Assembly (NCBI RefSeq): GCF_000422565.1
Contig: NZ_AUMA01000009.1
Span: 62,001 to 126,000 of the forward strand
Length of the DNA: 64,000 nucleotides
Direction of reading: 5' to 3'
DNA from: Desulfovibrio aminophilus DSM 12254
GTDB taxonomy: Bacteria; Desulfobacterota; Desulfovibrionia; Desulfovibrionales; Desulfovibrionaceae
Shown here piece after piece: positions 1-64,000 of this stretch. How positions within the stretch are numbered: position 1 is the stretch's first letter; each line of letters begins with the position of its first letter. A model generated the notes under the pieces. That model made no database searches. It saw nothing but the letters and a program-made list of their open reading frames with translations, and was not told the DNA's origin. The translations under genes were made by a program, and so were the position numbers.

Positions 1-333
1 CGTCTGCGCGGCCTCTTCCGCGACGAGATCACGCGCCGGGGCTGGGCCCGCTGGGTGGACCGCAAGCAGGCCACGGGCCTGGTGACCATCACGGTCCGGC
101 GCTACCTGCGCAACACCTCGGTCTACGACCGCAAGGAAGAGACCCTGCGCTACAACGCCACGCTGTACATCTCGGCCCGCGTGACCTCCCCCCTGGACGG
201 CTCCGTGCTCTGGGAGTCCGGCGAGGTCACGCAGACGGAGCCCTTCTTCCGGGGCGAGGAACGCGCGGTGGACGATCTCGTCACCGAGCTGGCCGTGCGC
301 CAGCTGGTGGACCGCATGACCCAGGGATACTAG
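1..333 (+). CDS. lptE: LptE-like LPS-assembly lipoprotein, C-terminal part (cut by window edge)
   Basis: The frame is open from base 1 and ends at TAG 331-333, so about 110 C-terminal residues are visible and the start lies outside the window. The readable part has alternating beta-strand character with an YNATLYISARV segment and a LWESGEV segment, as in LptE-family lipoproteins, which plug the LptD barrel in the outer membrane. Desulfovibrio genomes commonly carry an lptE-like gene directly upstream of holA, and holA follows here after 10 bases. The lipobox cannot be seen. The call rests on fold impression and gene order, so it is moderate; lptD itself is at 30045-32468. Confidence 0.5.
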   Translation, partial: RLRGLFRDEITRRGWARWVDRKQATGLVTITVRRYLRNTSVYDRKEETLRYNATLYISARVTSPLDGSVLWESGEVTQTEPFFRGEERAVDDLVTELAVRQLVDRMTQGY

Positions 334-343
334 GAGGTCCGGC

Positions 344-1330
344 GTGGCCAGGCAGGGCTATTCCCTTCTCGTCTGTCCCGACCCGGTCCTGTTGCGCCGC
401 AGGGTGGAGGCCCAGGCCGCCGCGGGCGGAATGGCCTCGGCCGAACGCAAGGTCTTCTGGGGCGACGAGCCCGATCCCCTGCCCGGAGCCTTCTGGGAGG
501 CCCTGACCCTCAAGAGCCTCTTCTCCAGGCCCAAGATCCTGGTCCTGCGCCGGGCCAACGCCCTCAAGGCCGAGGCCTGGGACCGCCTGGACAAGGCCCT
601 GCGCGCGGCCAATCCCGACGTCTGGGTCTTCCTCTGCCTGGAGGGGGCCTGGGAGCGCAACAAGGCTCCCGTGCCCGCCGTGCTGACCAAGCGCGGCCTC
701 TGGAAGCACGCCGAGTCCTCGGGCTGGGTCTGGCAGTCCCGGGGCCTGGACGAGAAGGGTCTGCGCCTCTTCGTGCGCGACTGGACGGCCGAGCGCTCGC
801 TGACCTTCGAGCCCGGGGCCCAGGAGGCCCTCTGCCGGGCTTTGCCGCTGGACGCCGCGGCCCTCTCCCTGGAGCTGGACAAGCTCGACCTGGCCGCCGG
901 GGACGCCCGCCTCGTGCGCAAGGAGCACGTGGAGCTGGTCCAGGGCGAGGAGGAGATGGACCTCTTCGCGCTCCTGGACGCCCTGGCCAAGGGCGCGTCC
1001 CCGACCCAGATCTGGAAGCGGGTGCTGGACAACCGCGCCGAGTCCGAGGGCATGCTCTTTCCCCTGCTCGGGGCCCTGGCCCGCGAGGTCCGGCTGCTCT
1101 GGATGCTGGCCTCCGGCGAGGAGGACGACCTCAAGGTCCACCCCTACGTGAAGCAGCTCAAGGCCCCCCTGGCCCGCCGCCTGGGCCGTCCCGCGCTGAC
1201 CCGGCTCCTGGACCTGGCCCTGGAGGCCGAGGTGGGCGTCAAGACCGGCGGCCGCAAGCCCGAGCAGGCCCTGGAGCTGCTGGTGGCCGAGCTGACCGGG
1301 ATTCTCGGTCCTGCGAAGGCGCGGCGGTGA
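344..1330 (+). CDS. holA: DNA polymerase III subunit delta
   Basis: This 328-residue protein matches the delta clamp-loader subunit, which opens the beta sliding clamp during replisome loading. It has the family length and the delta pattern: an N-terminal nucleotide-binding-like domain (about residues 5-140), a second domain with the EKGLRLFVRDW and LSLELDKLDLAAG segments typical of delta (about 145-215), and an all-helical C-terminus. The start is GTG at 344 with AGGAGG at 332-337. Its stop overlaps the GTG start of radC (GTGA at 1327-1330), so the two are translationally coupled. It is probably co-transcribed with the upstream LptE-like gene. Confidence 0.88.
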   Translation: MARQGYSLLVCPDPVLLRRRVEAQAAAGGMASAERKVFWGDEPDPLPGAFWEALTLKSLFSRPKILVLRRANALKAEAWDRLDKALRAANPDVWVFLCLEGAWERNKAPVPAVLTKRGLWKHAESSGWVWQSRGLDEKGLRLFVRDWTAERSLTFEPGAQEALCRALPLDAAALSLELDKLDLAAGDARLVRKEHVELVQGEEEMDLFALLDALAKGASPTQIWKRVLDNRAESEGMLFPLLGALAREVRLLWMLASGEEDDLKVHPYVKQLKAPLARRLGRPALTRLLDLALEAEVGVKTGGRKPEQALELLVAELTGILGPAKARR

Positions 1331-2022
1331 GCCCGGCCGAACGCCCGCACTACACCGGCCACCGGACCCGCCTGCGGGAGCGCTTGCAACGCGATCCCTC
1401 GGCCCTGGCGGACTACGAGCTGCTGGAACTTTTCCTGGCCCAGGTTCTGCCCAGGCGGGACACCAAGCCCCTGGCCAAGGCGTTGCTGGAACGCTTCGCC
1501 GGGCTGCCCGGGGTCTTCGCGGCCCCGGAGGCGCGCCTGCTGGAGGTGGACGGTTTCGGTCCCTCCCTGGCCGCGCACTGGACGCTCATCCGCGAACTCT
1601 GGGCCCGGCTCTCGGAAACCGCGCTGCGCTCCCGGGAAGTGCTCCGCGGCCCCGAGGAGGTGGTCCGGGCCGCCCGGGCCCGCTTCGGCCGCTCGGCCTC
1701 GGAGGAGTTCTGGGCCGCCCTGCTGGACAACAAGAACCGTGTCCTGGCCTGGGAGCGGATCAGCCGGGGCACCGTGGACCAGACCGCGGTCTACCCCCGG
1801 GAAGTCCTGGCCCTGGCCCTGAAGCACCAGGCCTCGGGCCTGATTCTGGTGCACAACCATCCCGGCGGCGATCCCACGCCCTCGGAGCCGGACGTGCGCC
1901 TCACCGCGCGGCTGGCCCGGGCCGCCGACGATCTCGGCCTGCGCGTGCTGGACCATCTCATCGTCACCGAGGACCGCCACGCCAGCCTCCAGGAGATGGG
2001 ACTTCTGGAAAAGGGGAGATAA
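1327..2022 (+). CDS. radC: RadC family JAB-domain protein
   Basis: The protein has 231 residues. The N-terminal half carries a helix-hairpin-helix-like segment (LLEVDGFGPSLAAHWTL), and the C-terminal half is a JAB/MPN metalloprotease-like domain with the full JAMM pattern: a glutamate upstream, HNHPGG, and S-E-P-D about eight residues on. The family is widespread; its old DNA-repair role has not held up and its substrate is uncertain. It starts at GTG 1327 overlapping holA and ends two bases before the acylphosphatase start, so it sits mid-operon. Confidence 0.9.
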   Translation: MSPAERPHYTGHRTRLRERLQRDPSALADYELLELFLAQVLPRRDTKPLAKALLERFAGLPGVFAAPEARLLEVDGFGPSLAAHWTLIRELWARLSETALRSREVLRGPEEVVRAARARFGRSASEEFWAALLDNKNRVLAWERISRGTVDQTAVYPREVLALALKHQASGLILVHNHPGGDPTPSEPDVRLTARLARAADDLGLRVLDHLIVTEDRHASLQEMGLLEKGR

Positions 2023-2024
2023 TC

Positions 2025-2300
2025 ATGTCCCATGCTTTGCACTGCGTCGTAGAAGGGAAGGTGCAGGGGGTCTTCTTCCGGGCCTTCACCCGCGACGAGG
2101 CCCTGCGCCTGGGCCTCACCGGCTGGGTCCGCAACCTGGCCGACGGCCGGGTGGAAGCCGTGGCTCGCGGCCCCGAGGCGGCCCTGGCGGCCTTCAAGGA
2201 CTTTCTGCACCGGGGTTCGCCCATGGCCCGGGTGGATTCGGTGCAATGCGAAGCCGTGGACGACCCCGAGGAGTTCAACGGCTTCGAGATCCGCAGGTAG
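2025..2300 (+). CDS. acyP: acylphosphatase
   Basis: This 91-residue protein has the usual size of acylphosphatases, small cytoplasmic enzymes that hydrolyse acyl phosphates such as carbamoyl phosphate. The phosphate-binding loop GKVQGVFFR with its catalytic arginine and the GWVRNL segment with the catalytic asparagine are both intact. It starts two bases after radC stops. It is the last gene before a strong intrinsic terminator at 2369-2390. Confidence 0.93.
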   Translation: MSHALHCVVEGKVQGVFFRAFTRDEALRLGLTGWVRNLADGRVEAVARGPEAALAAFKDFLHRGSPMARVDSVQCEAVDDPEEFNGFEIRR

Positions 2301-2330
2301 CCGGATCGACGCGTTTTTTCCGCCCCCGCA

Positions 2331-2355
2331 CTTGCCATTGCCGCGATCGGCATTA
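2331..2355 (+). promoter_or_regulatory. possible heat-shock (sigma-32-like) promoter for lon
   Basis: CTTGCCA (2331-2337), ten bases, then CGGCATTA (2348-2355) resembles the sigma-32 pattern CTTGAAA / CCCCATnT with partial matches at both elements. It lies between acyP and lon, where a heat-shock promoter would be expected. The match is imperfect and a weak sigma-70 reading of the same bases is possible. Confidence 0.3.
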
Positions 2356-2368
2356 GTTGGGAAGGGTG

Positions 2369-2390
2369 GCGGCCCAAGGCCGCTTTTTTT
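2369..2390 (+). terminator. intrinsic terminator or attenuator between acyP and lon
   Basis: GCGGCC (2369-2374), loop CAA, GGCCGC (2378-2383), then seven T residues (2384-2390). It closes the holA-radC-acyP unit, but also lies downstream of the only promoter-like sequence before lon, so it may act as an attenuator in the lon leader. It also argues against lon starting upstream of it. Confidence 0.75.
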
Positions 2391-2422
2391 CACGAACCCA
2401 ACCCCCAAACGAGGGATGCGCC

Positions 2423-5101
2423 TTGAAGAAGAAGAAATCCCCCATCAAGCCCCTGCCCATGCGCCGCAACGGCTCGGAGCCGCGGGCCGAGGAGGTGGAG
2501 CGGGCCATGTCCGCTCCCGCCGCCGGCTCCGCCTCGCCCGGCGGCCCCCAGGTGGAGTCCGGCGCGGAGGACCGCCTCCAGGCCGAGGCCCAGATCCCCC
2601 AGACCATGCCGGTGCTGCCGGTGCGCGACATCGTGGTCTTCAACTACATGATCCTGCCCCTGTTCGTGGGCCGGGAAAAATCCGTGAAGGCCGTGGACGC
2701 AGCGCTGTCCTCGGACCGCTACATCCTCATCCTGACCCAGAAGGACGAGACCGTGGACGACCCCGGGGCGGACGACCTCTACCAGGTCGGCACCGTGGGC
2801 ATGATCATGCGCATGCTCAAGATGCCCGACGGCCGCCTGAAGGTCCTGGTCCAGGGACTGGCCCGCGCCCGGGTCAAGAACTTCATCCAGTCCGAGCCGT
2901 TCCACATGGCCGAGGTGGAGGCCCTGCCCGAGCAGGAGGTCAAGGAGCTGCGGCCCGAGCACGAGGCCCTCATGCGCACCTCGCGGGAGCAGAGCGACAA
3001 GATCCTCTCCCTGCGCGGCATCTCCTCGGCCGACATCATGGGCGTGCTGAACAACGTCACCGAGCCCGGGCGCCTGGCCGACCTCATCGCCTCCAACCTG
3101 CGCATGAAGGTGGAGGAGGCCCAGAAGATCCTGGAGTGCATCGAGCCCATCAAACGCCTGGAGATGGTCAACACCCAGCTCATGAAAGAGGTCGAAGTGG
3201 CCTCCATGCAGCAGAAGATCCAGAACATGGCGCGCGAGGGCATGGACAAGGCCCAGCGGGACTTCTTCCTGCGCGAGCAGATGAAGGCCATCAAGAAGGA
3301 GCTGGGCGACGAGAGCTCCGAGTCCGAGGAGTTCGAGGAGCTGCGCCGGGCCATCGAGAAGGCCGGGCCGCCCAAGGAGGTCCGCAAGGAGGCCCTCAAG
3401 CAGCTGAACCGCCTGGAATCCATGCACCCCGAGTCCTCCGAGGCCACGGTCATCCGCACCTACCTGGACTGGCTGGTGGAGCTGCCCTGGAAGAAGCTCT
3501 CCCGCGACCGCCTGGACATCAAGGCGGCCAAGACCATCCTGGACGAAGACCACTACGACCTGGAAAAGGTCAAGGAGCGCATCCTCGAATACCTCTCGGT
3601 GCGCAAGCTGAACCCGAAGATGAAGGGCCCGATCCTCTGCTTCGTGGGCCCGCCCGGCGTGGGCAAGACCTCGCTCGGCCGCTCCATCGCGCGCAGCCTG
3701 GGCCGCAAGTTCCACCGCATGTCGCTGGGCGGCATGCGCGACGAGGCCGAAATCCGGGGCCACCGCCGCACCTACATCGGCTCCATGCCCGGGCGCATCG
3801 TCCAGGCCATGAAGCAGTGCGGCACGCGCAACCCGGTGGTCATGCTGGACGAGATCGACAAGCTCGGCGCGGACTTCCGGGGCGACCCCTCGTCGGCCCT
3901 GCTGGAGGTCCTGGACCCGGAGCAGAACTTCTCCTTCACGGACCACTACCTGAACGTGCCCTTCGACCTCTCCAAGGTCATGTTCATCTGCACGGCCAAC
4001 ACCCTGGACACCATCCCGGGGCCGCTGCTGGACCGCATGGAGGTCATCCGCATCCCGGGCTACACCGAGCAGGAAAAGGTTCATATCGCCCGGCGCTTCG
4101 TGCTGCCGCGCCAGGCCAAGGAGAACGGGCTCACCGAAAAGGAGGCCCTGTTCAGCGACGAAACCCTGGCCAAGATCGTCCGCGACTACACGCGCGAGGC
4201 GGGCCTGCGCAACGTGGAGCGCGAGATCGGCTCCATCTGCCGCAAGATGGCCCGCAAGAAGGCCGAGGGCGAGAAGGGCCCGTTCAAGGCCACCCCGGAG
4301 AACCTGCACAAGTACCTGGGCGCGCCCAAGTTCCTGGACGACGAACGGGAGACGGTCCTGCCCCCCGGCGTGGCGGTCGGCTTGGCCTGGACCCCGTACG
4401 GCGGCGAGATCCTGCACATCGAGGTGAGCACCATGCCCGGCACGGGCAAGCTCATCCTCACCGGCAAGCTCGGCGACGTGATGAAGGAGTCGGCCCAGGC
4501 CGCGCTGTCCCTGGCCCGGGCCCGCGCGGACCAGTACGGCATCGCCCCGGACTTCCACGAAAAGCGCGACATCCACATCCACGTCCCGGCGGGCGCCACG
4601 CCCAAGGACGGCCCCTCGGCGGGCGTGACCCTGGTCACGGCGCTCATCTCGGCCCTGTCCGAGACGCCCATCTGCGCGGACCTGGCCATGACCGGCGAGA
4701 TCTCCTTGCGCGGCCGCGTGCTGCCGGTGGGCGGCATCAAGGAGAAGATCCTGGCGGCCGTGTCCCACGGCATGCGCCGGGTGCTCATCCCGAGCCAGAA
4801 CAAGAAGGATCTGGAAGAGGTGCCCGCGGAGCTGCTCAAGCGCATCGAGGTCAAGACCGTGGAGCGCATCGAGGAGATCTGGCCCCTGGCCTGCAAGAAG
4901 GCTCCCGGCAAGGGCGACAAGGCCAAGGCCGCTCCGGCCGAGAAGGCGGCTCCCAAGGCCGCCGCTGAAAAAGCCCCGAAGGCCCCGGCGAAAAAGGCCG
5001 TGGACAAAAAGACCACGGAAAAGAAGACGGCCCCCGCCAAAGCCCCGAAGGGGTCGAAGGGGCCCGGAAAGACCAAGCCCTCGGGGACGAAGAAGAAATA
5101 G
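2423..5101 (+). CDS. lon: ATP-dependent protease Lon with Lys/Ala-rich C-terminal tail
   Basis: Lon is a hexameric cytoplasmic AAA+ serine protease that degrades misfolded and regulatory proteins. Visible domains: N-terminal LON substrate domain (from [12 protein letters not shown]), AAA+ domain with Walker A GPPGVGKT (about 409-416), and a protease domain with catalytic Ser732 in GPSAG and Lys775 in GGIKEK. The chosen start is TTG 2423 (Met-Lys-Lys-Lys-Lys-Ser), with GAGGG seven bases upstream; an in-frame ATG at 2357 would put the terminator hairpin inside the gene. ATG 2459 and 2507 are alternatives. The last about 60 residues after the protease domain are almost entirely K, A, P, T and E, an extension not present in typical Lon. 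Confidence 0.93.
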
Positions 5102-5125
5102 CGCCGCGACCAAACACGGCGTCAC

Positions 5126-5158
5126 GGCCGGGACGGAACCACCGTCCCGGCCTTTTTT
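5126..5158 (+). terminator. intrinsic terminator of lon
   Basis: An 11-bp perfect stem, GGCCGGGACGG (5126-5136) with CCGTCCCGGCC (5142-5152), loop AACCA, followed by six T residues. Confidence 0.93.
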
Positions 5159-5171
5159 CGTTCCGGGAACG

Positions 5172-5197
5172 AAAAAGGCCCCGGCGGAACCGGGGCC
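5172..5197 (-). terminator. intrinsic terminator of the small membrane protein gene
   Basis: On the minus strand GGCCCCGG, a five-base loop and CCGGGGCC are followed by five T residues (plus-strand A run 5172-5176). It faces the lon terminator and ends the unit at 5226-5384. Confidence 0.88.
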
Positions 5198-5225
5198 TTC
5201 TGGCGTCATGGGAAAAAAGAGACCG

Positions 5226-5384
5226 CTACTCGCTCTTGGGCGGCAGGATGACCTTGCTGACCTTGGTCTTGTCCGGAGCGCCGCCGTCGTTCCACTTCAG
5301 GGCGCCGTAGGCCACGCAGAAGACCGAGGCCAGAATGCAGGCCCAGTAGGCCAGGGCGATTTCGACGCTTCCGAATCCGAGCAT
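5226..5384 (-). CDS. small membrane protein of the symporter-accessory type (52 aa)
   Basis: This short gene has ATG at 5384-5382, an AAGGAGG site at 5391-5397, a stop at 5226 and its own terminator. The protein begins MLGFGSVEIALAYWACILA and has one hydrophobic segment (about residues 8-28), then a short polar tail with WNDGG. The opening and the tail resemble small accessory proteins encoded beside sodium:solute symporters in Deltaproteobacteria (from memory of that family). Here no symporter is adjacent: lon lies on one side and a Liv transporter operon on the other, so the partner must be elsewhere or different. The gene is real on signal grounds; the family call is moderate. Confidence 0.75.
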   Translation of the reverse strand: MLGFGSVEIALAYWACILASVFCVAYGALKWNDGGAPDKTKVSKVILPPKSE

Positions 5385-5420
5385 GACGGCCTCCTTCGAC
5401 GGGTCGGTGTTCCTCGTGTG

Positions 5421-5449
5421 ATCTAGTCCCGGCCGCTTCGTCCTGTCAA
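5421..5449 (-). promoter_or_regulatory. sigma-70-like promoter for the 52-aa membrane protein
   Basis: On the minus strand a perfect TTGACA (5449-5444), 17-base spacer and CTAGAT (5426-5421) lie about 40 bases upstream of the start codon. The -10 is weak. Confidence 0.45.
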
Positions 5450-5489
5450 GAACGCGCGCGAAGAGACCGACGTGGACGGCCGAACCCCG

Positions 5490-5519
5490 TTGACAGGTCG
5501 AACCGTTTTGGGCAGGAAT
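5490..5519 (+). promoter_or_regulatory. possible promoter of the liv operon
   Basis: Perfect TTGACA at 5490-5495 with AGGAAT (5514-5519) at 18 bases. The -10 is poor, so this is tentative. A GCCGGG/CCCGGC hairpin follows in the leader (about 5534-5555). Confidence 0.35.
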
Positions 5520-5590
5520 AAGTACTCACTTTAAGCCGGGTTCAGCGCCCGGCGCACCCCATCGACGTTGACAGGACCGGAGGTTTTCCC

Positions 5591-6733
5591 ATGACGATCG
5601 CGCGAGCCGCCGCCCTCGCCCTGGCCGCCTTGCTGGCCCTCGCGGGCTGCTCCAAGGAATCTGACAGCGTGAAGATCGGCGCGGTGCTCTCCGTCACCGG
5701 CCCGGCCTCCTTCCTGGGCGAGCCGGAGAAGAACACCCTGCTCATGCTCCAGGACGAGATCAACGCCAAGGGCGGCGTCGAGGGCCGCAAGCTGGAGATC
5801 GTGGTCTACGACGACGAATCCGACGTGAACAAGTGCGTCATGGCCGCCAGGAAGCTCCTGGACCAGGACAAGGTGGTCGCCGTGCTCGGCCCGAGCATAT
5901 CCGGCAACACCCTGGCCATCATGAAGCTCTTCGGCCCGGCCAAGACCCCTCTGGTCTCCTGCTCGGCCTCGGAAAAGATCATCTCCCCGGTGGATCCCTG
6001 GGTCTTCAACACGCCGCAGCTGGACCGCCACGCCGTGCTGCGTATCCTCCAGGACGCCAAGAAGAAGGGCTACGCCAAGATCGCCATCCTCACCGTGTCC
6101 GACGGCTACGGCCAGTCCGGCCGGGCCGTGCTCCAGGAGCTGACGCCCGCCCAGGGCCTGACCCTGGTGGCCGACGAGGTTTTCGGCCCCAAGGACACGG
6201 ACATGACCGCCCAGCTGACCAAGATCAAGGCCGCCGCTCCGGACGCCATCATCTGCTGGGGCACCAACCCCGGCCCGGCCGTGGTGGCCCGCAACCGCGT
6301 CCAGCTGGGCATCGACACGCCGCTCTACATGAGCCACGGCGTGGCCTCCAAGAAGTTCATCGAACTGGCCGGGGACGCCGCCGAGGGCATCGTCCTGCCC
6401 GCCGGGCGGCTCATCGTGGCCGGGCAGCTTCCCGACGACAACCCCCAGAAGGCCCTGCTGGTCGGCTACGCCGAGCAGTACGCCAAGCGCTTCAACGCCC
6501 CGGTGTCCACCTTCGGCGGCCACGGCTGGGACGCGCTCATGCTCACCGTGAACGCCATCCGCGCGGGCAAGTCGGCCAAGCCCCAGGACATCCGCGACAA
6601 CCTGGAGAAGACCTCCGGGTTCCCGGGCACGGCGGGCATCTACACCTACTCGCCGACGAACCACAACGGCCTGGACGAAAACGCCTTCGTCATGGTCGTC
6701 ATCAGCAAGGGCGACTGGAAGATCGCGGAGTAG
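5591..6733 (+). CDS. livK: branched-chain/aryl amino-acid ABC transporter, substrate-binding lipoprotein
   Basis: A 380-residue periplasmic binding protein of the Leu/Ile/Val type I fold. It has a signal peptide ending in a lipobox (LALAGC, Cys at about residue 19), so it is membrane-anchored by lipid. Family features follow: VKIGAVLSVTGPASFLG near the start, INAKGG at about 55, YDDESD at about 70 and VLGPSISGNT at about 100. It captures substrate for the permeases encoded next. Ligand specificity cannot be read; the PaaK-type ligase in the operon makes an aromatic or aryl-acid substrate plausible. GGAGG precedes the ATG at 5591. Confidence 0.88.
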   Translation: MTIARAAALALAALLALAGCSKESDSVKIGAVLSVTGPASFLGEPEKNTLLMLQDEINAKGGVEGRKLEIVVYDDESDVNKCVMAARKLLDQDKVVAVLGPSISGNTLAIMKLFGPAKTPLVSCSASEKIISPVDPWVFNTPQLDRHAVLRILQDAKKKGYAKIAILTVSDGYGQSGRAVLQELTPAQGLTLVADEVFGPKDTDMTAQLTKIKAAAPDAIICWGTNPGPAVVARNRVQLGIDTPLYMSHGVASKKFIELAGDAAEGIVLPAGRLIVAGQLPDDNPQKALLVGYAEQYAKRFNAPVSTFGGHGWDALMLTVNAIRAGKSAKPQDIRDNLEKTSGFPGTAGIYTYSPTNHNGLDENAFVMVVISKGDWKIAE

Positions 6734-6790
6734 CGGCGCGGGGGCCGGGAGGCGACCCCTTCCGGCCCCGCCCGAATCCGGACGCGGCGC

Positions 6791-7672
6791 ATGGACCCGG
6801 CGAGCATCCTGCAATACTGCATCACCGGCCTGACCGTGGGCAGCACCTACGGCCTGGCCGCCCTCGGCTTCACCATCATCTTCAACACCACCGGAGTGAT
6901 CAACTTCGCCCAGGGCGAATTCGTCATGCTCGGCGGCATGGTCAGCGTCTTCGCCCTGCGCGGAATGGGCCTGCCCGAGCCCGTGGCCGTGGCCCTGGCC
7001 GTGCCGGTCGTGACCCTGGCGGGCGCGCTGGTGGAACGCCTGGTCATCCGCCCGGCCTCGGGGCGACCGGCCATGGACCTGATCATCATCACCATCGGCG
7101 TGTCCATCCTCCTCCGGGGCTTGGTCATGCTCGTCTGGGGCAAGGACACCCACGCCCTGCCGCCCTTCTCCGGCGAGACGCCCATCCCCTTCCTCGGCGC
7201 GGCGCTCATGCCCCAGAGCCTCTGGGTGCTCTCCATCACCCTGGCGCTGCTGGCCGGGCTCAAGTACTTCTTCTCCGCCACCCTGCACGGCAAGGCCATG
7301 CTGGCCTGCTCCCACGACGCCAAGGCCGCCTCCCTGGTGGGCATCGGCGTGCGGCGCATGGTGCTCCTCTCGTTCATGATCTCGGCCTTCGTCGGGGCCG
7401 TGGGCGGGGTCATCCTCGCGCCCCTGACCATGACCAGCTTCGACGTGGGCGTGCTCCTGGGACTCAAGGGCTTCGCCGCCTGCATCCTGGGCGGTCTGGG
7501 CAACCCCTTCGGCGCGGCCGCCGGGGGCCTGATCCTGGGCGTGCTGGAGTCCCTGGGCGCGGGCCTGATCTCCTCGGCCTACAAGGACGCCATCGCCTTC
7601 GTCATCCTCCTGGCCCTGCTCTTCGTCCGGCCCTCGGGCCTGTTCGGCGCCAAGGACGCCAAGCGGGTCTGA
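6791..7672 (+). CDS. livH: ABC transporter permease, LivH family
   Basis: This 293-residue inner-membrane protein has about eight hydrophobic segments and the LivH signatures TVGSTYGLAALGFTII near the N-terminus, NFAQGEFVMLG at about 38-48, and the cytoplasmic loop with HGKAMLACSHDAKAASL (about 165-180) that couples to the ATPase. It pairs with LivM to form the channel. It begins 57 bases after livK and the stop is one base before livM, consistent with one transcript. Confidence 0.92.
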   Translation: MDPASILQYCITGLTVGSTYGLAALGFTIIFNTTGVINFAQGEFVMLGGMVSVFALRGMGLPEPVAVALAVPVVTLAGALVERLVIRPASGRPAMDLIIITIGVSILLRGLVMLVWGKDTHALPPFSGETPIPFLGAALMPQSLWVLSITLALLAGLKYFFSATLHGKAMLACSHDAKAASLVGIGVRRMVLLSFMISAFVGAVGGVILAPLTMTSFDVGVLLGLKGFAACILGGLGNPFGAAAGGLILGVLESLGAGLISSAYKDAIAFVILLALLFVRPSGLFGAKDAKRV

Positions 7673-7673
7673 G

Positions 7674-8657
7674 ATGGGCGGCTTCCGCGTCGACGCCCTG
7701 CGGCTCTGCGCCCTGGCCGCCGCCCTGGCCCTGGCCCCCCTGGTGCTGTCCGGCGGCTACCACCTCACGGTCCTGACCATGTGCTGCCTGCACGCCATGA
7801 TCGCCGTGGGCCTGAACCTCCTGGTGGGCCACGCCGGGCAGATATCCCTGGGCCACGCCGGATTCTACGGCCTGGGGGCCTACACCACGGCCGTGCTCAC
7901 CTCGACCCTCGGCCTGCCCGTGCCCCTGGGCATGGCCGCCGGGGTGCTGGCCGCCGCGGCCGTGGCCTTCCTGGTGGGCGTCCCCTCGCTCAAGCTCACC
8001 GGCCACTACCTGGCCATGGCCACGCTGGGTTTCGGAATCATCCTCTCCATCCTCTTCAACGAAACCGTGGCGATCACCGGCGGCCCCTCGGGCTTCACCG
8101 GCATTCCCCGCCCGGCCGTGGCCGGAACGCCGCTGGGCGATCTGGCCTACTACTTCATCGTCGCCGGGTCGCTCTGCCTGGTCCTGCTCCTGTCCCTGAA
8201 CCTCCTCCACTCCCGCCTGGGCCGGGCCCTGCGCGCCCTGCACACCTCGGAAAAGGCGGCCCAGGCCATGGGCATCGACGTGGCCCGCCACAAGCTCTTC
8301 GTCTTCGTGCTCTCGGCGGGCTTCGCCGGGCTGGCCGGGGTGCTCTACGCCCACTACCTGACCTTCATCGCCCCGGCCTCCTTCGGCTTCTCCTTCTCAG
8401 TGGAGCTCATCGTCATGGTCGTGCTCGGAGGCATGACCAGCCTCCTCGGCTCGGTGCTGGGGGCCTTCTTTCTGACCGTGCTGCCGGAGTTCCTGCGCGT
8501 CTTCGAGAACGTGGAGGTGCTCCTCTTCGGCCTGATCCTCGTGCTCTGCATGCTCTACCTGCCCGGCGGGCTGGCGGGCGGCTTGGCCGCGCTGACGGAA
8601 CGGCTCCGCCGGACGGCCCGGGAACGGACGCGTTCCGGGGAGGCCGCCGATGGCTGA
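7674..8657 (+). CDS. livM: ABC transporter permease, LivM family
   Basis: This 327-residue polytopic membrane protein has LivM family marks: AVGLNLLVGHAGQISLGHAG (about 43-62), FYGLGAYTTAVL, and the ATPase-coupling loop with GRALRALHTSEKAAQAMGI (about 182-200). It is the partner permease of LivH. Its C-terminal Arg-rich cytoplasmic tail overlaps the start of livG by eight bases (8650-8657), so translation is coupled. Confidence 0.92.
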   Translation: MGGFRVDALRLCALAAALALAPLVLSGGYHLTVLTMCCLHAMIAVGLNLLVGHAGQISLGHAGFYGLGAYTTAVLTSTLGLPVPLGMAAGVLAAAAVAFLVGVPSLKLTGHYLAMATLGFGIILSILFNETVAITGGPSGFTGIPRPAVAGTPLGDLAYYFIVAGSLCLVLLLSLNLLHSRLGRALRALHTSEKAAQAMGIDVARHKLFVFVLSAGFAGLAGVLYAHYLTFIAPASFGFSFSVELIVMVVLGGMTSLLGSVLGAFFLTVLPEFLRVFENVEVLLFGLILVLCMLYLPGGLAGGLAALTERLRRTARERTRSGEAADG

Positions 8658-9429
8658 GCCGCTGCTCTCCTGCTCGGGCGTGAGCGTGCGCTTCGGCGGA
8701 GTCCAGGCCCTCCTGGACGTGGACTTCCAGGCCGAAGACGGGAGCATCGCCGCGATCATCGGCCCCAACGGCGCGGGCAAGACCACCCTGCTCAACGTGC
8801 TCTCGGGCATGGTTCCGGCGGATTCCGGCTCCGTCCGCCTGGGCGGCCGCGACCTGAGCCGGGCCAGGGCCTTCGAACGCAGCCGCGCGGGCATGGTGCG
8901 CACCTTCCAGAACCTGGAAATCTTCTCCAACATGAGCGCCCTGGAGAACGTCATGACCGGCTGCCACGGCCGCCTGGAGCTGCCGGTCTGGCACAGCCTG
9001 CTGCGCACGCCCCGTTCCCGGGCCCTGGAGCGGGACATCCGGCGCGATGCCGAGGCGGCGCTGGATTTCGTCGGCCTCGCGGACGCGGCCGATACCCCGG
9101 CCCGCGATCTGGCCTTCGGTAGGCAACGCCTCCTGGAACTGGCCCGGGCCCTGGCCGCCGGGCCGATGCTCCTGCTTCTGGACGAACCGGCCGCCGGGCT
9201 GAACATGTCCGAGACCAGGGCCCTGGGCGGCCTGATCCGGCGCATCCGCGACGAGCGCGGGGTGGCCGTGGTTCTGGTGGAGCACGACATGGACCTGGTC
9301 ATGGGCGTGAGCGACGCGGTGCTCGTGCTCTGCTTCGGCCGGGTCATCCGCCACGGCGCGCCCGCCGAGGTCCAGCGCGACCCCGAGGTGGTGGCCGCCT
9401 ATCTCGGCGCGGACGAGGACGAGGCATGA
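8650..9429 (+). CDS. livG: ABC transporter ATP-binding protein, LivG family
   Basis: A 259-residue ATPase of the Liv importer. Walker A is GPNGAGKT (about 38-45), Walker B LLLLDEPAAGL, and the switch histidine lies in VLVEHDMDLV. The ABC signature is the relaxed LAFGRQRLLELARAL form usual in LivG rather than LSGGQ. It overlaps livM and, through ATGA, livF (9426-9429). It hydrolyses ATP at the inner face of the membrane to drive uptake. Confidence 0.92.
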   Translation: MAEPLLSCSGVSVRFGGVQALLDVDFQAEDGSIAAIIGPNGAGKTTLLNVLSGMVPADSGSVRLGGRDLSRARAFERSRAGMVRTFQNLEIFSNMSALENVMTGCHGRLELPVWHSLLRTPRSRALERDIRRDAEAALDFVGLADAADTPARDLAFGRQRLLELARALAAGPMLLLLDEPAAGLNMSETRALGGLIRRIRDERGVAVVLVEHDMDLVMGVSDAVLVLCFGRVIRHGAPAEVQRDPEVVAAYLGADEDEA

Positions 9430-10169
9430 GCGGCCCCCTGCTCACGCTGAAGAACGTGGACGTGTTCTACGGCAAAATCCACGCCGCCCGGCGGGTCTCC
9501 CTGCACGTCAAGGCGGGCGAGATCGTGGCCCTCATCGGCGGCAACGGCGCGGGCAAGACCACGCTCCTGACGGCGGTCTCCGGGCTGCTGCGCCCGGCCG
9601 GGGGCGAAATCGCCCTGGCCGGGGAGAGCATCCTGGGGCTGGCCCCGGAGCGCGTGGTGCGTCTGGGCCTGTCCCACGTGCCCGAGGGGCGGCTCGTGTT
9701 CAGCCCGCTCTCGGTGGAGGACAACCTCCGGCTCGGGGCCTACACCCGCCGCGGCCGCGAAGGCCGCGAGGCCGCCGCGCGCACCCTGGCGCGGATCTAC
9801 GAGATGTTTCCGGTGCTGGCCGAGCGCAGGGCCCAGGCAGCGGGCACCCTCTCCGGCGGTGAACAGCAGATGCTGGCCCTGGGCCGGGCGCTCATGGCCG
9901 GGCCGAGACTCCTGCTCCTGGACGAGCCGGGCATGGGCCTGGCCCCCCTGGTGGTCCGGGACATCTTCCGGCTCATCGTGCGGCTGCGCGACGAGCTGGG
10001 CCTGACCGTGCTCCTGGTGGAGCAGAACGCCCGGAGCGCGCTGCGCATCGCGGACCGGGGCTACGTGCTGGAAACCGGCCGGATCATCCTCCAGGGACCG
10101 GCGGACGAACTGCTGGCCAACAAGGACGTGCAGCGGGCCTATCTGGGCCGCGACCTCGACGCCCGCTAG
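9426..10169 (+). CDS. livF: ABC transporter ATP-binding protein, LivF family
   Basis: A 247-residue second ATPase of the importer. Walker A is GGNGAGKT, the signature is the canonical LSGGEQQ, Walker B is LLLLDEPGMGLAP and the H-loop position has VLLVEQNAR, where Gln-Asn replaces the usual His as is common in LivF. The LSHVPEGRLVF segment is also a LivF mark. It starts inside the livG stop codon and is followed after 16 bases by the CoA ligase. Confidence 0.93.
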   Translation: MSGPLLTLKNVDVFYGKIHAARRVSLHVKAGEIVALIGGNGAGKTTLLTAVSGLLRPAGGEIALAGESILGLAPERVVRLGLSHVPEGRLVFSPLSVEDNLRLGAYTRRGREGREAAARTLARIYEMFPVLAERRAQAAGTLSGGEQQMLALGRALMAGPRLLLLDEPGMGLAPLVVRDIFRLIVRLRDELGLTVLLVEQNARSALRIADRGYVLETGRIILQGPADELLANKDVQRAYLGRDLDAR

Positions 10170-10185
10170 CCAAAGGGAGGCGGCG

Positions 10186-11481
10186 ATGTACTGGCAAGCC
10201 GACTGCGAATGCATGAACCGCTCGGACCTGGAGATGGTCCAGCTGGAGCGCCTGCAATCCACCCTGACCCGGGTGGCCCGCAACGTGCCGCTCTACAGCA
10301 GGCGGTTCGCCGAGCTGGGCCTGGATCCGGACCAGATCCGCTCCCTGGACGACGTGCGGCGGCTGCCCTTCACCACCAAGGCCGACGTGCGCGACAACTA
10401 CCCCTATGGTCTGTTCGCCGTGCCCCTGCGCGAGGTGGTCCGGCTCCAGGCCTCCTCGGGCACCACCGGCAAGCCCACGGTGGTCGGCTACACCAAGGGC
10501 GACGTGCGCCGCTGGTCCGAGCTGGTGGCCCGGGTGCTCACCGCCGGGGGCGTGACCAAGGACGACGTGGTCCAGATCGCCCTGAACTACGGCCTGTTCA
10601 CCGGCGGCTTCGGCTTCCACTACGGGGCCGAGCGCATCGGGGCCTCGGTCATCCCCAGTTCCAGCGGCAACACCCGTCGGCAGATCATGATCATGCAGGA
10701 CTACCGCGCCACGGCCCTCATCTGCACCCCGAGCTACGCCCTGCACCTGGCCGACGCCCTGGCCGAGATGGGCGTCGGCCGCAACGACCTGACCCTGCGC
10801 GTCGGCCTCTTCGGGGCCGAGCCCTGGTCCGAGCCCATGCGCCGCGAAATCGAGGAGCGGCTCGGCGTCCAGGCCACGGACAACTACGGCATCAGCGAGG
10901 TCATGGGCCCGGGCATCGCGGGCGAGTGCCTGGAGCGCCAGGGGCTGCACATCAACGAAGACCACTTCCTGGCCGAGATCGTGGACCCGGAGAGCGGCGA
11001 GCCCGCGGCCCCGGGCGAAACCGGCGAACTGGTGCTGACCACCCTGACCAAGGAGGCCTTCCCGGTGGTGCGCTACCGCACCGGCGACCTGACCCGGCTC
11101 ATCGACGAGCCCTGCCCCTGCGGCCGCACCTTCCGGCGCATGGCCCGCATCCCGGGCCGGGCCGACGACATGCTCATCATCCGGGGCGTGAACGTCTTCC
11201 CCTCCCAGGTGGAGGCCATCCTCCTGGAGAGCGGACTGGCGGGCCCGCACTACCAGATCGTCCTGGACCGCGAGGACCGCATGGACAAGGCCACGGTCCT
11301 GGTCGAGGCCCCGGAATCCTTCTGCACCGACCGCATCTCCGAGTCCCAGGGCGTCATCGAAAGCCTGCGTCGCAAGCTGGAGGAGCTGGGCGTGTCCTTC
11401 GACGTCCGCCTGGTGGAGCCCAGAACCCTGGAACGCCCGGAAGGCAAGGCCAAACGGGTGCTCGACCGCCGGACCCTCTGA
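10186..11481 (+). CDS. paaK: phenylacetate-CoA ligase family protein
   Basis: A 431-residue adenylate-forming enzyme of the PaaK branch. It would activate an aryl acid such as phenylacetate with ATP and CoA. Visible motifs are the P-loop ASSGTTGKP (about 90-98), NYGISEVMGPG (about 231-241), YRTGDLTRL (about 298-306) and the C-terminal hinge region. GGAGG lies nine bases before the ATG. As the last gene of the Liv operon, it suggests uptake and activation of aromatic amino-acid breakdown products, which fits amino-acid-fermenting or oxidising sulfate reducers. Substrate is inferred, not read. Confidence 0.87.
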   Translation: MYWQADCECMNRSDLEMVQLERLQSTLTRVARNVPLYSRRFAELGLDPDQIRSLDDVRRLPFTTKADVRDNYPYGLFAVPLREVVRLQASSGTTGKPTVVGYTKGDVRRWSELVARVLTAGGVTKDDVVQIALNYGLFTGGFGFHYGAERIGASVIPSSSGNTRRQIMIMQDYRATALICTPSYALHLADALAEMGVGRNDLTLRVGLFGAEPWSEPMRREIEERLGVQATDNYGISEVMGPGIAGECLERQGLHINEDHFLAEIVDPESGEPAAPGETGELVLTTLTKEAFPVVRYRTGDLTRLIDEPCPCGRTFRRMARIPGRADDMLIIRGVNVFPSQVEAILLESGLAGPHYQIVLDREDRMDKATVLVEAPESFCTDRISESQGVIESLRRKLEELGVSFDVRLVEPRTLERPEGKAKRVLDRRTL

Positions 11482-11489
11482 TCCGGGCA

Positions 11490-11567
11490 TTGCCTTTTCC
11501 GCGTCAGCGCCTATTCTAACCCGGTCCGCCCCCGGCGTTGCCAGACGCCCGCTTTTCGGGCTATGAC
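11490..11567 (+). promoter_or_regulatory. two tandem sigma-70-like promoters before the FmdB-hemC unit
   Basis: P1 is TTGCCT (11490-11495), 16 bases, TATTCT (11512-11517). P2 is TTGCCA (11538-11543), 18 bases, TATGAC (11562-11567). Both point into the FmdB gene, 35-85 bases upstream of its start. Confidence 0.55.
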
Positions 11568-11601
11568 CCGGGGGCTTTCATCCCGTTCGGAGGTTCGATC
11601 C

Positions 11602-11844
11602 ATGCCCATTTTCGAATACAAGTGCGGCAAGTGCGGCCAGGAGTTCGAGGAACTCGTCTTCGGCGAGGACACTCCGGCCTGCCCCAAGTGCGGCTCGACC
11701 AAGACGTCCAAGCTCATGTCCCGCTGCCGGGCCAAGAGCGGCGGCGACGGAGGCGGTGACTTCGACATGGCCCCCTCGGGCGGCGGCGGAGGCGGCGGCT
11801 GTTCCAGCTGCTCCGGCGGCAGCTGCTCCACCTGCGGCCACTAG
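11602..11844 (+). CDS. FmdB family zinc-ribbon protein with Gly/Cys-rich tail
   Basis: This 80-residue protein has the FmdB-type opening [18 protein letters not shown] and a zinc ribbon made of CGKCG and CPKCG (Cys8, Cys11, Cys28, Cys31). After residue 55 it turns into a Gly run and a tail with [14 protein letters not shown]. FmdB-type proteins are presumed regulators or accessory factors with no settled role. The start at ATG 11602 is preceded by GGAGG. The cysteine-rich tail resembles those of the two HesB proteins at 19494-20294. hemC follows after 58 bases. Confidence 0.88.
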
Positions 11845-11902
11845 CATCGACGGAGCCGCCCACCAGGGGCGGCCTCTCCCGCATGAGCCCGAAAGGATGT
11901 CC

Positions 11903-12838
11903 ATGAAGACACTGACCATCGCCACCCGGGGCAGCGCCCTGGCCTTGTGGCAGGCCGAGCACATCTCGGCCCTGCTCCGCGCCCGTCACCCCGGCCTTTC
12001 CGTGAACCTGCTCACGATCAAGACCATGGGCGACAAGATCCTCGACGTGCCCCTGGCCCAGGTGGGCGGCAAGGGCCTGTTCGTCAAGGAGATCGAGGAA
12101 GCCCTGCTGGACGGCCGGGCGGACATCGCGGTGCACAGCATGAAGGACGTGCCCACGGAGCTGCCGCCCGAGCTGGTGGTGGGCGTGAACCCCGAGCGCG
12201 AGGACTGCACCGACACGCTCCTGTCCGTGAACTTCGACGGGCTCAAGGCCCTGCCCAGGGAGGCCAGGGTCGGTACGAGCAGCCTGCGCCGCCAGGCCCA
12301 GCTCAAGGCCCTGCGCCCGGACCTCCGGGTGGAGTCGCTGCGCGGCAACCTGGACACTCGGGTGCGCAAGCTCGTGGAAGGACAGTACGACGCCATCGTG
12401 GTGGCCACCGCCGGGCTCAAGCGCCTGGGTCTCTCCGCGCCCAAAAGCGAAGTTCTCGGACCGCCGGATTTCCTGCCCGCCGTGGCCCAGGGAGCCCTGG
12501 GCATCGAGTACCGCGCGGACCGGCCGGAAGTGGCCGAGCTGCTGGCCTTCCTGGACCATCCGGAAACGAAGATCCGGGTCCGGGCCGAACGCGGCTTCCT
12601 CACCGGCCTGGACGGCGGCTGCCAGGTGCCCATCGCGGCCCATTCCCAGGTGATGGGAGGGATCGTGCATCTCACCGGCTTCGTGGCCGACACCGAGGGC
12701 GGCCGGGCCGTGCGCCTGGAACACGCCGGGCCCGTGGCCGAGGCCTGGGAGATCGGGGCCGAACTGGCCCGCCGGGTGCTGGCCGCCGGAGCCGCCGAGG
12801 TGTTGAAGGAAGTCTATGCCGCGGGAATCAGGCACTGA
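11903..12838 (+). CDS. hemC: porphobilinogen deaminase (hydroxymethylbilane synthase)
   Basis: This 311-residue enzyme condenses four porphobilinogens to hydroxymethylbilane, the trunk step to siroheme, heme and cobalamin. Family marks are [13 protein letters not shown] at the start, [10 protein letters not shown] (about 80), [11 protein letters not shown] (about 128) and the cofactor-anchoring cysteine in [13 protein letters not shown] (about 240). ATG 11903 is preferred over 11897 because AAAGG is then six bases upstream. Its 3-prime end overlaps the next gene by 23 bases. Other tetrapyrrole genes in the window are hemL, ahb, cobT, cobJ, cbiG and cbiD. Confidence 0.95.
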
Positions 12839-13106
12839 TCCCGACAGGGCCGCGCTGAAGGCCCTGCAAGCCCTGCCGGGCATCGGCCCGAGCATGGCCC
12901 GCGATCTGCTGCGCCTGGGCTTTCACCGGCCGGACGACCTGCGCGGGGCCGACCCCGAAGAGATGTACCGGCGGCTGGAGGCCCTGGAGGGTCGCCACGT
13001 GGACCGCTGCGTGCTCTACGTCTTCCGCTGCGCGGTGCATGTGGCCGAAACCGGCGGCCCGGACCCCGCGCTGCGCCTGTGGTGGAACTGGAAGGACCGC
13101 GCCTGA
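12816..13106 (+). CDS. helix-hairpin-helix protein of the Cdd1/pathogenicity-locus type
   Basis: A 96-residue protein with a helix-hairpin-helix, [17 protein letters not shown] (about 19-35), then the segment [19 protein letters not shown] and RCAVHVAE, which together match the small Cdd1-type family. These are thought to bind nucleic acid; no reaction is known. It starts at ATG 12816, within hemC, with GAAGGA seven bases upstream, so it is translationally tied to hemC. Confidence 0.8.
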
Positions 13107-13149
13107 CGGGCGCTTCGGATCGTCCCTCCCGTCATGCGCCGGCGGCCGC

Positions 13150-13950
13150 CTAAATCCAGAGCGTCTTGAGGATTTCCCGCACGATGGCCTGGCGGGCCTC
13201 CATGAAGTCCGCGCGCGGATTGTCGGAGAGGATGTTCAGGGCGAAGGGATAATTCTTCCCTTCCTTCTCCACCCAGCCCACGAACCAGCCCAGCCGCAGG
13301 CCGTTCTTCTCGGTCATGCCCGTCTTGCCGCGCAGGATGCGGCCCTCCACGTCGTGCTCCAGGACCATCATGTCCTTGACCGCCTTCTGGGCCTTCTCCG
13401 AGAAAACGAGCTCCCCGGCGCTCAGGCGGCGCAGGAAATCCACCTGTCCCAGGGCCGAGATGCGCAGATCGCCCTCGATCCAGAAGGGGTCCGGCCCGCT
13501 CGTCTCGGCGTTGCCGTAGTTCATCTGCGACAGGCGGTTGCGGATGGACTCCCGGCCCATGCCGTCGGCGATCTGCTGGAAGACCCAGACGGCCGAGGAG
13601 CGGAAGGCGTCCTTCATGGTCAGATCGCGGTTCCAGGCCGGGTTGCCCCGGTCCTTGCCGTCCCAATGGAAAACCTGATCCGGGCCGGACACGGCCCCGC
13701 TGTCCAGAGCCAGAAGCGCGTTCACGATCTTGAAGGTCGAGCAGGGCGGGAAGTTCCGCTCGGCCACCTCGTGGTTGTAGATCACCAGGCTCTCGCGGCG
13801 CGGATCGTAGAGCACGAAGGAGCCGTTGACCCCGTACTGGGCGAAGAAGCGGCCGAAGTTCTCCCGGCCTTCCAGGCGGGGTTCCTTGGAACAGGCCAAC
13901 GCGGCCAGAAGCAGGACCAGCGCGCCCAGGACGATGGACAGACGACGCAT
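13150..13950 (-). CDS. class D (OXA-type) beta-lactamase, lipoprotein
   Basis: A 266-residue protein with all class D marks: S71-T-F-K74 (nucleophile and carbamylated lysine), S119-A-V121, Y145-G-N147, the W157-containing loop WIEGDLRIS, and K209-T-G211. The N-terminus is a signal peptide ending in a lipobox with Cys20, so the enzyme should sit on a membrane facing the periplasm. It would hydrolyse penicillins and perhaps other beta-lactams. It starts 13 bases after cobT and looks like an old chromosomal gene: base composition is like its neighbours and no mobile element is near. Confidence 0.92.
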   Translation of the reverse strand: MRRLSIVLGALVLLLAALACSKEPRLEGRENFGRFFAQYGVNGSFVLYDPRRESLVIYNHEVAERNFPPCSTFKIVNALLALDSGAVSGPDQVFHWDGKDRGNPAWNRDLTMKDAFRSSAVWVFQQIADGMGRESIRNRLSQMNYGNAETSGPDPFWIEGDLRISALGQVDFLRRLSAGELVFSEKAQKAVKDMMVLEHDVEGRILRGKTGMTEKNGLRLGWFVGWVEKEGKNYPFALNILSDNPRADFMEARQAIVREILKTLWI

Positions 13951-13963
13951 GACTTTTCCCTTT

Positions 13964-15031
13964 TCAGCCTTCGCTCACGCCGGCGTCGGCGAACGAGGCC
14001 ATGTTGTTGAAGATGTCGGCGGCGCAGCGCAGCAGGAAGACGGTCATGGCCGCGCCCGTGCCCTCGCCCAGGCGCAGGCCCAGGTCGAGCACCGGCTTGA
14101 GCCCCAGGGCCGCCACGGCCCGGGCGTGGCCCGGTTCCGCCGAGGCGTGGGACAGCACGCAATACCCGCGCACGTCCGGGCAGATGTGGGCGGCGGCGGT
14201 GTAGGCCGCCGTGGAGATGAAGCCGTCCACGCAGACCACCTGGCGGTTTTTCGCCCCGCCGAGAATGAGTCCGGCCAGACAGGCGATCTCCAGCCCGCCC
14301 AGGGCGGCCAGAATCCCGAAGGCGTCGGCCGAGGCCACGACCCCGGCGTTGGCGGCCAAGCCGCGCTCCACCACGCCGATCTTGCGGGCCACGGCGTCGG
14401 GGGCGAGCCCGGTGCCCGGGCCGGTCATCCCGCGCGCCGAAAGCCCCAGGTAGGCGCAGTAGAGGGCCGTGGACGGCGTGGTGTTGGCGATGCCCATGTC
14501 GCCGGTGCCGAGCACGCGCACACCCTCGGCGGCCGCGCGGTCGGCCAGGGACACGCCCAGAAGCAGCGCGGCCAGACACTCGTCACCGGTCATGGCCGGG
14601 CCCTTGGCCAGATTGGCCGTGCCCTGGGCCACCTTGCCCCGGATCAGGGCCGGGTGCTCGTCGAAGTCATCGCCCAGGCAGCCCGCGTCGACCACGTAGA
14701 GCTGAACGCCGGAGGTCTTGCAGAGCACGTTGATGCCCGCGCCGCCGTTCAGAAAGTTGAGCACCATCTGGCGGGTCACTTCCTGGGAGAAGAGGCTCAC
14801 GCCCTCTTCCGCCACGCCGTGGTCGCCGGCAATGGTGTATATCCGCGCCGGGTCGGCGCGGGGACGGCCGCCGTCCTGGACGCAGGAAAGCTGGACCGCG
14901 AGGTCCTCCAGGCGGCCCAGGCTGCCGCGCGGCTTGGTCAGGTTGTCCAGGTGGGCCCGGGCGGCGGGCTCCAGGCCCGCGTAGTCCACGGGCCGGATGG
15001 CGGCGACGACGGCTTCCAGTTCCTTGCGCAT
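13964..15031 (-). CDS. cobT: nicotinate-nucleotide--dimethylbenzimidazole phosphoribosyltransferase
   Basis: A 355-residue enzyme making alpha-ribazole phosphate for the lower ligand of cobalamin. Marks include LTKPRGSLGRLEDLA near the N-terminus, YTIAGDHGVAEEGVS (about 75-90), GDMGIANTTPSTALY (about 170-185) and a C-terminal EGTGAAM with the catalytic glutamate region. ATG 15031 with TGGAGA eight bases upstream is preferred over GTG 15061. It heads a two-gene unit with the beta-lactamase. No cobalamin riboswitch is visible upstream. Confidence 0.94.
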   Translation of the reverse strand: MRKELEAVVAAIRPVDYAGLEPAARAHLDNLTKPRGSLGRLEDLAVQLSCVQDGGRPRADPARIYTIAGDHGVAEEGVSLFSQEVTRQMVLNFLNGGAGINVLCKTSGVQLYVVDAGCLGDDFDEHPALIRGKVAQGTANLAKGPAMTGDECLAALLLGVSLADRAAAEGVRVLGTGDMGIANTTPSTALYCAYLGLSARGMTGPGTGLAPDAVARKIGVVERGLAANAGVVASADAFGILAALGGLEIACLAGLILGGAKNRQVVCVDGFISTAAYTAAAHICPDVRGYCVLSHASAEPGHARAVAALGLKPVLDLGLRLGEGTGAAMTVFLLRCAADIFNNMASFADAGVSEG

Positions 15032-15064
15032 GAAGTGTCTCCAGACTGAGTTGCGGAACACCCG

Positions 15065-15094
15065 CTGATACGCCCCGGACGCGGGTTCTGTAAA
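15065..15094 (-). promoter_or_regulatory. sigma-70-like promoter of cobT
   Basis: On the minus strand TTTACA (15094-15089), 18-base spacer, TATCAG (15070-15065), 34 bases before the cobT start. Confidence 0.5.
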
Positions 15095-15122
15095 CCCCCG
15101 CCCCCCCGGCGTTCCCCGGCGG

Positions 15123-15152
15123 TTGCCGGGCCGAGCGGCACTGTGCTACGGC
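15123..15152 (+). promoter_or_regulatory. promoter placed for a leaderless transcript of the WcbI-like gene
   Basis: TTGCCG (15123-15128), 18 bases, TACGGC (15147-15152). The start codon is only eight bases further and no Shine-Dalgarno sequence precedes it, so the mRNA should begin at or next to the ATG. Confidence 0.4.
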
Positions 15153-15160
15153 TGGCCGAC

Positions 15161-15982
15161 ATGGAACGCCGACTCTGCGTCCTGCACGCCAATTGCCAGG
15201 GCGACCCCCTGGCCGCGCTGCTGCGGCTCTGCCCGGAATTCGCAGCGCGCCACGACATCCGCCTGTTCACCAACTACACCCGCGAGCCGGTGCCGGACGA
15301 GGCCCTGGCCTCCTGCGGCCTGTTTCTCTACCAGCACCTGGGCCCGCAGTGGGGCGATCTCTCCTCCGAGGCCCTGCTGAAGAAAATCCCCCGCGAGGCG
15401 GCGGCCCTCTGCGTGCCGAACATGTTCTTCATGGGCTACTGGCCGCTCTGGCACAACGCTCCGGGCTTCGACTTCCGCGACCGCTTCCTGGACCATCTCC
15501 TGGACATGGGCCTGTCCAAGGCCGAAATCCTGCATCTGTACCTGCGCACGGACCTGGCCCGAAAATACGACCTCCAGGCGCTCCTGGACGAATCCCTGGA
15601 GCGTGAGCGGCGGCGTCAGGCCCACACCCCGGTGCGCTATCTGGACGCCGTGCTGGCGGGCTTTCGTGAGAAGATGCTCTTCAACACGGTGAATCACCCC
15701 GGACCGGAACTCATGGCCCTGGCCGCCCGGGGCGTGCTGGCCGAGCTGGGCCTGACGGCCCCGGCCGAGGCCGACCTGCTCTCCGCGGCGCGGCTCTTTC
15801 CCGAGTTCCAGATGCCCATCCACCCCCAGGTGGCCGAGTTCCTGGGTCTGCCCTTCGCCGGGCCGGACACCGAATACCGCGTCTTCGGCAAGAAGAAGAC
15901 CTTCGCCCAGTACGCCGAGGCCTACGTGGACTGCCGCCTGCTGGGCATCGACGACTTCACCGCCTACCTCCACCTGCGATGA
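15161..15982 (+). CDS. WcbI-family polysaccharide biosynthesis protein (putative acyltransferase)
   Basis: A 273-residue protein opening with RRLCVLHANCQGDPLAALL; the N-C-Q-G motif close to the N-terminus is the mark of WcbI-type proteins, assigned to capsule and exopolysaccharide modification, probably as acetyltransferases with an SGNH-like site. ATG 15161 is used because it aligns with that opening; GTG 15143 overlaps the -10 element. No Shine-Dalgarno is present. Its stop overlaps the glycosyltransferase start (ATGA at 15979-15982), so both probably modify the same surface glycan. Confidence 0.75.
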   Translation: MERRLCVLHANCQGDPLAALLRLCPEFAARHDIRLFTNYTREPVPDEALASCGLFLYQHLGPQWGDLSSEALLKKIPREAAALCVPNMFFMGYWPLWHNAPGFDFRDRFLDHLLDMGLSKAEILHLYLRTDLARKYDLQALLDESLERERRRQAHTPVRYLDAVLAGFREKMLFNTVNHPGPELMALAARGVLAELGLTAPAEADLLSAARLFPEFQMPIHPQVAEFLGLPFAGPDTEYRVFGKKKTFAQYAEAYVDCRLLGIDDFTAYLHLR

Positions 15983-16977
15983 AGAACAGCGTTGAAACCG
16001 TCGTCTGCCTGGGCGGGACGTTCTTCTCCCCGTCCCTCAAGGAGCTGGGCCTCGAGGTCCGGCATCTGCCCCTGGCCCGGGGCGAAATCCTGGACTGGGA
16101 CGGCGTGCGCCGCCGCGCCGGGCTGGAGCCGGACCTGCTCTTCTACCTCGACCGCAGCCTGCCGCCGCCGATCGTGGGCCTGGAGACCCTGCCCTGCCTC
16201 ACGGCCTTCTGGTGCATCGACTCGCACATCCACTCCTGGTATCCGGCCTGGGCCCAGGGCTTCGACCTCTGCTTCGTCAGCCTCAAGGACCATCTGCCGC
16301 GCTTCCGCCTGCGCCTGCCCCCGGAGCGGGTGGTCTGGCTGCCGCCCTTCGCGGACCACGGCCACCATCCCCCGGCCGGACGCGTGGAGCCGGAATGGGA
16401 TCTGCTCTTCGCGGGCACCGTGGACCCCGAGACCACGCCCGGCCGGGCCGCGTTCCTGGCCGAGCTGGGCCGCCGCCTGCCGGGTCTGGCGGTACGCCGG
16501 GGCGTGTTCCGCGAACTCTACCCCCGGGCGCGGCTGGGCCTGAACATCGCCGAACGCGGGGATCTCAACTTCCGGGTCGTGGAGGCCCTGGCCTGCGGGG
16601 CCTGCCTGCTCACCCCCCGGGTGGGACACGGCCAGGACGAGCTGTTCCGCGACGGAGAGCATCTCTTCGTCTACGATCCCGATGACATGGACGGACTGGT
16701 GCGGCTGGTGGAGGAACTGCTGGCCGATCCGGAACGCGCCGCGCGGGTGGCCGAAGCCGGGCGACTGGCCGTGGAGACCGCACACCGGCCCATCCACCGG
16801 GCCAGGGCCGTGGCCGAGGCCGTGCGCGGGCTGGACGCGGCCGCCGTGGTGGCCGAACGCCTGGAGCGGGCCCGGGAGATCCGGGAGACGTACCTGAAGC
16901 TCGTATACCTGCACTGGGCCGAGGCGGCCCGGGAACCGGCGGCTCGGGCGGCCTACCTCAAGGCGGCGAAACACTAG
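15979..16977 (+). CDS. GT-B glycosyltransferase, CgeB-like (family 1 C-terminal domain)
   Basis: A 332-residue cytoplasmic protein with a GT-B layout. The C-terminal half has the nucleotide-sugar-binding pattern: an ERGDLNFRVVEALACGACLLT segment split here as NFRVVEALACGA (about 196-207) and VYDPDDMDGLVRLVEELL (about 232-249). The N-terminal half contains FWCIDSHIHSWYPAWAQGFD, as in CgeB-like transferases. Donor and acceptor are unknown. It is coupled to the WcbI-like gene by ATGA. Confidence 0.75.
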   Translation: MKNSVETVVCLGGTFFSPSLKELGLEVRHLPLARGEILDWDGVRRRAGLEPDLLFYLDRSLPPPIVGLETLPCLTAFWCIDSHIHSWYPAWAQGFDLCFVSLKDHLPRFRLRLPPERVVWLPPFADHGHHPPAGRVEPEWDLLFAGTVDPETTPGRAAFLAELGRRLPGLAVRRGVFRELYPRARLGLNIAERGDLNFRVVEALACGACLLTPRVGHGQDELFRDGEHLFVYDPDDMDGLVRLVEELLADPERAARVAEAGRLAVETAHRPIHRARAVAEAVRGLDAAAVVAERLERAREIRETYLKLVYLHWAEAAREPAARAAYLKAAKH

Positions 16978-17049
16978 CGACGCGTTGCGGCGCGCCCCTT
17001 CCCAGAGCCGTTCGAGAATCGCGGCCGGCGGGGATTTTTCGACGGCCCG

Positions 17050-17634
17050 CTACAGCGGCTTGCCGGAGACGATCATCTCGGCCAGGGTCAGGTCCACCCG
17101 GGGCAACTGGCGCAGCCGGGAGCCCAGGAACTCCATCTCCAGACGGGCCAGGTCGCGGTAGAGCGCGGTGCGGTCGAGCACGGGGAAGTCCTCCCGGCCC
17201 GCGCACAGCTCCTGGGAGCGGAAACAGCCCGGGAAGGTCTGGCGGCCGCCGTCCGGGCGCACGGTCACGGTGGGCACCCCATGCAGGCGGCAGATCATCA
17301 GACGGTGGGAATAGACGCCGCAGAGTCCGTCGTCGTTGAGCGGGCACATGACGGCCGGGCGCTCGCCCCGGTCCAGGGCCTCGCGGGCCTCGCGCAGGTA
17401 GGCCGCGGCCCGACGCTCATACTCCTGGCGGCGGTCCTCCGGCATGGCCTCCAGGCCCTGCCAGAGATAGGCCCACTCCACGTAGGTGTGGTGCTGGAAG
17501 AAACTCCGGCAGCAGTTGTCCGCGCAGCCGGAACAGCTCAGGCCCAGCCCCTGGGCCGAGGCGTCGTAGGCTATGCCCATGCGCTCATAGAGGGCGGCCA
17601 GCTTGCGGAAGACCGCCTGGGGCGTCGTTTTCAC
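17050..17634 (-). CDS. YkgJ-like cysteine-cluster protein
   Basis: A 194-residue protein with a dense metal-ligand region: CSGCADNCCRSFFQHH (about 34-49), then CPLNDDGLCGVYSHRLMICR (split as CPLNDDGLCG and MICR, about 97-116) and GCFRSQELC (about 137-145). This is the layout of YkgJ-type proteins, presumed to bind zinc or an iron-sulfur cluster. No reaction is known. Its start overlaps the upstream kinase gene by four bases (17631-17634), so it belongs to the pyrR unit. Confidence 0.65.
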   Translation of the reverse strand: MKTTPQAVFRKLAALYERMGIAYDASAQGLGLSCSGCADNCCRSFFQHHTYVEWAYLWQGLEAMPEDRRQEYERRAAAYLREAREALDRGERPAVMCPLNDDGLCGVYSHRLMICRLHGVPTVTVRPDGGRQTFPGCFRSQELCAGREDFPVLDRTALYRDLARLEMEFLGSRLRQLPRVDLTLAEMIVSGKPL

Positions 17635-18179
17635 GCTTTCTCTCCGAACCAGTCCAGGATGCGCACGGCGCAGTCCTCCGGGCTTCCGGCTCCGGTGTCC
17701 ACGCTGAAGTCGGCGGCCGCGCGGTAGAGCGGCTGGCGCTCGGCGTACAGTTCCTCGAAACTCCTGCCCGGCCTCACGGCCAGACCCCGCCCGCCGCCGT
17801 GCCCCACGCGCTCCAGGAAGGTCGCCAGGTCGATCTCCAAAAAAACCACCGGCCCGAGCATCCTGAGCCGGTCCACGGCGCGCCGGGAATAGACCACGCT
17901 GCCGCCGGTGGAGATCACCACCCGCTGCGCGCCCAGGCTGCCCACCTGATGTTCCTCCAGTTGAAGAAAGGTCTCCAGACCCACGCTGTCCAGGAGTTGT
18001 TGCAGGGGCAGGCCATAGTAGGACTCCAGGAGCCGGTCGGTGTCCAGGTGGGCCCAGTCCAGGCGGCGGGCCAACAGCGCCCCCAGGGTGGACTTGCCCG
18101 CTCCGGCCATGCCGATGAGGCTCAGGCAGCGGCGCGGGGTGTCGTCGCGGGGCAGGAGGACGGCGGAAGTGGCGATCAT
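17631..18179 (-). CDS. shikimate-kinase-fold small-molecule kinase (possibly homoserine kinase)
   Basis: A 182-residue P-loop kinase of the shikimate kinase fold: Walker A GMAGAGKS (23-30), DTD (46-48), the STGG segment (90-93) and the lid/ERQPLY region (Arg148). Two substrate-contact features of true AroK/AroL are missing: the arginine of the FR--E motif is Leu72 (TFLQLEE), and the Gly-Gly-Gly loop is Gly-Gly-Ser. Shikimate kinase is therefore doubtful. I recall that a shikimate-kinase-like paralogue in Desulfovibrio has been proposed as the missing homoserine kinase; that would suit these changes. ATG 18179 follows pyrR by seven bases. Confidence 0.7.
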   Translation of the reverse strand: MIATSAVLLPRDDTPRRCLSLIGMAGAGKSTLGALLARRLDWAHLDTDRLLESYYGLPLQQLLDSVGLETFLQLEEHQVGSLGAQRVVISTGGSVVYSRRAVDRLRMLGPVVFLEIDLATFLERVGHGGGRGLAVRPGRSFEELYAERQPLYRAAADFSVDTGAGSPEDCAVRILDWFGEKA

Positions 18180-18186
18180 GGCGGGG

Positions 18187-18720
18187 TCAGCGGACGATGC
18201 AGACCTTGTCTTCGGCGTCGCGCTCGGCCACGAGCACATTCACGTGCTCATGGTCCTGGGTGCTCACCTTCTTGCCCACGTAGTCGGCCTGGATGGGCAG
18301 CTCGCGGTGACCCCGGTCGATGAGCACGAGCAGCTCCACCCGCTTGGGACGCCCGTAGTCCAGAATGGCCTCCAGGGCGGCGCGGATGGTCCGGCCGGAG
18401 AAGAGCACGTCATCCACCAGGACCACGCTGGCCCCCTCCAAATCGAAGGGGATTTCGGTGCAGTTGATGCGCGGCTGGATCTCCAGGCTGGACCAGTCGT
18501 CCCGATAGAGGTTGATGTCCAGCTTGCCCAGGGGAATGCGCCGCCCCAGGCGTTCGTCCAGGCGCTTCTTCAGCCGTTCGGCCAGATCGGCGCCCCGGCG
18601 CTGGATGCCGATGAGCGCGAGCTTTTCGGACTCGCCCCGGCGTTCGATGACTTCCGAGGCCAGCCGGTCCAGGGTCCGGGCCATCTCCCGGCTGCCCAGC
18701 ACGGTGCGGCACTGTTCCAT
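18187..18720 (-). CDS. pyrR: bifunctional pyrimidine regulatory protein / uracil phosphoribosyltransferase
   Basis: A 177-residue type I phosphoribosyltransferase. The PRPP-binding loop VVLVDDVLFSGRTIRAAL (about 93-110) and the LALIGIQRRGADLAERL segment (about 35-51) are PyrR marks. In Gram-positives PyrR binds pyr mRNA; in Desulfovibrio its regulatory role is unproven. It lies nine bases after the TetR gene and seven before the kinase, within one minus-strand unit. Confidence 0.92.
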   Translation of the reverse strand: MEQCRTVLGSREMARTLDRLASEVIERRGESEKLALIGIQRRGADLAERLKKRLDERLGRRIPLGKLDINLYRDDWSSLEIQPRINCTEIPFDLEGASVVLVDDVLFSGRTIRAALEAILDYGRPKRVELLVLIDRGHRELPIQADYVGKKVSTQDHEHVNVLVAERDAEDKVCIVR

Positions 18721-18729
18721 GGCGGCGTC

Positions 18730-19287
18730 CTACTTGACGAGGCTGCGGCGGCAGAAGTCCACGGCCGGGTTGGAGAGATCCTCGACCTCGGGCCAATAGA
18801 GCTTGAGGCGCATGAGCCCGAAGAGCAGCGTGACGAGGATGAGCGCGGTCTGCCGCTCGGGCACGCCCTCCTGGATGGCGTCCTTGGCCTTGGCCTTGCG
18901 CAGGCAGTCCTCGAAGAAGGATTCCATGCGGTAGACCAGGGAGGCCATGGATTTCTTGGCCGCGTCCAGGATGCCGTAGGTGGAGAGCACGATCTTGATG
19001 TCGGCCTCGTTCGCGCGCACGAAGGAAAGATGGTTCTCCAGAACCTTTTCTATGGTCCCGTAGGCGCCGTCGGTCGTCTCCCGGCACTGGACGATGAAGC
19101 GGGAATAGGCCTCCTCCAGGTCGCGCAGGATCTGGAGCAGGATGTCCTCCTTGCTCTCGAAGTGGCGGTAGATGGTGCCTTCGGATATGTTCGCCTGCTT
19201 GGCCAGGCTGGCTGTCGTGGTCCTGTGGAAGCCCACCTCGGCGATCATTTCCTTGGCGGTGTTGAGGATGAGTTCCTTGGTCGTCAT
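18730..19287 (-). CDS. TetR/AcrR family transcriptional regulator
   Basis: A 185-residue repressor. The N-terminal helix-turn-helix is clear: AEVGFHRTTTASLAKQANIS (about 16-35) and EGTIYRHFESKEDIL (about 36-50). The C-terminal ligand domain is not diagnostic. GAGG lies seven bases before ATG 19287. It is divergent from the Sec-HesB gene, and the 206-base gap holds a TGA-N9-TCA palindrome and an 8-bp inverted repeat, so it may control itself and the HesB genes. It is followed closely by pyrR. Confidence 0.9.
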   Translation of the reverse strand: MTTKELILNTAKEMIAEVGFHRTTTASLAKQANISEGTIYRHFESKEDILLQILRDLEEAYSRFIVQCRETTDGAYGTIEKVLENHLSFVRANEADIKIVLSTYGILDAAKKSMASLVYRMESFFEDCLRKAKAKDAIQEGVPERQTALILVTLLFGLMRLKLYWPEVEDLSNPAVDFCRRSLVK

Positions 19288-19344
19288 GGCGGAACCTCGG
19301 TTTCGTTGTCGAGCCGATCCGGTCGCTGGCGCGGCCCGGCGGCC

Positions 19345-19359
19345 TGAAGTGATCGCTCA
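19345..19359. promoter_or_regulatory. candidate TetR operator
   Basis: TGAAGTGATCGCTCA is an imperfect palindrome of the TGA-N9-TCA type used by many TetR repressors, lying 58 bases upstream of the TetR gene and 89 bases before the Sec-HesB -35. Confidence 0.35.
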
Positions 19360-19366
19360 ATCAGGA

Positions 19367-19389
19367 GCTTGGGCGACGTTAGCCCAAGC
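19367..19389. repeat. 8-bp perfect inverted repeat in the TetR/HesB divergent region
   Basis: GCTTGGGC (19367-19374), seven bases, GCCCAAGC (19382-19389). It may be an operator or an RNA hairpin; no T run follows on either strand, so it is not a terminator. Confidence 0.5.
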
Positions 19390-19433
19390 CCGCATCGTGG
19401 TCAACAGACCGGGTTCGGCGGTCAACTTCCTGT

Positions 19434-19462
19434 TTGACAAAAATGGGCCGCGGTCTTACCTC
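19434..19462 (+). promoter_or_regulatory. sigma-70-like promoter of the Sec-HesB gene
   Basis: Perfect TTGACA (19434-19439), 17 bases, TACCTC (19457-19462), giving a leader of about 25 bases with AAGGAGG before ATG 19494. Confidence 0.6.
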
Positions 19463-19493
19463 TGTTTGCCGCGCAGAGCGCAAGGAGGAAGAC

Positions 19494-19841
19494 ATGATCG
19501 AACTCACCCCGTCCGCGAAAAAGCAGCTGGAAGGCTACTTCGCGGACAAGGATGTCACCCCCGTCCGGGTCTACCTGTCCACGGGCGGCTGAGCGGGGCC
19601 TCGGCTCTCGCTGGCTCTGGACGAGCCGCATCAGGACGACGAGACATTCAACGAAGGCGGATTCACGTTTCTGGTCGAAAAGGATCTCCTGACCCAGACC
19701 GGGACCATCCAAATCGACATGACCTACTACGGGTTCTCGGTCACCTCCGAGAAACCCGTCGGCGGAGGAGGCGGCGGTTGCTCCTCCGGCTCTTGCAGCA
19801 CGGGCGGATCCTGCGGAACAGGCGGATCCTGCTCCTGCTGA
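19494..19841 (+). CDS. selenocysteine-containing HesB/IscA-like protein
   Basis: Read with TGA 19590-19592 as selenocysteine, this is a 115-residue protein. It begins MIELTPSAKKQLEGYF; Sec33 follows Thr-Gly-Gly and is followed by AGPRLSLALDEP. Beyond the TGA the frame stays open to TGA 19839-19841 and aligns without gaps to the gene at 19953, where residue 33 is Cys. A hairpin that could be a bacterial SECIS lies just after the TGA. The fold is an A-type iron-sulfur carrier (HesB/IscA). The C-terminus is a Gly/Ser/Cys-rich tail with seven cysteines. AAGGAGG precedes the ATG. HesB-like selenoproteins are a known family in anaerobes; the function of Sec here is unproven. Confidence 0.87.
19593..19632 (+). 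promoter_or_regulatory. candidate bacterial SECIS element
   Basis: Directly after the in-frame TGA, CGGCTC (19602-19607) and GAGCCG (19623-19628) form a perfect 6-bp stem with a 15-base loop that contains GGCTCTGG. Position (nine bases past TGA) and size suit a coding-region SECIS read by SelB, but bacterial SECIS loops vary and the apical motif is not decisive. Confidence 0.5.
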
Positions 19842-19858
19842 CCTTTTCGGACCAATGG

Positions 19859-19896
19859 CCGGGGCGGCGTCCGAAAGGATGCCGCCCCGGAATTTT
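19859..19896 (+). terminator. stem-loop between the two HesB genes
   Basis: A 10-bp perfect stem, CCGGGGCGGC (19859-19868) with GCCGCCCCGG (19881-19890), and a tail AATTTT. The short T run suggests partial termination or RNA stabilisation. Confidence 0.6.
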
Positions 19897-19952
19897 CCGG
19901 CGGCATCCGGCAGTGCGCTCCCAGGCCTGAACATCCCAAGGAGGATATGCCC

Positions 19953-20294
19953 ATGGTCGAACTTTCCGATGCCGCGAAAAAGCAGCTCGAGGACTACTTC
20001 TCGGACAAGACCGCGAGCCCCATCCGGGTCTACGCCGGAGGCGGCTGCTGCTCCGGACCCCGTCTGGCCCTGGCTCTGGACGATCCGCGCGAGAACGACG
20101 ACAGCTTCGCCGCCGGAGGGTTCACCTTCCTGGTGGACAAGGCCCTCCTGGCCCAGACCGGGAACATCCGCGTGGACATGACTCCCTACGGCTTCTCCGT
20201 GGAGTCGGACAATCCGCTGGAAGGCGGCGGATCCTGCGCCTCCTCGGGCACCTGCGGCGGCTGCGGCAGCAGCGGCAGCTCCTGCGGCGGCTGA
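19953..20294 (+). CDS. HesB/IscA-like protein, cysteine paralogue
   Basis: A 113-residue protein nearly collinear with the Sec protein upstream: VELSDAAKKQLEDYF at the start, GGGCCSGPRLALALDD around Cys32-Cys33, GGFTFLVDKALLAQTG and DMTPYGFSVES. It ends in a Gly/Ser/Cys-rich tail. ATG 19953 has AAGGAGG eight bases upstream and aligns with the Sec protein start; ATG 19947 lies too close to that site. A-type carriers bind iron or [Fe-S] clusters; this subgroup lacks the classical C-terminal CGC, so the tail cysteines may serve instead. hypA follows beyond a terminator. Confidence 0.85.
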   Translation: MVELSDAAKKQLEDYFSDKTASPIRVYAGGGCCSGPRLALALDDPRENDDSFAAGGFTFLVDKALLAQTGNIRVDMTPYGFSVESDNPLEGGGSCASSGTCGGCGSSGSSCGG

Positions 20295-20314
20295 GCCGAC
20301 GAACCTGACGCCGA

Positions 20315-20350
20315 AGGGCGGTTTCCCACGGGAAGCCGCCCTTTCCTTTT
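20315..20350 (+). terminator. intrinsic terminator after the HesB pair
   Basis: AGGGCGG and CCGCCCT arms, extended by TTCCC/GGGAA around an ACG loop (20315-20342), followed by TTCCTTTT. Confidence 0.85.
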
Positions 20351-20359
20351 GTCCGCGCC

Positions 20360-20388
20360 TTGCCGCTGGCCCTGAATTGGGGTAAGCC
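20360..20388 (+). promoter_or_regulatory. promoter placed for a leaderless hypA transcript
   Basis: TTGCCG (20360-20365), 17 bases, TAAGCC (20383-20388). ATG 20397 follows after eight bases and has no Shine-Dalgarno sequence. Confidence 0.4.
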
Positions 20389-20396
20389 ACCCTCCC

Positions 20397-20744
20397 ATGC
20401 ATGAACTTTCCCTGGTGCAGAGCATGATGACCATCATCCTCGAGGAGCGCGACCGGCACGACCTGGGCAAGGTCAGCCGGGTGCGGGTGCGCAACGGCGC
20501 CCTGGCCGGAGCCGTCACCGAGGCCCTGACCTTCGCCTGGGAGGCCCTGACCCCGGGCTCGGAGCTGGAGGGCGTGGAGCTGATCGTCGAGGAGGTGCCG
20601 CTCAAGGTGCGTTGCGGCTCCTGCAAGACCGAGTTCGCCCCCGAGGACCGACACTACATGCCCTGCCCCAAATGCGGCGAATTCCTGGGCCACGAAGTGC
20701 TGGCCGGCAAGGAACTGCTCATCGAATCCATCGAGGCCGACTAG
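20397..20744 (+). CDS. hypA: hydrogenase nickel-insertion protein HypA
   Basis: A 115-residue nickel chaperone for [NiFe] hydrogenase maturation. The N-terminal MHELSL carries the nickel-binding His2, and two CxxC pairs (CGSC and CPKC) form the structural zinc site. It hands nickel to the hydrogenase large subunit together with HypB, whose gene follows 15 bases on. No ribosome site precedes the ATG. Confidence 0.96.
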   Translation: MHELSLVQSMMTIILEERDRHDLGKVSRVRVRNGALAGAVTEALTFAWEALTPGSELEGVELIVEEVPLKVRCGSCKTEFAPEDRHYMPCPKCGEFLGHEVLAGKELLIESIEAD

Positions 20745-20759
20745 GCCCTGGGAGAAGAC

Positions 20760-21416
20760 ATGGAAATTCCCGTCGTGCGCAACGTCCTGGAGGCCAACGA
20801 CCGCCTCGCCGAATCCCTGGCCGCGATCTTCCGGGCCAAGGGCATCCTCTGCCTGAACCTCATGAGCTCGCCGGGCGCGGGCAAGACCTCGCTCCTGGAG
20901 CGGACGCTCTCCGACCTCAAGGACGAATTCCGCATGGCCGTCATCGAGGGCGACCTCCAGACCGACAACGACGCCCGCCGCGTGGCCGCCACCGGGGCCC
21001 AGGCCGTGCAGGTCAACACCGAGGGCGGCTGCCACCTGGACTCGGGCATGGTCCTGGACGCCCTGAAGAGCATCGACACCGAGGGCCTGGACATCCTCTT
21101 CATCGAAAACGTGGGCAACCTGGTCTGCCCGGCCGAGTTCAACCTGGGCGAGGACCACAAGATTTCGATTCTCTCGGTCACCGAGGGCGACGACAAGCCC
21201 GAAAAATACCCGCTCATGTTCCACATCTCCTCGGTCATGCTCCTGAACAAGACCGATCTGCTGCCTTATGTGGACTTCGACCTGGAGCGGGCCTCGGCCC
21301 ACGCCCGCAAGCTGAACGCCGAGATCCACGTCCTGCCCGTGTCCTGCAGGAACGGCGAGGGCCTGGACCAATGGTACGGCTGGCTGCGCCGGGCCCGGGC
21401 CGCCAAACGCGGCTGA
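20760..21416 (+). CDS. hypB: hydrogenase nickel-insertion GTPase HypB
   Basis: A 218-residue SIMIBI GTPase. The P-loop is MSSPGAGKTSLLE (about 35-47), the metal site is GGCHLD (about 90-95), and NKTD (about 163-166) gives guanine specificity. The protein starts directly at the G domain and lacks the His-rich or CxxCGC N-terminal nickel store of many HypB proteins. GTP hydrolysis drives nickel transfer with HypA. It is followed by a strong terminator. Confidence 0.96.
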   Translation: MEIPVVRNVLEANDRLAESLAAIFRAKGILCLNLMSSPGAGKTSLLERTLSDLKDEFRMAVIEGDLQTDNDARRVAATGAQAVQVNTEGGCHLDSGMVLDALKSIDTEGLDILFIENVGNLVCPAEFNLGEDHKISILSVTEGDDKPEKYPLMFHISSVMLLNKTDLLPYVDFDLERASAHARKLNAEIHVLPVSCRNGEGLDQWYGWLRRARAAKRG

Positions 21417-21435
21417 ACCGATCCCGCGACCGCAA

Positions 21436-21464
21436 GGGCCGCCCCGCCGGGGCGGCCCTTTTTT
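21436..21464 (+). terminator. intrinsic terminator of hypAB
   Basis: GGGCCGCCCC (21436-21445), loop GCC, GGGGCGGCCC (21449-21458), then six T residues. Confidence 0.95.
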
Positions 21465-21680
21465 CGTCCCGCCGGACCCAGGCCCCACCCGGGAACCCTT
21501 TCACGGCGTGATGCCCAGGGGGCCTTGTCCTCCTTCGATCCTCGCGGGGCATGGACTTTTGCGACGGTTGTGTTATCGTGCGCCCGCGATGCAGCTTCTT
21601 GGCATTTTTATCGAATGATTTCGGGTAATTGGTTTTGTGACACAGCGGCTTTCGCCGCGCCAGTCCCGGACGGAGGGTCC

Positions 21681-22313
21681 ATGTCCTTCAGCCTATTTCC
21701 CAAGTCCCCAAAGTTCTTCGATCTCTTCAGGGAGCAGAACCGCACCATTGTCCAGGCGGCGACGGTCCTCGAAAAAATCGTGCAGGAAGCGGGAGATTGC
21801 GAGGAACGTTGCCAGACCGTGAACATGATCGAAGCCGAAGGCGACGTCATCACCCGCAAGATCACCCATCAGCTCTCCACCACCTTCATCACCCCCATCG
21901 ACCGCGAAGACATCCACGAGATCAACGTTTCCCAAGAAGCCATCCTGAACTACATCCAGGCCATATCCGCGCGCATCGGCGTCTACGGCTTCGCCCGGGT
22001 GCGCTTCCCGGCCCGGCGCATGGTCTCCAACCTGCGGATGATGGTCACCGAAATCGGGGCCATGCTGGCCAAACTCGGCGGCAAGGAAGAGGTCGAGCTG
22101 AACGTCCGACGGGTCAAGGAACTCAAGGGCGAATGCGAGATGCTCCTGTTGAGCGGCCTGGCCGAGATCTACGACGTCTCGGCCAAGGACAACTGCGCGA
22201 ACATCCTGGAGATCATCAAGTGGAACCAGGTGTACGACCGCATCGACAAGGCCGTGGCCCGCAGTTGGGGCCTGGCCAAAACCATCGAAGGAATCGTGCT
22301 CAAGAATGCCTGA
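21681..22313 (+). CDS. DUF47 family PhoU-like protein
   Basis: A 210-residue all-helical protein of the DUF47 group, related to PhoU. Marks include the acidic helix NMIEAEGDVITRKI (about 48-61) and TPIDREDIHEIN (about 72-83). Such proteins accompany PiT transporters and are thought to modulate phosphate uptake. GGAGG lies before ATG 21681. It overlaps the pit gene by eight bases. The roughly 150 bases upstream are AT-richer than the surroundings but hold no convincing promoter or Pho box. Confidence 0.88.
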   Translation: MSFSLFPKSPKFFDLFREQNRTIVQAATVLEKIVQEAGDCEERCQTVNMIEAEGDVITRKITHQLSTTFITPIDREDIHEINVSQEAILNYIQAISARIGVYGFARVRFPARRMVSNLRMMVTEIGAMLAKLGGKEEVELNVRRVKELKGECEMLLLSGLAEIYDVSAKDNCANILEIIKWNQVYDRIDKAVARSWGLAKTIEGIVLKNA

Positions 22314-23337
22314 TCCGTTCGTTCTCCTCGTCGGCGTCGTGATCGTGGCCCTGGTCTTCGACTTCACCAACGGCGCGCACGACACGGCCAACGCCATCGC
22401 CACCATCGTCTCCACCAAGGTTCTCTCGCCGAGGAGCGCTGTGCTCATGGCCGCCGTGCTCAACCTGGCCGGGGCCTTCATCGGCACGAAGGTGGCCCAC
22501 ACCATCGGCTCGGGCATCGTCCACCCGGACATGATCAGGGGCTGCCAGGCCCTGACCCTGGCGGCGCTGGGCGGCGCCATCCTCTGGAACCTGCTCACCT
22601 GGTACCTGGGCCTGCCCTCCTCGTCCTCGCACGCCCTCATCGGCGGGCTCATGGGCGCGGCCGTGGCCTACCGGGGCTTCGGCACCCTGCACTATCTGTC
22701 CATCGCGGAAAAAATTCTCCTGCCCCTGGTGCTTTCGCCCCTGGCGGGATTCCTGGCCGGATACGCGCTCATGCTCGGGCTCTCCTGGGCCTTCCACGAC
22801 GCCTCGCCACGAGGGGTGAACCACGCCTTCCGCAAGCTCCAGATCCTTTCCTCGGCCTTCATGGCCACCAGCCACGGCATGAACGACGCCCAGAAGACCA
22901 TGGGCATCATCACCCTGGCCCTGTTCGTGGGGCACGAGATTCCCGACCTCAGCGTTCCCTTCTGGGTCAAGCTGGCCTGCGCCTGCGCCATGGCCATGGG
23001 CACGGCCATGGGCGGCTGGAAGATCGTCAAGACCATGGGCCACAAGATCTTCAAGCTGGAGGCCGTGCACGGTTTCGCGGCCGAGACCTCGGCGGCGGTG
23101 GTCATCACCGGGGCATCGCTCTTCGGCGCGCCCATCAGCACCACCCACACGATCTCCACCGCCGTGCTCGGCGTGGGCTCCTCCAAGCGCCTCTCGGCCG
23201 TGCGCTGGGGCATCGCCGGAAACATGGTCGTGGCCTGGGTTCTGACCCTGCCGTGCTCGGCCCTCATGGCCTGGATCATCTTCGAGCTGCTCGGCCTGCT
23301 CGGTCTCACCGGCGTCTTGGCCGCCCCCGGCGTTTGA
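22306..23337 (+). CDS. pit: PiT family inorganic phosphate transporter
   Basis: A 343-residue polytopic inner-membrane protein. The duplicated PiT signatures are present: DFTNGAHDTANAIAT (about 19-33) and its internal repeat around SHGMNDAQKTMGI (about 188-200). Pi is taken up with H+ or Na+. It begins within the DUF47 gene. Its end overlaps the -35 element of the mrp promoter. Confidence 0.95.
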   Translation: MPDPFVLLVGVVIVALVFDFTNGAHDTANAIATIVSTKVLSPRSAVLMAAVLNLAGAFIGTKVAHTIGSGIVHPDMIRGCQALTLAALGGAILWNLLTWYLGLPSSSSHALIGGLMGAAVAYRGFGTLHYLSIAEKILLPLVLSPLAGFLAGYALMLGLSWAFHDASPRGVNHAFRKLQILSSAFMATSHGMNDAQKTMGIITLALFVGHEIPDLSVPFWVKLACACAMAMGTAMGGWKIVKTMGHKIFKLEAVHGFAAETSAAVVITGASLFGAPISTTHTISTAVLGVGSSKRLSAVRWGIAGNMVVAWVLTLPCSALMAWIIFELLGLLGLTGVLAAPGV

Positions 23338-23361
23338 CATTTCTCCCCGAGGCGTTATCTG
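23334..23361 (+). promoter_or_regulatory. sigma-70-like promoter of the Mrp/NBP35 gene
   Basis: TTGACA (23334-23339) over the pit stop codon, 16 bases, TATCTG (23356-23361). A hairpin GGGCCGG/CCGGCCC (23365-23383) lies at the predicted 5-prime end of the transcript and may stabilise it. Confidence 0.55.
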
Positions 23362-23405
23362 AAAGGGCCGGTTTCACCGGCCCATTTCTTTTCAAGGAGC
23401 ACGAC

Positions 23406-24263
23406 ATGAGCGATTCCTGCAAAAGCTGTCCTTCGTCCGGCTCGGGCTGTTCGCCCGACTCCTGCGGCCAGAAGCCCGAGGACGTGAAGCTCAAGAAAGT
23501 CCTCTCGCGCATCAAGCACAAGTTCGTGGTCATGTCCGGCAAGGGCGGCGTGGGCAAGAGCACCGTGGCCTCCAACATCGCCGTGGCCCTCTCCCTGGCC
23601 GGGAAAAAGGTCGGCCTGCTGGACGTGGACGTGCACGGCCCCAGCGTCCCGCGCCTGCTGGCCATGGGCGGCCAGAAGCCGCACTTCGGCGAGGAGGTCA
23701 TCGAGCCCCTGCCCTGGAGCAAGACCCTTTCGGTCATGTCCCTGGGCTTCATGCTCCCGGACAAGGAGCAGGCCGTGATCTGGCGCGGCCCGGTGAAGAT
23801 GGGCCTCATCCGCCAGTTCATCCAGGACGTGGCCTGGGGCGACCTGGACTACCTCGTGGTGGACTGCCCCCCAGGCACCGGTGACGAACCCCTGTCCACG
23901 CTCCAACTCCTGGGGCAGGACGCCAGGGCCGTGGTCGTGACCACGCCCCAGGGCGTGGCCGTGGACGACGTGCGCCGCTCGGTGTCCTTCGTGCGCCAGG
24001 TGGGCAACGAGGTCTTCGGCATCGTGGAGAACATGAGCGGCTTCGTCTGCCCCGGCTGCGGCCAGACCCACGACATCTTCACCAAGGGCGGCGGCGAAGC
24101 CCTGGCCCGGGAGATGGGCGTGCGCTTCCTGGGCCGCATCCCGCTGGACGCCGAGGTCGTGCGCTCCGGCGACGAGGGCTACCCCTTCCTGAAGGTCCAC
24201 GGCGACACGCCCACGGGCAAGGCCATGCGGACCATCATCGAGCCCATGCTGGCCCTGGGCTGA
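23406..24263 (+). CDS. mrp: Mrp/NBP35 family iron-sulfur carrier ATPase
   Basis: A 285-residue SIMIBI ATPase with the deviant Walker A SGKGGVGKST (about 40-49), DVDVHGPS, and the bridging-cluster pair CPGC (about 217-220). The N-terminus carries a Ser/Gly/Cys-rich stretch with five cysteines, MSDSCKSC through SPDSC, as in NBP35-like proteins that hold an extra cluster. It probably loads [4Fe-4S] clusters on target proteins. ATG 23406 has AAGGAG upstream. It ends at a bidirectional terminator shared with the convergent sensor kinase. Confidence 0.93.
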   Translation: MSDSCKSCPSSGSGCSPDSCGQKPEDVKLKKVLSRIKHKFVVMSGKGGVGKSTVASNIAVALSLAGKKVGLLDVDVHGPSVPRLLAMGGQKPHFGEEVIEPLPWSKTLSVMSLGFMLPDKEQAVIWRGPVKMGLIRQFIQDVAWGDLDYLVVDCPPGTGDEPLSTLQLLGQDARAVVVTTPQGVAVDDVRRSVSFVRQVGNEVFGIVENMSGFVCPGCGQTHDIFTKGGGEALAREMGVRFLGRIPLDAEVVRSGDEGYPFLKVHGDTPTGKAMRTIIEPMLALG

Positions 24264-24284
24264 ACCTGGGTCTTTCGAAGAAAG

Positions 24285-24312
24285 AAAAGGCGGGCCTCGG
24301 CCCGCCTTTTTT
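24285..24312. terminator. bidirectional terminator between mrp and the sensor kinase
   Basis: GGCGGGC (24289-24295), four-base loop, GCCCGCC (24300-24306), six T residues on the right and four A residues on the left, serving both convergent genes. Confidence 0.9.
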
Positions 24313-26099
24313 CATGCCTCCACATCTCCCGGCGCGGTCTTGAGCCGGAAGCGGAAATCCGCTCCCTCGGCTCCGGGGGCGGTTTCGGCCAGCCAGACAT
24401 CGCCGCCGAAGTTGCGCGCGATCTGGCGGCAGATGGCCAGGCCCAGGCCGGCGCTGCCGTTCTTGTCCACGGCGTTGGGGTCCACCCGGAAGAAGCGTTC
24501 GAAGACCTTCTCCCGGTAGTCGGCGGGCACGCCGGGCCCCTGGTCGCGCACAGAGAACTCCACCCATTCCGGCCCGGCCTGGACCGAAAGGATCACGGTC
24601 CCGCCTTCGGGACTGTGGCGCAGGGCGTTGCCCCCCAGATTGTGGAAGATTTCCAGCAGGCCCTGGGCCTCGGCCAGCACCGGCAGCGGCGTGTCGGGCA
24701 GCTCGGAGACGAGCCGCACGCGCTTCTCCGCCGCCGTCGGGGCCAGGTCGGCCAGGGCCTCCTCGGCCACCAGCCCGGCGTCCACCGCCACCGGCTCCAC
24801 CCGCCGCCCGGACTCCTCGGACCGCGCCAGGGCCAGCATGGCCGTGAGCACGCCCTCCATGTGGCGGGAATTGCGGATGATGGTCGAGAGAAAGGCGGTG
24901 CGGCCCTTGTCGTCCGGCGGCGGGGCGTCGCGCAGGGTCTCGGCGTAGCCCCGGATGCTCGTCAGCGGGGTGCGCAACTGGTGCGAAACGTTGGTCACGA
25001 AGTCGCGCAAGGCCCGCTCACCCCGGCGCAAGGCGCTCACGTCGTGGAACACGAGCACCACCCGGCGTCCGGCGGGCTCCACGAAAGGCACCACGCTGAC
25101 CCGCAGCTGCCGGTCCCCGGGCAGCTCCAGATCCAGTTCCTCGCGCCGGTCCTCGGACGCCGCCAAAACCCGCAGCACGGCGTCCTGAAGCTCCACGCGC
25201 CGGGTCAGTTCGAGCACGGTCTTGCCCGGGGCCGTGAGCGGCAGGGGTATGATCTCGTGCATGGCCCGGTTGAAGGTCAGCAGACGCCCCTGGCAGTCCA
25301 GGACCATGACCCCTTCGGACAGGCCCTCGAACATGGCCTTGAGCTGTTCCTTCTGGGTTTCGATGGTCGAGACGTGCAGTTCGATGCTGGCGGCCATGGC
25401 GTTGACGGCCTCGGCCAGGGGCCGGAACTCGCCGCGCGGCGGGGCCCAGAGCCGGTCCTGATAGCGGCCCGCGCCGATGGCCTTGGCGCGTTCGGCCACG
25501 GAGCGCACACTCCTCGTCAGACTGCGGGTCAGCAGCCAGGAGAGCAGAAGCACCAGGGCCAGGGCCGAGGCGAAGCCCCAAAGCAGGCCGCCGCGCACCT
25601 CCGCCAGCCGCGACCGCACCTGGGACACGGGAATGGCCACACGCAGCACCCCGGCGGGCAGGGCTCCCGCGGCCTCCACGCGCCGCGCGGCGTAGAGCAT
25701 GTCCTTGCGCAGGGTGGCGCTGTAGCGCACGTCCATGCCCTGGCCCCCGGCCAGCGCCTGGAGCACCTCCGGCCGCCGGGAGTGGTCCTCCAGCCCGCCG
25801 AGGCCCTCGAAGCTCACCTCCGAATCGGCCAGGACGCGGCCGTGGTCGATGAGGCTGATGCGGATGCCGGAGCGGGCGCCCAACGTCTCCACCCAGGCCT
25901 CGAGCCGGGCGGGGTCGTCGATGGGCGCGTGGTCGGCCAGAAGCCAGCGCACGGCTTCCAGATGGCGGACGGCGCGCTGCTCAGTTTCGGAAAGCAGTTC
26001 GCGCTCGGTCCAGGACAGAGAAAAAACGAGCAGACCCAGGAGTACGAGGAGCACGCCCCAGCCCCAGGCCAGAAGACGGGCCCGAAAGGATTCCAACAT
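24312..26099 (-). CDS. PhoR-like sensor histidine kinase
   Basis: A 595-residue membrane kinase. Order: TM1 (about 9-30), periplasmic sensor, TM2 (about 165-190), HAMP, PAS (about 245-340), HisKA with the phospho-acceptor in NVSHQLRTPLTSIRGY (about 372-387), and a HATPase domain with FHNLGGNALRHS and a GLGLAI box. The H-box has Gln where Glu is usual (HQLRTP). Layout resembles PhoR/PnpS, but no response regulator is adjacent, so its partner is unknown. ATG 26099 with GGAGG is preferred. It is the last gene of the hldD-lptD operon. Confidence 0.88.
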   Translation of the reverse strand: MLESFRARLLAWGWGVLLVLLGLLVFSLSWTERELLSETEQRAVRHLEAVRWLLADHAPIDDPARLEAWVETLGARSGIRISLIDHGRVLADSEVSFEGLGGLEDHSRRPEVLQALAGGQGMDVRYSATLRKDMLYAARRVEAAGALPAGVLRVAIPVSQVRSRLAEVRGGLLWGFASALALVLLLSWLLTRSLTRSVRSVAERAKAIGAGRYQDRLWAPPRGEFRPLAEAVNAMAASIELHVSTIETQKEQLKAMFEGLSEGVMVLDCQGRLLTFNRAMHEIIPLPLTAPGKTVLELTRRVELQDAVLRVLAASEDRREELDLELPGDRQLRVSVVPFVEPAGRRVVLVFHDVSALRRGERALRDFVTNVSHQLRTPLTSIRGYAETLRDAPPPDDKGRTAFLSTIIRNSRHMEGVLTAMLALARSEESGRRVEPVAVDAGLVAEEALADLAPTAAEKRVRLVSELPDTPLPVLAEAQGLLEIFHNLGGNALRHSPEGGTVILSVQAGPEWVEFSVRDQGPGVPADYREKVFERFFRVDPNAVDKNGSAGLGLAICRQIARNFGGDVWLAETAPGAEGADFRFRLKTAPGDVEA

Positions 26100-26157
26100 G
26101 GTCGACCTCCGACGCTGCCCGCTGCCTAGCACGGTTGGGGCCGACCCGTCATCCTCC

Positions 26158-26355
26158 CTAGAAGCCGCTCATGCAGTCGTACAGCTCCTGGCTGACCTCC
26201 ACGCGGACGCGGCCGTCCTCCTCGCGCACGCGCACGTTCAGCTCCGGCACCAGGGCCATGTCCTCGGCCACCTCGTGCCACTTGGCCAGCAGAACCTCCG
26301 CCTCGCCCGGCTCGGAGGCCACGTTCTCGGCCAGAACCCATTCGGAATCGCTCAT
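26158..26355 (-). CDS. small acidic protein of unknown function (65 aa)
   Basis: A 65-residue soluble acidic protein (starts MSDSEWVLAENVASEPGEAE, one Cys near the end, ends CMSGF). GGGGGAG precedes ATG 26355, and it sits 11 bases after alr and 58 before the sensor kinase, so it is probably translated. The pattern of a helix followed by beta strands (NVRVREEDGRVRVEVS) suggests a small folded domain. I do not recognise the family. Confidence 0.6.
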   Translation of the reverse strand: MSDSEWVLAENVASEPGEAEVLLAKWHEVAEDMALVPELNVRVREEDGRVRVEVSQELYDCMSGF

Positions 26356-26366
26356 GCTCTCCCCCT

Positions 26367-27485
26367 TCAGACGTATTCCCGCCGGTTCAGGCCCAGCAGG
26401 CAGAAGACTTCATAGGTGATGGTGCCCCACCAGCCCGCCAGTTCCTCGGGCGTGATGGTCTCGCCTTCGCCGCCCAGCAGGTGAACCAGGTCGCCGGGCT
26501 TGACTTCGGGCAGGCCGGTGACGTCCACGGCCGTGAGCTGCATGCAGACCCGGCCCAGGATGGGCGCGCGCCTGCCGTGCACGAGCATGGCCCCCTTGTT
26601 GGACAGCCCCCGGCTGTAGGCGTCGGCGTAGCCCACGGCCACGATGGCCACAGTCATGTCGGTGGGAGCCTTGAAGGTCCGGCCGTAGCTGATGCTCACG
26701 CCCTTCTTCAGGGGATGCACCGCCACCACCGGAGTGCGCACCTCCATGGCGGGCTTGAGCCCTCGGCCCAGCTCGGCCAGGTCCGTACCCAGGAAGGGGT
26801 TGCAGCCGTAAAGCGCGATGCCCGCGCGCTGGGACTGGTGGTGCAGAGTCTTGTGGGCCAGGATGCCCGCCGAGTTGGCCAGGTTGGCCTCGACCTTGAA
26901 CCCGGCCTCGGCCAGGGCCGCCAGGGCCTCGTCGAAGATGCCCCCCTGCTCCCGAACGAACTCCCCGCCCTCGGGGTCGTCGGCCGTGGCCAAGTGGGAG
27001 CTGGCCATCACCGGCTTGACGCCGGGCAGGGCCTTGAGCCGCTCCAGCAGAACGCCGAGGTCGTCCCGGACGAAGCCCAGCCGGGCCATGCCGGTGTCGA
27101 ACTTGAGGCTCACCGGCAGCGGGCGGCCCCACTGCTCGGAACGGCGGTGGATTTCCTCCAGTTGGGCGAAGCCGCCCACGAAGGGGATGATGTTCTGGTC
27201 GAAGAGGGCGTCGTACTCCTCGCCGTCCAGGGGCCCCAGCAGCGAGACGATGCGCCCCGCGCAGCCCGAGAGGCGCAGCTTGACCCCCTCCTCCACGGTG
27301 CCCACGGCGAAGGTTTCGGCCCCCGCCTGGGCCAGGACGCGGGCCACCTGCACGAGCCCGTGGCCGTAGGCGTCGGCCTTGATGACCGGAATGACCGCGC
27401 CCCCGATCTTGCACAGCAGGCGGTAATTGGAGGTGATGCGGTCCAGGTGGATGCGGGTGCGGATCTTGTTGTAGGTGATGGTCAT
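26367..27485 (-). CDS. alr: alanine racemase
   Basis: A 372-residue PLP enzyme making D-alanine for peptidoglycan. The PLP lysine lies in VIKADAYGHG (Lys36 region), and the catalytic tyrosine of the second domain is in SISYGRTF (about 265). The CMQLTAVDVT segment of the C-terminal domain is also typical. It follows the methyltransferase by 15 bases in the envelope operon. Confidence 0.95.
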   Translation of the reverse strand: MTITYNKIRTRIHLDRITSNYRLLCKIGGAVIPVIKADAYGHGLVQVARVLAQAGAETFAVGTVEEGVKLRLSGCAGRIVSLLGPLDGEEYDALFDQNIIPFVGGFAQLEEIHRRSEQWGRPLPVSLKFDTGMARLGFVRDDLGVLLERLKALPGVKPVMASSHLATADDPEGGEFVREQGGIFDEALAALAEAGFKVEANLANSAGILAHKTLHHQSQRAGIALYGCNPFLGTDLAELGRGLKPAMEVRTPVVAVHPLKKGVSISYGRTFKAPTDMTVAIVAVGYADAYSRGLSNKGAMLVHGRRAPILGRVCMQLTAVDVTGLPEVKPGDLVHLLGGEGETITPEELAGWWGTITYEVFCLLGLNRREYV

Positions 27486-27500
27486 GGAGGCTCCCGCCGG

Positions 27501-28247
27501 TCAGGGCTTGCGGAGGATGTAGAAGACGTAGCCGTAGCTCGTGCCGTGGCGGCGGAAGATGTCCATCTCCGCCTCCTCGGCGGCGATGACTTCCAGGGCC
27601 TCGGAGTCGTCCGCGCGGCGGACGCGCATGGCCTCCAGGTTGCGCCGCAGGGGATCGTAGTAGTCCTTGCGCCAGGCCGACAGCGGCAGTGGAAAGGAGC
27701 CCAGGATGTCGTACCCGGCGGCGCGGGCCGCCTCCATGTTGGCCGGGGCCTGCCGCATCCCGGGGTAGCCGGTCTCCCAGTAGCGGACGGCCTCCTGAGG
27801 CGGATCGGAGACGAGCCAGGCCAGCTCGGTGCAGGCCAGGACGCCGCCGGGCCGGAGCAGCCGCTTCCAAAGCCGCAGTCCCCGGTCGAAGCCCAGGTTG
27901 TAGATGGAGCCCTCGGCCCAGATCAGGTCGAAGGAGCCGTCCTCGAAGGGCAGCTCGGCCATGTCCGCGGCCAGGGTCTCCAGGCGGCCGTCGAGGTCCG
28001 CCGCCCGGGCGCGGGCGCGCAGTTCGTCAAGGAAGGGCTCGTGGAGATCCACCGCCGTGATCCGGGCTCCGGGCAAGGCCCGCGCCAGAACCAGGGTCTG
28101 CATGCCCGGGCCGCAGCCCAGGTCCAGCACGTGCAATTCCTCCGGCAGGCTTCCGGCCAGGACCAGCGCCCGCAGGGTTGAGGCCTCGTCGCCGGGCCCC
28201 TGGCGGGGCAGGTTCCGATGCGCCTCGAAAAAAAAGTCGGAATTCAT
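27501..28247 (-). CDS. class I SAM-dependent methyltransferase
   Basis: A 248-residue Rossmann methyltransferase. Motif I is VLDLGCGPGMQTL (about 48-60), motif II ITAVDLHEPFL, and motif III LIWAEGSIYNLG. The family is broad and the substrate cannot be read; the acidic D-x-x-W-A-E-G pattern suggests a small-molecule type. ATG 28247 lies seven bases after mutL, using a GAGGA site within the mutL end. Neighbours are mutL and alr. Confidence 0.8.
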   Translation of the reverse strand: MNSDFFFEAHRNLPRQGPGDEASTLRALVLAGSLPEELHVLDLGCGPGMQTLVLARALPGARITAVDLHEPFLDELRARARAADLDGRLETLAADMAELPFEDGSFDLIWAEGSIYNLGFDRGLRLWKRLLRPGGVLACTELAWLVSDPPQEAVRYWETGYPGMRQAPANMEAARAAGYDILGSFPLPLSAWRKDYYDPLRRNLEAMRVRRADDSEALEVIAAEEAEMDIFRRHGTSYGYVFYILRKP

Positions 28248-28254
28248 GATCCGG

Positions 28255-30042
28255 TCATTTCCTCTTGAAGAGTTTCTCCAGGTCGGCCTCGTTGAAGGCC
28301 ACCAGCGCGGGCCGCCCATGCGGGCAGTAGTCCCGCTCCGGACAGTCCAGCCACGCGGAGAGCAGGGCCAACGCCTCGTCCCGGGCCAGCACGTCGCCCG
28401 CCTTGATGGCCGAGCGGCAGGACAGCATGGTCCAGAGACCGGCGAGATTCCTGGATTGCCCGCTCACCGCGGCCCGGAAATACTCCATTGCCTTGCCGGC
28501 ATCAAGTCCCGGCGGCACGGCGGTCAAGGCCAGACGCCCGGCTCCCGCCTCGCGGAAGCCGAAGCCCAGACGCCGCAGGTCCGCGCCGACCTCCTCCAGC
28601 AGCTCGGCCTCGGACGGGTGCAGGTCCAGCTCCAGGCCCACGGCCAGGGGCTGGGACTCGCCCCGGGTACGGCCCGAGCGCATGTTCTCGAAGAGCACCC
28701 GCTCGTGGGCCGCGTGCTGGTCCAGCAGGGCCAAGCCGTCGGGAGTGCGCAGCACGAGATAGGTGTCGGCCACCTGTCCCAAGTAGGTCAGGCCGGAATC
28801 GCCCAGGGACACGGGCGCGGAGGCGGCCGAGGGAGACTGGGGGCGCGGCGGGGACGGGTCGGCCGGCCGCTGGGCCTCGCCCCCCCTCCCGGCGGAAAAA
28901 GGCGCGACCGGGGACTCGCCGTAGGAGGAACGGAACTCGCGGTAGGAGCCGAACTTGGGCGGCTCCACGGGCAGCGCGCGCTGGGAGGGCGCGGCGAGGG
29001 ACTCCCGCTCCTCGCGGGACGGCGGCGTCTCGAAGAACGCCGTGGGAGCCATGACCTCCAGGGCCTGGAGCAGGGCCCGCCGAACCAGGGAGAAGATCGC
29101 GCCCTCGTCGCGAAAGCGCACCTCCAGCTTGGCCGGATGCACGTTCACGTCCACCTCGTCCGGGGGCAGCTCCAGAAACAGCGCCAGCTGGGGGAATTCC
29201 GAGGTCAGCAGACGGCCCTGGTAGGCGTTGCGCGCGGCCCGGGTGAGCAGCCGGTCCTGCACGGCCCGGCCGTTGACGAAGCAGAGGATGCGGTCGCCCC
29301 GGCCCTGGGCCGTGGCCGGGTCGCCCGCCAGGCCGCGGGCCCGCGCGCCGTCGAGGTCGAAATCGAAGGGCCGCAGCCCCTGGCAGACCGCCGGAGGCCA
29401 GAAGCGGGCCAGCCGCGCGGCCAGATCCTGACCCGGAGGCAGGCGGAACGACTCGCGGCCGTCCAGGGTCAAGGAAAAGGCCGCGTCCGGCCGGGCCAGG
29501 CTCATGCGCATGAGGATGTCCTGGCAACGCCGGGCCTCGGTGGCCTCGGAGCGCAGAAACTTGAGCCGGGCGGGCACGCTCTGGAACAGCCCACGCACCT
29601 CCACCCGGGTGCCGGCGGCCAGGGCCGCCGGGCCCTCGTCGCGCAGCCGTCCGTTCTCCACCTCCACGTAGCGGGCCTCGGACTCCCCGGGGAAGCGCGA
29701 GGTCATGCGCAACAGGGACACCGAGGCGATGCTCGGCAGGGCCTCGCCACGGAAGCCGAAGGTGGCGATGCGCCAAAGATCGGCGGTCGAGACGATCTTG
29801 CTCGTGGCGTGGCGGGTCACGGCCAGGGCCAGTTCGCCCGGCGGCACCCCGCCGCCGTCGTCCTGCACCGCGATGAGGGCCAACCCGCCGCGCGACAGTT
29901 CCACGTCCACGCGCCGGGCCCCGGCGTCGAGGCTGTTCTCGGCCAGCTCCTTGACCACGCTGGAAGGGCGTTCGACCACCTCCCCGGCGGCGATCTGATT
30001 GCGCAGGGCCTCGGGCAGGAGGACGATGGGACGCCGGGACAT
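28255..30042 (-). CDS. mutL: DNA mismatch repair protein MutL
   Basis: A 595-residue GHKL ATPase. N-terminal motifs are NQIAAGEVVERP, KELAENSLDAGA, DDGGG and GFRGEALPSIAS. A variable Pro/Ser linker (about 345-400) leads to a C-terminal domain with DQHAAHERVLFE, SCRSAIKAGD and CPHGRP, the set found in MutL proteins with intrinsic nicking activity in bacteria lacking MutH. It acts after MutS recognises a mismatch. ATG 30042 is two bases after lptD; the frame is open further upstream, but that region is lptD in another frame. Confidence 0.95.
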   Translation of the reverse strand: MSRRPIVLLPEALRNQIAAGEVVERPSSVVKELAENSLDAGARRVDVELSRGGLALIAVQDDGGGVPPGELALAVTRHATSKIVSTADLWRIATFGFRGEALPSIASVSLLRMTSRFPGESEARYVEVENGRLRDEGPAALAAGTRVEVRGLFQSVPARLKFLRSEATEARRCQDILMRMSLARPDAAFSLTLDGRESFRLPPGQDLAARLARFWPPAVCQGLRPFDFDLDGARARGLAGDPATAQGRGDRILCFVNGRAVQDRLLTRAARNAYQGRLLTSEFPQLALFLELPPDEVDVNVHPAKLEVRFRDEGAIFSLVRRALLQALEVMAPTAFFETPPSREERESLAAPSQRALPVEPPKFGSYREFRSSYGESPVAPFSAGRGGEAQRPADPSPPRPQSPSAASAPVSLGDSGLTYLGQVADTYLVLRTPDGLALLDQHAAHERVLFENMRSGRTRGESQPLAVGLELDLHPSEAELLEEVGADLRRLGFGFREAGAGRLALTAVPPGLDAGKAMEYFRAAVSGQSRNLAGLWTMLSCRSAIKAGDVLARDEALALLSAWLDCPERDYCPHGRPALVAFNEADLEKLFKRK

Positions 30043-30044
30043 GG

Positions 30045-32468
30045 CTAGAACTCGAAAAGATTCACCGTGATGGCCACACGGTTGTCGTCGTAGCCCTGCT
30101 CGAAGGAGAGCATGAGGTCGAAGCACTGGTGCCGCCAGGTCAGGCTCAGGAAGCGGTTGACCGAGCTGCCCATGAGCAGATCGTAGCGGAAGTCCGCGCC
30201 CAGGATGAGATCGCGGGTCAGGTAGTAGTCGCCGCCCACGCGCAGCATGTTGTAGTCCCGGTCGCGGTAGCGCTTGTACTCGTGGACCTTCTCCAGGAAG
30301 TCCAGGCCGAAGAAGAGGTCGCCCAGATACTCCTTCTCCACGCGCACGAAGTGTTCGTGCTCGGTGACGGCACTCTGGTAGGGCGAGTAGCGCGTGCGCG
30401 AAATGAGGCTCAGGTATTGCTCGGGCTTGTAGGTCAGCTCCAGGGTGGTGTCGGTGAAGGGGCGGCGCGGGTAGAGGTTCACCAGATCCTGGCGCTGGGC
30501 CTCCTCGTAGTCGTAGCCCTGCTCCAGCCGCAGGCGCAGGAAGTCGAGATAGTCCGTGGCCAGGGCGGGCCGGGCGTCCGTGCCGTCCGAAACCAGGGTC
30601 ACCCGGTCGCGGCGGCGGTCCAGCACGTTGGTCAGCGAGAACGTGCTGACGTTGCGGCCCATGAGCCGGTCGCGGTCGTCGAAATAGGGCAACCGGGACT
30701 GGCCCGTGATCCGGGGCATGTAGGAGTATTCCAGGCGCGGCACGACGGAGTGCTTCATGGCCATCCAGCGGCTCTGCCCGGCGTTGGCCAGGCTCGGGGC
30801 CAGACTCTCCCGCCGCAGGTCGAAGGCCCGGTAGAACTCGGTGAAGGCGTCGAAACCCATCTCGTAGTTGGTGCGCGAGAGGAAGGAATTGTCCGAGGTG
30901 TGCGCGCCCTCGGAGACTCCGGCGGAGTTCACGTAGGGAGCCTCGTTGCCCCAGCGGTCCACGCCGTACATGGTCTGGCGGATGCCCGCCCGGGGGATGA
31001 CCGAGCCGTAGCGCGAGGACAGGGGCAGGCTCACCGTGGGGCTGGTGTCCAGACGGTGGCCGGTGGTGCCGGACTCCCGCCAGTAGTAGCCGTATTGGGC
31101 GTCGCCCTGGAACTCCAGCGGGGTGGCGCCGATGCGGTTCTTGTAGGCGAAGGCGTCCAGTTCCGGCACGCGCTGGAGCGTGGGATCGTCGCCGCTCTTG
31201 CCGTTGCCGTTCCAGTAGGCCAGGTTCTGGGTATACTGCGCGGTTCCGGCCACTCCGAAACCGTCCCAGGAGCGCGAGATCTGGGCCGTGCTCGTGCGGT
31301 TCTGGGCGTCCAGGGAGTCGAGATCGCGGCCGAAGCGGTCCAGGAACTCCTGGCGGCTGCGAAGATAACCCATGCTCCCGGAACGGAACTCGCGCAGGTA
31401 GTTCTGGTCCGAAACCATGTCCACGTCCAGCAGGGTCTTCCACTTGGTGGACTCGGGCAGGTGGCCGTCATACTTGCTGCGCCACCACCAGCGGCTGCGG
31501 TTGGGCCGGGTCAGGCCGTCGCCGCGGAAGACGCGGTCCTCCTCGGCCTCGGTCCTGGCCACCTTGGCGTCGGACAGGATGTCGAAACGCCACAAGCCCT
31601 TGGTCCGGGCGTCCTGGGCGTGCCGGAACTCCAGGCCCTGCATGTAGCCGCGCCTGCTCATCCAATTCTGGTTGAAGGTGACGTCCATCTCGTCGTTGAT
31701 GGCCCAGTAGTAGGGAATGTTCAGACCGAATCCCAGGCGGTCGCTGCGGTAGACCTCGGGCATGAGCACGCCGCTCTGGCGCTTCTTCATCCCCGGAATG
31801 GCGGTGTAGGGCAGGTAGGCCACGGGCATGTCCTTGACCCGCAAGGCCGAATGCCAGACCTGGGTCCGGCCGTCGATGTTGATCTCGCCCTCGCGGGCCG
31901 TCAGCGACCAGGCCGGGCTCGCCCCGACGCAGCGCGTGACCGTGGCGTTCTTGAAGGAGTAGATGGCGCCCTTATGCTTCTGCACATACTCGGACTCGAG
32001 GAAGACATGCGGCTTGGAGACGAAGACCTTGCCGCGCTTGAGCCAGCCCACGCCGGAGGACAGGTCGAACTCGGCCTCCTCGGCCTCCAGGATGTCGCCC
32101 TCCCAGTTGACCCGGACGTTGCCCTTGAGGAAAACCCAGCGGGTGGCCTCGTAATAGCGGGCGAAATCGGCGCGCAAGATGTTGCGGCCCTGGGAGAGGG
32201 TCACCTCGCCCTGGGCCTCCACGTACTTGGCGTCGTGCTCGGTGACGACCTTTTCGGCCGAAAAATGCCACGGAGCCTCGGGATCGGCCGGAGCGGAGGA
32301 CGAGACCACGGCGGCGTCGGGGCTCGAAAGGGACGGCGCCTCCGGGGGCAGAAACTCCCGCAGTTCGGTGGGCGAACTGACCTTGCCCGGCAGGGCCAGG
32401 GGCATGCCCGCCAGAAGCACGGCCACCAGGGCCACCGAGAACAACCGTCGCGCCACGTCGCGCCGCAA
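30045..32468 (-). CDS. lptD: LPS-assembly protein LptD
   Basis: An 807-residue outer-membrane protein. A signal peptide (about 1-29) is followed by an OstA/LptA-like jellyroll (HFSAEKVVTEHDAKYVEAQG through AEFDLSS, about 68-140) and a long beta-barrel ending in Phe. It inserts LPS into the outer leaflet with LptE. The start appears to be TTG 32468 with GGGAGG four bases upstream; GTG 32456 is possible. It is between hldD (12 bases) and mutL (2 bases), joining LPS core synthesis to LPS export. Confidence 0.93.
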   Translation of the reverse strand: MRRDVARRLFSVALVAVLLAGMPLALPGKVSSPTELREFLPPEAPSLSSPDAAVVSSSAPADPEAPWHFSAEKVVTEHDAKYVEAQGEVTLSQGRNILRADFARYYEATRWVFLKGNVRVNWEGDILEAEEAEFDLSSGVGWLKRGKVFVSKPHVFLESEYVQKHKGAIYSFKNATVTRCVGASPAWSLTAREGEINIDGRTQVWHSALRVKDMPVAYLPYTAIPGMKKRQSGVLMPEVYRSDRLGFGLNIPYYWAINDEMDVTFNQNWMSRRGYMQGLEFRHAQDARTKGLWRFDILSDAKVARTEAEEDRVFRGDGLTRPNRSRWWWRSKYDGHLPESTKWKTLLDVDMVSDQNYLREFRSGSMGYLRSRQEFLDRFGRDLDSLDAQNRTSTAQISRSWDGFGVAGTAQYTQNLAYWNGNGKSGDDPTLQRVPELDAFAYKNRIGATPLEFQGDAQYGYYWRESGTTGHRLDTSPTVSLPLSSRYGSVIPRAGIRQTMYGVDRWGNEAPYVNSAGVSEGAHTSDNSFLSRTNYEMGFDAFTEFYRAFDLRRESLAPSLANAGQSRWMAMKHSVVPRLEYSYMPRITGQSRLPYFDDRDRLMGRNVSTFSLTNVLDRRRDRVTLVSDGTDARPALATDYLDFLRLRLEQGYDYEEAQRQDLVNLYPRRPFTDTTLELTYKPEQYLSLISRTRYSPYQSAVTEHEHFVRVEKEYLGDLFFGLDFLEKVHEYKRYRDRDYNMLRVGGDYYLTRDLILGADFRYDLLMGSSVNRFLSLTWRHQCFDLMLSFEQGYDDNRVAITVNLFEF

Positions 32469-32480
32469 ACCGCCTCCCGC

Positions 32481-33458
32481 CTAGTTCCCGAGATGCGGGT
32501 CTTCCCGCTCCAGGTAGTCCCGGACGTACTCGCGGGCCGCGTCCTCCAGAGAGGTGAAGGGGGCCTCGTAACCCGCCGCCCGGAGCTTGCCCATCTCCGC
32601 CTGGGTGAAATACTGGTACTTGCCGCGCAGGCCCTCGGGCATCTCCATGTACTCGATGACCGGCTCCAGGGAGAGGGCCGCGAACACCGCTCGGGCCAAA
32701 TCGTTCCAGGTCCGGGCCTTGCCCGTGCCCACGTTGAACACGCCGTTGGCCTCCGGGTGCTCCAGAAGCCACCACATCACGTCCACGCAGTCCTTGACCC
32801 AGACGAAATCGCGCATCTGCCCGCCGTCCGGGTAGTCGGGGTGGTAGGACTTGAACAGGCGCATGCGCCCGGTCTCGCGGATCTGCTTGCGGGCCTTGCA
32901 GATCACGCTCATCATGTCGCCCTTGTGGAACTCGTTGGGCCCGAAGACGTTGAAGAACTTGAGCGAAGCCAAGCGCTCCAGGGCCCCGGAGCGCAAGGCC
33001 CAGAGGTCGAAGAGCTGCTTGGAGTAGCCGTACATGTTCAGGGGCTTGAGCCGCTCCAGCCCGGCATGGTCGTCGGAGAAGCCCAGGGAGCCGTCGCCGT
33101 AGGTGGCCGCGCTGGAGGCGTTGATCATCCGCACCCCGTGGTTCAGCGCGAAGCGGCAGAGCATCTGGGTGTAGCGGTAGTTGTTCTCCATGAGGTGGTC
33201 GGCGTCGGGCTCGGTGGTCGAGGAATTGGCGCCCATGTGGATCACCGCGTCGGTCTCGAAGGGATCCTCACCCTTGAGCAGCATCTTGAAGAACTGGTCC
33301 TTGTGCAGGTAGTCCTCGTACTTGAGGTTCACCAGGTTCTTCCACTTCTCGTCCCGGCCCAGCTCGTCCACCACCAGAATGTCCGTGACGCCCATCTGGT
33401 TGAGCTTCCAAACCATTGCGCTGCCGATGAATCCGGCGCCGCCGGTGACTATGTACAT
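32481..33458 (-). CDS. hldD: ADP-L-glycero-D-manno-heptose 6-epimerase
   Basis: A 325-residue extended short-chain dehydrogenase. NAD(P)-binding TGGAGFIGSAM at the start, the SSAATYGDG segment (about 115-123) and the catalytic YGYSK (about 143-147) are intact; FNVFGPNE is also typical of HldD. It makes the heptose of the LPS inner core. AAGGAG precedes ATG 33458. It is the first gene of the seven-gene minus-strand operon ending at the sensor kinase. Confidence 0.94.
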   Translation of the reverse strand: MYIVTGGAGFIGSAMVWKLNQMGVTDILVVDELGRDEKWKNLVNLKYEDYLHKDQFFKMLLKGEDPFETDAVIHMGANSSTTEPDADHLMENNYRYTQMLCRFALNHGVRMINASSAATYGDGSLGFSDDHAGLERLKPLNMYGYSKQLFDLWALRSGALERLASLKFFNVFGPNEFHKGDMMSVICKARKQIRETGRMRLFKSYHPDYPDGGQMRDFVWVKDCVDVMWWLLEHPEANGVFNVGTGKARTWNDLARAVFAALSLEPVIEYMEMPEGLRGKYQYFTQAEMGKLRAAGYEAPFTSLEDAAREYVRDYLEREDPHLGN

Positions 33459-33506
33459 GCGCGCTCCTTGAGGATCCGGTCCAGTTTCGAAAAAATCTAA
33501 ACAATT

Positions 33507-33535
33507 CTCATAATGGCTTTCCGGGACGGACGCAA
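33507..33535 (-). promoter_or_regulatory. sigma-70-like promoter of the hldD operon
   Basis: On the minus strand TTGCGT (33535-33530), 17 bases, TATGAG (33512-33507), 48 bases before the hldD start. The region is AT-rich relative to its surroundings. The remaining 33540-33680 stretch is GC-rich without a supported gene; see findings for a coding-like fragment at 33575-33652. Confidence 0.55.
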
Positions 33536-33685
33536 CCGGCGCGGGCCGGGACTTTTCACCCCCGCGCCGGGGCCGCCGAGGCCGTGGCGGGGCTGGCGCG
33601 CGCCGCGGGCAGGCTCAAGGAGGTCATCCGCTCGGCCCGCGACGCCGGATGAGCCGCTGCCCGGCCGCCTTACGGGATTCTTTCC

Positions 33686-33714
33686 TTGCAACGCGGAGTC
33701 GGTTCTCCTATACT
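33686..33714 (+). promoter_or_regulatory. strong sigma-70 promoter of the VWA-OmpA gene
   Basis: TTGCAA (33686-33691), 17 bases, TATACT (33709-33714), one of the best matches in the window, about 65 bases before the start codon. Confidence 0.75.
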
Positions 33715-33780
33715 GTTCACAATGACTTTTCATTTCCATCACTCAGGAGAGAGAACCCCAACGATGCCAAGGAGATGATC

Positions 33781-34803
33781 ATGAAACACATGCAACGTTC
33801 GCTGGTCGCCATGGCCGCGCTTCTGCTGCTGGCCTCCACGGCCTTCGCCGCGCCCAAGATGACCCCCAAGGTCGACAACTTCATCCTCTTCCAGGACTAC
33901 TCCGGTTCCATGGCCATGGACTACAAGGGCGGCGCCAAGACCAAGATCGCCCTGGCCAAGGAAACCCTTCTGGCCATGAACGCCAAAATCCCGGCCCTGC
34001 CCTACAAGGGCTCCCTGTACACCTTCGCCCCCTACGGCAAGTTCCAGGAACTCAAGCCCTACGACAAGGCGGGCCTGGACGCGGCCATCGGCAAGATCAA
34101 GACCGACTACGAGATCTACGGCCGCCAGACCCCCATGGGTGACGGCCTGATGTCCCTCGACCCGGTCATCGGCACCAGCTCCGGCCGCATCGCCGTGGTC
34201 CTGCTCACCGACGGCGAGAACAACCTGGGCACCGACCCCGTGGCCGAGGCCAAGGCCCTCTACGCCAAGTACGGCAACCGCCTCTGCATCCACGTGGTCA
34301 GCTACGCCGACACCGCCCACGGCAAGCGCATCGTCGACGAGCTGCGCGCCATCTCCAAGTGCGCCGTGTTCGTCGAGGGCGCGGCCCTCAAGGACGGCGC
34401 GGTCATGGACCAGTTCGTGAAGGACGTCTTCTACGACATGGGCGCCGCTCCCGCCGCCTCCGACAAGGAAGTGATCGTCTTCCGCAGCCTGAACTTCGGC
34501 TTCGACAAGTTCGCCATCACCGACGAGATGATCCCCTCCCTGGAGCAGGCCCTTCTGCTGCTCAAGCAGCGTCCCGAGATGGAGATCGTGGTCGAAGGCC
34601 ACACCGACTCCATCGGCACCGAGGTCTACAACCAGGGCCTGTCCGAGCGCCGCGCCAAGTCCGTCTCCGACTGGCTGGTGAAGAACGGCATCGACTCCCA
34701 GCGCATCGAGTCCGCGGGCTACGGCAAGATGAAGCCCAAGTACGACAACTCCACGGCCGAGGGCCGGGCCCTCAACCGCCGGGTTGAAATCCGCAGCAAG
34801 TAG
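33781..34803 (+). CDS. secreted VWA and OmpA-domain protein
   Basis: A 340-residue exported protein. Signal peptide ends at AFA-A (about residue 24). Residues about 30-215 form a von Willebrand A domain with an intact MIDAS start DYSGS and LLTDGENN; residues about 235-340 form an OmpA-like peptidoglycan-binding domain (EGHTDSIGTEVYNQ, LSERRAKSV). It should be held in the periplasm on peptidoglycan and present a metal-dependent binding face; no barrel is present. ATG 33781 follows AAGGAG by six bases. Its strong promoter and codon choice suggest high expression. The partner is unknown. Confidence 0.85.
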   Translation: MKHMQRSLVAMAALLLLASTAFAAPKMTPKVDNFILFQDYSGSMAMDYKGGAKTKIALAKETLLAMNAKIPALPYKGSLYTFAPYGKFQELKPYDKAGLDAAIGKIKTDYEIYGRQTPMGDGLMSLDPVIGTSSGRIAVVLLTDGENNLGTDPVAEAKALYAKYGNRLCIHVVSYADTAHGKRIVDELRAISKCAVFVEGAALKDGAVMDQFVKDVFYDMGAAPAASDKEVIVFRSLNFGFDKFAITDEMIPSLEQALLLLKQRPEMEIVVEGHTDSIGTEVYNQGLSERRAKSVSDWLVKNGIDSQRIESAGYGKMKPKYDNSTAEGRALNRRVEIRSK

Positions 34804-34825
34804 GTGTAAGCCGATTGCATCCGGC

Positions 34826-34853
34826 CGGGGGCGGTCCTTCGGGACCGTCCCCG
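34826..34853 (+). other. stable UUCG-capped RNA hairpin
   Basis: CGGGGGCGGTCC (34826-34837), loop TTCG, GGACCGTCCCCG (34842-34853): a 12-bp stem with one G-T pair and an extra-stable tetraloop. No T run follows, so it more likely protects or processes the mRNA between the VWA-OmpA gene and the next gene than terminates. Confidence 0.7.
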
Positions 34854-34885
34854 CCGGACAACAATCTCACCCCCTTGCCGAGATC

Positions 34886-35389
34886 ATGAACACGAAAGCC
34901 TTTCTCCTGAAGCTTCCCCCGATCCTTTTCCTGCTCATCCTGACCGCCGCCCCGGCGGCGCGGGCGCAGGACGGCGCGTTCGCCCCCGGCCAGCCCCAGG
35001 CCCTGGTGATCACCGACCCGCAGCAGATGATCCTCGACGAACTGCACGACCGTCTGGCCAGTTTCGCCCGGCAGTGGATCGCCACGCTCAAGCGCAACCA
35101 GCTCTCCGGTCCCGGCAACTGCGAGGTCCAGCGCGCCGCCGACGGCCGCTACGTGGCCCGCTACAACGCCATCCGCGACGACGACGCGCCCATCTGCCAG
35201 GTCCGGGCCTCGACCTACAAGCCCGGGGCCTACATCGGCTCCATCCTTTACAAGGTGGAGGTCTTCGAGAGCTACGGCGACACGCCCCAGGCGGCCAAGG
35301 CCGGGCCCTTCCAGGCCGCCTCCCGGACCACGCTGAACGAGATCTTCAGCATCGCCAACAAGGACACGGCCTGGTCCGCGCCGCGCTAG
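34886..35389 (+). CDS. secreted protein of unknown function
   Basis: A 167-residue protein with a clear Sec signal peptide (hydrophobic PPILFLLILTAA, cleavage near ARA-Q at about 28). The mature part has two cysteines (GNCEVQ and PICQV) that could form a disulfide, and a conserved-looking beta-rich core with YVARYNAIRDDDAPICQV and GAYIGSILYKVEVFESYG. I do not recognise the family. It lies 82 bases after the VWA-OmpA gene beyond a stable hairpin and ends at an intrinsic terminator. Confidence 0.65.
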   Translation: MNTKAFLLKLPPILFLLILTAAPAARAQDGAFAPGQPQALVITDPQQMILDELHDRLASFARQWIATLKRNQLSGPGNCEVQRAADGRYVARYNAIRDDDAPICQVRASTYKPGAYIGSILYKVEVFESYGDTPQAAKAGPFQAASRTTLNEIFSIANKDTAWSAPR

Positions 35390-35417
35390 ACCGGCCGGAG
35401 CGCAACGGCTTTTTCCG

Positions 35418-35451
35418 GGCGGCGGGGGATGAATCCCGCCGCCTCTTTTTT
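35418..35451 (+). terminator. intrinsic terminator of the secreted-protein unit
   Basis: GGCGGCGGG (35418-35426), eight-base loop, CCCGCCGCC (35435-35443), then TCTTTTTT. Confidence 0.9.
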
Positions 35452-35465
35452 CGCCCACCACAATG

Positions 35466-35501
35466 AAAACGACCGGTCGACGGGTGCTCCCCGCCGACCG
35501 G
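35466..35501 (-). terminator. intrinsic terminator of the oxygen-defence operon
   Basis: On the minus strand a 12-bp stem (arms 35490-35501 and 35473-35484, one G-T pair) is followed by TCGTTTT, ending the transcript after fprA. Confidence 0.8.
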
Positions 35502-35538
35502 CCGCGATCGTTCCAGCGTATGAGACTGCGCTGCGCGC

Positions 35539-36750
35539 CTATTCCCCGACCTTGGCCTTGATCGCCTGGCCGATCTTGCGGCCCAGCTCCACGCACTGGC
35601 CCAGAGCCTCGTGGGTCGGCACGTTCTTGGCCTTGACCCCGGGCTCCACGACCTCCATGTTCATGTCGGTCAGGGCCTGGGTCAGGATCTTCACGCACTC
35701 GCCGCTCCAGCCGAAGGAGCCGAAGGCCGCGCCGATCTTGTTCTGCGGCCGCAATCCCTTGACGTAGGTGATGAGGTTGCCCACCAGGGGCAGGATGCCG
35801 TTGTTGTGGGTCGGCGAGCCGAGCACCAGGGCGGCGGCGTCGAACAGCTCGGTCATCACCGCGCTGTGGTGGTTGGCCTTGAGGTCCATGATCCGCACCA
35901 AAACGCCCTCGTCCATCAGGCCGTCGGCGATGGCCTCGGCCATGGACTCGGTGCTGTGCCACATGGTGTCGTAGGCGATGACCGCCTTCTTGAGGGGCTT
36001 CTGGAGGGCGAATTCGCGGTAGGCCTCGAGCACGTAGCGCACGTCCTCGGCCCCGCGCCAGATCAGGCCGTGGTCCGGGCAGAGCATGTCCAGCTCCAGG
36101 CCCATGTCGGCCACGGTGGAGAGGGTCTTCAGCACCACCGGGGAGTACGGCAGGACGATGTTGGCGTAGTACTCGGCCATGGCCCGGCGCAGGACCGCGC
36201 GATCAACCTGGTCGGCGAAACGCTCGCCCGTGGCCATGTTCTGGCCGAAGGCGTCGTTGGTGAAGGCCAGCTTGTCCGGGGAGACGTAGGTGAGCATGCT
36301 GTCCGGCCAGTGGAGCATGCGCGTCTCCAGGAAATGCAGGGTGCGCTTGCCGATGGACAGGGTGGCGCCGCTGGGGACCACCTCCACCGGCCAGTCGGCG
36401 GAGGCGTGGAAATGGGCCCGCAGGGCCTTCTCGCCCATGGGCGAGGTGTAGATCTTCTCCGGTTTGTAGCGCTCCACGGCCAGGGCCAGGGAACCCGCGT
36501 GGTCCGGCTCCAGGTGGTTGATGACGAAATAATCGATCTTCCGGTCCTGGAGCACCTGGGCGATGCTGCAGAAGGTCCGGGACGCGAACTCCTTGTCCAC
36601 GGTGTCCACGAGCACGACCTTCTCGTCCAGGATGAGGTAGTTGTTGTAGGTGGTGCCCAGGGGAGACTGGGAATAGCCGTGAAAATTGCGCTTGTTCCAG
36701 TCCACCACGCCGACCCACCAGATGTCTTTCTTGATCTCGACCGGACGCAT
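35539..36750 (-). CDS. roo: flavodiiron protein, rubredoxin:oxygen oxidoreductase
   Basis: A 403-residue cytoplasmic enzyme that reduces O2 to water (or NO to N2O) with electrons from rubredoxin. The N-terminal beta-lactamase-like domain has the diiron ligands NHLEPDHAG (about 80-88), with further His/Asp ligands downstream; the C-terminal flavodoxin domain begins at about 255 with VIAYDTMWHSTESMA and contains SPTHNNGILP. It lies 89 bases after the di-rubredoxin gene; a GGCCGC/GCGGCC hairpin at 36788-36813 separates them. Confidence 0.95.
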   Translation of the reverse strand: MRPVEIKKDIWWVGVVDWNKRNFHGYSQSPLGTTYNNYLILDEKVVLVDTVDKEFASRTFCSIAQVLQDRKIDYFVINHLEPDHAGSLALAVERYKPEKIYTSPMGEKALRAHFHASADWPVEVVPSGATLSIGKRTLHFLETRMLHWPDSMLTYVSPDKLAFTNDAFGQNMATGERFADQVDRAVLRRAMAEYYANIVLPYSPVVLKTLSTVADMGLELDMLCPDHGLIWRGAEDVRYVLEAYREFALQKPLKKAVIAYDTMWHSTESMAEAIADGLMDEGVLVRIMDLKANHHSAVMTELFDAAALVLGSPTHNNGILPLVGNLITYVKGLRPQNKIGAAFGSFGWSGECVKILTQALTDMNMEVVEPGVKAKNVPTHEALGQCVELGRKIGQAIKAKVGE

Positions 36751-36839
36751 GCGTCACTTCGCTCCTGCTGATGGTTCAAACGGAAAGGGGCCGCCCCGCG
36801 CACGGCGGAAGCGGCCTGGAAAATGGTTTCGTTCCGGGC

Positions 36840-37235
36840 TCAATCCTCGGGCTCGAAGCTTTCCTTGGGCGCCCCGCAGATGGGGCAGGACCAGTCCTCC
36901 GGCACCTTGTCGAACGAGGTGCCGGGCTTCACGCCGTTGTCGGGATCTCCGGCGGCGGGGTCATAGACGTAGCCGCAAATGGTGCAGACGTACTTCTTCA
37001 TGGGGTCCTCGCTTGTGGTCGGCAGTTCACACCCGGCTTCCTTGGTGGAGCCCGGCCCGGCCAACGGCCGGAAGCACTTCCTGGTGCCGCCGCAGATGGG
37101 ACAGCGCCAGTCGTCCGGCAGATCCTCGAAGCGCGTGCCGGCGGGGATCTTGCCCTTCCGGTCGCCCTTGTCCGGATTGTAGATGTAACCGCAGTTCACC
37201 GTCTGGCACTGGTACATCTCCTCGGGCCTGGCCAT
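36840..37235 (-). CDS. di-rubredoxin (two rubredoxin domains fused)
   Basis: A single 131-residue frame holds two rubredoxins. Domain 1 (about 7-57) has C10-x4-C15 and C45-P-I-C48; the four-residue gap is the unusual spacing known from Rd-2 of some Desulfovibrio. Domain 2 (79-131) is a canonical rubredoxin, C84-x2-C87 and C117-P-I-C120. The linker (58-78) has an extra Cys69. No stop separates them. An internal ATG at 37001 with GAGG five bases upstream could also give free domain 2. It donates electrons to FprA and is downstream of desulfoferrodoxin. Confidence 0.9.
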
Positions 37236-37253
37236 GGCTCACCTCGCGAAGCG

Positions 37254-37276
37254 GGGCGGGACCGATGGTCCCGCCC
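37254..37276. other. stem-loop between desulfoferrodoxin and di-rubredoxin genes
   Basis: GGGCGGGACC, loop of three, GGTCCCGCCC: a 10-bp perfect stem. On the transcribed minus strand no T run follows, so it may be a processing or stability element in the operon mRNA. Confidence 0.6.
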
Positions 37277-37292
37277 GTTTTGGAATAGTGCC

Positions 37293-37682
37293 TTATTTGC
37301 CCGCCGCCCACAAGCCGTGCAGGTTGCAGTATTCGCGCGCCTTGAGCGAGGCCGGTTTCTTGCCGCAGAGGCAGAACGAGGCCTCGGGCTTGTCCCCGGG
37401 CTTGAGCAGCTTGGTGTAGACCTCGTCGTCCGCCGTCAGCTCGATCCACTCGATCCAGTGTTTCTCTTCCATGGGATGCGGCACGCCGCCGACCTTCACG
37501 GTCACGGTGTCGCCGGACACCTCGATGACCGGAACGTGTTTCTCGCGGGCCGCGTCCACCGTGTTCTCGGTCATCAGACGCATGGGCTTGCCGCAGCAGA
37601 CGAGTTCCCCCGCTCCGCCGTGGACCACGAGGACGATGTTGCCGCAGGTATCACACTTGTAAACTTCACCGATGCCGGCCAT
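37293..37682 (-). CDS. dfx: desulfoferrodoxin (superoxide reductase)
   Basis: A 129-residue two-iron superoxide reductase. Center I ligands are CDTC and the CC pair (Cys10, Cys13, Cys29, Cys30); center II ligands are the histidines in KHVPVIE and [10 protein letters not shown] plus Cys and His in YCNLHGLW. It reduces superoxide to peroxide, taking electrons from rubredoxin, encoded next. ATG 37682 has AAAGGAGG five bases upstream. It follows rbr by 29 bases. Confidence 0.96.
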
Positions 37683-37711
37683 GAGCGCCTCCTTTGGGTA
37701 TTGACACCCCT

Positions 37712-38284
37712 CTACCATTTTTCCGTGTACTCTTCATAGTGGGCCCGAGGATGATCGCAGGCCGGGCAACGCTCGGGAGCCTCCGCGCCCTCGTGCAGGT
37801 AGCCGCAGTTGCGGCAGCGCCAGATCACGGTCCCGCCGCGCTTGAAGACGGTCCCATCCTCGAGGTGCTTGGCCAGGGCCTTGAAGCGCCGCTCATGGTA
37901 GACCTCGGCCTTGCCGATGGACGTGAAGGCCAGGGCGATGTCCTTGAAGCCTTCCTCCAGGGCCACTTTGGCGAAGTCGGGATACATCTCCGAGTTCTCG
38001 TGATGTTCGCCCTCGGCGGCCTGCCGGAGGTTTTCCAGGGTGCTGCCGATGATCCCGGCGGGGAAGGCCGCCGTGATCTCGACCTCGCCGCCCTCAAGGA
38101 ACTTGTAGAGCCGCTTGGCGTGCTCCTTCTCGTGGTTGGCGGTTTCCTCGAAGATGGCCTGGATCTGGACGTAGCCTTCGTTCTTGGCCTTGCTGGCGAA
38201 GTAGGTGTAGCGGTTGCGGGCCTGGGCCTCGCCAGCGAAGGCGGTGAGCAGGTTCTTTTCCGTGCGCGTTCCCTTGAGACGCAT
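37712..38284 (-). CDS. rbr: rubrerythrin
   Basis: A 190-residue peroxide reductase. The four-helix diiron domain has EAQARNRY (about 19-26), [14 protein letters not shown] (about 46-59) and EVYHERRF (about 126-133); the C-terminal rubredoxin-like domain has CRNCGY and CPAC. It removes H2O2 in the cytoplasm. AGGAGG precedes ATG 38284. A GCCCGA/TCGGGC palindrome (38299-38316) lies in its leader next to the ribosome site. It is 109 bases downstream of perR. Confidence 0.96.
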
Positions 38285-38393
38285 GTGTGCCTCCTATGGC
38301 CCGATGCACGTCGGGCGTGTTCAGGTTATGTCTCGGTATGGGCGCGCCGCACCTCGGACGCCGAGTCACGACGCGCGGCCGGTAAAGTCGCGG

Positions 38394-38795
38394 TCACTGG
38401 CGCATGGCCCGGCACTCGGGGCAGAGGCCCACGAACTCCAGACTGCAGCCGCTGACCTCGAAGCCATGGGAGTGCTCTTCCGGCAGCTCCGGCAATTCGG
38501 GCGGATAGTCCACGTCCACCACCCGCGAGCAGACCGAGCAGCGCAGATGCGGATGCGGCATGGCGTTGCCGTCGAAACGCTTCTGCGCGCCGGCCGGGCC
38601 GATCTTCTGGGCCAACCCCTGGGAGCACAGCAGCTCCAGGTTGCGGTAGACCGTGCCCAGACTGATCCGGGGCATGACCCGCCGGACCATGTCGTAGACC
38701 TCATCCGCCGTGGGATGGGACGTGACCTTGCAAAGCTCGCTCAGGATCACCTTGCGCTGCCTCGACAACCGTTGCTTTCGTCCTTGCGTGTCCAT
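38394..38795 (-). CDS. perR: Fur family peroxide-type repressor (PerR)
   Basis: A 133-residue Fur-family regulator. The structural zinc cysteines are C86-x2-C89 and C125-x2-C128; sensing-site ligands include His27, Asp75 in KRFDGN, and H81-P-H83. Asp in the RFD position is the PerR rather than Fur form. DNA-binding helix is TADEVYDMVRR and SLGTVYRNL. ATG 38795 has GGAG six bases upstream. Its position before rbr and dfx makes it the likely regulator of the oxygen-defence genes. Confidence 0.9.
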   Translation of the reverse strand: MDTQGRKQRLSRQRKVILSELCKVTSHPTADEVYDMVRRVMPRISLGTVYRNLELLCSQGLAQKIGPAGAQKRFDGNAMPHPHLRCSVCSRVVDVDYPPELPELPEEHSHGFEVSGCSLEFVGLCPECRAMRQ

Positions 38796-38813
38796 GGCCT
38801 CTCCAAGTAAATC

Positions 38814-38850
38814 GATAACCATTACTATTAATCGCAAGGGCAAAAGTCAA
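38814..38850 (-). promoter_or_regulatory. perR promoter overlapped by a PerR/Fur-type box
   Basis: On the minus strand TTGACT (38850-38845), 17 bases, TAGTAA (38827-38822). GATTAATAGTAATGGTTATC (38833-38814) covers the -10 and follows the repeated NATNAT pattern of Fur-family boxes, standing out as AT-rich in this genome. This suggests autoregulation. Confidence 0.6.
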
Positions 38851-38880
38851 GGCCTTTCGCGGTCGTCCTCCCAAAACGTT

Positions 38881-39225
38881 TTAAACCGTGAGGAGTTGCT
38901 GAAGATCCGCAGTAGACAGAGCGAGTTCCGGAAGAAACCGCACCCCGAGCTGCCCCGAGTCCACCCAGCGGATTTCGCAGCGCAGATCCTGCAGGGCGCC
39001 CTTGTCGTTGAGTCCCGGGACGCTGCAGATGACCTCGTCCCCGACGGCGAAGAGGCTGCCCGCGTTGCCCGCGGCCAGGGTGAAGCGGGCGCCGCCCATG
39101 CTGATGTCCACCAGGCCCAGGCGGAAGACCTCGCCGTCCTTGCGCAGCATGGCCTGCCGGTTGAAGACGTAGGCCCGCAGGTAGATGCGGTGGTATTGCC
39201 GTCTCTCGGTGAAATCCTGGTTCAT
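38881..39225 (-). CDS. PilZ domain protein
   Basis: A 114-residue single-domain c-di-GMP receptor. The binding motifs ERRQYHR (about 7-13, RxxxR) and DISMGGARF (about 40-48, D/N-x-S-x-x-G) are intact. It starts at ATG 39225 with GGAGGGG upstream. It lies just after the chemoreceptor terminator, transcribed the same way but as a separate unit. Output partner unknown; motility or exopolysaccharide control is the usual role. Confidence 0.87.
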   Translation of the reverse strand: MNQDFTERRQYHRIYLRAYVFNRQAMLRKDGEVFRLGLVDISMGGARFTLAAGNAGSLFAVGDEVICSVPGLNDKGALQDLRCEIRWVDSGQLGVRFLPELALSTADLQQLLTV

Positions 39226-39245
39226 GGCCCCCCTCCAGGCGTGTG

Positions 39246-39273
39246 AAAAAGGGCGGCCTGCTCCAGGCCGCCC
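39246..39273 (-). terminator. intrinsic terminator of the chemoreceptor unit
   Basis: On the minus strand GGGCGGCCTG, loop GAG, CAGGCCGCCC, then five T residues. Confidence 0.93.
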
Positions 39274-39330
39274 TTTCCTCATAGCATCATTGCTTGCGCA
39301 AGACCACGGCACGATCAATCATTCTCAAAC

Positions 39331-41346
39331 CTACTGGCGGAACTTGGCCACCAGTTCGGCCAGCTGCTGGGACATCTGGGCCATGCCCTGGATGTCCGCG
39401 TTGGCGCTCTGGATGCCGTCGGCCACGTCCTTGGAGAGGCGACTGATGTGCATCACGTTCTCGTTGATGGCGTTGCTCGTGGCCGACTGCTGCTCGGCAG
39501 CCGTGGCGATGCTGCGGACCATGTCCACGATGTGGTCGGATTGGCCCACGATCTCGTCCAGAACGCCGCCCGCGTTGCGGGCCATGTCCGCGGTCTTGAC
39601 CACCCTCCCCTGGGTGTCGGCCATTTCCTTGACCACGTCGGCGGTGCTCTGCTGGATGAGCGAGATGGCCTCCTCGACCTCCTTGGTGGCGGTCATGGTC
39701 TTTTCGGCCAGCTTGCGCACCTCGTCGGCCACCACGGCGAAGCCCCGTCCGGCCTCGCCCGCCCGGGCGGCCTCGATGGCCGCGTTGAGCGCCAGCAGGT
39801 TGGTCTGGTCCGCGATATCGTTGATCACGCCCATGACTTGGCCGATGTTCTCGGCCCGGGTGGAGAGTTCGCCCAGGGACTGGGCCAGGGACTGGGTGGT
39901 CTCGGCCACCTCGTTGATCTCTCCGACGGTCTGCCGGACAACCGCTCCGCCGTCGCGGGCCACCTTGTTGGAGCGGCCCGAGGCGTCGGCGGTGTCCGAT
40001 GCGTTCTTGGCCACCTCGAGCACCGTGGCGTTCATCTCATCCATGGCCGTGGCCAGTTCCCCGGTCTGGGCCGCGGTGGTGTCCACGTTCCGCGCCAAGC
40101 CGTCCATCTGCGTGGAGAGTGTCAGGGAGGCCTTGTGCAGGCTCGCTGAAACCTCCGTGACCTGGTTGGCCACGGTGAGCAGATTCTGGCGCTGGGCCTC
40201 GATGTTCTTGCGATCGCGCTCCTCCTGGGAGAGGTCGATGAGCACGCAGATGGCCCCCACGGGAACGCCCTGGGCGTCCTTCAGCGGGGAAACCTCGTAG
40301 TGCAGCGGGAACTCCACTCCGTCGGCGCGGGTGTAGCGCACCGTGCCGTTGAGCGAACGCCCCTCCCCGATGGCCTGGCCGGTGATGCTCTTGCCCTCGG
40401 TGCCCAGGCGGATGATCTCGGAGGTGGTCCGCCCCAGCAGTTCCTCCTCCTTCTTGCCCAGGATGTTGCGCAGGGGCAGGTTCACGAACTGGAAGCGGCG
40501 CGTCTTGTCCGTGACGAAGATGGGCACGATGATGCCGTCCAGCACGCTCTTGTTGTACTGGAGCTGGTCCTTGATCTGGTTGACCATGGCCGCCAGGTTG
40601 CGGGCCAGGCCGCCCACCTCGTCCTCGCCCTTGACCTCGAAGGAGGCGTCCAAACGGCCTTCGGCCACCGCGTTGGCCGAGGAGGCGATGCCGCGCACGC
40701 GGTTGACCACGGAGAATTTCATGAACAGGAGCAGGGCCGCCAGCAGACCGGCCATGCCGAAGAGCGAGATGGCCGCGTTCTTGTACAGGGTCATGCGCAG
40801 CCCGGCGAACTGCTTGGTCAGATCCTGGGCCATGACCATGCTGCCCAGGATGGTCTTGGTCTTGCCGTGGCAGTGATGACAGGCGGGTTCGTTCTTGATG
40901 CTCTTGACCTCGACGAAGAAATCCGTGCCGCCCAGGTTGAACAGGCCGCCCTGCTCCACCGGCTCCTTCAGGCTGCGGGTGACGATCTCCCTGCAGGCTT
41001 CCGCCGAGCACCATTCAAGCACGCTTTTGCGGATCAGGGTGGCGTCCGTGGAGTAGGTCACATTGCCGTTGAAGTCGGTGAGAAAGGCCGCCATGCCCTT
41101 GTAGCGCCGGGAGATGGCGTCGAACTGCTCGGTTGTGCCCGCGTTGTCGCCCCGGGCCATGGGCTTCTCGATGCTCATCTGGACCATGTCGGCGTGCAGC
41201 TTGGCCATGTCGTGGGTCTCCGCGAGCATGGACTCCCGCTGCCAATAGGCGTTGGCCAGGAACAGGGTTGTGAACGCGCCGACGGTCAGGAACGAGGTCA
41301 GCACCAGGACCTTCATGCCCAGGGACATCTTGCGCAGAATGTTCAT
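39331..41346 (-). CDS. methyl-accepting chemotaxis protein with periplasmic c-heme motif (DcrA-like)
   Basis: A 671-residue chemoreceptor. TM1 about 10-32, periplasmic domain to about 188, TM2 about 190-212, HAMP, a PAS domain (about 275-370) and the signalling domain with ADQTNLLALNAAIEAARAGE at its tip. The periplasmic part contains C156-H-H-C159-H160, a c-type heme attachment motif, plus Cys113 and Cys118. This is the arrangement of DcrA, the Desulfovibrio receptor shown to sense oxygen or redox state. AGGAGG precedes ATG 41346, 10 bases after the tetraheme cytochrome gene. Confidence 0.92.
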   Translation of the reverse strand: MNILRKMSLGMKVLVLTSFLTVGAFTTLFLANAYWQRESMLAETHDMAKLHADMVQMSIEKPMARGDNAGTTEQFDAISRRYKGMAAFLTDFNGNVTYSTDATLIRKSVLEWCSAEACREIVTRSLKEPVEQGGLFNLGGTDFFVEVKSIKNEPACHHCHGKTKTILGSMVMAQDLTKQFAGLRMTLYKNAAISLFGMAGLLAALLLFMKFSVVNRVRGIASSANAVAEGRLDASFEVKGEDEVGGLARNLAAMVNQIKDQLQYNKSVLDGIIVPIFVTDKTRRFQFVNLPLRNILGKKEEELLGRTTSEIIRLGTEGKSITGQAIGEGRSLNGTVRYTRADGVEFPLHYEVSPLKDAQGVPVGAICVLIDLSQEERDRKNIEAQRQNLLTVANQVTEVSASLHKASLTLSTQMDGLARNVDTTAAQTGELATAMDEMNATVLEVAKNASDTADASGRSNKVARDGGAVVRQTVGEINEVAETTQSLAQSLGELSTRAENIGQVMGVINDIADQTNLLALNAAIEAARAGEAGRGFAVVADEVRKLAEKTMTATKEVEEAISLIQQSTADVVKEMADTQGRVVKTADMARNAGGVLDEIVGQSDHIVDMVRSIATAAEQQSATSNAINENVMHISRLSKDVADGIQSANADIQGMAQMSQQLAELVAKFRQ

Positions 41347-41356
41347 GCCGGTCCTC

Positions 41357-41839
41357 CTAGTGCGCCCCGCCGAAGATCAGCGGCTTGTAGTCGAAGGCGG
41401 CGACCCGCTCGGGGTTGTGGCAGACTTCGCAGTCCTTGACCTCCAGCTTGGCCTTGATGAGCGCCTTGTCGCCCCCGGACTCGGCGTGGTCCGCGCCGGG
41501 ACCGTGGCAGACCTCGCAGCCGGCGTCGGCCATGGCGGGCGTCTTCTCGAAGCTCTCGAAGCCTCCGGGCTTGCCGTAGCCCGTGGCGTGGCAGTGGTAG
41601 CACTCGGTCAGTTCGGACGGGGTCAATTTGGCGGCCATGATGCGCACGCTCTTGGCCGAATGGGCTTTTTTCGAATACTTCTTGTAGTTGTTGTATTCTT
41701 TTTCGTGACACCCGGCGCAGGCCTCCGTGCCCACATAGCGCCCGGAATCGCCCTCGCCGGAGCCGGACGGAGGATAGGCCAACACCAGTCCCGCAGCCAA
41801 GGCTATAATGGCCAGGGGATACATGAAACTCGCCCGCAT
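41357..41839 (-). CDS. periplasmic tetraheme cytochrome c (c554-like)
   Basis: A 160-residue exported protein with an N-terminal signal (about 1-22) and four CXXCH motifs: CAGCH, CYHCH, CEVCH and CEVCH. The pattern of GTEACAGCHEKEY and CEVCHGPGADH resembles cytochrome c554-type domains. It should carry electrons in the periplasm. GGGGAG precedes ATG 41839. As the first gene of a two-gene unit with the heme chemoreceptor, it may be part of the same redox-sensing chain. An open frame continues upstream but runs antisense to purL and is not coding. Confidence 0.88.
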   Translation of the reverse strand: MRASFMYPLAIIALAAGLVLAYPPSGSGEGDSGRYVGTEACAGCHEKEYNNYKKYSKKAHSAKSVRIMAAKLTPSELTECYHCHATGYGKPGGFESFEKTPAMADAGCEVCHGPGADHAESGGDKALIKAKLEVKDCEVCHNPERVAAFDYKPLIFGGAH

Positions 41840-41914
41840 CGTTCTCCCCCCTCGACAGAATGGAAAAAATTGGAAAATCGCGATGTTCCTTCCTTTTCGT
41901 CCTTTTTGCGAACA

Positions 41915-41943
41915 GCTATAGGGTGTTTCCAGGGATTGGTAAA
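41915..41943 (-). promoter_or_regulatory. sigma-70-like promoter of the cytochrome-chemoreceptor unit
   Basis: On the minus strand TTTACC (41943-41938), 17 bases, TATAGC (41920-41915), about 75 bases before the cytochrome start. Confidence 0.6.
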
Positions 41944-41974
41944 GACTTCCGGCCGACGGAGGGAGGAAAAAATC

Positions 41975-42010
41975 AAAAAACGCCGCCGCGACGGGATCGT
42001 CGCGGCGGCG
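41975..42010 (-). terminator. intrinsic terminator of the purL operon
   Basis: On the minus strand CGCCGCCGCGACG, loop ATCC, CGTCGCGGCGGCG (13 bp perfect), then six T residues. Confidence 0.95.
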
Positions 42011-42033
42011 TTCATTCGAAAACCGTCGAATCT

Positions 42034-45018
42034 CTACCAGTCGAGAGTGGATTTGAAGGCCGCGGCCAGTTCTTCCACCGGCGCGCGCAGCACGGTTGCC
42101 GCCCCCCGCTTCAGGGACAGCTCCGGTCCCGCGCCCACCCGGCCCAGCAGGCCCAGATCCTGGCCCGCGAACAGGGCCTCGAAGGCCTTCGCCGACTCGG
42201 GCCGCACCGTGACCACCAGACGGCTCTGGGACTCCGAATAGAGCAGCGCCGTGTCCAAAAGCCCGGCGTCGGCGGGCGCGGGCGAGAGGTCCAACTCCGC
42301 GCCGAGCCTGCCGCCCAGGGCCATTTCGGCCAGGGCCACGGCCAGGCCGCCGTCGGAACAGTCGTGCGCCGCGGTGACGAGGCCCGCCTGGGTGGCGGCG
42401 AAGAAGGATTCGTAGCGCTTCCGGGCCGTGCGCAGATCCACCTGGGGCGCGTCCGGGCAGGCCGCGCCCAATTCGGAAGCCAGCTCCGAACCACCCAGTT
42501 CGTCGCGGGTGCGGCCCAGGACGTAGACCAAATCGCCCTCGCGCTTGAAGTCCGAGGTGACGCAGCGGTTCACGTCCGGCACGATGGCCAGGACCGAGAA
42601 GAGCACCGTGGGCGGAATGGAGATCTTGACCCCGCCGCCCTTGTAGTCGTTCTTCATCGAGTCCTTGCCCGAGACGCACGGAACGCCGTAGCCCCGGCAG
42701 AAGTGGGCCAGGGCCTGGTTGGCGCGCACGAGCTGGGCCAGCTTGCGGCGGCCGTCGGGCGTGGACTCGGATTGCACCGGGTCGCACCAGCAGAAGTTGT
42801 CCACCCCGGCCATGCGCTTCGGGTCGCCGCCCACGGCCACGGCGTTGCGCACGGCCTCGTCGATGGCGCAGGCCATCATCCAGTAAGTGTCCAGGTCGGA
42901 ATACTTGGGGCAGATGCCGTGGGATATGGCCAGGCCGCGCTCCGAGGCGTGCTGGGGCCGGATCACGGCCGCGTCGGCCGGGCCGTCGCGGAGCACGCCC
43001 ACCAGGGGCTTGACCACGCCCCGGCCCTGGACCTCGTGGTCGTACTGCCGGATGACGTATTCCTTGCTGCAGATATTCAGGCGGCCGAGCATGCGCTTGA
43101 GCAGACCGGCCTGGTCCGCCGCCTCGGGCAGGGCCGCGGGCCTGCGTTCCAGAGCCTCCCAGACCGCCTCCAAGCGCATCTGGGGCACGCCCTCGTGCAG
43201 GAACTCCATATCCAGACAGGCCACGGGCTTGTCGCCGTAGCGCACGAGGAACAGGCCCGAGTCGTTGAACGTTCCGAGCACCGTGGACTCCACGTCCATC
43301 TCCCGGGACAGGGTCAGGAAGCGATCCAGGTTCTCCGGCGGCACGGCCACGGTCATCCGCTCCTGGGCCTCGGAGACGAGGATTTCCCAGGGTTTGAGCC
43401 CGTCGTACTTGAGCGGGGCCTTCCTCAGGTCCAGGTCGCAGCCGCCCGGATCCTGGGCCATCTCGCCCACGGAGGAGGACAGGCCGCCCGCTCCGTTGTC
43501 GGTGATGGCGTTGTACAGCCCCAGGTCGCGGGCACGCATGAGGAAGTCGTACATCTTGCGCTGGGTGATGGGGTCGCCGATCTGCACGGCCGTGGCCGGG
43601 GAGCCCTCATGCAGTTCCTCGGAGGAGAAGGTGGCCCCGTGGATGCCGTCCTTGCCGATGCGGCCGCCGCACATGACGATGGCGTCGCCGGGCAGGGCGG
43701 CCTTCTCGTGGCCCGGACGGCCCGCCACGGTCGTCGGGATGGCGCCGATGGTGCCGCAGAAGACCAGGGGTTTGCCCAGGTAGCGTTCGTCGAAGACGAT
43801 GGAGCCGTTGACCGTGGGGATGCCGGACTTGTTGCCGCCGTGCTCCACGCCCTCGCGCACCCCTTCCAGGACGCGGCGCGGATGGAGCAGACGGGGCGGC
43901 AGCTCACCCTTCCAGAACGGCGAGGCGAAGCAGAACACGTCCGTGTTGCAGAGCAGGTTCGCGCCCATGCCCGTGCCCATGGGGTCGCGGTTCACGCCCA
44001 CGATGCCGGTGAGCGCCCCGCCGTAGGGGTCCAGGGCCGAGGGGCTGTTGTGCGTCTCGACCTTGATGCAGACCGAAACCTCGTCGGAGAACTTGATCAC
44101 GCCCGCGTTGTCCTTGAACACCGAGAGACAGAGGTCGTCCGCGCCCTGGGCCCGGCGGATGTCCGCCGTGCTGCCCTGGATGAAGGTCTTGAACAGGCTG
44201 TCCACGGTTTCGCGGCGGCCGGTTTCGCGGTTGTCGTAGTCGATGCGCGCGGTGAAGATCTTGTGCTTGCAGTGCTCGCTCCAGGTCTGGGCCAGAACCT
44301 CCACCTCGGCGTCCGTGGGCTCGGCGGGCAGCCCCCGGGCGACACGGGCCGCGCGCACCTGGGGATCGGCGTACCAGGCCCGGATGGCGTGCAGTTCCTC
44401 CAGGGACAGGGCCAGGGTGTTGGCCCGGCTGAAGGCCATGAGGTCCGCGTCGCTCATGGTCGAGAGCGGCACCTCGGCCACGCCCTCGTCGGCCCTGCCC
44501 GTGACCCTGGCGGCCCGGGCCTCGAAACCCGGTTTCTTCCGCCACTGGGCGGCGGAACGGCACTCGTGGCGCTGGATCAGGTCGTTGGCCAGCAGGTCGC
44601 GGCCGATGCGGGCGGCGTCGGCTTCGGAGAGCGCGCCGGAAATGAGGTACTGCACCGAGGTGTAGACCTTGAGATCCCAGGCCTCCTCGGGCGGCAGGCC
44701 GAGGGCCAGGACCAGGGTCTCGCGGGCCGTGCGGCCCTCGTTGTCCGTGACCCCGGGACGGAAGCCCACCTCGATGATCCAGTCGAAGCCCTCGGCCAGG
44801 GGCGTGTCGGAGAGCACGTGCAGCACGGGATCGTGCAGGGCCTGGCTGGCCGGAATCCGGTCCAGGCGCTCGGCGGGAAGTCCTTCCACGGTATAGACGC
44901 GGACCAGGCGCACCCGCTCCACGGCGATGCCCAGCTCGTTTCTGATCTTGCGGGCGACCCGTTCGCCCACCACGTCCCGCACGTGGGACAGGAGCCCCAC
45001 CTCGAAGCGGCGCAGCAT
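42034..45018 (-). CDS. purL: phosphoribosylformylglycinamidine synthase, PurS-PurL fusion
   Basis: About 994 residues, between the small PurL (about 740) and large PurL (about 1290). The N-terminal about 170 residues look like a PurS-type domain, followed by the linker and synthetase with TWSEHCKHKIF (about 260), VETHNSPSALDPYGGA and the second half with DNGAGGLSSSVGEMA and HDCSDGGLAVALAEMALGG. No class I glutaminase domain is present, so PurQ must be separate. It makes FGAM in purine synthesis. ATG 45018 has AAAGGAG eight bases upstream; ATG 45024 is too close. It is the last gene of the mqnB operon. Confidence 0.92.
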   Translation of the reverse strand: MLRRFEVGLLSHVRDVVGERVARKIRNELGIAVERVRLVRVYTVEGLPAERLDRIPASQALHDPVLHVLSDTPLAEGFDWIIEVGFRPGVTDNEGRTARETLVLALGLPPEEAWDLKVYTSVQYLISGALSEADAARIGRDLLANDLIQRHECRSAAQWRKKPGFEARAARVTGRADEGVAEVPLSTMSDADLMAFSRANTLALSLEELHAIRAWYADPQVRAARVARGLPAEPTDAEVEVLAQTWSEHCKHKIFTARIDYDNRETGRRETVDSLFKTFIQGSTADIRRAQGADDLCLSVFKDNAGVIKFSDEVSVCIKVETHNSPSALDPYGGALTGIVGVNRDPMGTGMGANLLCNTDVFCFASPFWKGELPPRLLHPRRVLEGVREGVEHGGNKSGIPTVNGSIVFDERYLGKPLVFCGTIGAIPTTVAGRPGHEKAALPGDAIVMCGGRIGKDGIHGATFSSEELHEGSPATAVQIGDPITQRKMYDFLMRARDLGLYNAITDNGAGGLSSSVGEMAQDPGGCDLDLRKAPLKYDGLKPWEILVSEAQERMTVAVPPENLDRFLTLSREMDVESTVLGTFNDSGLFLVRYGDKPVACLDMEFLHEGVPQMRLEAVWEALERRPAALPEAADQAGLLKRMLGRLNICSKEYVIRQYDHEVQGRGVVKPLVGVLRDGPADAAVIRPQHASERGLAISHGICPKYSDLDTYWMMACAIDEAVRNAVAVGGDPKRMAGVDNFCWCDPVQSESTPDGRRKLAQLVRANQALAHFCRGYGVPCVSGKDSMKNDYKGGGVKISIPPTVLFSVLAIVPDVNRCVTSDFKREGDLVYVLGRTRDELGGSELASELGAACPDAPQVDLRTARKRYESFFAATQAGLVTAAHDCSDGGLAVALAEMALGGRLGAELDLSPAPADAGLLDTALLYSESQSRLVVTVRPESAKAFEALFAGQDLGLLGRVGAGPELSLKRGAATVLRAPVEELAAAFKSTLDW

Positions 45019-45055
45019 GTGCATGTCTCCTTTTCCGGCCGAGGGAGTCGGCCGC

Positions 45056-47551
45056 CTATTTGGCCCAGACCACGATGTCGCCGCCGGCGCCCTTGGCCGA
45101 GTAGGCGGCGCGGTCGGCGCGATTGAGCAGACTGGCGGGGGTGTCCTGGGGGCCCAGGCCGGTGAGCCCGGCGCTGATGGTCACCTTGCCCGCGAACTGG
45201 GCGCTCACGGCCTGGCGCAGGCGTTCGCCCACGAATTCCAGTTCGCGGTCCCCCACCTCGGTGACCACGACGGCGAACTCGTCGCCGCCGTAGCGGCAGG
45301 GAAAGTCCATGCCCTGCCGGACCTCGCGGGTCAAGATCTCGCCGATCAGGCGCAGGATGGCGTCGCCCGCCTGGTGGCCCTTGGTGTCGTTGATGGCCTT
45401 GAATCCGTCCAGGTCGAAGAAGACCAGGCCCATGGGCCGTCCGGTCCGTTGGGCCCGACGCACCTCGCGCTCCAGGATGACGTGGAACTGGGCGTGGTTG
45501 AAGAGTCCGGTGAGTCCGTCATAGAGGGCCCGCAGCTTGAGTTCCTTCTCCAGGCGGCGCACCGCGGACAGATCCCGGGCGACCACCAGGGCGGCCCGCT
45601 CCCGGCCGCGCGACTTCTCCAGCCGGGAGAAGATCAGCTCGTAGGTTCCGCCTCCCTCCCCCCGAGTCAGCGTGGCTTCCACCACCGGCGGATCGGGCTG
45701 TTCCAGGAACTCCGGCCCCCAGGCTCCGGTGAAGGTGGCCTCCGGGGTGAACAACTCGAACAGGCTTTCCCCCCGGCCCTCCTCACCCTCCAGGGAAGAA
45801 AAGCCGATGATCCCCCCCTCGTCCACGGTGAAGACCTTGTCCTGCATGGAGCCGATGAGCCGTTCCAGGAAGTCGCGGCGGCGCAGGGCCTGTACCTCCA
45901 GGTGCGAGAGGTCGCGCAGCCCCTCCACCAGGAAGAGGATGCGCCCCGGCCCGGCGGCCGCCTCGCGCTGGGCCGTGAGCGAGGCGCAGGCGTCCCGGCC
46001 CTTGCCCGACGCGTTGCGGTCCGAAAAGCAGACGATGCGGTTGAACGAGGGCCGCGCCGTGTCCTCCAGGAACTCCTGCCACTCCCGGCCCATGAACAAA
46101 CCGAGGCGGTCTTCGAGGACGCGCTCCAGCTTGCGGCCGCGCGCCTGGGAGGCGTCCAGGCCCGCCAGTTCGCGGAAACGGCGGTTGGTTTCCACGATCT
46201 CGCCGCGTTCGCCGAGCCGGGCCACGGCCAGGGGCATGGAGTCGAAGGCCGAGGCCCGTTCCTCGATGACCGCCTGTCGCGCGCAGTAGTTCTCATAGGC
46301 CTGGCCCACGAAACGCAGATAGAGATCCAGCGCGCCCGCGTCGCCCAGCCGAACGTCCTGGGCGCGGTGGCGGAACTCGCCCCACTTGCGGTCGCTGGAG
46401 CGCAGGGACACGCCCTTGAGCCGCAGGGACCAGGGCAATTCAGCCGAGGGCAGGGGCCCGGCCACCGCGGCGAGTCCGTCCTCGACGGTGCTGCGGAAGA
46501 GCAGGTAGCCGCCGCCGTGGGGCGACTTCAGGGCCAGGTCGAAAGTCCGCAGATCGAAGGACAGGGCCAGTTGCCGGGCCACCAGCCGGGCCACGGCGTC
46601 CACCCCGCCCTCGGCCGCCAGAAGGTCCATGCTCATGAAGTAGGCTTCCTGCATGGCCTTGATGGAGTGCCGGAAGAAGCCCTCGTCGGCCCGGCCGCCC
46701 AAGCCGAGACCCTGGAGCAGCGCCTCGAAGCGCACCAGACAGCCCTGGCGCAGTTCCTCCATCTCGGCCTCGCGCAGGTTCAACACCGCGCGCAGACGAT
46801 GGCTGAAGCGCACGGCCGGGAAGGGCCCGCGTCCGGTGGACAGCTCCACTTCGGCCCACTGGGTGGCCAGGATCACGGCCCGCTGCAGGGGCTCGCGATC
46901 CTCCATATCCTCCAGGCAGTGGTGCCCGCTGAGGCCCTCGCCGATCTCGGGCGGCAGGCCCCACTTGGCCAGGAGCAGCCGGGACAGGCCCGGATGGTCC
47001 ATGCCCCAGGCTTCCCTCTCCGCCGCCAACTGGCCGGGGAGCAGCACGGTGAGCGTCGGTCCCGAGTCGCGCCGGGTCAGCAACTCCGGGGAGGCCGAAC
47101 GCAGAAACAACAGGGAGACGTCCTTGATCAAGGCGCAGATGTAGGCCAGGTCGGCCTGCTTCGGGCAGATCCGCCGGGCCAGGGCCTCGGCGGCCACGGC
47201 CGACCAGAGCGCCAGGCGCCAGTCCTCGGAGGCGTCGTAGCCGGATTCGCGCAGGGCCTGCTCCTGCTCCTTGCGCAGGGAGACGAGCAGCGCGGTCTTG
47301 AGCAGCTCACGCGCGCCCAGAACGACGGCCGCGCGCTGGATGTCCGAGACCTTCTTGCCCAAGCCGAAGAAAGGTGAATTGACCAGGGCCAGGATGGTGG
47401 TGGCCAGGGCGGGATCGGCGCGGATGATCCCCGCCAGCACCTGAAAGTCGGGTTCGGAACGGGCGGCCTCGATCATCAGGCGCAGAACCACGGGAGAAGG
47501 GCTGAAACGGCGCAGCGTCTGGGGGGATTCGACGACCTGGTCCAGGGTCAT
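45056..47551 (-). CDS. HDOD-PAS-GGDEF protein, probable diguanylate cyclase
   Basis: A cytoplasmic 831-residue protein. Residues about 5-210 form an HDOD domain (PSPVVLRLM, NSPFFGL), the middle has GAF/PAS-like segments including a PAS at about 420-470, and the C-terminus (about 670-831) is a GGDEF domain with CRYGGDEFAVV. The inhibitory I-site is absent: the residues five before GGDEF read Q-G-M-D instead of R-x-x-D, so product feedback may be lost. It should make c-di-GMP. It lies 19 bases after the prenyl synthase and 37 before purL. ATG 47551 is preferred. Confidence 0.87.
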   Translation of the reverse strand: MTLDQVVESPQTLRRFSPSPVVLRLMIEAARSEPDFQVLAGIIRADPALATTILALVNSPFFGLGKKVSDIQRAAVVLGARELLKTALLVSLRKEQEQALRESGYDASEDWRLALWSAVAAEALARRICPKQADLAYICALIKDVSLLFLRSASPELLTRRDSGPTLTVLLPGQLAAEREAWGMDHPGLSRLLLAKWGLPPEIGEGLSGHHCLEDMEDREPLQRAVILATQWAEVELSTGRGPFPAVRFSHRLRAVLNLREAEMEELRQGCLVRFEALLQGLGLGGRADEGFFRHSIKAMQEAYFMSMDLLAAEGGVDAVARLVARQLALSFDLRTFDLALKSPHGGGYLLFRSTVEDGLAAVAGPLPSAELPWSLRLKGVSLRSSDRKWGEFRHRAQDVRLGDAGALDLYLRFVGQAYENYCARQAVIEERASAFDSMPLAVARLGERGEIVETNRRFRELAGLDASQARGRKLERVLEDRLGLFMGREWQEFLEDTARPSFNRIVCFSDRNASGKGRDACASLTAQREAAAGPGRILFLVEGLRDLSHLEVQALRRRDFLERLIGSMQDKVFTVDEGGIIGFSSLEGEEGRGESLFELFTPEATFTGAWGPEFLEQPDPPVVEATLTRGEGGGTYELIFSRLEKSRGRERAALVVARDLSAVRRLEKELKLRALYDGLTGLFNHAQFHVILEREVRRAQRTGRPMGLVFFDLDGFKAINDTKGHQAGDAILRLIGEILTREVRQGMDFPCRYGGDEFAVVVTEVGDRELEFVGERLRQAVSAQFAGKVTISAGLTGLGPQDTPASLLNRADRAAYSAKGAGGDIVVWAK

Positions 47552-47570
47552 GGGCGTCCCCTTCCCGGCC

Positions 47571-48533
47571 TCACTTGCGGCGGGCCAGGACGAAATCGGC
47601 GGCCTGGACCAGGATCTCACGCTCACGGCTGCCCGGCAGGGCGGCCAGGGCGCGTTTGGCCTCGCCCACGTAGCGGGCGGCCTCGGCGCGGGTCCGGTCG
47701 GCGTAGCCCTTGTCGCGCACGCGGGCGACGATCTCCCGGCGCGCGGCCTCGTCCAGCGACTTCTCCCGGATGCGGGCCAGAACCTCGGAGCCGTCGGGCT
47801 CCTCCTCCAGGAAGAGGAGCAGCGGCCAAGTGAGCTTGCCCTCGCGCAGATCGCCGCCTTCGGGCTTGCCCGTCACCGACTCCGGAGAAATGTAGTCCAA
47901 GGCGTCGTCCACCAGCTGGAAGGCCACGCCCACGTTCAGGCCGTAGGTTCCGGCGGCGTCCTCCAGCTCCCGTTCGGGGCTGGCCAGGGCCGCGCCGCAA
48001 CGGCAGGCCGTCTCGATGAGCCGGGCGGTCTTGCCGATGATGATCTCCAGGTAGACCCCCCGGTCGGCGCGGGCCTCGGCCACGTGCGCGATCTCGCGGA
48101 TCTCGCCCGCCGCCGTGGCCATGATGCCTTCGGCCAGGAGGTAGTTGATGCGCGGGATGTCGTAGCCCGCGCCCAGGCGGTTGGCCAGGGCCAGGAGCGC
48201 GTCGCCCGCCAGGATGGTCTCGGTCGCGCCGAAGGTCAGATGGGCGGCCGTCTTGCGGCGGCGCGTCTCGGCTCCGTCGAGGATGTCGTCGTGAATGAGC
48301 GTGGCCGAGTGGAGCATCTCCAGGGCGCAGGCCAGGGGGGCCACATCGTCCCCGGGGTAACCCAGGGCCCGGGCCGAGAGAATGGTCAAGACCGGCCGGA
48401 TGCGCTTGCCCCCGCCCAGAAGGACGTAACGGGCCACGTCGCGCACCAAGCCGTCCAGCTTTCCGGTCTCGACCTCCAGGAAGGCGTTGATGACCGGAAG
48501 CTCCTGTTCGAAATAGGCCAGCAGGTCGTTCAT
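47571..48533 (-). CDS. ispB: trans-polyprenyl diphosphate synthase
   Basis: A 320-residue all-helical prenyltransferase. Marks are GGGKRIRP (about 41-48), the first Asp-rich motif HDDILD (about 81-86) and the second QLVDDALDY (about 215-223). It would make the side chain of menaquinone. The residues before the first Asp motif are Leu and Ile, not bulky aromatics, in line with a long product. It is flanked by mqnB, so quinone tail and head synthesis are joined in one transcript. Confidence 0.9.
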   Translation of the reverse strand: MNDLLAYFEQELPVINAFLEVETGKLDGLVRDVARYVLLGGGKRIRPVLTILSARALGYPGDDVAPLACALEMLHSATLIHDDILDGAETRRRKTAAHLTFGATETILAGDALLALANRLGAGYDIPRINYLLAEGIMATAAGEIREIAHVAEARADRGVYLEIIIGKTARLIETACRCGAALASPERELEDAAGTYGLNVGVAFQLVDDALDYISPESVTGKPEGGDLREGKLTWPLLLFLEEEPDGSEVLARIREKSLDEAARREIVARVRDKGYADRTRAEAARYVGEAKRALAALPGSREREILVQAADFVLARRK

Positions 48534-48589
48534 GGGCTCGGAGTACTTTCCCTGATTTTCCGCCGTCGCGCAAGCACTTTCGCGGTTCC

Positions 48590-49291
48590 TCAGCGGTTCA
48601 TGAACAGCGCGGCGCAGGCCGCTCCCAGCCGCGACAGGGCCAAGTCCAGATCCCAGTCGACGGGCGGGCGCGACCCCACCCGGTTGGACACCGCGCGCAC
48701 CTCGACGAAGGGAACGCCGACCCGGGCGCAGCCGTAGGCCAGGGCGAAGCCCTCCATGTTCTCCACGTCGGCCCGGAAGGACCGTTCCAGTTCGACCGCG
48801 CGCTCGGGCGTTCCGGTGACGCCGCTGACCGTCAGCGAGACGGCCTCGGGCCAGAGCCCGGAAAGGCCCAGGTCCAGGCGCGCGGCGGCCTGGCGGGGAT
48901 GCAGGTCCAGGCGGTCCCAGACCGTGGTCCCGTCGGCCTCGCCCAGGGCGAAGCCCAAGGCCCGGGGGTCGACGCCGTGCGGGCCCAGCAGCCCGTATTC
49001 CGGCCAGATCTCCTGGCGCACCACGCAGACCGTCCCCAGAGGCAACGCGCGGAGGTCGAAGGCTCCGGCGACGCCCAGGTTGGCCACACCCTCGATGCCC
49101 GGCAGGGACAGTATCCGGCCCAGGGCCAGGGCCGCGTTGACCACTCCCAGGCCCGTGACGCAGGGCACGATCTCCCTGCCCGCCAAGACGAAAAGCTTCT
49201 CGCGCCCGGACTCGACCTCGGGCGGCTCACGAAGAAAGCCCAGGGCCCCGCGCATCTCCTTGGCCGTGGCCGCGACGAGGGCGATGGGCAT
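48590..49291 (-). CDS. mqnB: futalosine hydrolase
   Basis: A 233-residue nucleoside phosphorylase-fold hydrolase that splits futalosine to dehypoxanthine futalosine in the alternative menaquinone pathway. The GVVNAALALG, NLGVAGAFD and VENMEGFALAYGCA segments match the MTAN-like family; the last contains the ribose-binding Met-Glu. Context (prenyl synthase next, ubiE-type methyltransferase nearby) favours MqnB over other nucleosidases. It follows the sugar dehydrogenase by 15 bases. Confidence 0.85.
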   Translation of the reverse strand: MPIALVAATAKEMRGALGFLREPPEVESGREKLFVLAGREIVPCVTGLGVVNAALALGRILSLPGIEGVANLGVAGAFDLRALPLGTVCVVRQEIWPEYGLLGPHGVDPRALGFALGEADGTTVWDRLDLHPRQAAARLDLGLSGLWPEAVSLTVSGVTGTPERAVELERSFRADVENMEGFALAYGCARVGVPFVEVRAVSNRVGSRPPVDWDLDLALSRLGAACAALFMNR

Positions 49292-49306
49292 GGCGGCTCC
49301 TCCGGC

Positions 49307-50620
49307 CTACAAACGCCAGAGGTCGACGCCCAGGCGGGCCAGCTCGGCGCGGTCGAAAAAGCCCTTCACGTCCAGGATCAGGGCCTCCCCGGGGCGGGCG
49401 AACCAGGTCTTCAGCTCGGCCGGGGCGATCTTCCGGTACTGGTCGTGGGCCACGGCCAGGACCAGGGCGTCCAGGCCGCGCAGCTCGTCCAGGTCAGCAA
49501 GGCGCAGGCCGTATTCCTCGTGAGCCTCGGCCGGATCGGCCATGGCGTCGTGGACCAGAACCTCCAGGCCGTATTCCTCCAGCTCGCGCACCAGATCCAC
49601 GACCTTGGTGTTGCGCAGGTCCGGCACGTTCTCCTTGAAGGTCAGGCCGAGCACGCCCACGCGCGCGCCCTTGACCGCCGCGCCCTTCTGAATGAGCCGC
49701 TTGATGGCCGCCTCGGCCACATACTTGGCCACGGAGTCGTTGATGGTCCGACCGGCCAGGATGACCTGGGGGTGGAAGCCCAGGGACTCGGCCTTGAAGG
49801 TCAGGTAGTAGGGGTCCACACCGATGCAGTGGCCGCCCACCAGCCCGGGCCGGAAATGCAGGAAGTTCCACTTGGTCCCGGCGGCCTCCAGCACGTCCAG
49901 GGTATCGATGCCCATGCGGCCGAAGATCATGGACAGCTCGTTCATGAGCGCGATGTTCAAATCACGCTGGGTATTCTCGATGACCTTGGCGGCCTCGGCG
50001 GTCTTGATGTTCGGCGCGCGGAACACGCCCGCCGCGACCACCGCGCCGTAAACCCCGGCCAGCAGCTCGGTGCATTCCGGCGTCTGCCCGGCCACCACCT
50101 TGACGATGGTGGCGAGCGTGTGCTTCTTGTCGCCTGGGTTGATGCGCTCCGGCGAGTAGCCGACCTGGAAGTCGCGGCCGCAGGCCAGCCCGGACTCGCG
50201 CTCCAGGATCGGCACGCAGAGTTCCTCGGTGAGGCCGGGCCAGACCGTGGACTCATAGACCACCACGCTGCCGGGGGCGAGGTGGCGGCCCACCGTGGCG
50301 CTGGCCCCGGTCACGGGGCGCACGTCGGGATTGCGGTGCTCGTCGATGGGCGTGGGCACGGCCACGATGATCACCCCGGCCCGGGACAGGCAGGCCGGGT
50401 CGGAGGAGAACTCGGCGGTGGTGGCGGCCAGATCGGCCGGGTCCACCTCGCCGGTGCGGTCGCTGCCGTCCTTCAGCTCCTCCACCCGCCGCGCGGAGAT
50501 GTCGAACCCCAGAACATCGAAATGCCGGGCCAGGGCCACCGCCAGGGGCAGGCCCACATAGCCCAGGCCGACCACCGCCACCCGGGATTCGCGGTCGCGG
50601 ATCGCCTCGAAAGTCACCAT
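49307..50620 (-). CDS. nucleotide-sugar dehydrogenase (UDP-HexNAc 6-dehydrogenase type)
   Basis: A 437-residue enzyme oxidising C6 of a UDP-sugar in two NAD steps. The NAD motif is VAVVGLGYVGLPLA (about 14-27), the catalytic cysteine lies in GGHCIGVDPYYL (about 259-270) and the C-terminal domain has LGLTFKENVPDLRNTK. The TviB/WbpO-type branch, which acts on UDP-GlcNAc or UDP-GalNAc, fits best. ATG 50620 has GAGGG upstream. It heads the minus-strand operon ending in purL, with no other glycan gene beside it. Confidence 0.88.
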   Translation of the reverse strand: MVTFEAIRDRESRVAVVGLGYVGLPLAVALARHFDVLGFDISARRVEELKDGSDRTGEVDPADLAATTAEFSSDPACLSRAGVIIVAVPTPIDEHRNPDVRPVTGASATVGRHLAPGSVVVYESTVWPGLTEELCVPILERESGLACGRDFQVGYSPERINPGDKKHTLATIVKVVAGQTPECTELLAGVYGAVVAAGVFRAPNIKTAEAAKVIENTQRDLNIALMNELSMIFGRMGIDTLDVLEAAGTKWNFLHFRPGLVGGHCIGVDPYYLTFKAESLGFHPQVILAGRTINDSVAKYVAEAAIKRLIQKGAAVKGARVGVLGLTFKENVPDLRNTKVVDLVRELEEYGLEVLVHDAMADPAEAHEEYGLRLADLDELRGLDALVLAVAHDQYRKIAPAELKTWFARPGEALILDVKGFFDRAELARLGVDLWRL

Positions 50621-50655
50621 CTGCTCGTTCCCTCGGCCGCGATGCGCGGCGTCTG

Positions 50656-50684
50656 TGGACAACCCGGCTCCGCCGGGCTACCAT
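50656..50684 (+). promoter_or_regulatory. promoter placed for a leaderless DUF2065 transcript
   Basis: TGGACA (50656-50661), 17 bases, TACCAT (50679-50684), only five bases before ATG 50690; no Shine-Dalgarno sequence is present. Confidence 0.5.
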
Positions 50685-50689
50685 GATTC

Positions 50690-50890
50690 ATGGACTTCGA
50701 CTGGACGCTCTTCTTCCTGGCCCTGGGACTGGCCTTCGTCATCGAGGGCCTGCCCTACTTCCTCTTCGCCGAACGCATGCCGCGGGTTCTGCTGACCCTG
50801 GCGGGGCAGCCGCCGCGCCATCTGCGCATCATGGGCCTCACGGCCATCATCCTGGGTGTGCTCCTGGTCTCCTTCGGCCGTTCGTTCTAG
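50690..50890 (+). CDS. DUF2065 family small membrane protein
   Basis: A 66-residue protein with two hydrophobic segments (about 6-25 and 45-62) joined by a basic loop with RMPRVLLTLAGQPPRHLRIMG, the arrangement of DUF2065 proteins, often found with membrane protease genes. No function is known. Its stop overlaps the ubiE stop by four bases on the opposite strand (50887-50890). Confidence 0.82.
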   Translation: MDFDWTLFFLALGLAFVIEGLPYFLFAERMPRVLLTLAGQPPRHLRIMGLTAIILGVLLVSFGRSF

Positions 50891-51606
50891 TCCGCCTTGC
50901 CCGCCACGTGCAGGAAGACGATGCCCGACAGCATCGGCAGATGGCAGACCTTGGCGAACCCGGCTTCCAGCAGCTCCCGGGCCAGGGCCCGTTCGTCCGG
51001 GAAGGCCCGGATGGTGTCGGCCAGGTAGCGGTAGGCCCCCTCATCGCGGGAGACCAGTCGCCCGATGGCGGGAAGCAGCTTGTCCAGGTAGAAATTGTAC
51101 AGCCCCTTCCAGACCCGGCGGCTGCCCGTGCCGAACTCCAGGACGCAGAGCCGCCCTCCGGGTTTGAGCACGCGCAGGATCTCGGCGTAGGCCTCGGCGC
51201 GCGGCTTGATGTTGCGGATGCCGAAGGCGATGGTCACGGCGTCCACCGAGGCGTCGGGCAGGGGCAGGGCCCGGCCGTCGGCCTGGACCGGGAAGATCCG
51301 CTCGGCGCGGGCCCCCTTGAGCTTGCGCTCGCGGCCCACGGCCAGCATGGGCAGGGTGAAGTCCAGGGCCGCCACGCGCAGGTCCGGGTGCTGGCGCAGA
51401 AGTTCCACCGACACGTCCAGGGTTCCCGCGGCGAGGTCCAGGACCAGCCCGTCCGGCGGCGGGTTCACGGCCCGCACCAGTCGGTAGCGCCACCAGACGT
51501 CCTGCCCCAGGGACAAAAGCCGGTTGAGGAAGTCGTACCAGCGGGCGATGCGGCCGAACATGGCCGCCACCTTGTGGCCGTGGGCCTCGGCGGGAGCCTC
51601 CGTCAC
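50887..51606 (-). CDS. ubiE: demethylmenaquinone methyltransferase
   Basis: A 239-residue class I methyltransferase. UbiE/MenG marks are FGRIARWYDFLNRLLSLG (about 17-34), LDLAAGTLDVSVELL (about 56-70, motif I) and FGIRNIKPRAEAY (about 125-137). It adds the final methyl of menaquinone, complementing mqnB and ispB nearby. Its ATG overlaps the small gene upstream (51603-51606). Confidence 0.95.
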   Translation of the reverse strand: MTEAPAEAHGHKVAAMFGRIARWYDFLNRLLSLGQDVWWRYRLVRAVNPPPDGLVLDLAAGTLDVSVELLRQHPDLRVAALDFTLPMLAVGRERKLKGARAERIFPVQADGRALPLPDASVDAVTIAFGIRNIKPRAEAYAEILRVLKPGGRLCVLEFGTGSRRVWKGLYNFYLDKLLPAIGRLVSRDEGAYRYLADTIRAFPDERALARELLEAGFAKVCHLPMLSGIVFLHVAGKAD

Positions 51607-51779
51607 GCGTCGTCCCCGGATTCGGGCAGGCCGCCGCCGCTCTTCACGGCCCGCAGCACGTCCTGGTAGATGGCCTGAAAGACCTCGCCGAAGCCGTTGG
51701 GTGACACCCGGCCCACCTCGATGAACTTGATGACCACTTCCTTGGCCACCTGCAGGGCCTGCTTTTCCAGCTTATCCAT
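51603..51779 (-). CDS. small helical protein upstream of ubiE (58 aa)
   Basis: A 58-residue mostly helical protein (KEVVIKFIEVGRVSPNGFGE in the centre). ATG 51779 has GGGGGTG close upstream; ATG 51791 and GTG starts further out are possible but would run into the attenuator hairpin. Its stop overlaps the ubiE start, so the two are coupled. I do not recognise the family with confidence. Confidence 0.65.
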   Translation of the reverse strand: MDKLEKQALQVAKEVVIKFIEVGRVSPNGFGEVFQAIYQDVLRAVKSGGGLPESGDDA

Positions 51780-51813
51780 ATGCACCCCCATGTTCCCGGC
51801 CCGTCCGGGCCGG

Positions 51814-51871
51814 AAAAAACCCGCCCGGGGGGAAATGACCTCGACCCCCATGGTCGCGGACGCCGGGCGGG
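51814..51871 (-). terminator. terminator-like hairpin in the leader of the small gene-ubiE unit
   Basis: On the minus strand CCCGCCCGG (51871-51863), a 34-base loop with an inner GACC/GGTC hairpin, CCGGGCGGG (51828-51820), then six T residues (51819-51814). It lies 35 bases before the start of the 58-aa gene, so it may be an attenuator or end the acidic-protein transcript. The rest of 51872-52069 is GC-rich; a long imperfect stem (51982-51995 with 52020-52033) is the only other structure seen. Confidence 0.6.
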
Positions 51872-52069
51872 AAAAGAGAAGAACCGGAAAGCCCCCCTCT
51901 TTTTTCCCGCCCCCTTAGCACGAAGGTCACCGGCCGTCGAGTTCGGCGGCGGCCGGGAACACGGACGCCGGGCCGGAAACACCGAGCGGCGGGGACTCGC
52001 CGGGAAGGCTCCCGACGGCTCCCCACCGCTCGGCTCGGAGGTCTCCGGCGGACCGGAACCTCGAAAGAA

Positions 52070-53650
52070 TCAGTCCTCTCCGGCGGCCAGTTCGCGGGTC
52101 AGGGCCGCGATCTCCTCGCGGATGATCCGCGCCGCCTCACGGGGCACGGCCTGCTCCACCAGAGTCTTGATCTCGGCGGCCAGCTCGGCGCGCAGGGTCT
52201 CCCTCAACTCGGCCGTGAGCACGCCCACGCGCTCCTCCACCAGGGTCAGGATGTGCTCCGGCGCGTCGGCTCCCGGCTCGGTCTCGGCGCCCACCAGGGC
52301 GGCGTGGATGTCCTCGTCGCCGATCTGGTCCAACAGGGCGTCCACGTCCACGGACTCGTCACCGGACTCGTCCAGGTCCAGGCCGAGCAGCGCGGCGTCG
52401 GCCGAGGGCTCGGCCGGCATCCCGCTCAGGTCAGGAACGGACGACAGGGACGCTTCCCCGCTCAGAAGCACTTCGCTGAGCACGGACTCTCCGGGCTCGT
52501 GCAGGGCCTCGGACTCGGCGGGAGACGGTTCGGGGGCGGACGCCGCCGGGGCGTACACGGGCATGTCCTCCGGCGAGACGTCGATCTCGTCCAGACCCCG
52601 ACCCGATGCGTCGTCGGCAGCGATCTCGGCGTCGGTCATGCCCTCGGGCTCGGCGAGAAACGTTTCTGACGCGGACGCCGCCGGGGCGTACACGGGCATG
52701 TCATCCGGCGAGACGTCGATCTCGTCCAGACCCGGCCCGGAAGCATCGTCGGCAGCGATCTCGGCGTCGGTCATGCCCTCGGCCTCGATGGGCTCGGCCT
52801 CCGGCTCGGCCAGGGGTTCGGCGAGCACGCCGTCCAGGGAAATCTCCGCCTCGGCCAGGGGCTCCGGCTCGACCAAGACGTCGTCCAGGGAGATTTCCGC
52901 CTCGGCCAGGGGCTCCGGCTCGGTCAGGACATCGTCCAGGGATATCTCGGGTTCGACGTCCCGCTCCTCCAGGACATCGCCCAGGGCGATCTCCGGCTCC
53001 ACCGCGGCGGCCTCGTCGAGCACGATCTCGGCCTCGGGCAGGTCCAAGGGGCCGTCCGCGGTCGAAGTCTCGACCGCCTCGGCGACCAGCGTGTCGTCCA
53101 GGGTCAGGGGCTCGTCCAGAGTCAGCGGCTCGTCCCCGGCCTCCTCGGCCACTAGGTCGTCCAGGCTGAGGATCGTCTCCTCTTCTTCGGCCGCGACCTC
53201 CGGGGCCGCCTCGGCAGCGAGGGAGTCCTCGTCCAGGATCAGGGCGTCGTCCAGGGAAATTTCGGGCTCGTCCGGCGCGGCCGCCTTGGCGGGACTCCCG
53301 GGGCCCAGGCCGTCGATGAGGTCGTCCAGCCCGGCGGAGTCCATGGCGCCCCCCGCCGCATCGTCCGGCGGATTCAGATCGATGTCCGGCAGGGCCGCGC
53401 CCGCGTCGTCGTCCTCCAGCAGAAGGGCGTCGTCGAAGGATCCGGCCTTCTCGGTCCGGGCCTGCGTCTTGGCGGGCTTGGTGTCCTCGCCCAGATCCTC
53501 GGCGAACAGATCCTCCAGCTCCTGCTCGAAGCTGGCGTCCAGGTCGTCGGGGTCCATGGGGTCGGCGGAGGTAGCGGACCCTTCATCCGCGATGTCGCTC
53601 AGATCGAGCAGGTCTTCATCGCGGGGGGCTTCCGGTTTGGCCGGACACAT
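52070..53650 (-). CDS. very acidic, repeat-containing protein with PopZ-like C-terminal helices
   Basis: A 526-residue protein composed mainly of D, E, A, L, P and S up to about residue 455, with no predicted fold: a low-complexity, probably disordered body. It contains at least five copies of a short E(P/A)EI(S/A)LDDVL motif and two 45-residue tandem repeats (EGMTDAEIAADDASG to VYAPAASA). The last about 60 residues are amphipathic helices ending in QAVPREAARIIREEIAALTREL, reminiscent of the oligomerising C-terminus of PopZ and similar scaffold proteins. Function unknown; a polar or cytoplasmic scaffold is an inference. ATG 53650 has GAGG upstream; the gene stands alone. Confidence 0.7.
   Translation of the reverse strand: MCPAKPEAPRDEDLLDLSDIADEGSATSADPMDPDDLDASFEQELEDLFAEDLGEDTKPAKTQARTEKAGSFDDALLLEDDDAGAALPDIDLNPPDDAAGGAMDSAGLDDLIDGLGPGSPAKAAAPDEPEISLDDALILDEDSLAAEAAPEVAAEEEETILSLDDLVAEEAGDEPLTLDEPLTLDDTLVAEAVETSTADGPLDLPEAEIVLDEAAAVEPEIALGDVLEERDVEPEISLDDVLTEPEPLAEAEISLDDVLVEPEPLAEAEISLDGVLAEPLAEPEAEPIEAEGMTDAEIAADDASGPGLDEIDVSPDDMPVYAPAASASETFLAEPEGMTDAEIAADDASGRGLDEIDVSPEDMPVYAPAASAPEPSPAESEALHEPGESVLSEVLLSGEASLSSVPDLSGMPAEPSADAALLGLDLDESGDESVDVDALLDQIGDEDIHAALVGAETEPGADAPEHILTLVEERVGVLTAELRETLRAELAAEIKTLVEQAVPREAARIIREEIAALTRELAAGED
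52541..52785 (-). repeat. 135-bp tandem repeat inside the acidic protein gene
   Basis: Two copies, starting at 52541 and 52676, nearly identical for about 110 bases, encode the 45-residue repeat. High DNA identity points to recent duplication or ongoing homogenisation. Confidence 0.85.
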
Positions 53651-53715
53651 ACGCGCACCTCGGGGATTTTGAAGACGCTGGGGGCCGCCGAGGCGGCCCC
53701 CAGGTCAACCGGTCA

Positions 53716-54093
53716 TTACGACTTCTTCGCGTGGCACTTGTTGCAGGCGGTGGGGCCCTGCTTCATGCTCTTGTGGCAGCCCATGCAGCTGTGGTTGCTG
53801 GTGGGGGCGTGGAAGGCGGCGTAGTAGGAATTGTCGCCCTTCTTCGCCTTCAGGTCATTGTGGCAGGTGCCGCACTTGTAGTCCTTGGGATTTTCCTTGA
53901 TCTTGTGGTGGCACTCCTCGCACTTCTGCTTGCCATGCTTGGCATGGCTGAGAGTGACGGTGCCCTGGGTGGCCGCGCCGGGGGACTTCATGACGATGTC
54001 CTGCTTGGGGGCGTCGGCGGCGAACAGGACCGGCAGGGCCACGAAGCCGACCAGGGCCGCGCAGACCACGCTGATGATGACGATGCGCTTCAT
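53716..54093 (-). CDS. tetraheme cytochrome c3
   Basis: A 125-residue periplasmic cytochrome with a signal peptide ending near FAA-D (about 25). Four heme motifs are CEECHH, CGTCH, CMGCH and CNKCH, preceded by the HAKHGKQ ligand histidines typical of class III c3. It shuttles electrons between periplasmic hydrogenases or formate dehydrogenases and membrane complexes, the defining carrier of Desulfovibrio. All four motifs have two-residue spacing, whereas some c3 proteins have CXXXXCH. It is a single-gene unit with its own promoter. Confidence 0.92.
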   Translation of the reverse strand: MKRIVIISVVCAALVGFVALPVLFAADAPKQDIVMKSPGAATQGTVTLSHAKHGKQKCEECHHKIKENPKDYKCGTCHNDLKAKKGDNSYYAAFHAPTSNHSCMGCHKSMKQGPTACNKCHAKKS

Positions 54094-54205
54094 TCTCCTC
54101 GTTCCTCCTTGTCTCCACTTTCCAATTGCCAGACAACTCGAAACCACTTCTCCATCCACTGCGCGAAAGCCGGTCTTCGCCCGGAACTCCCTTTGCGCAT
54201 TTTGT

Positions 54206-54234
54206 CTTTTACGCTTTTGACCGCGTGTTGGCAA
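54206..54234 (-). promoter_or_regulatory. sigma-70-like promoter of cytochrome c3
   Basis: On the minus strand TTGCCA (54234-54229), 17 bases, TAAAAG (54211-54206), overlapping the end of cobJ and giving a leader of about 105 bases. Confidence 0.55.
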
Positions 54235-55000
54235 GTCTTTGCCGGACCTTGCGCGTTCCTCCGGCGAGATCGTACTTCCCGGCGTAGCCCCGGGGAGTGA
54301 GCATGCGCCCCCCCGCCGCGCGACTGGAGGAAGCGCCCACCACCACGATGGTCTGCATGTCCACGCCGCCGCAGTCCACGTCCGCCAGCCGGGCGATCTC
54401 CGCGCGCTGCCCCGGCCGAAAGGCCCGGCAGACCACACCCACCGGGGTGTCCGGTCCGCGGTGCCGCGCGATCACGGCCAGGGCCCGTTCCAGATGGTCG
54501 GCCCGGCGCTTGGAGCGCGGATTGTAGAGCACGAGGACGAAGTCCGCCCCGGCGGCCGCGTCCAGCCGCCGTTCGATGACCTCCCAGGGCGTCAGCAGGT
54601 CCGAGAGGCTCACGCAGGCGAAGTCGTGGGTCAAGGGCGCGCCGAGCAGGGCCGCGGCCGCCGCCAGGGCCGGAACCCCGGGCACCACCTCGCAGGGCAC
54701 GCGCTCCAGCAGGCCGCGCTCCTCCAGAACCTCCAGCACCAGCCCGGCCATGGCGTAGATTCCGGCGTCGCCGCTGGAGACCACGGCCACGTCCCGCCCG
54801 GCCAGGGCCAGGTCCACGGCCCGGCCCGCGCGTTCCACCTCGCCGGTCATGCCGGTGGAGACCACCTCGCGGCCCTCCAGCACCTCCGGCTCCAGCAGAT
54901 CCAGGTAGCCGGAATAGCCGACCACGGCCGATGCCGAGGCCAGGGCAGCCCGGGCCAAGGGACAGAGCAGCCCCGGGTCGCCCGGCCCCAGGCCGACCAC
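54209..55000 (-). CDS. cobJ: precorrin-3B / cobalt-factor III C17-methyltransferase
   Basis: A 263-residue tetrapyrrole methylase. Marks are VGLGPGDPGLL at the start, the YSGYLDLL segment, GDAGIYAMAG (about 92-101) and YNPRSKRR (about 182-189). It performs the ring-contracting C17 methylation of the cobalamin route; with cbiG and cbiD present the anaerobic (cobalt-early) route is meant, where the gene is also called cbiH. The start is taken as GTG 55000, two bases after the cbiG stop; upstream in-frame starts exist only inside cbiG. Confidence 0.88.
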   Translation of the reverse strand: MVGLGPGDPGLLCPLARAALASASAVVGYSGYLDLLEPEVLEGREVVSTGMTGEVERAGRAVDLALAGRDVAVVSSGDAGIYAMAGLVLEVLEERGLLERVPCEVVPGVPALAAAAALLGAPLTHDFACVSLSDLLTPWEVIERRLDAAAGADFVLVLYNPRSKRRADHLERALAVIARHRGPDTPVGVVCRAFRPGQRAEIARLADVDCGGVDMQTIVVVGASSSRAAGGRMLTPRGYAGKYDLAGGTRKVRQRLANTRSKA

Positions 55001-55002
55001 GC

Positions 55003-55998
55003 TCAGCCGGCCAGGGCCACGGCCAGGGTCGCCCGCGTGGTCTTGCGCTTGGGCACGACCAGCGGTCCGTCGGCGGCCAGCATCGCCGCTGCCTCGCATA
55101 CTCCCTCCAGACCCATGTGTTTGCGCACCAGCGCCGACGGCGTGGGCACCGCCACGCGGGAGAGTTCCTCCCGCGAAAAAAACCGCGCTTCGACGCCGAG
55201 TTCCCGCGCGGCTTCCAGCAGCCCGGGTTCGTCGGCCTTGTCCGCCACGCTGGCGATCCCGGCCAGACTCGCCGGGGCCAAGCCCTCCTCGGCGAAGACC
55301 CGCGTCAGCAGTTCCCTGATCTCGACCGCCGGGGTTCCCCTGCGGCAGCCCATCCCGGCCCAGAGCACACGCGGATGCAGGACCAGAATTTCGTCACCCG
55401 CGGCGGCCCGCCAGTCCACGCGCACCCGGCCGCCGGAGTCCACCCGGCGAAAATGCGCCGGGTCCAGGTCGCCCAACCGTCGGCCCGGATCCTCCACGGC
55501 CAGGACGCCGCCCTCCAGGAGCAGGGCGTTGGCCCGCTTCACGGCCGACAGGTTGCCGATGGCCAGCCCGCGCTCCACGGCCAGGAGGTCCAGCGAGGGC
55601 AGCCCGGCCGAGTCCGTGGCCGTGGTGACCACGGCCTGCCCGCCGGTGAGCCCGGCCACGCGCCGGGCCAGGGCGTTGGCCCCGCCCAGATGGCCGGAGA
55701 GCAGGCTGACGCAGAAGCGTCCCTCCTGGTCCAGGACGAGCACGGCCGGATCGCGGTCCTTGCCGCGCAGGCGCGGGGCGATCAGCCGGACCACGAGCCC
55801 GGCGGCGGCCACGAAGACATGCGCGGAGAAGCGGCCGAAGGTCTCGGCCAGACAGGCGGTCAGACTTTCGAAGCCCCGCTCACCCGGCCCGGCCAGGCGG
55901 GCCGGGGCGAAGACCTCGGCGTCCAGGCCGGGGGCCAGCCGCCGCGCCAGCTCCAGCCCGCCCGGGGTCAGGGCGTAGACCGCGATGGATTCCGGCAT
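55003..55998 (-). CDS. cbiG: cobalt-precorrin-5A hydrolase
   Basis: A 331-residue protein with the CbiG central signature FVAAAGLVVRLIAPRL (about 62-77) and the LLSGHLGGANALA segment (about 98-110), then a C-terminal domain with GMGCRRGTP (about 213-221) and the SVADKADEPGL segment. It opens the delta-lactone and releases acetaldehyde during anaerobic corrin ring contraction. It is directly before cobJ and 28 bases after hemL. Confidence 0.92.
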   Translation of the reverse strand: MPESIAVYALTPGGLELARRLAPGLDAEVFAPARLAGPGERGFESLTACLAETFGRFSAHVFVAAAGLVVRLIAPRLRGKDRDPAVLVLDQEGRFCVSLLSGHLGGANALARRVAGLTGGQAVVTTATDSAGLPSLDLLAVERGLAIGNLSAVKRANALLLEGGVLAVEDPGRRLGDLDPAHFRRVDSGGRVRVDWRAAAGDEILVLHPRVLWAGMGCRRGTPAVEIRELLTRVFAEEGLAPASLAGIASVADKADEPGLLEAARELGVEARFFSREELSRVAVPTPSALVRKHMGLEGVCEAAAMLAADGPLVVPKRKTTRATLAVALAG

Positions 55999-56026
55999 GC
56001 GCTCGGCCCTCCGGGGGCCTTCCGTC

Positions 56027-57295
56027 CTAGAACCGCACCCTCCGGGCGGCGTCCAGCGTGGCCGCGAAGTCCTCCTCGGTGTGGGCGAAGGAGGTGAAGG
56101 TGCATTCGTAGCCCGAGGGCGCGAGATTCACCCCGGCCTCCCGCATCTGGCGGAAGAACGTGGCGTAGGCTTCGGTGTCCATGGTCTTGGCCGTGTCGAA
56201 GTCCGTCACCGGCGTTTTGGTGAAGAAGAGCGTGAAGATCGAGGCCACATGGTTCATCTGCACGGGCAGACCCTTCTCCTCCAGCACGGATTTCAAGTCC
56301 CGGGCGAAGGCCAGGGTACGGCGCTCCAGGGCGTCGTAGTCGCAGGCCTCCAGGCGGCGCAGGGTGGCCAGTCCGGCGGCCATGGCCGCCGGGTTCCCGG
56401 AGAGCGTCCCTGCCTGGTAGACCGCGCCCACGGGGGCCACGTGCTCCATGATTTCCCGGCGTCCGCCGAAGCAGCCCACCGGGAAGCCGCCGCCGATGAT
56501 CTTGCCCAGGGTGGTCAGGTCCGGCCGAACGCCGTAGCGGGCCTGGGCCCCGCCCAGGGACAGGCGGAAGCCGGTGATGACCTCGTCGAAGATGAGCAGC
56601 GCGCCGAAGCGGGTGCAAAGGGCGCGCAGACCTTCCAGGAAACCCGGCTCCGGGGGCACGAGGCCCATGTTTCCGGCCGCCGGCTCGACGATGACGCAGG
56701 CGATCTCGCGGCCGTGACGGTTGAAGAGGTCTTCCACGGCCTCCAGGTCGTTGTAGGGCGCGATGAGGGTGTGGGCCACCACGTCGGCGGGCACGCCGGG
56801 GGTGCCGGGAATGGACAGGGTGGCCAGGCCCGAACCCGCGCTGGCCAGGAAGGCGTCGCTGTGTCCGTGGTAGCAGCCGTCGAACTTGATGAGCTTGTCC
56901 CGGCCGGTGAAGCCCCGGGCCAGGCGCAGGGCGCTCATGGTGGCCTCGGTGCCCGAGGAGACCATGCGCATCATCTCCATGCCGGGCATGAGCCGCCGCA
57001 CGGCCTCGGCCAGCTCCACCTCGCCCGGGCAGGGCGCGCCGTAGCTCGAGCCGCGCTCCACGGCCCGACGGGCGGCCTCGACCACCTCGGGGTCGCAATG
57101 GCCGAGGATCATCGGCCCCCAGCTCAACACGAAGTCGATGAGCTCCTGCCCGTCCACGGTGTGCATGCGGCTGCCCCGGGCGCTCTCGGTGAACAGGGGG
57201 TCGCAGCCCACGCCGCGGCAGGCCCGCACCGGGCTGTTCACACCGCCGGGCAGGACGTCCTGGGCCCGGCGGAACCAATCGGCGGAACTGGTCAT
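56027..57295 (-). CDS. hemL: glutamate-1-semialdehyde 2,1-aminomutase
   Basis: A 422-residue PLP enzyme making 5-aminolevulinate in the C5 pathway. Marks are [11 protein letters not shown] near the N-terminus, [16 protein letters not shown] (about 120-135), the PLP lysine in [13 protein letters not shown] (about 263-275) and [11 protein letters not shown] 57295 lies in the last codons of the upstream ahb gene with GAGGA close by. It supplies the tetrapyrrole genes around it. Confidence 0.95.
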
Positions 57296-57789
57296 TCCTC
57301 GTCCTCCTCGCGAAAATAGCGCATGGATGTCTTTTTCAATTCCCGCAGGCTGTTGAGCACGGCGTAGTCGGTGATGCCCGTGGCCCGGGACAGCTCCTCG
57401 GCCACCTTCAGGCTGTCGCCCGGGTTGCGGCCGTGGATCATGGTGTACAGGTTGTAGGGCCACTCCGGGTAGGTGCGGCGTTCGTAGGCGTGGCTGATCT
57501 CCGGCCGGGAGGCCAGGAGTTCGCCCACGCGGGCGGCCTCGGCCGGGTCATCCACGCGCCAAGCCACCATGGCGTTGTGGCCGTAGCCCGCCTTCTGGTG
57601 CCGCAGGGTGGCTCCGAAGCGCCGGATCACGCCGCGCTCCTTGAGCCCGCGCAGCAGGTCGAGCACCGTCTTCTCGTCCGTGCCCACGGCCTCGGCGATG
57701 TCCGCGAAGGGCGTCGCGGAGTCCGGCAGATCGCCTCCGGCCAGGGCCAGAATCCTCTCTTCCAGGGGGGTGAACACGATCTTTTCCAT
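57292..57789 (-). CDS. ahbB: siroheme decarboxylase subunit (AhbA/AhbB family)
   Basis: A 165-residue Lrp/AsnC-like protein. An N-terminal winged helix ([13 protein letters not shown] through [13 protein letters not shown]) is followed by the C-terminal fold with [15 protein letters not shown] and [19 protein letters not shown], the pattern of siroheme decarboxylase subunits. In sulfate reducers AhbA and AhbB together convert siroheme to 12,18-didecarboxysiroheme on the way to heme. Which of the two subunits this is cannot be settled; AhbB is favoured. It overlaps hemL by four bases. Confidence 0.82.
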
Positions 57790-57819
57790 ACCGGTCCATC
57801 TACCCGCAACGGCCCGGCC

Positions 57820-57848
57820 TTGCAACCGGAAGCGGCGACGGGTATTCT
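57820..57848 (+). promoter_or_regulatory. strong sigma-70-like promoter of the gpsA operon
   Basis: TTGCAA (57820-57825), 17 bases, TATTCT (57843-57848), giving a leader of about 90 bases. Confidence 0.7.
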
Positions 57849-57944
57849 GAAAAGACATGTCCGGCGCGGGGGCGACCCCCGGCTCCGGACCGAAACGGAC
57901 AGACAAGCGGACGGGGCGCCCCCCCGCCCGAAAAGGAGATCTTC

Positions 57945-58952
57945 ATGCGCATCGCCGTGCTGGGCGCGGGAGCCTGGGGCACGACCCTGGCCGACATGCT
58001 CTGCCGCAAGGGTCTTCCCGTGCGGCTCTGGGCCCGCGAGGAAGACGTGGTCCGGGCCGTCAACGAGGACCACGAGAACCCGTCCTTCCTGCCGGGCGTG
58101 AAGCTCTGCCCGGAACTCACCGCCCACGGCGATCCGGCCGCGGCGCTCCAGGGGGCCGAGGCGGTCCTGGTGGTCATCCCCAGCCAATTCCTGCGCCGCT
58201 CCCTGGAAAGCCTGCGCGGCCACCTGCCCGAGCGGCCGGTGATCGTCTGCGCCAGCAAGGGCATCGAGATGGACACCCTGGAGCCCATGTCCGTGGTGGT
58301 GAAGGAGGCCCTGGCCGGGCTTTCCCCGCGCTACGCCGTGCTCTCGGGCCCGTCCTTCGCCTTCGAGGTGGCCCGGGGCATGCCCACCAGCGTGACGCTC
58401 GGCTGCGCGGATCGCGAACTGGGCCGCGAACTGCGCGAGGCCTTCTCCACCCCGTCCTTCCGGGTCTACACGAGCACGGACTACCGGGGCGTGGAGTTGG
58501 GCGGCGCGGTGAAGAACGTCATGGCCATCGCGGCGGGCATCGCCGACGGCCTGGGTTTCGGTCACGACGCCCGCGCCGCGCTCATCACCCGGGGACTGGC
58601 CGAGATGAGCCGCCTGGGCGTGGCCATGGGCGCGCGGGCCAAGACCTTCATGGGCCTCTCGGGCATGGGCGACCTCGTGCTCACCTGCACCGGCGATCTC
58701 TCGCGCAACCGCCAGGTGGGCCTCAAGCTGGGCCAGGGCATGAAGCTCTCCGAGATCATGGCCGGAACCCGCACCGTGGCCGAGGGCGTGAAGACCACCG
58801 AGGCCATGCACGCCCTGGCGAAGAAACTCGGCGTGGAGCTGCCCATCACCGAGCAGGTCCACCGCATCCTGCACGAGGACCGGCCCCCGGCTCAGGCCGT
58901 GAAGGAACTCATGACCCGCAGCCTGAAGGACGAACACGAGGAGGAGGAATGA
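57945..58952 (+). CDS. gpsA: NAD(P)H-dependent glycerol-3-phosphate dehydrogenase
   Basis: A 335-residue enzyme making sn-glycerol 3-phosphate for phospholipids. Marks are the Rossmann motif VLGAGAWGTTLA (about 5-16), the catalytic lysine region GGAVKNVMAIAAGI (about 187-200) and GLSGMGDLVLTCTG (about 235-248). AAGGAG lies before ATG 57945. An acidic tail (DEHEEEE) ends it. The stop overlaps the start of the small lipoprotein gene. Confidence 0.96.
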   Translation: MRIAVLGAGAWGTTLADMLCRKGLPVRLWAREEDVVRAVNEDHENPSFLPGVKLCPELTAHGDPAAALQGAEAVLVVIPSQFLRRSLESLRGHLPERPVIVCASKGIEMDTLEPMSVVVKEALAGLSPRYAVLSGPSFAFEVARGMPTSVTLGCADRELGRELREAFSTPSFRVYTSTDYRGVELGGAVKNVMAIAAGIADGLGFGHDARAALITRGLAEMSRLGVAMGARAKTFMGLSGMGDLVLTCTGDLSRNRQVGLKLGQGMKLSEIMAGTRTVAEGVKTTEAMHALAKKLGVELPITEQVHRILHEDRPPAQAVKELMTRSLKDEHEEEE

Positions 58953-59173
58953 GCCGAACCGCCGTCGCCGCCCTGCTGCTGGCCGCCCTGGCGCTCTCCG
59001 GCTGCGGCAAGGAATGGACGCATCCGAACATCGCGAGTCCCCGTGAGGAGGATCAGCGTTTCGAAACCGACTCGGCCACCTGCCGGGACGAGTCCGCGCA
59101 CGCGCCGGAGGCCGACCGCCCGCGCGTCTTCGAGGACTGCCTGACCCTGCTCGGCTGGGAAAAGAAGGACTGA
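58949..59173 (+). CDS. small lipoprotein of unknown function (74 aa)
   Basis: A 74-residue protein with a signal peptide and lipobox LSGC (Cys19). The mature part is short and charged, with two further cysteines (ATCRDE and EDCLTL) that could pair. GGAGGA precedes ATG 58949, which overlaps the gpsA stop (ATGA). I do not recognise the family. It is probably anchored to a membrane facing the periplasm. Confidence 0.75.
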   Translation: MSRTAVAALLLAALALSGCGKEWTHPNIASPREEDQRFETDSATCRDESAHAPEADRPRVFEDCLTLLGWEKKD

Positions 59174-59174
59174 C

Positions 59175-60668
59175 GTGGATCAGGACAACGCTCCCGTTCT
59201 GGTCATGGGCGCCACGGGCTACGTGGGCGGGCGTCTGACGCCCCTGCTGCTGGAGCGCGGCGTCCGGGTGCGCGCCGCCGTGCGCTCCATCCGCAAACTC
59301 CAGGGCCGCCCCTGGGGACGGCATCCGAACCTGGAGATCGTCCGGGCCGACGCGCTGGACACCGAGGCCCTGACCGAGGCCATGCGCGGTTGCCGGGCGC
59401 TCTACTACCTGGTGCATTCCATCAAGCCCGGGGCGGCCCATTACGCCTCCCTGGACCGCCGCCTAGCCTATTCCGCGGTACGCGCGGCCCTGGCCGCCAA
59501 GCTGCCCCGGATCATCTACTTCACCGGCCTGGGCGGCGACCCCGAGCATCTCTCCGAACAGCTGCGGTCGCGCTACGAGGTGGGCGAAATCCTCTCCCTG
59601 GCCGCGCCCCTGACCCAGCTGCGCACCCCCCTGGTGCTCGGCTCGGGCGGGGCCTCCTTCGAGATGATCCGCGCACTCTGCGAACATCTGCGCGTCCTGG
59701 TGGCCCCCCGCTGGGCCAACACCCTCTGCCAGCCCATCGCCATCGCGGACGTTCTGGAATACCTCGCCGGATGCCTGGAGAAGCCGGAGACCATCGGCCG
59801 GACCTACGAGATCGGCGGCCCGGACGTGCTCACCTACAAGGAACTCTTCCGGCTCTACGCCGAGGTGGCCGGTCTGCCGCGCCGCTTCATCCTGACCCTG
59901 CCGGTGCGCAGCACCAAACTCTCCATCTGGTGGATCAACCTCGTGACGCCCATGTCCGTGTCGCTCATCAAGCCCCTGGTGGAGCGCATGCGCACCCAGG
60001 TCATCTGCCACGACACGCGCATCCGCGAGATCCTGCCCATCCCGTTGCGCTCCTGCCGCGAGGCCGTCGCCGAGGCCCTGGACAACGTGCGCCGCCACGA
60101 CGTGCCCTCGTCCTGCTTCGACGCCGGCTCCACCCGCCTGCCCCAGTGGGCCAAGGGTCAGGCCGCGCCCGGGGCCAAGGTCTTCCACGACACCTTTTCC
60201 GTGACCCTGGCCGGGCCTCCGGAAACCGCCTGGAACGTGGTCAAGCGCATCGGCGGGGACACGGGCTGGTACTTCGGGGACTTCCTCTGGCGGATGCGCG
60301 GCTTCGTGGACGAGCTGTGCGGGGGCCCGGGCCTGTGCCGGGGACGCCGCAGCCCGGACACCGTGGCCATGGGCGACTTCCTGGACTTCTGGCGGGTGGT
60401 CGAGGTGGACGAGCCGAGACGCCTGCTCCTGCGCGCCGAGATGCGGGCCCCGGGCGAGGCCCTGCTGGAGTTCAGCGTGAACCCCCTGCCCGACGGCGGC
60501 ACCGAGCTGCGCATGACCCCGAGCTTCGAACCCCGGGGCTTGGCGGGAATGCTGTATTGGTGGTGCATCGCTCCCTCGCACCACCTGCTCTTCCGGCCCA
60601 TGCTCAAACACATGGCCCGGGCGGCCGGGGCGCGCATCCTGCGCGGCCCGGTGAGTTCACCGGGCTGA
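59175..60668 (+). CDS. SDR family oxidoreductase with DUF2867 (SRPBCC-like) domain, copy 1
   Basis: A 497-residue two-domain protein. N-terminal NAD(P)-binding domain starts VLVMGATGYVGGRL and contains RALYYLVHSI (about 75-84) and YEIGGPDVLTYKELF; from about 335 a SRPBCC-like DUF2867 domain follows with RIGGDTGWYFGDFLW. The reaction is unknown. It starts at GTG 59175 one base after the lipoprotein stop. The next gene is a clear paralogue, so this is a tandem duplication. Confidence 0.85.
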   Translation: MDQDNAPVLVMGATGYVGGRLTPLLLERGVRVRAAVRSIRKLQGRPWGRHPNLEIVRADALDTEALTEAMRGCRALYYLVHSIKPGAAHYASLDRRLAYSAVRAALAAKLPRIIYFTGLGGDPEHLSEQLRSRYEVGEILSLAAPLTQLRTPLVLGSGGASFEMIRALCEHLRVLVAPRWANTLCQPIAIADVLEYLAGCLEKPETIGRTYEIGGPDVLTYKELFRLYAEVAGLPRRFILTLPVRSTKLSIWWINLVTPMSVSLIKPLVERMRTQVICHDTRIREILPIPLRSCREAVAEALDNVRRHDVPSSCFDAGSTRLPQWAKGQAAPGAKVFHDTFSVTLAGPPETAWNVVKRIGGDTGWYFGDFLWRMRGFVDELCGGPGLCRGRRSPDTVAMGDFLDFWRVVEVDEPRRLLLRAEMRAPGEALLEFSVNPLPDGGTELRMTPSFEPRGLAGMLYWWCIAPSHHLLFRPMLKHMARAAGARILRGPVSSPG

Positions 60669-60690
60669 TCCCGACGCGAGGAGGTTCCGC

Positions 60691-62187
60691 ATGGAACGGA
60701 GCGAAAGCCCCATCCTGGTCCTGGGCGCCACCGGCTACGTGGGCGGACGGCTGGTCCCCCTCCTGCTGGAGCGCGGCTTCCGGGTGCGCGCCGCCGGGCG
60801 TTCGGTGGAAAAAATCCGCTCCCGGCCCTGGGGACGGCATCCGAACCTGGAGCCGGTCGTGGCCGACGCCCTGGACGAGGCGTCCCTGACCGAGGCCATG
60901 CGCGGCTGCCGCGCGGCCTATTACCTCGTCCATTCCATGCGCCCCGAAGCCCGCGACTTCGCAGCCCTGGACCGCCGCGCGGCCTGCAACATGGTCCGGG
61001 CGGCAAAGGCCACGGGGCTGGCCAGGATCATCTACCTCTCGGGCCTGGGCGACGACTCCGCCGCCCTTTCCGAGCACCTGCGGTCACGCCACGAGGTGGG
61101 CGAACTCCTGGCCCTGGGCCCGGCCGCCGTGACCCAGCTGCGCGCGGCCATGATCCTCGGCTCGGGCAGCGCCTCCTTCGAAATCCTGCGCCACCTCTGT
61201 GAACGCCTGCCGTTCATGATCACCCCACGCTGGGTGAACACGAAATGCCAGCCCGTGGCCGTCAGCAACGTCCTGGAATACCTCGTCGGTTGCCTGCAGA
61301 ACGAGGGGACGGCCGGACAGACCTACGAAATCGGCGGCCCGGACGTGCTCTCCTACCGGGAGCTGTTCCGGCTCTACGCCGAGGTGGCCGGGATCAGGCC
61401 GCGGCTCATCCTGGCCCTGCCCCTGCTCACGCCCCGGCTCTCGGCCTGGTGGGTGAACATGGTCACGCCGGTGCCCATGGCCCTGGTGCGGCCCCTGGTG
61501 GAAGGCCTGGCCAACGAAGTGGTCTGCCGCGACGAACGCATCCGCGAACTCGTCCCGCAGGAACTGCTCTCCTGCCGCGAGGCCATCGCCACGGCCCTGG
61601 ACCGCACCCGCCAGAACGCCGTTCCCTCCTGCTGCTTCGACGCAGGATCGGCCTGCCTGCCTGAATGGGCGGCCTGCGGCGATGCCCCATACGCCGGGGG
61701 CACGATCTTCCGCACCACCTACTCCCTGACCCTGGCCGGAACTCCGGAAGAGGCCTGGGAGGTCGTGCGCCGCATCGGCGGCGACACCGGTTGGTATTTC
61801 GGCGACCTGCTCTGGAAGCTGCGGGCCTTCATGGACAAGCTGGCCGGGGGGCCGGGCTTCACCCGCGGCCGCCGCGCGGCCGAGACCCCGGCCGTGGGCG
61901 ATCACCTGGACTTCTGGCGGGTGCTGGCCGTGGACCCGCCGCGCCGCCTCCTGCTCCTGGCCGAGATGAAACTCCCGGGCCAGGCCATGCTGGAGTTCCG
62001 CATCGACCGCCAGGAGGGCGGCCCCACGCGGCTGTCCATGACCCCGAGTTTCCTGCCCCGGGGTCTCTGGGGTCTGGCCTACTGGTGGACCTTCTACCCA
62101 TCCCACGCCTACCTGTTCAAAAACATGCTCACGCACATGGCCCGGGCCGCCGGGCTGCGCGTACTCACCGGGCCGGAAGCCTCATGA
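60691..62187 (+). CDS. SDR family oxidoreductase with DUF2867 domain, copy 2
   Basis: A 498-residue paralogue of the previous protein, collinear throughout: VLGATGYVGGRLVPLLLERG at the start, AAYYLVHSM, YEIGGPDVLSYRELFRLYAE, RIGGDTGWYFGDLLWKLR and a matching C-terminus with MTPSF. GAGG precedes ATG 60691. Divergence across the whole length shows an old duplication with both copies kept. Its stop overlaps the cbiD start through ATGA. Confidence 0.85.
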   Translation: MERSESPILVLGATGYVGGRLVPLLLERGFRVRAAGRSVEKIRSRPWGRHPNLEPVVADALDEASLTEAMRGCRAAYYLVHSMRPEARDFAALDRRAACNMVRAAKATGLARIIYLSGLGDDSAALSEHLRSRHEVGELLALGPAAVTQLRAAMILGSGSASFEILRHLCERLPFMITPRWVNTKCQPVAVSNVLEYLVGCLQNEGTAGQTYEIGGPDVLSYRELFRLYAEVAGIRPRLILALPLLTPRLSAWWVNMVTPVPMALVRPLVEGLANEVVCRDERIRELVPQELLSCREAIATALDRTRQNAVPSCCFDAGSACLPEWAACGDAPYAGGTIFRTTYSLTLAGTPEEAWEVVRRIGGDTGWYFGDLLWKLRAFMDKLAGGPGFTRGRRAAETPAVGDHLDFWRVLAVDPPRRLLLLAEMKLPGQAMLEFRIDRQEGGPTRLSMTPSFLPRGLWGLAYWWTFYPSHAYLFKNMLTHMARAAGLRVLTGPEAS

Positions 62188-63275
62188 GCGCGGACGGCGT
62201 CCGCCCTCTCCGCGAGGGATTCACCACCGGCACGGCGGCCGCCGCGGCGGCCAAGGCCGCGGCCTTGTTCCTGGCCACCTGGAGCGCGCCGGGGAGCGTG
62301 GACGTGCCCCTGCCCGGCGGCGGACGGCTCACGGTGCCCGTGGCCCGTTGCGGGGCCGAAGGAAGCGGGGCCCGGGCCGTGGTCATCAAGGACGCTGGAG
62401 ATGACCCTGACGTGACAGATGGGGCTGAAATTCATGCCTTCGTGGAACAAAAATCCGGATTGAGGGATGGAGAAATCATTCTCGAAGGCGGGAAAGGGAT
62501 CGGAAGAGTGACCTTGCCGGGTCTGCCCGTGCCGCCGGGGCAGCCCGCCATCAACCCGACCCCCAGGGAGCAGATCGCCCGGGCCGTGGCCGAGGCCCTG
62601 GAGGACTCCGGCCTGGGCGCGGGCGCGCGGGTGGTCATCGAGGTTCCGGCGGGCGAGAAACTGGCGAAAAAAACCATGAACGCCCGCCTGGGCATCCTGG
62701 GCGGCATCTCCATCCTGGGCACGGCCGGGATCGTCCGGCCCTACAGCCACGACTCCTGGCTGGCCTCCATCGCCGAGGCCCTGGACGTGGCCCGGGCCGC
62801 CGGGCTGGCGGAGATCGTGCTGACCACCGGGCGGCGCAGTGAGCGCCAGTGGCGCGAGGCCGCGCCCGGAACCCCGGAACTGGGCGTGGTCCAGGCCGCC
62901 GACTTCTTCGCCGAGGCCACCCGGCTGGCGGCGGAGAAGGGCTTCGCCCGAATCACCTGGGCGGTGTTCTTCGGCAAACTCGTCAAGCAGGCCCTGGGCC
63001 TGCCCAACACCCACGCCCACGAGGCGGACCTGGACTTCGGCCGGGTGGCGGGCTGGTGCGCGGAAGCGGGAATCGCGCCCAAGGGGGTGGAACGTGCGGC
63101 CAGGGTGAACACGGCCCGGGAGCTGCTCGACCTGCTGCGGCCGGACCCGGCCCTGGCCGCCCTGCTCCGGCTCCTGGCCGGACGCGCGGCCTCGGCCGCG
63201 CGCGGCTTCGCCGGGGCCAGGGCCCCGGACATCGCCTACGCGGTCTTCGACCTGGAGGGCGGCCGCCTGCTCTAG
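62184..63275 (+). CDS. cbiD: cobalt-precorrin-5B C1-methyltransferase
   Basis: A 363-residue protein with CbiD marks: LREGFTTGTAAAAAAKAA (about 9-26), KDAGDDPDVTDGA (about 70-82), GGKGIGRVTLPGL (about 101-113), and GISILGTAGIVRPYS (about 175-189). It methylates C1 in anaerobic cobalamin synthesis. ATG 62184 overlaps the SDR stop. Bases 62391-62515 have far lower GC and different codons from the rest; see findings. Its stop shares a CTAG with the convergent gene. Confidence 0.94.
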   Translation: MSADGVRPLREGFTTGTAAAAAAKAAALFLATWSAPGSVDVPLPGGGRLTVPVARCGAEGSGARAVVIKDAGDDPDVTDGAEIHAFVEQKSGLRDGEIILEGGKGIGRVTLPGLPVPPGQPAINPTPREQIARAVAEALEDSGLGAGARVVIEVPAGEKLAKKTMNARLGILGGISILGTAGIVRPYSHDSWLASIAEALDVARAAGLAEIVLTTGRRSERQWREAAPGTPELGVVQAADFFAEATRLAAEKGFARITWAVFFGKLVKQALGLPNTHAHEADLDFGRVAGWCAEAGIAPKGVERAARVNTARELLDLLRPDPALAALLRLLAGRAASAARGFAGARAPDIAYAVFDLEGGRLL

Positions 63276-64000
63276 CGGCCCAGGCCCAGGAGCAGCGCGC
63301 CCTGACTCAGGGTCACCACGCTGACCCGATTCGCCCGCAGCCAGTCGGCCAGGGCCGCCAGCTTCTTCTCGCTGATGGGCTCGTAAGCGTCGGCCCCGAT
63401 CCCATGCAGGCAGAGCACCACCCAGTCTTCCTCCACCATGGCGTGCTGACGGATGAGTTCCTGAAGTTCCTCCAGGCTGGCGCCCGCGCGCACGGAATAG
63501 CGTTCCAGGTTGTGGAGGTCGTAGGCCTCGTTGCGGCGGATCACGCCGGACCCGGCGGGCGCGGGCTCGTTGACCCCATCGCCCAGCGAGGCGGCCAGGG
63601 TGTAATAACGGGTGGAGAGGTTCCGGCTCTCAGGCGTCCACTGGCTGAACGGAGCCACGAAGGCGCTCACGTCCAGGCCATGGCCCCGCAGCTCGTCGCG
63701 GGAGTCGCGCAGCTCACGCTCGTAGGAGCCCACCTTCACGGTCAGGCTCCTGGCCCCGGGGTCGAAACGCGGCAGCACGGTCAAGGTCTTGGCCTGCTTG
63801 TCATGGAAGAAGGCCCCGCCGGTGGTCAGCATTTCCTGGATCGAGCCCATGGGGGCCAGGGGCAGGTCGTCCAGGAACACGGCCACGCAATCGGAATAGG
63901 CGTAGGGCGCGCGGTAGACCGTGACGCCCTGGACCTTCACCGGCTTGAGCGTCAGGGGCTCGTCCTCCAGGCGCAACGGGATCATCTTGGGCCCGATGTG
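63272..64000 (-). CDS. polysaccharide deacetylase-like protein, C-terminal part (cut by window edge)
   Basis: The frame stays open to the right edge, so the start is outside; about 242 residues are visible. The last third has the NodB-fold ending: DWVVLCLHGIG (about 30-40 residues before YEPIS), then a helix and VSVVTLSQGALLLG, as in deacetylases where a histidine in the LxxHGIG strand is catalytic. Upstream there is ESRNLSTRYYTLAASLGDGVN. The first part (CVAVFLDDLPLA) looks like a beta-rich domain. Substrate unknown. The stop overlaps that of cbiD by four bases. Confidence 0.6.
   Translation of the reverse strand, partial: HIGPKMIPLRLEDEPLTLKPVKVQGVTVYRAPYAYSDCVAVFLDDLPLAPMGSIQEMLTTGGAFFHDKQAKTLTVLPRFDPGARSLTVKVGSYERELRDSRDELRGHGLDVSAFVAPFSQWTPESRNLSTRYYTLAASLGDGVNEPAPAGSGVIRRNEAYDLHNLERYSVRAGASLEELQELIRQHAMVEEDWVVLCLHGIGADAYEPISEKKLAALADWLRANRVSVVTLSQGALLLGLGR

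Follow-up and report, generated by a model that had tools for sequence, protein, structure and literature searches.

The locus analysed here raises two questions: whether a short reading frame with a TGA at codon 33 is read through to give a selenoprotein of the HesB/IscA type, and what such a protein would do next to a paralogue that carries Cys at the same position and upstream of hypA and hypB. It is located in the window, the whole 64,000-nucleotide stretch of contig NZ_AUMA01000009.1 of Desulfovibrio aminophilus DSM 12254, and the features are given in window coordinates (Table 1).

Table 1. Features of the Sec/Cys locus and its flanking genes (window coordinates).
Feature	Position	Strand	Basis
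pyrR, most constant divergent neighbor	18187..18720	-	NF003549, 232.8 bits (cut-off 138)
Divergent TetR-family regulator	18730..19287	-	PF00440
Candidate promoter of the Sec gene (TTGACA, 17 nt, TACCTC)	19434..19462	+	TTGACA 19434-19439 and TACCTC 19457-19462, read directly
Ribosome site AAGGAGG	19482..19488	+	Read directly
Predicted HesB/IscA-type selenoprotein gene, 115 residues with Sec33	19494..19841	+	NF038090, PF01521, U/C survey
UGA codon very probably read as selenocysteine	19590..19592	+	Codon 33; aligned site is U or Cys in 94 of 98 copies
Putative SECIS-type hairpin GGCUC-UGGAC-GAGCC	19613..19627	+	20 nt past the UGA; five of five pairs in Sec copies
Gly/Ser/Cys-rich C-terminal tail, predicted disordered, possible further Cys ligands	19767..19838	+	pLDDT, Cys conservation
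14-bp hairpin with GAAA loop, then AATTTT, between the Sec and Cys genes; possible attenuator or terminator	19859..19890	+	Read directly
Cys paralogue of the selenoprotein	19947..20294	+	NF038090, 106.9 bits; Cys at the Sec column
Terminator-like hairpin between the Cys paralogue and hypA	20313..20344	+	Terminator scan
hypA and hypB, downstream neighbors	20397..21416	+	Profile matches

The reading frame starts with the ATG at 19494, reaches the UGA at codon 33, and continues for 82 more sense codons to a second TGA (19839-19841). Direct reading bears out the first-pass annotation, made from the sequence alone, which had described coding sequence on both sides of the first TGA and a gap-free alignment with the neighboring paralogue, where the residue at this site is Cys; the alignment has no gaps over 86 codons. 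In the 53 codons past the UGA, the identity between the two genes is 83, 83 and 49% at codon positions 1, 2 and 3, a pattern that fits selection at the protein level. The 32 codons before the UGA (66, 75 and 72%) do not have such a pattern. Within genus, the dN/dS ratios for two genome pairs are 0.08 and 0.19 before the UGA and 0.10 and 0.20 after it. A degraded 3′ part in the homologues had been named beforehand as evidence against a selenoprotein; this part is instead under purifying selection. Judged from these comparisons, the gene has the in-frame UGA and the conserved downstream coding sequence that mark a bacterial selenoprotein, and it very probably uses the internal stop codon to insert selenocysteine. 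A second selenocysteine at the terminal TGA, which follows the residues CSC, was considered and dropped. The last codon of the Sec copies is TAG in 19, TGA in 15 and TAA in nine of them (one more runs off its contig), and the terminal TGA is therefore an ordinary stop.

The predicted protein is a member of a known family. It matches the NCBIfam model NF038090 (IscA_HesB_Se) with 113.8 bits (cut-off 85) and Pfam PF01521 with 32.1 bits (cut-off 26.3). Both copies, Sec and Cys, match NF038090 above its cut-off and over nearly the full profile, and nothing was found against membership. For TIGR01911 (HesB_rel_seleno), the score is 30.8 bits, below the cut-off of 66.35, and the window protein represents a related subfamily; it has in common with that family a similar length and the UxGP motif (UAGP in the window gene), a motif described in a review (PMC13188914). 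DVU_1382 of Desulfovibrio vulgaris, from the same bacterial group, likewise has a TGA-encoded residue; it is a protein of this kind and probably an ortholog, and it is listed as a HesB-family TGA case in a 2007 paper (PMC1914089). Table 3 of PMC1794560 includes HesB-like selenoproteins from both D. vulgaris and D. desulfuricans, and the family is included in the lists of PMC1088965 and of the reviews PMC9312934 and PMC13188914. For a distant HesB-like selenoprotein of methanogens, PMC11097638 calls the function unclear and mentions, as an unpublished observation, a disruption mutant with unimpaired nitrogen fixation.

The Sec gene is thus neither new in kind nor unannotatable by default, as had been claimed at first, because NF038090 matches it and DVU_1382 was listed in 2007 (PMC1914089); TIGR01911 is in NCBIfam as well. 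The HesB/IscA selenoprotein family has been catalogued for some twenty years, and the find is real, largely ordinary, and opens no new class. A gene caller that takes TGA as a stop would, however, truncate the gene. The additions made here are modest: the hairpin of this protein family is now sharply defined, and the distribution of Sec and Cys copies has been mapped in sampled genomes of a single bacterial family. In the open-licence literature, searched by title and the start of the abstract, no paper was found on the tandem Sec/Cys pair or on this hairpin.

The machinery for selenocysteine insertion is present in the genome that contains the window (99.98% complete). It has a tRNA-Sec (79.5 bits), selA, selB and selD, and selD itself holds one in-frame TGA. 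A search for selA, selB, selC and selD had been proposed as a check, with the absence of selB and tRNA-Sec to count against the selenoprotein; all four genes were found, these two among them, so that by sequence matches the gene set expected of a bacterial selenoprotein producer is complete.

In a sample of 199 genomes of the same family, at least 185 have a homologue and at least 169 have a tRNA-Sec over the cut-off; of the thirty that lack tRNA-Sec, ten were identified by elimination. Thirteen genomes with a completeness of 90% or more and a contamination of 5% or less have no tRNA-Sec among the matches listed, and 12 of these have a homologue. The copies that were read are Cys in 10 of the 12 (a 34-residue fragment in G056 was left unread in this count), and none of the five of these ten Cys-only genomes that were searched for selB had it at E 1e-60. 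The other two genomes, G162 and G169, carry U and do have selB, and their tRNA-Sec may therefore be hidden by filter loss or an assembly gap. Five further U-bearing genomes run counter to this pattern: G022, G030, G144, G174 and G188, which are 64-84% complete, have neither tRNA-Sec nor selB among the matches listed.

The exchange of U and Cys at the aligned site, for which an alignment of homologues had been suggested, was found in a survey of 98 copies from 65 loci, 61 genomes and 30 genera. Of these, 50 carry Cys, 44 carry U and four have some other residue. The 44 U copies come one each from 44 genomes in 26 genera. The loci were the best matches together with chosen genera and genomes without tRNA-Sec, and the sample is therefore non-random; 71 loci were scanned, and six that repeated a gene already covered were left out, while L056 and L100, which contain the same Cys gene of G008, are both counted. 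The copies were delimited at TAA and TAG, and TAA or TAG at codon 33 thus lies outside what this reading could show. With U in the window and U or Cys in 94 of the 98 copies, the site appears by alignment to have the Sec or Cys residue expected of an NF038090 member. The four copies with A, D, S and S at the site (L094 2854-3162, L091 4729-5034, L097 4482-4772 and L055 1938-2231, respectively) are each accompanied by a Sec copy in the same locus, and are possibly derivatives that do not bind a cluster.

The Sec copies are set apart from the Cys copies by a hairpin just past the UGA. All five pairs of GGCUC-UGGAY-GAGCC, with the 5′ arm GGCTC at 19613-19617 in the window, are formed in 43 of 43 Sec copies and in 0 of 49 distinct Cys copies. 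This comparison leaves out L076, which has an N in the stretch and is also absent from the tree below, the four copies with D, A, S and S at the site, and one of the 50 Cys stretches, a duplicate. There are two compensatory changes among the Sec copies. In L084, both sides of the outermost pair are changed and pairing is kept as A-U, and in L058 the fourth pair is changed on both sides to C-G, at the cost of a Glu-to-Gly replacement. A G-U pair is found in L087. Moreover, GCT encodes the Ala within the stem in 42 of 43 Sec copies, whereas at the remaining Ala positions of the Sec genes it accounts for 51 of 294 codons (Fisher p 2.7e-26, a guide only, as the rows are related and the value overstates their independence). 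The mean folding energy past the site does not separate the two groups (-17.6 for Sec and -16.9 for Cys); only the specific hairpin does. An Rfam search of 19200-20500 gave five matches up to E 5, all below the gathering scores and none of them a selenocysteine element. On these comparisons, the gene has a putative SECIS hairpin shortly past the UGA, as is typical of bacterial selenoproteins.

The first-pass annotation had proposed a 6-bp stem starting nine bases after the TGA. A hairpin does exist, and the stem described (CGGCTC at 19602-19607 with GAGCCG at 19623-19628) is present in the window, where it has its 3′ arm in common with the conserved hairpin. Its six pairs are complete, however, in only one of the 43 Sec copies, the window's own, and it was rejected as the SECIS. 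Remnants of the conserved hairpin in the Cys copies were also considered; 7 of 50 keep four of the five pairs, which is too weak to argue from. The Cys paralogue in the window is one of these seven and has the GCT codon as well; together these features may be a fossil of a change from Sec to Cys.

These observations bear on the simplest alternative, that the TGA is a nonsense mutation or a sequencing error in a decaying duplicate and the downstream frame is open by chance. GC-rich DNA keeps frames open easily and an intact Cys copy adjoins the gene, in line with such decay, but 44 genomes from 26 genera share a TGA at this codon, selection past the UGA is purifying, and the hairpin is conserved in the Sec copies. 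We regard decay or error as extremely improbable. The match to NF038090 over its cut-off, the U/C exchange, the Sec machinery and the hairpin together uphold the initial identification of a HesB/IscA-like selenoprotein, and it is very likely that the gene encodes a functional member of this family with an IscA-like fold. In translation, SelB would bind the hairpin and deliver Sec-tRNA to the UGA.

The predicted structure is similar to those of IscA and SufA. A profile of 50 homologues matches IscA and its relatives among solved structures. The AlphaFold2 model has a mean pLDDT of 79.9, with residues 91-115 under 50, and the top Foldseek matches of this model are SufA (2d2a) and IscA (1x0g, 1r94 and 1s98), with E values of 3e-6 to 2e-5 and TM-scores by query of 0.53-0.65. 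By the Foldseek matches and PF01521, the protein is predicted to have the IscA fold expected of an A-type carrier. In the alignment with E. coli IscA, residue 33 corresponds to the SGCSG-loop Cys, which we take to be a cluster ligand. A-type carriers have three Cys ligands, in the arrangement C-x63-C-x-C. In the Sec protein, the first position is Sec33, and in place of the exact C-x-C there is a variable Cys-rich tail, in which Cys96 is invariant and Cys101 and Cys107 are nearly invariant among 50 sequences. The fold and the position of the first-Cys loop are therefore common to E. coli IscA/SufA and the Sec protein, whereas Sec takes the place of Cys, and a Gly/Cys-rich tail that of the compact C-terminal CGC.

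A role as an A-type Fe-S carrier is the most likely one by homology, because the fold and the loop position match those of IscA and SufA. Sec33 would replace the first cluster-ligand Cys of IscA, and together with Cys residues of the flexible Gly/Cys tail it may hold an Fe-S cluster or iron and pass it to client enzymes. On the present analysis, the protein is probably such a carrier, with Sec as one ligand, and acts beside a Cys isoform. The frequent juxtaposition of Sec and Cys versions of a small carrier-like protein would offer a natural test bed for the contribution of selenium to an Fe-S carrier.

Instead, the protein could have kept the IscA fold and lost the carrier role, to become a redox selenoenzyme or a metal(loid)-binding protein. 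The GGUxGP motif at the site and the long Cys-rich tail are compatible with this, as are the scores for the IscA, SufA and ErpA equivalogs (TIGR02011, TIGR01997 and NF010147), which at 26.7, 20.2 and 17.2 bits are below the cut-offs of 150.6, 136.2 and 117. In addition, most uncharacterised selenoproteins are likely redox proteins according to a review (PMC13188914). The site has no UxxC or CxxU pair, however, and the fold and loop position agree with IscA. A search with PF01521 picked out no strong canonical A-type carrier in any of ten genomes, which also speaks against loss of the carrier role, as weak evidence since the same search missed known copies of the selenoprotein family. A redox or metal(loid)-binding function is considered unlikely, with a modest chance of being correct. 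A third A-type-like open reading frame in the genome of the window (G000:C15, L185 589-870) encodes a 93-residue ErpA-like protein that ends in VVSCCKK and scores below the NCBIfam cut-offs.

The first-pass annotation had taken the adjacent hypA and hypB as a hint of a link to the maturation of Ni/Fe or NiFeSe enzymes. A dedicated factor for the maturation of Ni/Fe or NiFeSe hydrogenases would be consistent with the position of hypA, which in at least 16 of 46 chosen genomes and 9 of 24 genera follows the HesB gene in the same orientation at a distance of up to 15 kb (a lower bound, as several genomes are fragmented). Moreover, hydrogenases of E. coli need the A-type carriers ErpA and IscA (PMC3283652). 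At shorter range, five of the 44 Sec copies (3 of 26 genera) have hypA within 3.5 kb downstream, compared to 35 (21 of 26 genera) that have a divergent pyrR at a distance of no more than 1 kb. These counts are lower bounds because the downstream flank is shorter than 3.5 kb in 15 of the 44 Sec rows and 13 rows are short upstream.

Ten longer loci were examined, and in seven of them the HesB gene and hypA are separated by a gene cluster that runs in the opposite direction; in L171, the genes of this cluster best match parts of a branched-chain amino-acid ABC transporter and acyl-CoA ligases, below the equivalog cut-offs. A conserved operon with hyp genes, as expected for a hydrogenase maturation factor, was not found across the sampled loci. 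The closeness of the HesB gene and hypA looks like an old gene order with the middle missing, because the opposite-strand cluster intervenes in most of these loci. The proximity to hypAB was rejected as evidence of an operon; it looks like loose ancestral gene order, and hypA and hypB are probably on a transcript separate from the Sec and Cys genes. In the window, the Cys gene and hypA are also separated by a terminator-like hairpin. In the genome of the window, neither of the two hydrogenase large-subunit genes has an in-frame TGA, so that no NiFeSe hydrogenase was found there, and G008 has the Cys form with no hypA match among the matches listed. The suggested NiFeSe link is unsupported, the hint from hypAB is weak, and a dedicated role in hydrogenase maturation is improbable.

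On the other side of the locus, a divergent TetR-family gene lies within 400 bp of at least 13 of 44 Sec copies, in at least 6 of 26 genera. The stretch 17631-18239 encodes a shikimate-kinase-like protein that carries the NCBIfam name homoserine kinase (NF040667 hom_kin_desulfo, 225 bits, cut-off 197).

The tandem Cys copy would be an isoform of the same protein. The strong ribosome site noted earlier for the Sec gene is confirmed, and GGAG is located at most 20 nt upstream in 44 of 44 Sec copies. The promoter proposed at the same time stands as a layout of TTGACA and TACCTC, although a plain sigma-70 scan missed this layout and gave 0 promoters. The pattern TTGAC[ATC]-N15-18-TA[TC][TCA]T is found upstream of 32 of 44 Sec copies, in 19 of 26 genera, and of 12 of 54 other copies; it was picked after the sequences had been viewed, and the background is a mean of 0.15 in 200 mononucleotide shuffles. 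A terminator scan of 19280-21500 gave three terminator-like sites, among them the one between the Cys paralogue and hypA, with 1.4 expected by chance; the hairpin between the Sec and Cys genes is absent from its results. Among the Sec-Cys spacers of six genera, those of g29, g43, g3 and g26 have a hairpin and a T run, that of g1, the genus of the window, has a hairpin with a weaker T run, and that of g42 has none that is clear.

A second copy is found in the same locus for 30 of the 44 Sec copies, in 15 genera (a lower bound). The best tree of 96 copies has 17 changes between the Sec and Cys labels, and the supported branches force at least six. A single origin of the Cys copies is unsupported by this tree, which has few columns to resolve it. 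The forced changes suggest that Sec/Cys pairs were remade or converted repeatedly, within the limits set by the short sequences. The tandem could be a selenium-responsive isoform switch of the main A-type carrier of the Desulfovibrionaceae, with separate promoters, a terminator in between, and pairs repeatedly remade by duplication and Sec/Cys exchange. Such a switch is doubtful, with a small chance of being correct; if it operates, Fe-S delivery would follow the selenium supply.

An inverted repeat, GCTTGGGC-GACGTTA-GCCCAAGC, is located at 19367-19389 between the divergent TetR and HesB genes and is a possible TetR operator. In the two other genomes of the genus, the right half of this repeat can be seen, at least in part.
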